Source: Cohaesibacteraceae bacterium (GTDB lineage: Bacteria > Pseudomonadota > Alphaproteobacteria > Rhizobiales > Cohaesibacteraceae). Taken from it: a stretch of DNA of 11,492 nucleotides. This document shows, one piece after another, positions 1 through 11,492 of this stretch; the stretch's first letter is position 1; each line of letters opens with the position of its first letter. The stretch lies in the NCBI GenBank assembly GCA_016764535.1, contig JAESRR010000128.1:1-11492 (forward strand), given 5' to 3'. The notes beneath the pieces are model-generated. The model was not told the origin of the DNA and did no database searches. It saw only the letters and a program-made list of their open reading frames with translations. The translations under genes were made by a program, and so were the position numbers.

Positions 1-573
1 GATCTGGTCACAGACTATCTACCAATTGTGATGCGTGATATCGCCCGCGATTTCCCGGGCGTCGATGTTGAGCTGGTTTGTGAAGGCTCCTCAATCCTGA
101 TCGAGATGGTCAAAAAAGGCGATGTTGATCTGGCCATTGTCGAAGAGCTGGCCGATGAAGCCACCGGCGAATGTCTAAACACCGATCGTCTGGTCTGGAT
201 CGGCGATGACCGGGGTCGCGCCCTCAAACAAACACCGCTGCCGCTCTCCATCGTCGCAAAAACCTGCATATTTCATCCAGCTGTGCACACAGCGTTAAAA
301 CGGGCAGACATCAACTGGCGCACAGTATTTGAGCACGGTAATATTGAGGCGACATTCGCCACGGTGCGTGCCGGTCTGGCTATATCGGCATCCTTGCGCA
401 CAATGGTGCCGCAAGGGGTCAGGATTCTTGGTGACAAAGACGGTTTGCCGCCATTGCCCGACTATTCGATTTGCCTGCATCACGACAAAAGTCAGCGCAA
501 CCCGGTGGTCGATGAGTTGATTGGTAACATCCGTAGAGAATTTGCAAATCCCGTCGCACGGGTACCTGCGTAA
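1..573 (+). CDS. LysR-type transcriptional regulator, C-terminal effector domain (5' end outside window)
   Basis: The reading frame is open from the first base, so the N-terminal winged-helix DNA-binding domain lies upstream of the window. What is visible is the periplasmic-binding-protein-like effector domain of a LysR regulator. It starts with DLVTDYLPIVMRDIARDFPG, the usual opening strand and helix, then has VELVCEGSS and GDVDLAIVEE, and later PLPLSIVAK, ATVRAGLAIS and VPQGVRIL. The PLPL and RAGLA elements resemble the LrhA/HexA/PecT-like branch of the family; that placement is by pattern only. A GTG at 28 lies inside the domain and is not the true start. The stop TAA at 571-573 is 12 bases before the coq7 start, so the two genes may share a transcript. 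The effector and targets cannot be told from the sequence. The family call is firm; the subfamily is tentative. Confidence 0.88.
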   Translation, partial: DLVTDYLPIVMRDIARDFPGVDVELVCEGSSILIEMVKKGDVDLAIVEELADEATGECLNTDRLVWIGDDRGRALKQTPLPLSIVAKTCIFHPAVHTALKRADINWRTVFEHGNIEATFATVRAGLAISASLRTMVPQGVRILGDKDGLPPLPDYSICLHHDKSQRNPVVDELIGNIRREFANPVARVPA

Positions 574-585
574 AGGCAATTCAGT

Positions 586-1182
586 ATGTCCATGTATTCC
601 AGCCAGAGCCCCCGCGACCAAAAAACCATCCGGCGGATCATCAAGGTCAATCATGCGGGGGAATATGGAGCAATCCGTATATACCGGGCACAATTATATG
701 TGGCACGAAAGTGCTACCCGGACATTGTGCCGTTTCTGGAAGAGACCCTTGGCCATGAAATTGAACATTGCAAATTGTTCTCAAACGCCATGGCGTCTCG
801 AAAAGCCCGTCCCTGCCGGATCATGTCCCTATGGGGCAATGGCGGATATCTTCTCGGCTTTGTAACGGCATTGATGGGCGAGCAGGGCATCTGGATTTGC
901 ACGTCAGCAGTTGAAGCCGCGGTGCATTGCCACCTCGACGACCAAATGGCGTTTCTTGAAGGCAGAGACACCGAGCTTTCCAAAGTAATCAGGTCCATCC
1001 AGGTAGAGGAATTGCATCATCTTGATCACGCTAATGCCAATATATCAAACCATGGATTCTGGTCCAGAACCCTCAACCGTGTCATTGGTCTGGCAACCGA
1101 TATTTTGATCTGGTTATCAACCTGGGGTGATTCAACCGCCATGAAATCAGAGCTGAATAAATCAAACAATACAGTTGGTTAG
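586..1182 (+). CDS. coq7: COQ7-family demethoxyubiquinone hydroxylase (di-iron)
   Basis: This is a 198-residue ferritin-like di-iron protein of the COQ7 family. That family hydroxylates demethoxyubiquinone at ring carbon 6, a late step of ubiquinone synthesis at the inner membrane. Expected di-iron ligands are present in order: E26 in NHAGEYGA, E58 and H61 in HEIEH, E110 in CTSAVEAAV, and a second ExxH in EELHHLDHA (E141/E142 with H144/H145). RPCRIMSLWGNGGYLLG (75-91) is the family's conserved hydrophobic membrane-facing segment. Length fits bacterial members. ATG at 586 was chosen because the homologous block starts soon after it and a weak AAAGG lies about 8 bases upstream; the ATG two codons later is also possible. 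The 12-base gap to the upstream LysR gene suggests co-transcription. Its TAG stop overlaps the TAA of the convergent TPR gene. About 24 polar residues follow a last hydrophobic stretch (GLATDILIWL). Confidence 0.93.
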   Translation: MSMYSSQSPRDQKTIRRIIKVNHAGEYGAIRIYRAQLYVARKCYPDIVPFLEETLGHEIEHCKLFSNAMASRKARPCRIMSLWGNGGYLLGFVTALMGEQGIWICTSAVEAAVHCHLDDQMAFLEGRDTELSKVIRSIQVEELHHLDHANANISNHGFWSRTLNRVIGLATDILIWLSTWGDSTAMKSELNKSNNTVG

Positions 1183-2033
1183 CGTACCGGCAACCATGCC
1201 CAGTTCATATTCCCGGATTTTTTAGCCTGTCGCGCCTTGTTCAGCACAGCTGCGATCCGGCGTTTGTAATACCGTGTACGCGGGTGCCTGTCGCCCAGTA
1301 TTTGCTTTGAGCTCACCAGCACCTGACGCAGCAGAGCCCCTGCTTCAATTTCCCTGCCTGCAACAGCCAGCAATTGACCAAGGTTAAACTTGCTGACCAA
1401 TAAGTTCGGGTCCTTGCTGTGCATTTCCCGTTGATCTATTGCAAGCGCGGTTCGATACATTGCCCCGGCTCCGGGATGATCACCGCGCTTTTGTAAAAAC
1501 TGTGCAAATTTGGTCGCAGAACGCGCCAGTCCGGGATGATGAACACCATACATCGATATCGTAATACTCTGTACTCTGCGGTAAGCCAGCTCGGCCGCAT
1601 TCCACCGGCGTTGCGCTCCCAGCGCTTCGGCAAGGCTGGCATACCCCCGAATACTGCCAGGATGTTTCCCGCCATATTGCTGATTGTAAAAATTCAGCGC
1701 CATTATCGCAAACGGCTGTGCCTGAGCGGGCATATTCAGTTTCAGAAGATTGGCAGCACGGTTATTGAAACTCTCGGCAGTGAGTGAGTGATGATCACCA
1801 AAATTCTCCTGCGCCAGTATCTGCGCTTTGCGAAACAGTAGCTCAGCCTGCTGATAGCGCCTGGCATGCATCAGTTTCAAAGCTTTCCCGGACAGTGCCA
1901 AAACCCGATCTTCAATGCCCGATTTATCCTGCAAATAATTATCATGCACCTGCGCCACAACCGGTGAACTCAAACCGGGAATTGTACCGAAAAACCATAT
2001 TACCTGCAGCAAATTCCAGGCAGAATGCCGCAT
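1179..2033 (-). CDS. Secreted or periplasmic TPR protein (kinesin-light-chain-like repeats)
   Basis: This gene encodes 284 residues starting MRHSAWN. The N-terminus looks like a Sec signal peptide: a short basic start, the hydrophobic core LLQVIWFFGTIPGL, and a plausible cleavage after VVA (residue 27). There is no lipobox cysteine. The rest is helical TPR of the 42-residue kinesin-light-chain type, with five repeat-boundary motifs: FGDHHS, YGGKHP, YGVHHP, MHSKDP and LGDRHP. Such repeats bind proteins; no catalytic domain is seen. The start at 2033 is preferred over an in-frame GTG at 2060 because a strong GGGGAGGG lies 7-8 bases upstream of the ATG, while the GTG has none and would add nine residues before the signal peptide. 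The gene converges on coq7 with overlapping stops and diverges from the histidine kinase. The partner and process are unknown. Confidence 0.82.
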   Translation of the reverse strand: MRHSAWNLLQVIWFFGTIPGLSSPVVAQVHDNYLQDKSGIEDRVLALSGKALKLMHARRYQQAELLFRKAQILAQENFGDHHSLTAESFNNRAANLLKLNMPAQAQPFAIMALNFYNQQYGGKHPGSIRGYASLAEALGAQRRWNAAELAYRRVQSITISMYGVHHPGLARSATKFAQFLQKRGDHPGAGAMYRTALAIDQREMHSKDPNLLVSKFNLGQLLAVAGREIEAGALLRQVLVSSKQILGDRHPRTRYYKRRIAAVLNKARQAKKSGNMNWAWLPVR

Positions 2034-2357
2034 GATCCAGCCCTCCCCGGCCTCCCGCACGTTCAGAAGAACATGCGTTTCATCAGTCAGGGAATAATAT
2101 ATCCAACATTCGTTACATAATTGTTATGTCAACCAAAACACCCGAAACTGGCCATATTGAGAATTACAACCAGGATCAGCAACCAGCCTGCAATGCGTAG
2201 AGGACTAAATTGGTGTATTAAAACAACCATTCAAATTCAGTGATTTTATACCGAAGCTTAAATTTACCATTACTATAAATTCACTTGCAGAATTACCGAT
2301 TTTTATATGTATTCAGGCATCCTGCTCGAGGTTATTTTCAAGGTAGCGGGACCAGTA
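2034..2357. promoter_or_regulatory. Divergent intergenic region between TPR gene and histidine kinase
   Basis: This AT-rich stretch must hold the promoters of both divergent genes. It contains a near-palindrome at 2112-2133 (GTT-ACATAA, TTG, TTATGT-C-AAC, with one extra base in the right arm) that could be a regulator site. TATATT-like sequence at about 2096-2101 could be a -10 for the leftward gene, and a TATAAAT at about 2274-2280 could be one for the kinase. No convincing -35 at standard spacing was found for either. No gene is supported here. Everything beyond the palindrome itself is inference. Confidence 0.4.
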
Positions 2358-4385
2358 ATGGGCGACACTCAAAAAAGGCAATGGACGAGATCTATTCAAT
2401 TCCGCTTTCTGTTTATACTTTTGCTTGGAGCCGGAATTATTGGTGTATTGGGCATCTACGGCACGTATTATGTCTCTCAACAGAACATGCAGGAACAGGT
2501 ACACAAGCGCGGGCTCAGTCTTGCGAGCTCGATCAACCATGCAGCAATGATCGCCCACTCAGACGCAGATCTACAGCATGTTATATCCGAGATTTCGAGG
2601 GAAAATCCGGATGTTAAAACTGTCGCCATCATGCTCAATCTGGATCAGAGAGTTTATTCTGCCATCAAAAGCAATGGAGATCCCTTTACCAAATACGCCG
2701 ACCAGGAAGACTGGTTAAAGATGGTAAAGACCACCAACACCGGGATTTTTAAGTCATTTGGCGAATTTGGCGAAGATATTTTAATCGTCACGCCATTGTG
2801 GCACACAATGGCGCAGATGATGCAAAAGGCCACAAATCCTGGATCAAACCCCGGTCTCGTGGAAAACCACGACAGCCATTCCAATGCAGTAATGTCCGAA
2901 GAAAGTACGCTCCCGGCAAAAATAGATATTGGTGCCAGGAACAAGCCTGCCACGACAACCAGCCGGCCCGTCATCAATGGAATGGACCACAGCAAACACA
3001 AAATGAAAGGCATGAACACGGAGAAATCCACTCCTAACAAAATGGACCACAGCGGCCACAACATGCCAGCCGCAACGCCGGTTGAACCGGCTAAAAGTCA
3101 AATCGATCACAGCAAACACGACATGCCGACAACATCCATCCCGCAAATGGCTGAAAGCACGATGGACAATGATATGGCAGGCATGGTGCACCAGCAAAGC
3201 GATACTGACTGGCAAAACTCTGTCCTTGCGGCAGATCAATATCGCGGCGTCATCCTGATCCGGATCGATCATGCGGGGGTAACCAATGCGATTTCCAACA
3301 TCATGTGGGCCATGACCCCTATCGGCGGATTTGGTATCCTATCGCTTCTGGCGCTAACATTCTTCCTGCTCCATAAATATGTCATGACCCCTCTCAACAG
3401 CATTCAAAAAGTTATGAAGGCCCAGCAAAACGGTGATTTGACCGCGCGCGCCGAAAGTTTAACCAGCCTCGAGTTTTCACAACTCGCGGACACTTTCAAC
3501 GAAATGATGAATGTTGCAGAAGTCCGTGAAATCATGATCAAAAAATCAGAAATCGAAATCAAGGATCACCGGGATCATCTGCAAGACATGGTCAATGATG
3601 CGACCAGGGAATTACAGAACCGCGCATCTGAACTTAACCAGTCTCTTGTGCGTGAGCAGGAACTGGGCAAAATTCAGCGTGAATTTGTCTCAATGGCGAG
3701 CCATGAATTTCGTACGCCTTTATCTATCATTGATCAGGGAGCCCAGCGGGTTATCAGCAAGGCTGGTCGGGACAAACTCACCAATGAAGATGTTACAAAA
3801 CGGATGAACCGAATTCGTGGTGCCGTCAAACGTATGACGCAGTTGATGAATTCAACGCTTGATTCCGCCAAACTGGAAGAGGGCAAACTTGATGTTAAAA
3901 TTGGCGATTGCAATATTGGAGCGCTGGTTAAGGAAGTTTGTGTTCGTCAGCAAGACGTCGCAAAAAACCACATCATCCTTTGTAGTCTTGAAGAGATGCC
4001 TTCCACCATTCGGGCAGATACCGGTTCTGTTGATCAAATCCTGACCAATTTGCTGTCAAATGCAGTGAAATATGCGCCCAAATCTCCGGAAATTGTCGTG
4101 AGTGCATGCCAGTTTGGGGATTTTGTCGAGATCACCGTAACCGACGAGGGGCTGGGCATTCCCAAATCCGAAGTCGCCAAAATCGGTGAGCGGTTTTTCC
4201 GGGCTTCGACTTCAAGCGGCATCGCGGGAACCGGAATTGGTCTCAATCTATGCATGACCCTTGTAGAAATGCATGACGGAACCATGACAGTTGAAAGCGT
4301 GATTGGCGAAGGCAGTACATTCACGGTGCGCCTTCCACTGGACGGCCCCAAAGAGGAAGCCGATGAGGATTCCAAAGCTGCCTGA
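2358..4385 (+). CDS. Membrane sensor histidine kinase with Met/His-rich periplasmic metal-binding-like insert
   Basis: This is a 675-residue inner-membrane histidine kinase. In order: a short basic cytoplasmic tail; TM1 (about 17-39); a periplasmic sensor (about 40-315); TM2 (about 316-338); HAMP (about 339-391); a linker helix; HisKA with H448 in MASHEFRTPL; and an ATPase domain with the N box NLLSNA (564-569), DEGLGIP (596-602) and GTGIGL (624-629). No receiver domain is fused. The sensor looks like a single Cache/PDC-type fold: strands KTVAIML and EDILIVTPLW lie before, and YRGVILIRID after, an inserted Met/His-rich stretch (about 169-278). The insert has MDHSKHKM (209-216), MDHSGHNM (229-236) and IDHSKHDM (249-256), exactly 20 residues apart, then a tail with four Met and one His (264-278). 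MDHSxxxM motifs are typical of periplasmic copper-resistance proteins such as PcoA/CopA, so copper or silver sensing is inferred. ATG 2358 follows GCGGGA by about 6 bases; ATG 2307 would add 17 residues but lacks a ribosome site. Confidence 0.9.
   Translation: MGDTQKRQWTRSIQFRFLFILLLGAGIIGVLGIYGTYYVSQQNMQEQVHKRGLSLASSINHAAMIAHSDADLQHVISEISRENPDVKTVAIMLNLDQRVYSAIKSNGDPFTKYADQEDWLKMVKTTNTGIFKSFGEFGEDILIVTPLWHTMAQMMQKATNPGSNPGLVENHDSHSNAVMSEESTLPAKIDIGARNKPATTTSRPVINGMDHSKHKMKGMNTEKSTPNKMDHSGHNMPAATPVEPAKSQIDHSKHDMPTTSIPQMAESTMDNDMAGMVHQQSDTDWQNSVLAADQYRGVILIRIDHAGVTNAISNIMWAMTPIGGFGILSLLALTFFLLHKYVMTPLNSIQKVMKAQQNGDLTARAESLTSLEFSQLADTFNEMMNVAEVREIMIKKSEIEIKDHRDHLQDMVNDATRELQNRASELNQSLVREQELGKIQREFVSMASHEFRTPLSIIDQGAQRVISKAGRDKLTNEDVTKRMNRIRGAVKRMTQLMNSTLDSAKLEEGKLDVKIGDCNIGALVKEVCVRQQDVAKNHIILCSLEEMPSTIRADTGSVDQILTNLLSNAVKYAPKSPEIVVSACQFGDFVEITVTDEGLGIPKSEVAKIGERFFRASTSSGIAGTGIGLNLCMTLVEMHDGTMTVESVIGEGSTFTVRLPLDGPKEEADEDSKAA
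2982..3125 (+). repeat. Three in-frame 60-bp repeats encoding MDHSxHxM motifs
   Basis: Inside the kinase gene, three related 24-base cores begin at 2982, 3042 and 3102, exactly 60 bases apart. They encode MDHSKHKM, MDHSGHNM and IDHSKHDM. The GAxCACAGC core (GACCACAGC twice, GATCACAGC once) is kept, while the spacers differ almost completely. The repetition is therefore maintained at the motif level and is not a fresh tandem duplication. Met and His side chains at this density are typical ligands for Cu(I) or Ag(I) in the periplasm. Confidence 0.85.
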
Positions 4386-4397
4386 TGCATCGGCAGC
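4377..4397. terminator. Hairpin at the convergent ends of the kinase and second TPR gene (possible weak terminator)
   Basis: GCTGCC at 4377-4382 and GGCAGC at 4392-4397 form a 6-bp stem, with GAT/ATC inside able to extend it. It straddles the kinase stop codon in the 45-base gap before the convergent TPR gene ends. Neither strand has a clear run of T after the stem; the leftward strand has only CTTTGG. A bidirectional terminator is possible but not well supported. Confidence 0.3.
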
Positions 4398-4430
4398 AGC
4401 GGTACCAACATCGATTATTGCCAGCCATTC

Positions 4431-6188
4431 TCACGAAAATTCAGACAAATACACCAGCAAACGCCGTGTTTCCGGGTGCTCTTCACCATGCATGGCCGTT
4501 GCATGGGCAAGCGCCTGTTCCATCAGAGGACTGGCTTGGGAAACCCTGCCCTGTTTAACAAGGTTCCTTGCCAGCGCGTCACAGGCACCGGCAATTCCGG
4601 CCTGACCCTGATCTCCGATCTGTTCAAACACCAGCAGGGATCGCCGTAGCAACGCCTCTGCAGCCGGGATTTCATTGCGCATTTCCAGACACCGGGCAAC
4701 CCGGCCAAGGCCCAATGCGGTCGTGATATGAAACGAGCCCGATATTTTTTGATGAATTTCAAGCGCAAGACAATAATGTTGTTCGGCACCTTCATGATCA
4801 CCGACGCTGGATAGCAAGCCAGCCAGATCATCATGACACCGGGCAGTTTGCGGATGGTTTGATCCAAAGAGCTGCATGGATCCATCCAGCGCCTTGCGAT
4901 ATAGATTACCGGCAGCAACATCCTGCCCGGCGGCTTTATAAGTGAAGGCCGCCGATCCAAAACAGACAATCAGTTCCGGTGTATCGCCATCATAAATCCG
5001 TTGATGCATTTCAAGGGTTTTATCAAACATGTTTGTTGCATCTTCAACTTGCCCTGCTGCAGCCAGACACATTGCCATTTGTTCAAATATCCGAGCCAGA
5101 TCATAGGTATCGCCTGACTTGGCAACACCGATAATTTGTGTTGCTTTTTGGTGTACCGGCCCGGCTTCACGATGCCTGCCACGTTTATCCAGATTACATG
5201 CAATCGCTGAATAGCTGCGGGCAACAGCAAGTGGATCAGATCCCGAATTTTCCAATTGTGCATTAAGTGCAGCATGATACAGATCCACCGCTTCGTCCTG
5301 TTGCTCTTTTTGGTCAAGGATACCGGCGAGAGAAAACTGAAAACCTGCCAAACGGTTTGTATCGGCATGCAAATTATTGCCTGTAAGGGCAATGCCGGAC
5401 CGGGCGTATTTTTCAGCCAATTCGAGATCACCGGCAAGACCTGCAAATTTAACAGCACAATGCAGATATTCAACATCGTCCGGGACATATTGCACCGCCC
5501 TGCCGAAATAATGGCTGGCATCCTGATTGTTCATTTCAAGCACTGCAACCAGTCCCAGCCCATAACAGATCTGCCCCCGGATCGCATCGGTCATCTGCGC
5601 ACAGGATAGTTTCAGGACTGCAAGAAGACATGTCCTTGCAGTTTCCACATCAGCATTGATCAGCGCATTCACTGCCTTCAGACAGGCCGATTTGTCCCCG
5701 GCTTGTTCCCCCGCGTGATCCTTGCTTCCAATCAGATCACTCAAAAGCGATTGCTCAAGAATATCGGCAAGTTTTTGCAAAAGTTTCGTTGATTTCGCAT
5801 GCCAACGGGATGGCAGATGCTGCATTTCATGAATATGGGATACCTGCCCGGTATTAAGAGAGATCTGATGGCAAAGTGCACTGATCAAAACCCGGGATTC
5901 GGAGTTATCTGGCGATTCATGCTGTGATGCCGTGTCAGCTTCAATGGCAAGATCAAGCTGCTGGAGCAAGGCTGTCGTGCCGGTTCCCAGTGCCACGAGC
6001 CTGCGTGAAAGCCAGGCACCATATTCGTTCAAACCAAACCCGGTCTGGATTGCCCCACCGGGTTTGGCCTGTGCATGCCAAATCGGTGCCCATCCTGGAA
6101 CTTTCATCCTGATAATCAGTTTTCTCAGCCAGTCAGACAATGCCCGTTTGCCTCCCGCATGATGTGAAACGATATTTTTTGCCGACAT
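4431..6188 (-). CDS. Large cytoplasmic TPR-repeat protein (kinesin-light-chain-like)
   Basis: This gene encodes 585 residues with no signal peptide or membrane segment; a basic start is followed by an unassigned region to about residue 170. Then comes conventional TPR sequence (GLGLVAVLEMNNQDASHYFG and GLAGDLELAEKYARSGIAL), and from about residue 300 a run of 42-residue kinesin-light-chain-type repeats. Their boundary motifs include GSDPLAVA, YDGDTPEL, FGSNHPQT, GSFHITTA, GDQGQAGI and HGEEHPET. The role is presumably protein-protein scaffolding; no enzyme domain is seen. The ATG at 6188 (MSAKNIVSHH) was chosen over an in-frame TTG at 6212. Neither start has a good ribosome site, so an internal ATG (MKVPGW) remains possible. 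The end repeat HGEEHPETRR resembles the end of the TPR gene at the right edge (LGDEHPETQN), so the two are likely paralogues. The gene converges on the kinase across 45 bases. Confidence 0.82.
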   Translation of the reverse strand: MSAKNIVSHHAGGKRALSDWLRKLIIRMKVPGWAPIWHAQAKPGGAIQTGFGLNEYGAWLSRRLVALGTGTTALLQQLDLAIEADTASQHESPDNSESRVLISALCHQISLNTGQVSHIHEMQHLPSRWHAKSTKLLQKLADILEQSLLSDLIGSKDHAGEQAGDKSACLKAVNALINADVETARTCLLAVLKLSCAQMTDAIRGQICYGLGLVAVLEMNNQDASHYFGRAVQYVPDDVEYLHCAVKFAGLAGDLELAEKYARSGIALTGNNLHADTNRLAGFQFSLAGILDQKEQQDEAVDLYHAALNAQLENSGSDPLAVARSYSAIACNLDKRGRHREAGPVHQKATQIIGVAKSGDTYDLARIFEQMAMCLAAAGQVEDATNMFDKTLEMHQRIYDGDTPELIVCFGSAAFTYKAAGQDVAAGNLYRKALDGSMQLFGSNHPQTARCHDDLAGLLSSVGDHEGAEQHYCLALEIHQKISGSFHITTALGLGRVARCLEMRNEIPAAEALLRRSLLVFEQIGDQGQAGIAGACDALARNLVKQGRVSQASPLMEQALAHATAMHGEEHPETRRLLVYLSEFS

Positions 6189-6267
6189 TATAAAGCCGCA
6201 ATGTTTCAGCAAACCAGAAGTACAAACTGGAATTGCGGATCATTTTCCGAAATTTCATACATTTTAC

Positions 6268-6300
6268 AAAAAAAAGGCGGTCAAACCGAAGTTCACCGCC
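6268..6300 (-). terminator. Strong Rho-independent terminator on the minus strand
   Basis: Read on the minus strand, GGCGGT pairs with ACCGCC, an inner AAC-TTCG-GTT makes a small stem with a UUCG tetraloop, and eight T follow directly. This is a textbook intrinsic terminator. It cannot serve the TPR gene ending at 4431, because it lies upstream of that gene's start at 6188. It would stop leftward transcripts coming from the region before the first duplicated LysR gene, where a short conserved reading frame ends at 6368. On the plus strand no T run follows. Confidence 0.8.
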
Positions 6301-6366
6301 CTGAGTCTACCGGTAATTGCCCTAACGGCAGCTCCGGTGTGGATATTTCCCGATCCGCACCATCCT

Positions 6367-6401
6367 CTTACAAAAACGCCTCGCATAAAGGCTTTTGTAA
6401 G
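6367..6401. other. Conserved A/T-flanked hairpin, copy A
   Basis: CTTACAAAA and TTTTGTAAG are perfect 9-bp arms, and GCCT/AGGC forms an inner stem around a loop CGCATAA. The A-run, GC core and T-run give a shape that could act as a terminator in either direction. The same hairpin occurs at 8132-8165 with a loop one base shorter. The TAA stop of the minus-strand reading frame falls within its arm. Confidence 0.6.
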
Positions 6402-6550
6402 TTTACGGCTTCCAACACGCAATCTTTACGCATCAAGGCAACAACCATGCCCACCAAACTGGCGTTGCCGCGGATCAGGCTAGCCTGCCCCTCCTCCAAT
6501 GTGGAAAAGGCGCCGCTGTGTTCGAAAGAACCAGATAGTTGACATAACAA
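6368..6550 (-). CDS. Possible small protein or gene remnant, divergent from LysR copy A
   Basis: This minus-strand frame gives about 60 residues, including LIRGNASLVGMVV and MRKDCVLEAVNLQKP, from a weak TTG at 6550. No ribosome site was seen and I do not recognise the family. Three things keep it from being dismissed. The matching frame is conserved in the second leader (8084-8296) with several silent changes. The arrangement, divergent from a LysR gene across a palindromic site, is the classic layout for a LysR target. A strong terminator for this direction lies 68 bases beyond its stop. Against it: many changes between the copies alter the protein, and no start is convincing. It may be the tail of a larger lost gene. 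Confidence 0.3.
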   Translation of the reverse strand: MLCQLSGSFEHSGAFSTLEEGQASLIRGNASLVGMVVALMRKDCVLEAVNLQKPLCEAFL

Positions 6551-6768
6551 CTTATCCGATCATCTGTCAGTCCAGATTATATATTATTGTCCTGGTCAAA
6601 AACCCGCACATATGCTCGCCAAACTCCCGGAATTTCCCCAAAGGTGCTACAAACGTTACTCGCTATATAACTGTTGCTTTTCCTCAAAATACAACCAGAA
6701 TAACATCGTGTATCACGGGCAGTGTGTCTTCATCCTAGCGCTTCTAAAATGGCATTTTGTTGTTAATT

Positions 6769-6796
6769 TTGGGAATAATAATTCCAAATATGGGAT
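6769..6796. promoter_or_regulatory. Probable LysR operator, copy A: 19-bp palindrome plus ATGGGAT half-site
   Basis: TTGGGAATAATAATTCCAA (6769-6787) is a 19-bp imperfect palindrome with two mismatched pairs, in the T-N11-A style known for LysR recognition sites. A half-site ATGGGAT follows at 6790-6796. The same block at the same internal spacing stands before copy B, although surrounding sequence has diverged. It ends about 100 bases before the LysR GTG, so autoregulation is the simplest inference; it could also control a leftward promoter. Confidence 0.62.
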
Positions 6797-6896
6797 TTTG
6801 GCACAAAATTATCAAAACGCTTATCAAAACAACCAAATACGAAACACAAACCAGCCAATTCGAACAATGCAAAAGTAGCAAAAAAGTGAAAACCCT

Positions 6897-7802
6897 GTGT
6901 CAGATCTCAATGCACTGCTGATATATGCAAAAGTTGTCGATGCAGGCAGCTTTTCCAAAGCATCAAAAATTATGGGCATGCCCATATCGACTGTGAGTCG
7001 AAAAATTGCGGAGCTTGAAAACCAGCTGGGTGTACGACTGCTGGTGCGATCGACCAGACGAATGCGCCTCACCGATATCGGGCAGGAAGTCCTTGAGCAG
7101 GCCCGTCGAAGTTCTGAAGTCAGCGATACAATTGAAGACCTTGTCAAAAGTCGGGACTCCAGGATTCAGGGAAATCTGCGATTAACAGCATCTCCCGGCG
7201 TATCCGAATGCATCATTCCCCCACTTTTGCGGGAGTTTCAACCTTTGTATCCTGATATCAGGGTCAATATATTGATTGCTGACCGGCGTGTGGACCTGAT
7301 CGCGGAAGGAGCAGATCTTGCTTTTCGCCTTGGCCCACTGGCAGATTCAACACTTGTAGCCAAACAAATCCTGCACTACCGGCATTTACTGGTCGCCAGT
7401 CCGCAATATATCGAGAAATTCGGCGCACCCAAAACCCCCGAAGATCTGCTTAATCACCGTTATGCCGCTTTTGCTTTTGGTTCCCGGGAAAGTTCGCGGA
7501 TATTCACAAAGGGCAATAGCGAGAAAACCATTACAGTTGATCCGCACCTGGCAATGAACGGTTATCCAGGTCTTGGTAAAGCGATCGCAGCAGGTTTGGG
7601 AGTGGGTGATATAACCCCGTTTGCCGCCGCCTATCATCTCGAGAAGAATGAAATTGTTGAAGTGATGACTGACTGGAAATTGCCACCCGTTGATATGTAT
7701 CTGGTACATATTGGCAACCGCCACGTTCCAAAACATGTGCAGATCTTTATGGATTTTGCGACAAAACGAATCCCCGAAATCTATCCCGACTTGCCCTGCT
7801 AG
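6897..7802 (+). CDS. LysR-type transcriptional regulator, tandem copy A
   Basis: This is a 301-residue regulator of full family length. The N-terminal winged helix-turn-helix (about 1-60) has FSKASKIMGMPISTVSRKIA (19-38) as the helix-turn-helix, then LGVRLLVRSTRRMRLTDIG. The effector domain (about 90-295) opens with GNLRLTASPG and contains RVDLIAEGADLAFRLGPL, a pattern shared by the CrgA-like branch. The GTG start is fixed by an in-frame TAG at 6876-6878 with no other start between, and copy B starts at the matching GTG; ribosome-site sequence is weak in both. It is about 75% identical by eye to copy B. The effector pocket and the region around residues 190-210 differ most, while the recognition helix differs little. 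The two may therefore read the same operators but respond to different ligands. That last point is inference. Confidence 0.95.
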   Translation: MSDLNALLIYAKVVDAGSFSKASKIMGMPISTVSRKIAELENQLGVRLLVRSTRRMRLTDIGQEVLEQARRSSEVSDTIEDLVKSRDSRIQGNLRLTASPGVSECIIPPLLREFQPLYPDIRVNILIADRRVDLIAEGADLAFRLGPLADSTLVAKQILHYRHLLVASPQYIEKFGAPKTPEDLLNHRYAAFAFGSRESSRIFTKGNSEKTITVDPHLAMNGYPGLGKAIAAGLGVGDITPFAAAYHLEKNEIVEVMTDWKLPPVDMYLVHIGNRHVPKHVQIFMDFATKRIPEIYPDLPC

Positions 7803-8116
7803 CCGATCATTTAGACCGCCCTTTGCCAAATCCATCACCCATGGTTTTCGCAGGTTTACTGAAAACCTCGACCCGATTCACTCCAGAGCGAAATTACACT
7901 TCGGCTTCCCGGTGCAAATCCTGTCGCGTTGATTTGAGCGCTGGATAAACGAGTGCGAGCATCATTTCGGGATGAACACCCTCAAATTCCGCACGCTTCA
8001 AATCATGTGACACGTTTTAAATCAAGTGGTTTGTTGCAGGCGATCAGCTACCGCCAAACGTTCAGAATGCTCGCCAGCAGACATTACCCATCGGCTATAC
8101 GGTATGAATAATCCCT
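7803..8116. other. Intergenic region between the two duplicated units
   Basis: No intact gene is supported. Its right half (7950-8085) is a decayed TPR fragment, listed separately. Its left half contains a stretch near 7895-7927 (TTCGGCTTCCCGGTGCAAATCCTG) loosely like one after copy B (near 9650-9672, CTTTCGGTGCAAACCTCGCG). The original duplicated unit may thus have extended past the LysR stop. No terminator was seen after copy A. Confidence 0.5.
7950..8085 (-). pseudogene. Decayed TPR gene fragment
   Basis: Read leftward, this stretch encodes LLASIL, then after a stop and frame changes DLKRAEFEGVHPEMMLAL. The intact TPR gene at the right edge has MLASIL and DLKRAEFGEDHPETVLAH in the same order and spacing. 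At the DNA level the runs AGAATGCTCGCCAGCA, CGCTTCAAATCA and TCGGGATG are shared with about 10680-10795. The fragment contains an in-frame stop and a small internal duplication around DLKR (AAATCA occurs twice, about 16 bases apart). It is about one repeat unit long. It is a relic of a kinesin-light-chain-like TPR gene, on the same strand as its intact relatives. Confidence 0.75.
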
Positions 8117-8263
8117 GATCCGCACCATCCTCTTACAAAAACGCCTCGCATAAGGCTTTTGTAAGTTTACGGCTTCCAATACGCAATCTTTACGCATTAA
8201 GACAACAACCATGCCCACCAACCTGGCGTCGCCGCGGATCAGGATAGCCTGCTCCTCCTCCAT
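8084..8263 (-). pseudogene. Counterpart of the small minus-strand reading frame in leader B
   Basis: This frame corresponds to the one at 6368-6550 and shares LVGMVV and MRKDCVLEAVNLQKP. It is closed by a TAG at 8297-8299, so only an internal ATG at 8263 is available. A one-base shortening of the hairpin loop shifts the frame, so the last residues differ and it runs on to a TAA at 8084-8086, inside the TPR relic. This looks like decay of whatever copy A encodes, or both are non-coding. No terminator like the one at 6268 follows it. Confidence 0.25.
8132..8165. other. Conserved A/T-flanked hairpin, copy B
   Basis: It has the same 9-bp arms CTTACAAAA/TTTTGTAAG and inner GCCT/AGGC stem as the hairpin at 6367-6401, with loop CGCATA, one base shorter. 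Both arms are unchanged between the copies, though the flanking sequence is also well conserved, so selection on the structure is only suggested. Confidence 0.6.
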
Positions 8264-8568
8264 CGGGGAGAAGGCGCCGCTGTGTTCGAAAGGGACCTAA
8301 TGCCAAGACGACACTCCGTTCGGTCACCTGTCAATCCTGATTGCCAATTATTGTCCTGGTTAAAAATCCCACACATATGTCGACCAGGACGCAAATGTGA
8401 ATCGAATTCGGTGCCTGCCCGACTCCTGACCTTTCCCCAAAGGTGCTGCAAACGTTGCCCCGATAAATAACTGTTGCTTTTCCCCAAAAGACAGTCACCA
8501 TCGTGTTGCGTAGTACGGGCAGTACACTTTAACCCTAACGCTTCTGGAACCTGAAACTGTTGTTAATA

Positions 8569-8596
8569 TTGGGAATTAAAATCCCAAAAATGGGAT
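8569..8596. promoter_or_regulatory. Probable LysR operator, copy B: 19-bp palindrome plus ATGGGAT half-site
   Basis: TTGGGAATTAAAATCCCAA (8569-8587) is a 19-bp palindrome with one mismatched pair, followed by ATGGGAT at 8590-8596. It matches copy A in layout base for base. The half-site runs into GATAAT (8594-8599), a possible -10 element with TTGGGA 19 bases upstream, so a bound regulator would cover the gene's own promoter. It lies about 100 bases before the GTG start. Confidence 0.65.
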
Positions 8597-8697
8597 AATA
8601 GACAAATACAGGCATAACGCGTAATTATTTCTATTTATTCGATAAATCATTTATATTAAAGAATATGAAACTGAAGTAACCAAAAAGCGAACATTCG

Positions 8698-9603
8698 GTG
8701 TCAGATCTTAACGCATTGCTCATTTACGCCAAGGTTGTCGATGCAGGCAGCTTTTCGCAGGCTTCCAGAATTCTGGGCATGCCGATATCAACAGTGAGCC
8801 GAAAAATTGCCGAACTTGAGGATCAGCTCGGTGTACGATTGCTCGAGCGCTCAACCAGACAAATGCGATTGACAGATATCGGCAAGGATGTGCTGGAACA
8901 GGCTCGTCAAAGTGAAATGATCAGCGACTCTATTTCCGAACTGGTTAAAAACCAGTCGTCTGAAGTTCAGGGCGCCTTGCGATTGACAGCCAGCCCGGGT
9001 GTTAACGATTGCATTATTGGCCCCCTTTTGCTGGAATTCCAGCCTATGTATCCAGATATCAGGGTCAACATACTTATCGCTGATCGATATATTGACTTGA
9101 TCGCCGAGGGAGCTGATCTCGCTATCCGGCTCGGGCCGCTTGCCGATTCAACACTCATTGCCAAAAAAATCCTGCATTATCGCCATGTGGTTGTCGCCAG
9201 TCCGCAATATATTGAAAAGTTTGGAATTCCCGAAACGCCTTTGGATCTGGCCAACCACAGATATGTAGCTTTTTCATTTGGCTCGCCGCAAAGCACACGC
9301 AGGTTTACCAAAGATGGAATTGAAGAAGTCGTAAATTTCAAACCACATCTGGCAATGAACGGTTATCCTGGTCTTGCCAAAGCCATTGCAAACGGTGCTG
9401 GCCTCGGAGATCTAACCCCTGTTGTCGCGGCAAAATATTTGAAATCCGGAGAAGTTGTTGAAGTTTTGGCTGACTGGAAGTTACCCCCCGTTGATTTGTT
9501 TCTGGTACATCTGGGCAACCGGCATCTCCCCAAACAGGTGCGAATATTCATGGATTTCGCAGTAAAGCGCATCCCTGAACTTTATCCCGATTTACCCTGC
9601 TAA
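8698..9603 (+). CDS. LysR-type transcriptional regulator, tandem copy B
   Basis: This is a 301-residue paralogue of copy A, aligning without gaps from MSDLNALLIYAKVVDAGSFS to the shared end YPDLPC. The winged helix-turn-helix (FSQASRILGMPISTVSRKIA at 19-38) is followed by LGVRLLERSTRQMRLTDIG. The effector domain begins GALRLTASPG and contains YIDLIAEGADLAIRLGPL. The GTG start is supported by an in-frame TAA at 8677-8679 and by the match to copy A. Differences between the copies cluster around residues 72-92, 190-212 and 230-255. A small gene of unknown function follows 110 bases downstream on the same strand and could be co-regulated. Confidence 0.95.
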   Translation: MSDLNALLIYAKVVDAGSFSQASRILGMPISTVSRKIAELEDQLGVRLLERSTRQMRLTDIGKDVLEQARQSEMISDSISELVKNQSSEVQGALRLTASPGVNDCIIGPLLLEFQPMYPDIRVNILIADRYIDLIAEGADLAIRLGPLADSTLIAKKILHYRHVVVASPQYIEKFGIPETPLDLANHRYVAFSFGSPQSTRRFTKDGIEEVVNFKPHLAMNGYPGLAKAIANGAGLGDLTPVVAAKYLKSGEVVEVLADWKLPPVDLFLVHLGNRHLPKQVRIFMDFAVKRIPELYPDLPC

Positions 9604-9622
9604 AGCTGCTGAACAGTAGCTT
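9603..9622 (+). terminator. Hairpin at the stop of LysR copy B (possible terminator)
   Basis: AAGCTGCT and AGTAGCTT form an 8-bp stem with one G-T pair around loop GAAC, starting on the last base of the TAA stop. No T run follows, only TTCACC, so termination would be weak. A second possible stem (CCC/GGG) follows at about 9625-9638. Confidence 0.3.
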
Positions 9623-9713
9623 CACCCTGGCATCCGGGTTAAACAAATCCTGCTTTCGGTGCAAACCTCGCGCACCAACAGGGCACTCATTACAAGCTGA
9701 AAAGGACCCGGCA

Positions 9714-10079
9714 ATGGCCAATTCCACCACACAAAAAATGCAAGAATCCGGTCGGGAAATATACGCCCTCACTTCTGATATTCGGTATGTTGCACTCTAT
9801 CGCGGAGGTGAACTGGTCACTTCACAAAAAGACGGTTTATCAGCCGCGTCCGATGCGGGCAGTGATCAATATGAAGAGCTTCTGGTCAACCCGACCCTGC
9901 TCAAACTGGTCCAGCAACGCGGCAACATAGATTGTGGTGGTGCAGGTTTTGTGATTGTCGGTTATGGCAATTTTTTACAACTTGTCATCGCACTTGATGA
10001 CGGCCATGTCTCGGTCTGTTTTGAGAAATCAGCCAATCCCATCGGATTTGTTGATCCGATCCGCGCAATTTGCCAATAA
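9714..10079 (+). CDS. Conserved-looking small protein of unknown function (121 residues)
   Basis: I do not recognise this protein with confidence. It has no signal peptide or membrane segment. The sequence alternates strand-like runs (IRYVALYRGGEL, GFVIVGYGNFLQLVIAL, HVSVCFE) with a helix (DQYEELLVNPTLLKLVQQRG), like a small alpha/beta sensor fold. A profilin/roadblock-like fold is conceivable but unproven. The ATG at 9714 is well supported by AAAGGA seven bases upstream, the best plus-strand ribosome site in the window. It lies 110 bases after LysR copy B and converges on the last TPR gene across 54 bases. It is probably a cytoplasmic protein, possibly expressed with or controlled by the LysR gene. 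No counterpart is found after copy A. Confidence 0.75.
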   Translation: MANSTTQKMQESGREIYALTSDIRYVALYRGGELVTSQKDGLSAASDAGSDQYEELLVNPTLLKLVQQRGNIDCGGAGFVIVGYGNFLQLVIALDDGHVSVCFEKSANPIGFVDPIRAICQ

Positions 10080-10133
10080 TCTGAAGATTTCCACTCGAAT
10101 CAGCTCGACATAATCGCTGGTCCGGATCACGTC

Positions 10134-11492
10134 TCATGCACTATAATGCATTGCCAGGATTTGCATGTAATTCTGGGTTTCGGGATGTTCATCACCAAGA
10201 ACCCGGCGAGCGATCATCACCGCTTTTTCCATCATCGGGCGCGCATCGTGTTCACGCCCCTGGGCAAACAGATTTGACGATAGATTGCGATAGCTGATGG
10301 CGGTATCGGCATGTTCGTCGCCAAAGCTTTCAAAACGAATACCCAGCGCCATCCGATACAGCGGCTCTGCTTCATCATAACGTTGCTGTTCGTCCAGATT
10401 AATTGCCAGATCATTAAACCCCGACGCACGACCAGGATCATCGTCACCCAAAACCCGGTCCTCTATTTCCATGGCCCTGCGATAGAGCGGCTCGGCATCA
10501 ATAAACTTCCCCTGGGCATCAAGGGTTCCAGCCAGATTACGATAGGCAGTGGCGACACTGACATCCTCCTCCCCAAACATTCTGATATGCGCTTCAAGCC
10601 CGGAGCGAAAATATATTTCAGCTTCCCCGTGACGTTCCTGCCGTGTCAGATTGAGTGCAAGATTGCCATGCGCGAGCACAGTCTCGGGATGATCCTCACC
10701 AAATTCCGCGCGCTTCAAATCAAGGGCATTGTGATGCAGGGGTTCAGCTTCAGCCAACCGGCCCAATTGATCCAGAATGCTCGCCAGCATACTGTAGCCT
10801 GAGGCGGTTCGGTGGTGATGCACACCAAGGTCCCGCTCATGGATCGCCAGCATTTTACGGACATGAATTTCCGCTTCGCTATAATTGCCAAGTCGCAACA
10901 AACAGCCGCCAAGATTACCAAAACTCTCGGCTGTTTCCGGTGCGGCATCGCCAAAACCTTCCAGACATATATCAAGCGCCTTGCGAAATAGTGGCTCGGC
11001 TTCCTCAAACCGGTTTTGCCGCGTCAGATTGAAAGCCAGATTGGAGTAGTCGATACCAAGGCCAACGCTGTTTTCATCCAGACTGCCAAGATCGATTTCC
11101 AGTTCGCGGCGATAAAGAACTTCCGCTTCCTCAAATCGTGCGACATTGTCCAGAATATGCGCAAGCGTCCCATAGCCGGTCGCCACACTGGGATGTTGCG
11201 CCCCCAGAACCTGCTCGTGGATATGCAAGAGCCTGCGATACACTGGCTCTGTGTATTCCGGTCGATTGGTTTCAATGTAAATTTTTGCCAGCGGATATAG
11301 CGGATTGGCCGGAGCTGCGCCTGTTTTGGCAAGCAGTGCATGCGCCAGCAAGACCCACGCGGCACCCAACCGGTCGGCAAGATCGACATCGCGGACAATA
11401 CAGGCATGGACGAGGGATTGCCCCAGATATTGTGGCTCGAGTGGCATCAATTCCACCGCCCGGGCAAAAAATCGGGTCTTGATCGCTTCACC
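10134..11492 (-). CDS. TPR-repeat protein (kinesin-light-chain-like), 5' end outside window
   Basis: The frame remains open to the right edge (GEAIKTRFFARAVELMPL at the border), so the true start lies outside; the GTG at 11456 is internal. About 452 residues are visible. After a helical N-terminal part there are about nine 42-residue repeats, each with a boundary such as LGAQHPSV, FGDAAPET, FGEDHPET, LGDDDPGR, FGDEHADT and LGDEHPET, and cores such as NLALNLTRQERHGEAEIYFR. This is the kinesin-light-chain TPR type, expected to form a curved protein-binding scaffold. No other domain is visible. The repeats here are cleaner than in the gene at 4431-6188. Its sixth-from-last region matches the relic at 7950-8085. 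Confidence 0.88.
   Translation of the reverse strand, partial: GEAIKTRFFARAVELMPLEPQYLGQSLVHACIVRDVDLADRLGAAWVLLAHALLAKTGAAPANPLYPLAKIYIETNRPEYTEPVYRRLLHIHEQVLGAQHPSVATGYGTLAHILDNVARFEEAEVLYRRELEIDLGSLDENSVGLGIDYSNLAFNLTRQNRFEEAEPLFRKALDICLEGFGDAAPETAESFGNLGGCLLRLGNYSEAEIHVRKMLAIHERDLGVHHHRTASGYSMLASILDQLGRLAEAEPLHHNALDLKRAEFGEDHPETVLAHGNLALNLTRQERHGEAEIYFRSGLEAHIRMFGEEDVSVATAYRNLAGTLDAQGKFIDAEPLYRRAMEIEDRVLGDDDPGRASGFNDLAINLDEQQRYDEAEPLYRMALGIRFESFGDEHADTAISYRNLSSNLFAQGREHDARPMMEKAVMIARRVLGDEHPETQNYMQILAMHYSA

Follow-up and report, generated by a model that had tools for sequence, protein, structure and literature searches.

A Sensor Histidine Kinase with a Periodic Met/His-Rich Insert in a Cache-Type Domain: A Candidate Cu(I)/Ag(I) Sensor

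We analyzed a contig of a Cohaesibacteraceae bacterium over its whole length of 11,492 nucleotides (the window) and found that it encodes a histidine kinase whose predicted periplasmic domain carries, in its last β hairpin, a 147-residue insert with Met/His motifs on a 20-residue grid. In our assessment, this membrane kinase probably senses a soft metal ion in the periplasm, with Cu(I)/Ag(I) as the likeliest candidates; the ion would be captured by the disordered Met/His tether and thereby drive the kinase. The protein would thus be a new form of metal-sensing Cache/PDC kinase with an unusually long, periodic tether; its family is small and includes a c-di-GMP counterpart.

Domain Layout and the Periodic Insert

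The features of the kinase gene are as follows (coordinates in the window, strand, description and basis).

2358..4385, +, sensor histidine kinase gene, 675 residues (open reading frame list; Pfam; database protein P0001 starts at 2358)
2403..2468, +, first membrane helix, approximate (by inspection; inside the model's long first helix)
2469..2798, +, part 1 of the putative Cache-type core, helices and strands 1-4, ending in DILIVTPL (alignment, model)
2532..2549, +, INHAAM, the NHxx[M/I] motif in helix 1 (kept in every insert-bearing relative seen)
2799..3239, +, insert of 147 residues between strands 4 and 5 (composition; predicted disorder)
2862..2921, +, slot 169, weak motif copy ENHDSHSNAVM (slot alignment)
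2922..2981, +, slot 189, degenerate in the window protein (IDIGARN) and MDHDGMNM in its homolog P0002 (slot alignment)
2982..3005, +, motif MDHSKHKM, residue 209 (sequence)
3042..3065, +, motif MDHSGHNM, residue 229 (sequence)
3102..3125, +, motif IDHSKHDM, residue 249 (sequence)
3162..3191, +, Met-rich tail MDNDMAGMVH, residue 269, on the 20-residue grid (sequence)
3240..3266, +, strand 5 of the core, YRGVILIRI (alignment, model)
3315..3383, +, second membrane helix, approximate (sequence inspection)
3366..3509, +, HAMP domain (Pfam)
3675..3884, +, HisKA domain, with the H-box SHEFRTP at 3699-3719 (Pfam)
4023..4343, +, HATPase_c domain (Pfam)

An upstream ATG, at 2307, lies in the same open frame; the gene call uses the ATG at 2358. 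HAMP (30.7 bits), HisKA (39.7 bits) and HATPase_c (95.2 bits) all scored above the Pfam gathering scores, which identifies the protein as a histidine kinase. An earlier note made from the DNA alone had described a sensor kinase with the motifs in its extracellular domain, and this layout was recovered, with the motifs between the two membrane helices (placed by inspection) and HAMP, HisKA and HATPase_c after them. The family model of heavy-metal sensor kinases (TIGR01386, cztS_silS_copS) gave 118.9 bits, below its curated cut-off of 292.55, and its best-scoring stretch was the kinase part (430-677). A scan of positions 2000-4600 returned no promoter-like sites (3.5 expected) and two terminator-like sites (3.2 expected), and a search against Rfam gave no matches.

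The insert contains 14 Met and 10 His residues and no Cys. Its three [MI]DHSxHxM motifs are spaced by exactly 60 nucleotides, or 20 residues, and are followed by the Met-rich tail, just as the earlier note had reported; only the start it gave for the feature, 2850, was slightly late, as the insert occupies 2799-3239. The grid spans slots 169 to 269 and has up to six Met/His motif slots. Shuffling the whole protein 100,000 times never produced such a motif, and when residues 171-282 alone were shuffled it appeared once each in 12 of 100,000. Autocorrelation of Met/His positions over lags 8-34 also peaked at lag 20, with p 0.021 for the window protein once the choice of the maximum over lags is allowed for, and p 0.006 for P0002. 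Comparison of the DNA gave 75-83% similarity among motif copies and 31-44% among the linkers between them, which rules out recent tandem duplication as the origin of the array. The DNA form of DHSxHxM was found at five sites in the genome (87% complete), three of which lie within the kinase gene. The insert is predicted to be disordered, with pLDDT below 50 over nearly its whole length and 24-29 in its middle.

Sensor Fold and the Single Origin of the Insert

The structure model of the window protein has low confidence (mean pLDDT 47.9), and the order of elements in it (long helix, helix, two strands, helix, three strands and exit helix) is that of Cache/PDC domains. According to this low-confidence model, the insert appears to open the last β hairpin, strands 4 and 5, of a Cache-type domain. 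The earlier note had proposed Cache-like strands on both sides of the insert and a structure prediction as a check; the predicted order around the insert agrees with it at this level of confidence. Structural matches also count in favor of this reading; with the same model, Foldseek returned no match at E 0.001, and Pfam Cache models returned none for the window protein at E 1; one of nine family members matched dCache_1 (E 0.078). The model of another relative, P0005, is poor (mean pLDDT 41.1) and has a similar order in the sensor part, with the third strand absent. Among PDB sequences, the family profile had a single match below E 0.01, to 5o7j ("Histidine kinase"), which we take to be the GacS sensor domain (E 0.0033, covering 67 positions of the profile); the match is partial, and the 5o7j chain, at 150 residues, is too short to hold such an insert.

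A search for homologs among 5.8 billion proteins, restricted to relatives sharing exact words and of similar length, matched the sensor region only in the window protein itself and in P0002, a protein of 664 residues that is 75% identical overall to the window kinase. Its motifs are at residues 189, 209 and 229, on the same 20-residue grid with different occupancy, and its insert has 16 Met and 11 His. Identity between the two proteins is 55/133 in the insert, 91/110 in the preceding core and 218/236 in the kinase, and judged by these sequence identities the insert is a fast-evolving region. Within residues 160-282, however, Met/His were kept at 15 of 20 positions versus 25 of 103 other positions (Fisher p 2.6e-5), a figure for which gap-facing positions were counted as not kept and which is helped by the aligner's preference for matching motifs. 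In this one protein pair, the insert is thus under apparent selection for Met/His.

We then compared eight complete insert-bearing proteins and seven insert-less ones, drawn from profile searches of the sampled class and phylum. The hairpin is 45-147 residues long in the former and 7-14 in the latter. In a tree built without the insert columns, in which several outgroup branches are long, all eight insert-bearers were on one side of a branch with support 100/99 (99% of 200 bootstraps), which shows that the insert arose once within this small family. A ninth protein, the fragment G067 C766, was excluded from the tree and the hairpin counts; its contig ends at the insert. The motif NHxx[M/I] in helix 1 was present in 9 of 9 insert-bearers (including this contig-end fragment) and in 0 of 7 insert-less relatives; since the insert-bearers form one clade, this co-occurrence counts as one event.

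The family is sparsely distributed. Besides its own genome, none of the 60 relative genomes searched had the sensor region. Profile A3, with at most six candidates scored per genome, had matches at E 1e-4 in 6 of the 384 other class genomes sampled, and in four of these six all members were insert-less; the phylum search matched 12 of 397 other sampled genomes at E 1e-3, mostly weakly. The 16 match rows of the latter comprised four already known places (in the own genome and G170), three that were kept as insert-less outgroups (L035, L036, L037) and nine that were inspected and left out (L038-L045 and L048; E 5e-6 or worse). A scan of genome contigs gave four loci with matches in the kinase part or the HAMP region, none with the sensor insert, and a search of a plasmid collection gave no match. 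A homolog search with alignment A2 also gave no match, under length limits that excluded most proteins of the sensor family. None of the 384 other class genomes sampled contained the tandem DHxxHxM pattern at the DNA level, suggesting that the array, at least in its strict form, is rare in this class.

Met/His enrichment in the insert over the core was significant on its own in the window protein (p 0.014), P0002 (p 0.004) and P0003 (p 0.021), and fell short of significance on its own in P0005 (p 0.10), G067 C761 (p 0.19) and G067 C164 (p 0.15). Two further inserts, in G366 and G797, are rich in Ala, Pro and Arg and showed no enrichment (Met/His fraction in insert versus core 0.059 vs 0.063 and 0.080 vs 0.087, respectively), which suggests that the insertion itself needed no metal ligands.

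An NMT1-type periplasmic binding-protein gene adjoins all four insert-less members from the same class (G336, G170, G069 and G203; loci L069, L070, L071 and L072), two of which are kinases (by inspection) and two, in G069 and G203, GGDEF-EAL proteins (by Pfam). These are likely binding-protein-coupled sensor pairs. This neighbor comparison covers these four same-class members; the other three outgroups are G753, G674 and G601. A tblastn search with two NMT1-type proteins (E 0.01) found none at seven insert-bearing loci (the window, L009 and L064-L068), of which L065 shows only 182 bases upstream of the kinase frame; the P0002 and P0005 loci are outside the sample. The difference between the two groups suggests that a separate binding protein was perhaps exchanged for a built-in tether.

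Functional Interpretation and Genomic Context

If several motifs bind metal, the tether would fold or become compact, as reported for SilE, and its compaction could pull on strands 4 and 5. Strand 5 leads by way of the second membrane helix to HAMP, and such a movement would therefore alter autophosphorylation. The NHxxM residues of helix 1 may provide a second metal site, in the core. Metal binding, the identity of the metal, the direction of the response and the partner regulator are here what we infer.

A possible connection to copper comes from the motifs themselves. The insert columns of profile A2 matched a multicopper oxidase of genome G354 (L026; E 0.0016), which carries MDHSGH motifs and whose best NCBIfam match is copper_res_A (TIGR01480; 411 bits against a cut-off of 479). 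This is consistent with the resemblance to the motifs of PcoA/CopA copper oxidases that the earlier note had pointed out. The own genome (87% complete) has two multicopper oxidases with weak matches to copper_res_A, both without MDHS-type motifs, and none that reaches the cut-off. Next to the kinases of G366 and G797 (L064:9382-11010 and L068:2792-5201; one genus), the nearest recognized gene on the 3' side is PpoB2 (Pfam "Copper chaperone"), facing the kinase, followed by DUF1326. Only these two kinases have a PpoB2 neighbor, and they are exactly those whose inserts lack Met/His enrichment. A search for PpoB2 in the own genome gave no match, though control genomes gave none either. On the other side of the L068 kinase are a molybdopterin oxidoreductase and a TauE-type permease.

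The one other copy of the sensor domain in the own genome belongs to a GGDEF-EAL protein (L009:1096-3504, minus strand), a close relative of P0005 (source name MAG Hyphomicrobiales bacterium). Its insert is at the same place and has 80 residues, with 8 His and 4 Met. Through this protein, an input like that of the window kinase may feed c-di-GMP. Upstream of its gene are a periplasmic SBP_bac gene (unrelated to the NMT1 type), a 2CSK_N-type kinase and a response regulator.

Several alternatives were weighed against the reading as a tether-driven metal sensor. One of them, considerably less probable, is that the insert is a local metal buffer or delivery tether while the Cache core reads the true signal, which would come from a small ligand or a further metal site, so that loss of the insert would shift sensitivity and signaling would not be abolished. 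Small-ligand binding in the core is usual for Cache domains, and across the family the helix-1 NHxx[M/I] motif is retained more widely than the Met/His array is. Besides, half-loop deletions in CusS keep much or all function (PMC10100754). However, we identified no ligand-pocket signature in the core, and relatives with few Met/His still retain the insert, implying that the core may depend on it.

We regard it as rather improbable that the tether is tuned through its histidines to another metal, such as Zn(II), Ni(II) or Cu(II). His-rich stretches often bind borderline metals, and the inserts of the GGDEF-EAL paralogs are indeed His-rich and Met-poor (8 His and 4 Met; 7 His and 2 Met), but Met exceeds His in both the window protein and P0002, and by coordination chemistry an excess of Met favors soft Cu(I)/Ag(I). 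Least credible of all is a functionless, fast-evolving, low-complexity linker whose Met/His motifs arose by drift. The wide variation of the inserts in length and composition, including the Ala/Pro/Arg-rich ones, would fit drift, yet Met/His are preferentially kept between the window protein and P0002, which also share the 20-residue grid, and the copper_res_A-like oxidase carries motifs of this type.

A broader scenario is tentative, and we hold it with clearly less confidence than the reading of the window protein as a metal sensor. In Cache sensors, presumably of Alphaproteobacteria and including both kinases and c-di-GMP enzymes, an ancestral hairpin insertion together with the helix-1 NHxxM might have replaced dependence on an NMT1 binding protein; in the lineage of the window kinase, the tether might then have become a metal sponge on a 20-residue grid for multivalent, graded sensing of Cu(I)/Ag(I), also wired to c-di-GMP.

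The other genes of the window are listed below.

586-1182, +, COQ7-family protein (above the Pfam cut-off; 52 bits, far below the NCBIfam equivalog cut-off of 180)
1179-2060, 4431-6212 and 10134-11456, -, three TPR-repeat proteins around the kinase (TPR_12/TPR_10 type; Pfam)
6897-7802 and 8698-9603, +, two tandem LysR regulators, closely similar by eye (Pfam, inspection)
9714-10079, +, reading frame of 121 residues (no Pfam or significant NCBIfam match)

Positions 28-573 hold a truncated piece of a third LysR gene. No metal genes were found by Pfam among the nine window proteins searched, and an adjacent copper operon or response regulator was looked for and is absent from the window, which is the whole contig and in which the neighbors are TPR, COQ7-like and LysR proteins. 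Elsewhere in the genome, a PAS kinase (L002) that is 46% identical in the kinase domain has an adjoining response-regulator-like gene, and this regulator is a possible shared partner of the window kinase.

Comparison with Known Metal Systems

The periplasmic domain of CusS is of the PDC/Cache type. In E. coli K-12 CusS, the Met/His loop is MMMPGHGHGHMEHS, about 24 residues (129-152), and it precedes WRMINLPV and YTLYIALSID, which by inspection we took as the last strand pair. The loop holds Ag(I) ligands (PMC7763554, PMC10100754). According to the latter, the ligands are H42, F43 and H176, together with S84, M133, M135 and H145 in the disordered loop; deletion of one loop half leaves much or all copper resistance, and deletion of both halves gives a phenotype like the vector control (PMC10100754). 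The earlier note had set CusS and PcoS apart as sensors without such repeats; for CusS the contrast does not hold as put, because CusS has a Met/His loop that is needed for copper resistance (PMC10100754). A disordered Met/His loop in a copper kinase has thus already been described, whereas for an extended array with 20-residue spacing in the last hairpin we found no description among the matches listed, with the full text of subscription journals mostly outside the search.

Other systems share single traits with the window kinase. CzcS has a PDC-like domain with Zn(II) at the interface (PMC5540610), and P. aeruginosa CopS is described as having two Cu(I) at the interface and no CusS-type loop (PMC7763554). 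Both have metal-sensing periplasmic domains but differ in that metal is bound at the dimer interface and, for CopS, in the lack of a Met/His loop (PMC5540610 and PMC7763554). The CopA/PcoA-type oxidases (TIGR01480) are similar in the MDHSGH-type motifs seen in L026, but they are enzymes of unrelated fold with no kinase. SilE is disordered and folds on binding six Ag(I), and the SilE/PcoE sponges carry spaced motifs that together comprise ten His and ten to fifteen Met, with metal-induced folding (PMC5008109). The window kinase has the same trait, a stretch (predicted to be disordered) with spaced Met/His motifs. However, SilE and PcoE are free soluble proteins with other motif spacing, while the window array is built into a sensor domain.

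CusS and the window kinase are alike in having a periplasmic domain between two membrane helices and a disordered Met/His loop. They differ in that the CusS loop has about 24 residues, no repeat grid and a place (by inspection) in the hairpin before the last, whereas the window insert is 147 residues long, follows a 20-residue grid and lies in the last hairpin; also, cusR and cusCFB adjoin cusS, whereas the window kinase has no adjoining regulator or metal gene. Comparison by hhalign with the single CusS sequence gave a probability of 5.7 over 50 columns, a weak alignment that places Asn-Met at the position of the CusS interface residues His42-Phe43, and at this level there is no convincing sequence relation between the sensor domains. 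By analogy, the window kinase plausibly acts as a CusS-like sensor in which a different hairpin carries a fused, SilE-like sponge. If this is true, a general sensor fold could become a metal sensor through one hairpin insertion, the capture part would be separable from the signaling part, a metal input to c-di-GMP would be suggested by the paralog, and the insert would be a naturally occurring equivalent of the CusS loop at a much greater length.
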